Below, one piece after another: positions 1 through 5,273 of a stretch of DNA of 5,273 nucleotides. How positions within the stretch are numbered: the first letter of the stretch is position 1; each line of letters begins with the position of its first letter. A model generated the notes under the pieces. It searched no databases. It was given only the letters and a program-made list of their open reading frames with translations, and was not told the origin of the DNA. This DNA is from Lachnospiraceae bacterium UBA3645 (lineage in GTDB: Bacteria > Bacillota > Clostridia > Lachnospirales > Lachnospiraceae): NCBI GenBank assembly GCA_002373555.1, contig DFKM01000163.1, positions 1 to 5,273 on the forward strand, written 5' to 3'. The position numbers were made by a program, and so were the translations under genes.

Positions 1-1026
1 TGGAACTTCCCGTTCCTGATGGCCGCATGGAAGCTGGCGCCTGTTCTTGCAGCGGGTGACTGCTCCGTTATCAAATCTTCGTCTGCCACGCCGCTTTCGC
101 TGATCGTATTCATGGAGCTGATCCAGGATCTGATCCCGGCCGGCGTTATCAATATCATCACCGGCAGGGGCTCCCGCTCCGGCCAGTATATTCTTGACCA
201 TCCCGGATTCCGGAAGCTTGCCTTTACCGGCTCCACCGAGGTCGGCCTGAGCATCGCGAGGGCCGCCGCCGAGAAGCTGATCCCCGCGACACTGGAGCTT
301 GGCGGAAAGAGCGCCAACATCTTCTTCGATGACTGCAATTTCGAGCAGGCGATCGACGGACTGCAGGTCGGCATCCTCTTCAACCAGGGGCAGGTCTGCT
401 GCGCCGGATCCCGCGTTTTCGTACAGGAAGGCATCTATGACAAATTTGTCGAAGCTGCCGTCAAGGCGTTCGAGAGCGTGAACCAGGGCGATACCATGGA
501 TATGAATACACAGATCGGTTCCCAGGTCAACGAAGCGCAGGTCAGGAAGATCGCATCCTATATCGAGATCGCGAAGCAGGAAGGCGCAACGATCGCCTGC
601 GGCGGCGAGCCGAATAAGGAAGGCGAACTGGCGAAGGGCTGCTACTTCAAGCCGACCCTGATCACCAATGTCACGAATGATATGCGTGTCGCACAGGAAG
701 AGATCTTCGGACCGGTCGCCGTGGTCATCAAATTCAAGACAGAGGACGAAGTCATCGCAATGGCGAATGATTCCGAATACGGTCTCGGCGGCGCCGTGTG
801 GACAAGAGATATTTACAAGGCGATCCGCGTATCGAGAGCCATTGAGACAGGCCGTATGTGGGTCAACACCTACAACCAGATCCCGGCCGGCGCACCGTTC
901 GGCGGCTACAAGAAATCCGGCATCGGCCGCGAGACGGATCTGTCGATCCTGGATGCCTATACGCAGCAGAAGAACATCTTCATCAACCTCAGCGAAGAGA
1001 CCACCGGTTTCTACCCGCAGAAATAA
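1..1026 (+). CDS. Aldehyde dehydrogenase (NAD(P)+-dependent, ALDH superfamily), 5'-truncated by window edge
   Basis: Oxidises an aldehyde to the carboxylic acid with NAD+ or NADP+ in the cytoplasm; the substrate cannot be read from sequence. The reading frame is open from base 1, whose first codons give WNFPF, the ALDH motif carrying the oxyanion-hole Asn, so the ATG at 19 is internal and roughly the first third of the usual ~490-residue protein is missing. Visible landmarks are FTGSTEVG (cofactor-binding turn), LELGGKS with the general-base Glu at codon 295-297, FNQGQVCCAGSR with the nucleophile as the first Cys (codon 397-399), EEIFGPV, and PFGGYKKSGIGRE near the C-terminus. The tail (NIFINL...GFYP) recalls AldB/DhaS-like general aldehyde dehydrogenases. 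The cofactor-loop segment KSSSATPLS has Ser where NAD-preferring enzymes usually have Glu. The stop overlaps the start of the next small ORF (TAATG). Family assignment is very secure; the subfamily is not. Confidence 0.96.
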   Translation, partial: WNFPFLMAAWKLAPVLAAGDCSVIKSSSATPLSLIVFMELIQDLIPAGVINIITGRGSRSGQYILDHPGFRKLAFTGSTEVGLSIARAAAEKLIPATLELGGKSANIFFDDCNFEQAIDGLQVGILFNQGQVCCAGSRVFVQEGIYDKFVEAAVKAFESVNQGDTMDMNTQIGSQVNEAQVRKIASYIEIAKQEGATIACGGEPNKEGELAKGCYFKPTLITNVTNDMRVAQEEIFGPVAVVIKFKTEDEVIAMANDSEYGLGGAVWTRDIYKAIRVSRAIETGRMWVNTYNQIPAGAPFGGYKKSGIGRETDLSILDAYTQQKNIFINLSEETTGFYPQK

Positions 1027-1220
1027 TGGCCGGGAAGGAAGAAACGCAGCGGAAATGCTTTGAATTCGTCTGCCGGCTGTATCCGAAATGCGAACATGCC
1101 GCGGGAAGCTGCTGCGCGATCGATGATTTTTTCGAAGAGATGACGCTGTCCGCAGAGGAATGCTTCGATCTGCCGGACAAACCGTTATACAGGGAGAAAA
1201 AGACCTGGTCATTCAGGTAG
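1026..1220 (+). CDS. Small cysteine-rich hypothetical protein (64 aa), translationally coupled to the aldehyde dehydrogenase
   Basis: I do not recognise a family. The ATG overlaps the preceding stop as TAATG, a classic coupling arrangement, and no separate ribosome binding site is evident, so translation would depend on reinitiation after the dehydrogenase. The product starts MAGKEETQRKCFEFVC and has six Cys (residues 11, 16, 22, 29, 30, 46), an acidic middle (DDFFEEM) and a basic C-terminal end (REKKTWSFR). There is no signal peptide or membrane segment, so it is probably a cytosolic soluble protein. The Cys spacing could suit metal or Fe-S binding or redox chemistry, but this is only inference. 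Two points support a real gene: the stop lies two bases before the terminator stem, and third codon positions are fairly GC-rich like the neighbours. It could instead be a chance frame between the dehydrogenase stop and the terminator. Confidence 0.6.
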   Translation: MAGKEETQRKCFEFVCRLYPKCEHAAGSCCAIDDFFEEMTLSAEECFDLPDKPLYREKKTWSFR

Positions 1221-1222
1221 GG

Positions 1223-1254
1223 AAAGGGGACTGCGGCACGCAGTCCTCTTTTTT
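1223..1254 (+). terminator. Intrinsic terminator of the aldehyde dehydrogenase unit
   Basis: A 13-bp stem pairs bases 1223-1235 with 1239-1251 (core GGACTGCG / CGCAGTCC, one G-U pair) around a three-base GCA loop. Six T's run from 1249 to 1254, the first three shared with the stem base. It begins two bases after the stop of the small Cys-rich ORF and so closes the upstream transcription unit. Confidence 0.9.
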
Positions 1255-1277
1255 ATGCGCAAAAAGGCTTAAAACCG

Positions 1278-1306
1278 TTTTGGGCGGGAGAAAATTGTGC
1301 TATACT
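1278..1306 (+). promoter_or_regulatory. Predicted extended -10 promoter for the YuiD-like / LytTR / kinase unit
   Basis: TATACT at 1301-1306 matches the sigma-70/SigA -10 consensus in 5 of 6 positions. It is preceded by TGC at 1298-1300, forming an extended -10. At 17-bp spacing the -35 position holds TTTTGG (1278-1283), a weak match, so the extended -10 probably carries recognition. The predicted transcription start is near 1313, leaving a leader of about 26 bases before the GTG start. The site lies between a terminator and the first gene of the next unit. Confidence 0.6.
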
Positions 1307-1325
1307 GATTCCGAAGGATCCCGTC

Positions 1326-1333
1326 GGGGGGTG
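1326..1333 (+). promoter_or_regulatory. Ribosome binding site for the GTG-started YuiD-like gene
   Basis: A G-run followed by TG (GGGGGGTG) can pair with the end of 16S rRNA. It sits five bases before the GTG at 1339, and no ATG occurs in that frame nearby, so it supports the GTG start. Confidence 0.55.
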
Positions 1334-1338
1334 TTATT

Positions 1339-1800
1339 GTGGATCTGATTCAGGATTTCATTCATAACCGTGTTCTGATCACCGCTGCCGCCGGCTGGGC
1401 GTGCGCGCAGATCACCAAAACCGTCATTTTCTGTATCGTCAACAAACGCTTCGAACCGGAAAGACTGTTCGGCGACGGCGGCATGCCGAGCGCACATTCG
1501 GCGACTGTGACTGCGATGGCCCTTACCGTCGGTTTCACCAGCGGGTTCTCCTCTCCGGTCTTCGGACTGGCCCTGATGTTTGCGCTGATCGTCATGCATG
1601 ACGCCATGGGCGTCCGTCTGGAAACAGGCAAGCAGGCAAAGCTCCTGAACGAAATGATGGAAGTCTTTGAGAAAATGAGCGAGGTCGACCTGTCCTTCGA
1701 AGACAGGCTGAAGGAATTTGTCGGACACACGCCGCTGCAGGTCGTGTGCGGCGCCTGCGTGGGACTGCTCGTCGCTGCGCTCGGCGCACTGCTGTTCTGA
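1339..1800 (+). CDS. Divergent PAP2 family membrane protein (DUF212, YuiD-like)
   Basis: A small integral membrane protein of 153 residues, close to the ~150-160 usual for the family (Bacillus subtilis YuiD type). These proteins are distantly related to the PAP2 acid phosphatase / haloperoxidase superfamily; the true substrate is not established. Family signatures are clear: GDGGMPSAHSA at residues 45-55 (corresponding to the PAP2 'PSGH'-type motif, with Ser51/His53), MHDAMGVR at 86-93, a Gln-Ala-Lys-Leu-Leu-Asn stretch at 99-104, and LKEFVGHTPLQV at 124-135. Hydrophobic segments lie near residues 12-34, 56-87 and 133-153. The start is GTG, chosen from the ribosome binding site and from alignment of the MDLIQDF beginning with the family. 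The response regulator gene follows after only 50 bases with no terminator between, so co-transcription is likely. The family call is firm; the enzymatic role is open. Confidence 0.92.
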   Translation: MDLIQDFIHNRVLITAAAGWACAQITKTVIFCIVNKRFEPERLFGDGGMPSAHSATVTAMALTVGFTSGFSSPVFGLALMFALIVMHDAMGVRLETGKQAKLLNEMMEVFEKMSEVDLSFEDRLKEFVGHTPLQVVCGACVGLLVAALGALLF

Positions 1801-1850
1801 GCGGAAGCAGGCATTTCCCGCCTTATCACCGGCTGAAGGAGTGATGGATC

Positions 1851-2561
1851 ATGCTTCGACTGGCGATCGTCGAAGACGAACAGAATTATATTGATCAGCT
1901 TACCGGGTATATCGATCGGTACCGCCGGGAACGCGGTGCCGATCTTTCCGTGACCGTTTTTCACGACGGCGATGAGATCGTGGAGAGCTATACCGGCCAG
2001 TTCGACATCATTCTCATGGATATCCAGATGCGCTTCATGGACGGCATAACCGCTGCAGAGGAGATCCGCAAAGTCGATCAGGAGGTCGTGATCATCTTTA
2101 TCACCAATATGCAGCAGTATGCCGTGCGCGGCTATCAGGTGGACGCGCTCGATTATATCGTCAAACCGGTGGAATATTACGCATTTTCACAGAAGCTGGA
2201 CCGCGCGGTGAACCGGATCCGCAAGAGCGCTGCCTCCTTTATTACGGTGCATGCGAACGGCGGCATCTACCGGCTCGTCACATCCCGGATCCTTTATATC
2301 GAGAGCGAAGGACATAATCTTCATTTTTATACCACCGGCGGCGAACTCATCTCCCGCATGAATATCAGCGATGCGGAAGAAAAGCTCTCTCCCCACGGTT
2401 TCTACCGCTGCGGGAAAGGCTATATCGTCAATCTCGAGAAGGTGGATTCCTATGTGGACGGCATCTGCAGGATCGGCTGCCATGCCATTCCCGTTAGCCG
2501 CGCGAAAAAGAAGGAATTTCTTGCCGTCATGACCGATTACATGAGCAGCCGTCTGCTGTAA
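1851..2561 (+). CDS. LytTR-family response regulator (AgrA/ComE/VirR type)
   Basis: A cytoplasmic DNA-binding response regulator of 236 residues, a normal length for the family. The N-terminal receiver domain (about 1-120) shows the acidic pocket E8-D9-E10, the phospho-acceptor D57 in FDIILMDIQM, T85 in FITN, Y102 and K105 in DYIVKP. The C-terminal LytTR domain (about 127-232) shows the characteristic FYRCGKGYIVNLEKV and PVSRAKKKEF stretches. LytTR proteins bind paired 9-base direct repeats with a ~12-base spacer through a beta-fold, and usually activate. The start ATG at 1851 has AAGGAG nine bases upstream; the ATG at 1844 is out of frame. The gene is followed by the kinase gene, whose ribosome binding site overlaps this gene's stop, so the two form a two-component pair. 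A candidate target site lies before the GH3 gene downstream. Confidence 0.97.
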   Translation: MLRLAIVEDEQNYIDQLTGYIDRYRRERGADLSVTVFHDGDEIVESYTGQFDIILMDIQMRFMDGITAAEEIRKVDQEVVIIFITNMQQYAVRGYQVDALDYIVKPVEYYAFSQKLDRAVNRIRKSAASFITVHANGGIYRLVTSRILYIESEGHNLHFYTTGGELISRMNISDAEEKLSPHGFYRCGKGYIVNLEKVDSYVDGICRIGCHAIPVSRAKKKEFLAVMTDYMSSRLL

Positions 2562-2566
2562 GGGAG
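2561..2566 (+). promoter_or_regulatory. Ribosome binding site deciding the kinase start (ATG 2572)
   Basis: AGGGAG begins on the last base of the response regulator stop and leaves five bases to the ATG at 2572. The alternative in-frame GTG at 2566 overlaps this site and would have no binding site of its own, so the ATG is preferred. Confidence 0.75.
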
Positions 2567-2571
2567 TGCTT

Positions 2572-3882
2572 ATGGACCGTTTGATTCCCGATATTCCCAG
2601 ATTCTATACCGGGCTGGCCGAATGGCTCGGCTGCATGATGATTCTGTTTACTGTCCCTCGGAGGGTCAGCCGGACAGCATTCGCGGCACTCAGTTCCGCT
2701 GTGCTTGCCGTGCTCTGCGGGTTCCTGATCCTGACGGTTGACGCCCCGCCCGGTCTGGCCTGGATCGCCTGCATGGCAGCTGCAGTCCTCATCATGTTCG
2801 GCTTTATCACCGGCTGCGCGGACATGACTGTCGTTGCTTCCGTATACTGTACCTCCGGCGCATTCCTATGCGCGGAATTTGCCGCCGCGCTGGAATGGCA
2901 GCTTCATACCTGGTTCTCCTATATCACAGGTCTGAATCCGGCAGGTTCCGTCATCATTCTCGCATGTATCTATGCCGCCGTTTTTCTAACGGTATTCCGC
3001 ATCCTCCGATCGCAGCTGAGCGCGGAATACATGTCCCGTATCACCTGGAAAGAAGCGGTCTCCTTCCTGCTGATCGCCCTGATCACCTTTATTTTCAGCA
3101 ACGTCAGCTTTTTCCTGAACAACACTCCTTTCTCCGGTCAGGTCATGGTCGATATCTTTACGATCCGCACGCTGGTGGACCTGGGCGGTCTCGCCATCCT
3201 TTTCAGCTTTCAGAGCCGGCTGTCGGAACTCATCACGCAGGAGGAGCTTGCGTCCGTGCGGCATGTCCTGTCCAGCCAGTACGAACAGTACCGCAATTAT
3301 CAGGAAAGCGAAGAAATGCTCCACATGATGCAGCATGATCTGAAGCATCAGATCGAAGGACTGCGTGCGCTGGATGACAAGGCGCAGCGGGAGGAATGGA
3401 TCGACCACATGTCCGACGTCCTGGAGGAATGGCGGCTGCCGCACAGGACCGGCAACGCCGTCTTTGACACCATCCTTGCCGCCAAGCTCCGGAAAGCCCG
3501 CACGCTCGGCATCCGGATCACCTGCGTAGCGGACGGATCGCTTCTCGACAAGCTCCATGTGGCGGATATCTGCACCATTTTCGGCAATGCGATCGACAAC
3601 GCCATGGAAAGCGTCGTCCAGATCGAAGACGAGGAGAAGCGGCTGATCCATATTTCCGTGACATCCCGGAACGGATTTATCTTCATCGGCGTGGAGAATA
3701 TTCTCGGTACGGAGATCCGGGAGGCATCCGGGACACTTCTGACCACCAAAGCAGACAAGGCATCCCACGGTTACGGCATGAAAGGCATCCGGTATGCCGT
3801 CGAGAAATACGGCGGAAACGTATCCCACAAGGTCGAGAACGGGTGGTTCATGCTGAATATCCTGATTCCGATGACAAGGTAA
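2572..3882 (+). CDS. AgrC-like sensor histidine kinase with GHKL ATPase domain
   Basis: A membrane sensor kinase of 436 residues that should phosphorylate the adjacent LytTR regulator. About seven hydrophobic segments fill the N-terminal half (near residues 11-28, 36-56, 61-81, 86-107, 124-145, 162-182, 198-215). This polytopic sensor resembles AgrC/HPK10 peptide receptors and has no large extracellular domain. A helical, Glu/Gln-rich linker (about 217-250) leads to the phospho-acceptor box QHDLKHQ with His255; the family commonly has Arg before HD, here Gln254. The ATPase domain shows an N-box FGNAIDNAMESV (N339, D342, N343) and a G-box HGYGMKGIRYAVEKYGG (G400, G402). As in HPK10 kinases, a classical DxGxG box is not obvious. 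An alternative GTG start at 2566 would add two residues. Translation is probably coupled to the regulator gene, and a terminator follows the stop. No AgrB or AgrD-like gene is visible, so the ligand is unknown. Confidence 0.95.
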   Translation: MDRLIPDIPRFYTGLAEWLGCMMILFTVPRRVSRTAFAALSSAVLAVLCGFLILTVDAPPGLAWIACMAAAVLIMFGFITGCADMTVVASVYCTSGAFLCAEFAAALEWQLHTWFSYITGLNPAGSVIILACIYAAVFLTVFRILRSQLSAEYMSRITWKEAVSFLLIALITFIFSNVSFFLNNTPFSGQVMVDIFTIRTLVDLGGLAILFSFQSRLSELITQEELASVRHVLSSQYEQYRNYQESEEMLHMMQHDLKHQIEGLRALDDKAQREEWIDHMSDVLEEWRLPHRTGNAVFDTILAAKLRKARTLGIRITCVADGSLLDKLHVADICTIFGNAIDNAMESVVQIEDEEKRLIHISVTSRNGFIFIGVENILGTEIREASGTLLTTKADKASHGYGMKGIRYAVEKYGGNVSHKVENGWFMLNILIPMTR

Positions 3883-3896
3883 TCATCACTCTTCCG

Positions 3897-3933
3897 AAGA
3901 GGTTTCCGGCCTTTGCCCGGATTCCTCTTTTTT
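3897..3933 (+). terminator. Intrinsic terminator after the two-component operon
   Basis: The outer stem AAGAGG (3897-3902) pairs with CCTCTT (3924-3929) and the inner stem TCCGG (3905-3909) with CCGGA (3917-3921). They are separated by a 2x2 T-T mismatch loop and capped by a seven-base loop. A run of six T's spans 3928-3933. It starts 14 bases after the kinase stop, so it separates the two-component operon from the GH3 gene. Confidence 0.85.
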
Positions 3934-3937
3934 GTGA

Positions 3938-3968
3938 ACAATTTGTGTCCGGAAAACGACAGTTTGTG
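3938..3968 (+). promoter_or_regulatory. Putative tandem LytTR-regulator binding site
   Basis: Two direct repeats, ACAATTTGTG (3938-3947) and ACAGTTTGTG (3959-3968), differ at one base and have a 21-base period, two helical turns. As 9-mers they have a 12-base spacer. Against the published LytTR consensus [TA][AC][CA]GTTN[AG][TG], the second copy matches 9/9 and the first 8/9 (A for the G). They sit at about -74 to -65 and -53 to -44 relative to the predicted GH3 transcription start, an activator position. A LytTR regulator is encoded one gene upstream. The match is seen directly; binding by this regulator is inferred. Confidence 0.65.
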
Positions 3969-3996
3969 ACGCCATTCCCCTAACATGATAGAAAAA

Positions 3997-4005
3997 TGGT
4001 ACAAT
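3997..4005 (+). promoter_or_regulatory. Predicted extended -10 promoter for the GH3 gene, lacking a -35 box
   Basis: TGG (3997-3999) followed by TACAAT (4000-4005, 5/6 match to TATAAT) forms an extended -10. At 16-18 bp spacing the upstream sequence is C-rich (around TCCCCTAA) and has essentially no resemblance to TTGACA, which suits a promoter needing an activator. The predicted start near 4012 leaves a leader of about 25 bases. A second AT-rich hexamer, TATAAA at 4012-4017, would start transcription inside the ribosome binding site and is less likely. Confidence 0.55.
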
Positions 4006-4023
4006 CCGCACTATAAAACCACC

Positions 4024-4030
4024 AAGGAGG
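4024..4030 (+). promoter_or_regulatory. Strong ribosome binding site setting the GH3 start at ATG 4037
   Basis: AAGGAGG, fully complementary to the 16S rRNA tail, lies six bases before the ATG at 4037. The ATG at 4033 is only two bases away from it and opens a different frame with no recognisable product. Confidence 0.9.
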
Positions 4031-4036
4031 TAATGT

Positions 4037-5273
4037 ATGCAGTCACTCATCACCAACCTGCTGGGCCCGATCTTCTACGGAATGGGCGTCAGCGAGGCGG
4101 ACTTCGCATCGTATCTTTCTTCCTGCATGAGCTACGTCTATGCAGCGATCGTTGCACTCATCGCACTGATCGTCCTGCTCATCGTGGCAGGCAAGGCAAA
4201 GAAAGAGAACCGCGGCTTCATCCGTCTCTCATCCATCGTGGCATTTCTTGCCGCCATCGCTCTTATTGCGAACCTTGTCATCACCGGCCCGCTGAAGGCC
4301 AACGTTGAGACCTTCTTAAAGGGCTCCGGCGTGAACCTGCAGGAGCAGACCATTGCCGACAGTAAAGACGTCATCAAGCGCGTCGGCGAAGAAGGTCTGG
4401 TACTCGTCAAGAACGAAGGACTTCTCCCCCTGGAAGCCGGCAACATCAATGTCTTCGGATGGGGCTCCACCAATCCCATCCTCGGAGGAACCGGTTCCGG
4501 TTCCTCCGACGGTTCCACCGCAGTAGGCATCCTCGGATCCCTTGCTGACGCAGGCTTTACGACAAACGCCGATCTGTCGAAGATCTATACGGATTACCGT
4601 GCGGACCGTCCTGTCGTTGCCATGCAGAATCAGGACTGGACACTTCCGGAGCCTACCGTTGACACCTACACGGATGCCGTCATGAGCCAGTGCAAGGATT
4701 TCTCCGACACGGCCGTGATCGTCATCAGCCGTTCCGGCGGTGAGGGCGCTGACCTGCCCGTTGACATGTACGGCGTCATCCACGGCACCTATGATATCTC
4801 CTCTCAGGTCTCCGTAACGCCGGAACAGATGGGATATTACAGAGCCACCTACACCAACAACGGCAGCTACGATGATTTCGAGCAGGGCGAGCACTATCTG
4901 GAGCTCTCCGTAACGGAAGAGCAGATGGTCGAGAAGGTCTGCTCCGAATTCGAAAAGGTCGTTGTCGTCATCAACGCCAACAACTCCATGGAGCTCGGCT
5001 GGGTCGATGAATATCCCCAGATCGGTGCTGTTATCCTCGCTCCCGGCGCTGGTAATACCGGTCTCTCCGCCCTCGGCGAAGTCATGTCCGGTGCCGTCAA
5101 TCCTTCCGGAAGAACCGTTGATACATTCGTCAAGGATCTGACCGCAACCCCTACCTGGAACAACTTCGGAAACTTCTCCTACACCAATGTGGACGATCTG
5201 AAGGAGACCATCAAGGCGAACGACGCCGCTTACGAAGGAAACCTTGCATTCGTAAACTATGTGGAAGGCATCT
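4037..5273 (+). CDS. Membrane-anchored family 3 glycoside hydrolase (GH3 C-terminal domain first), 3'-truncated by window edge
   Basis: Probably a beta-glucosidase-type enzyme acting on beta-linked sugars outside the membrane; 412 codons are visible and the frame has no stop before the edge. Residues 1-52 contain no Lys or Arg. Membrane segments lie near 34-52 and 64-84 with a basic loop between (KAKKENRGFIR), so the positive-inside rule puts the loop in the cytosol and the rest outside. From about 110 to 368 the GH3 'C-terminal' alpha/beta domain is recognisable: EEGLVLVKNEGLLPL (118-132), a Gly/Ser loop GGTGSGSSDGS (150-160), ISRSGGEGADLP (230-241), VVVVINANNSMELG (308-321), and SGAVNPSGRTVDTF (351-364). 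The visible end, FVNYVEGI, resembles the linker before the YVGYRYYE-like part of GH3 proteins. The (beta/alpha)8 barrel with the catalytic Asp is absent upstream and is expected downstream, as in reversed-order GH3 enzymes. Loss of the barrel cannot be excluded from this window. The family is firm; the substrate is unknown. Confidence 0.93.
   Translation, partial: MQSLITNLLGPIFYGMGVSEADFASYLSSCMSYVYAAIVALIALIVLLIVAGKAKKENRGFIRLSSIVAFLAAIALIANLVITGPLKANVETFLKGSGVNLQEQTIADSKDVIKRVGEEGLVLVKNEGLLPLEAGNINVFGWGSTNPILGGTGSGSSDGSTAVGILGSLADAGFTTNADLSKIYTDYRADRPVVAMQNQDWTLPEPTVDTYTDAVMSQCKDFSDTAVIVISRSGGEGADLPVDMYGVIHGTYDISSQVSVTPEQMGYYRATYTNNGSYDDFEQGEHYLELSVTEEQMVEKVCSEFEKVVVVINANNSMELGWVDEYPQIGAVILAPGAGNTGLSALGEVMSGAVNPSGRTVDTFVKDLTATPTWNNFGNFSYTNVDDLKETIKANDAAYEGNLAFVNYVEGI

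Follow-up and report, generated by a model that had tools for sequence, protein, structure and literature searches.

A candidate two-box LytTR operator in front of a GH3 glycosidase gene and its recurrence across a clade of LytTR two-component systems in Bacillota

We identified two short direct repeats followed by an extended -10 promoter without a -35 element which probably form an operator that the neighbouring response regulator (RR; gene at 1851-2561), as a dimer, would use to switch on an adjoining GH3 glycosidase gene. Our window, that is the whole stretch of DNA analysed, is the entire contig C185 (5273 bases) from an assembly with a total length of 1,960,573 bases and a completeness of 63%. 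Sequence comparison gives strong support to reading the repeats as a LytTR operator that serves GH3. The boxes are likely the landing site of the neighbouring system because boxes of this kind, with the same spacing and promoter, recur before predicted membrane-anchored glycosidases of this sort beside related regulators in many other bacteria. This recurrence across divergent loci supports the core of an earlier note on this DNA, which had read the repeats as a LytTR operator linking the neighbouring RR to GH3.

On the + strand, the window contains the end of an aldehyde dehydrogenase gene, a Cys-rich frame, a DUF212 gene, the LytTR RR gene, a GHKL kinase gene and the GH3 gene, in that order. 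The small Cys-rich frame (1026-1217, 64 aa) overlaps the end of the aldehyde dehydrogenase gene and has no Pfam match, and the DUF212 gene (divergent PAP2 family, 1339-1800) lies directly 5' of the regulator gene. The RR (1851..2561, + strand, 236 aa) consists of a receiver and a LytTR DNA-binding domain, and is a LytTR-type response regulator with both Pfam domains over cut-off (Response_reg 63.3 bits, LytTR 62.1 bits). The GHKL sensor histidine kinase follows at 2566..3882 (+ strand; HATPase_c_5 98.6 bits and hydropathy), with an ATG start probably at 2572. A predicted terminator hairpin with a T run was located 3' of the kinase gene (3896..3934, + strand; fold -18.4 kcal/mol, z -4.26). Its stem (3905-3921) and T tail were also picked up in a separate scan, and the stricter script used for the family survey did not call it as a terminator. 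Because this hairpin lies between the kinase stop and box 1, GH3 is likely on its own transcript with its own promoter. The GH3 gene (4037..5273, + strand), preceded by the ribosome-binding site AGGAGG (4025..4030, + strand), begins with the Glyco_hydro_3_C domain (Pfam) and shows this first domain only because the contig ends there. Hydropathy predicted two membrane helices near its start, at aa 34-52 (4136..4192, + strand) and aa 64-82 (4226..4282, + strand). Among the NCBIfam matches listed (for the RR, the best 25 of 67), no named family lay above cut-off for the RR, the kinase or GH3. The closest named relative by RR was a goat jejunum Lachnospiraceae assembly (L104, 97% identical), and a ruminant gut origin of the window is therefore likely. 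That locus (L065/L104, 3707 bases, genome G004) stops inside the kinase, and the same genome also carries a second module, L064, whose RR is 81% and whose GH3 is 94% identical to those of the window.

The repeats ACAATTTGTG (3938-3947) and ACAGTTTGTG (3959-3968) are alike in 9/10 letters at a period of exactly 21. Such a 9/10 match was found in 0.3% of 300 dinucleotide shuffles of the 214-base intergenic-gap region, with period 21 alone examined. An extended -10, TGGTACAAT (TGgTACAAT, 3997..4005, + strand), lies 37 bases downstream of the box 2 C without a -35, and a simple scan of 3800-4100 found no sigma-70 -35/-10 pair. Sequence, shuffles and promoter scan together confirmed what the earlier note had described here, namely direct repeats with an exact 21-base period and an extended -10 lacking a -35. 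Its repeats were where it had put them, while the conserved frame of 10-base boxes proved to lie one base rightward, with C at 3939 and 3960. In this comparative frame box 1 is CAATTTGTGT (3939..3948, + strand) and box 2, starting 21 bases after box 1, is CAGTTTGTGA (3960..3969, + strand). Fits of 9/9 and 8/9 to the published consensus had also been claimed, and these values held with the two boxes swapped: by the LytTR consensus, the second box fits 9/9 and the first 8/9. Two direct repeats with a spacer of about 12 bases, upstream of a promoter, correspond to the form of a LytTR operator. A scan for further copies, as had been proposed, found CARTTTRTG-N12-CARTTTRTG without mismatch once in the 63% complete assembly, at this site; there were 6 matches in all, the other 5 having 3 mismatches, and the backwards control gave 9. 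On the comparative matrix described below, the window site scored 17.1 and the next best place in the window 6.9, the window itself having contributed one of the 46 regions from which the matrix was built.

For the comparison, relatives of the RR were gathered regardless of GH3, as the best RR matches in 98 relative genomes plus 80 named loci. L070 and L103, which had been fetched for their GH3, were dropped since their RR match was <130 bits. The resulting 111 distinct RRs included 6 without a recognisable kinase and 10 that ended too soon, and 95 readable RR-kinase pairs remained. GH3 was nearby in 76/95 pairs. It lay <=700 bases 3' of the kinase in 58, within 3.2 kb in 9, divergent from the RR in 4 and upstream on the same strand in 5; it was farther away in 1 pair and none was shown in 18. 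As a control, 1/20 more distant LytTR RR loci had a GH3 match, about 4 kb off. Clade members belong to Lachnospiraceae, Oscillospiraceae, Clostridiaceae, Eubacteriaceae, Bacillaceae and Paenibacillaceae, and 35/397 sampled genomes of the family had an RR match at E<=1e-55. A quick RR tree of 101 rows, with SH-aLRT support only, was split by a branch (SH-aLRT 97) into 89 clade rows and a group made up of the 11 outgroup rows plus L100. A plasmid search returned 3 records, each from Paraclostridium and about 30% identical, and therefore gave no sign of a plasmid-borne module in that collection. One genome (G044) contained ten clade RR loci (L071, L075, L087, L089, L093, L097, L098, L099, L101 and L102), with GH3 near most of them and differing box letters, amounting to many parallel circuits in one cell.

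A naive count of period-21 repeats upstream of GH3 was too weak for the family, reaching >=8/10 letters in only 11/24 loci. Because of this weakness, and because several true sites have a period of 20, it was replaced by a matrix search. The 58 adjacent layouts were thinned at 80% RR identity to 46 non-redundant regions, in which expectation maximization (EM) with one matrix for both boxes found CAGTTTRTGC twice, its first C and position-9 G each being kept in 97%. The best distance between boxes was 20 in 21/46 regions, 21 in 23/46 and another value in 2/46, EM training having allowed 19-23. With distances of 11-60 left open in a leave-one-out analysis, 20 or 21 was chosen in 40/46 regions, compared with 4.3% for shuffles. 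Leave-one-out scores reached p<=0.005 in 42/46 and p<=0.05 in 44/46 regions (L090 and L096 failed at p 0.05). This analysis is not fully blind, as the positions of the sites were taken from the full model; non-independence of related loci is a further limit. Scores above the shuffle 99th percentile were obtained for 41/46 GH3 regions, versus 1/45 RR-upstream regions and 3/46 kinase-internal stretches. The pattern TGnTAnnnT occurred 36-38 bases downstream of the box 2 C in 31/41, where 0.06 per offset was expected, and -35 likeness was no better than shuffles (2.59 vs 2.57 of 6 in 32 modules). Terminator-like hairpins stood between kinase and -10 in 27/40 modules, against 3% in shuffles. Across 2,157,144 strand-bases of clade loci, 84 sites scored >11 (one L072 site is counted twice), 62 of them between the kinase and the next gene, and an extended -10 was present at 49 of these 62. 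More distant modules showed the same geometry with other letters, both boxes reading CCATATCTGC in L102, for example, and CAGTTATGCA in L095. Boxes, the 20-21-base period and the extended -10 recur across divergent loci, which is the outcome that the earlier note's check for conservation among relatives had been meant to look for. Such LytTR boxes also occur beyond the clade: 20 control loci outside it contained 7 sites >11. One of these, a box pair scoring 15.1 (L215:7181), immediately follows the kinase gene of a LytTR pair.

The phospho-acceptor Asp is D52 in 109/111 clade rows. Residues R186, N194, S216 and R217 are kept in 101, 109, 103 and 110 of 111 rows, and H155 in 106; these are putative base contacts, by transfer from other LytTR proteins. 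At RR positions 188-190, however, most clade rows have N/K/G where AgrA has H/N/S. Likeness between LytTR domains correlated modestly with likeness between boxes (rho 0.33, vs 0.11 for flanks and 0.19 for the receiver, over 820 non-independent pairs). Box and regulator thus appear to change together to a degree, and a comparison of LytTR residues with box letters gave no clear recognition code. The kinase has about six or seven hydrophobic helices followed by the kinase domain, as judged from hydropathy and an AlphaFold model (mean pLDDT 84.1, pTM 0.67), the latter with about seven membrane helices. The membrane part of this model had no usable match, the matches listed covering mainly residues 227-436.

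We propose that an outside signal, probably a glycoside or sugar, would act on the GHKL kinase at its membrane portion, and the kinase would then phosphorylate the response regulator. Two regulator molecules would occupy the two boxes on one DNA face, two helical turns apart, and the dimer would hold RNA polymerase on a promoter that offers no -35 contact. GH3, cut off from the kinase transcript by the terminator, would then be transcribed, and the enzyme would sit anchored in the membrane, its catalytic part facing outward, where it presumably acts as a glycosidase. Alternatively, the boxes might be a true LytTR site at which the regulator represses GH3, or a site serving several LytTR regulators of the cell rather than this one. 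The window's own genome (G000) has three LytTR proteins, its second module (L081) carries a similar box pair, CCGTTTGGGA/CCGTTCGTGC, and the motif letters are broadly common to the clade. However, the two modules of that genome differ in box letters. A repressor site would also more often overlap the -10 or the start, whereas here the boxes precede the -10 by a constant 36-38 bases and a -35 is lacking, which is the activated-promoter layout of AgrA and of LytTR regulatory systems (PMC4227749, PMC6193735). We therefore regard repression or shared use as unlikely, and suggest that the regulator activates GH3 rather than repressing it.

If the pair were instead an agr-type quorum sensor, a peptide signal would control the glycosidase. 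LytTR and GHKL are paired in the same way in AgrA/AgrC, and a profile of the kinase domain matched only AgrC chains in the PDB (2 sequences, E up to 0.01). However, AgrB (PF04647) was not found in the window's own genome, and it was found in 0/19 carrier genomes (RR match of at least 130 bits; 19 of 98) versus 37/79 others (37/98 overall; Fisher p 4e-5, with species not independent). Neither AgrB nor AgrD was seen in the window. Agr-type peptide signalling is very unlikely because none of the 19 carrier genomes has AgrB, and it was set aside for this lack. The label 'AgrAC-like' in the earlier note holds for the kinase domain, by its sequence-profile match to AgrC chains in the PDB, and, for lack of AgrB, does not extend to membership of agr. 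Since AgrB is missing and the neighbours include GH3, GH2, GH78 and sugar-kinase genes, a glycoside or sugar is the better guess for the kinase signal, and a guess it is.

The boxes belong to GH3 rather than to the kinase, judging by where sites are found when the genes are rearranged. Where the kinase-GH3 gap exceeds 1 kb (L109, which has a GGDEF gene between the two, L142 and L079), the site is directly in front of GH3. In L132, L176 and L180 a second GH3 unit is served by a separate site, followed by a -10 at an offset of 36 or 37. Among the divergent layouts the site is on the GH3 strand in 3/4 (L095, L102 and L099), and no site was found in the fourth (L097). An additional site in front of the RR in L157 is hinting at self-control of the RR there. 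In L064, the nearest GH3 relative with readable DNA, boxes are identical in 14/20 positions, the leader in 25/31 and the -10 in 7/9. The earlier note had named loss of the repeats beside conserved promoter bases as evidence against an operator, and this drift literally touches that clause, the boxes being less conserved than leader and -10; the changed boxes nevertheless still fit the family motif (15.5 vs the window's 17.1). Although the L064 drift speaks for it, a relic or neutral by-product, with repeats inherited along with the kinase 3' end and meaningless for GH3, is disfavoured and scarcely credible, since the spacing is held at 20-21 over RRs <80% alike, box letters in that comparison are 67% alike versus 34% for spacer and flanks, and the sites move with GH3 away from the kinase.

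The targets of the putative operator are not of a single kind. A permuted GH3, with the order Glyco_hydro_3_C sandwich, Fn3-like domain and Glyco_hydro_3 barrel, was found by Pfam in L128, L151 and L110, and L128 (from genome G006) is 87% identical to the window GH3 over the window's 412 aa. In an alignment of L128 with 2x40, an Asp and a Glu stand opposite the Asp of SDW and the Glu of SGEG, respectively, the putative catalytic residues of GH3. L067 and L109 have the ordinary GH3 domain order. Hydrophobic helices occur at both ends in 37/42 complete permuted-type GH3 frames (a set that was not thinned), and 18/19 ordinary GH3 frames have no hydrophobic end helices. Genes for GtrA-like membrane proteins adjoin the ordinary GH3 genes in L130 and L122. 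Five loci without GH3 were examined: a GH78 rhamnosidase is present in L177 and L162, GH2 plus GH78 in L163, and GH2 in L160 and, one gene further, in L091. L177, L162 and L163 have box pairs behind the kinase too. On the RR tree, targets changed between permuted and ordinary GH3 at least 11 times. The third LytTR protein of the window's genome (L083) falls in a subclade within the window's genus (L078, L082, L083) where no glycosidase was seen next to the pair; the neighbours of L078 are genes for AraC, an FGGY sugar kinase and a fucose/arabinose isomerase-like protein.

The earlier note was aware of no described case of such a gene pairing, but one exists: in Butyrivibrio proteoclasticus B316, three LytTR RRs each have nearby a secreted GH3 that carries a TM helix at its C terminus, and the authors suggest carbohydrate sensing (Kelly et al. 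2010, PMC2914790). Those loci share with ours a LytTR RR near a secreted GH3; the words promoter and binding site are absent from the main text of that paper, and the DNA site, its geometry and the breadth across Bacillota are added here. Two-box LytTR operators are well known (PMC6193735, PMC4227749), as is the permuted GH3 (PMC5104943). AgrA/AgrC at the P2/P3 promoters of Staphylococcus aureus has in common with our system a LytTR RR with a GHKL kinase, two direct repeats and poor promoters; it differs in that no AgrB was found in our carrier genomes, the target here is the adjoining glycosidase, and the base-contact motif is FFRCHNS in AgrA but FYRCGKG in the window RR and FFRCNKG in the clade (PMC4227749). 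The HdrRM/BrsRM LytTR regulatory systems likewise have direct repeats immediately before a promoter, with a spacing of about 12 bases (11-13), but consist of a LytTR protein with a membrane inhibitor, without receiver or kinase, and their repeats drive their own operon, whereas only 1/45 RR upstream regions here passes the motif threshold (PMC6193735). GlyA1 (PMC5104943; PDB 5k6l) shows the same permuted GH3 of sandwich, FnIII and barrel, also from rumen and gut Bacillota. Unlike GlyA1, the window-type GH3 has helices at both ends that would anchor it in the membrane, and the main text of the GlyA1 paper mentions neither a transmembrane segment nor a regulator. Among the Roseburia gpPULs, locus Ros-7 has an RR[LytTR] and HK among CAZyme genes, these being GH25, GH43 and GH51 with no operator described there, versus GH3 and an operator here (Sheridan et al. 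2016, PMC5320581). We found no report of a LytTR operator at GH3 in the open-licence PMC literature. New with respect to that literature are the GH3 operator and the constancy of its geometry, the wide spread of the clade, and the switching of targets from one GH3 type to the other and to GH78/GH2.

Tentatively, we would go further and view this Bacillota-wide LytTR two-component clade as a one-operator sensing family that serves exo-glycosidases. Each pair might drive its adjoining glycosidase (membrane-anchored permuted GH3, cytosolic GH3, GH78 or GH2) from the same two-box, extended -10 promoter, with targets swapped readily in evolution and divergent boxes keeping circuits apart in many-copy genomes. 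The kinase might read a plant-glycoside-like signal at the membrane, which would make the clade the Gram-positive equivalent of the sensor-regulators found in polysaccharide loci of Bacteroides. Most of what is known about LytTR pairs concerns peptide signalling, competence, bacteriocins and virulence. The glycosidase-wired LytTR clade would be a barely studied route of sugar or glycoside sensing in gut and soil Bacillota. With a fixed operator, its targets can be predicted from sequence, and genomes that hold many copies in parallel, such as G044 with its ten loci, offer a natural test of how LytTR boxes are discriminated.
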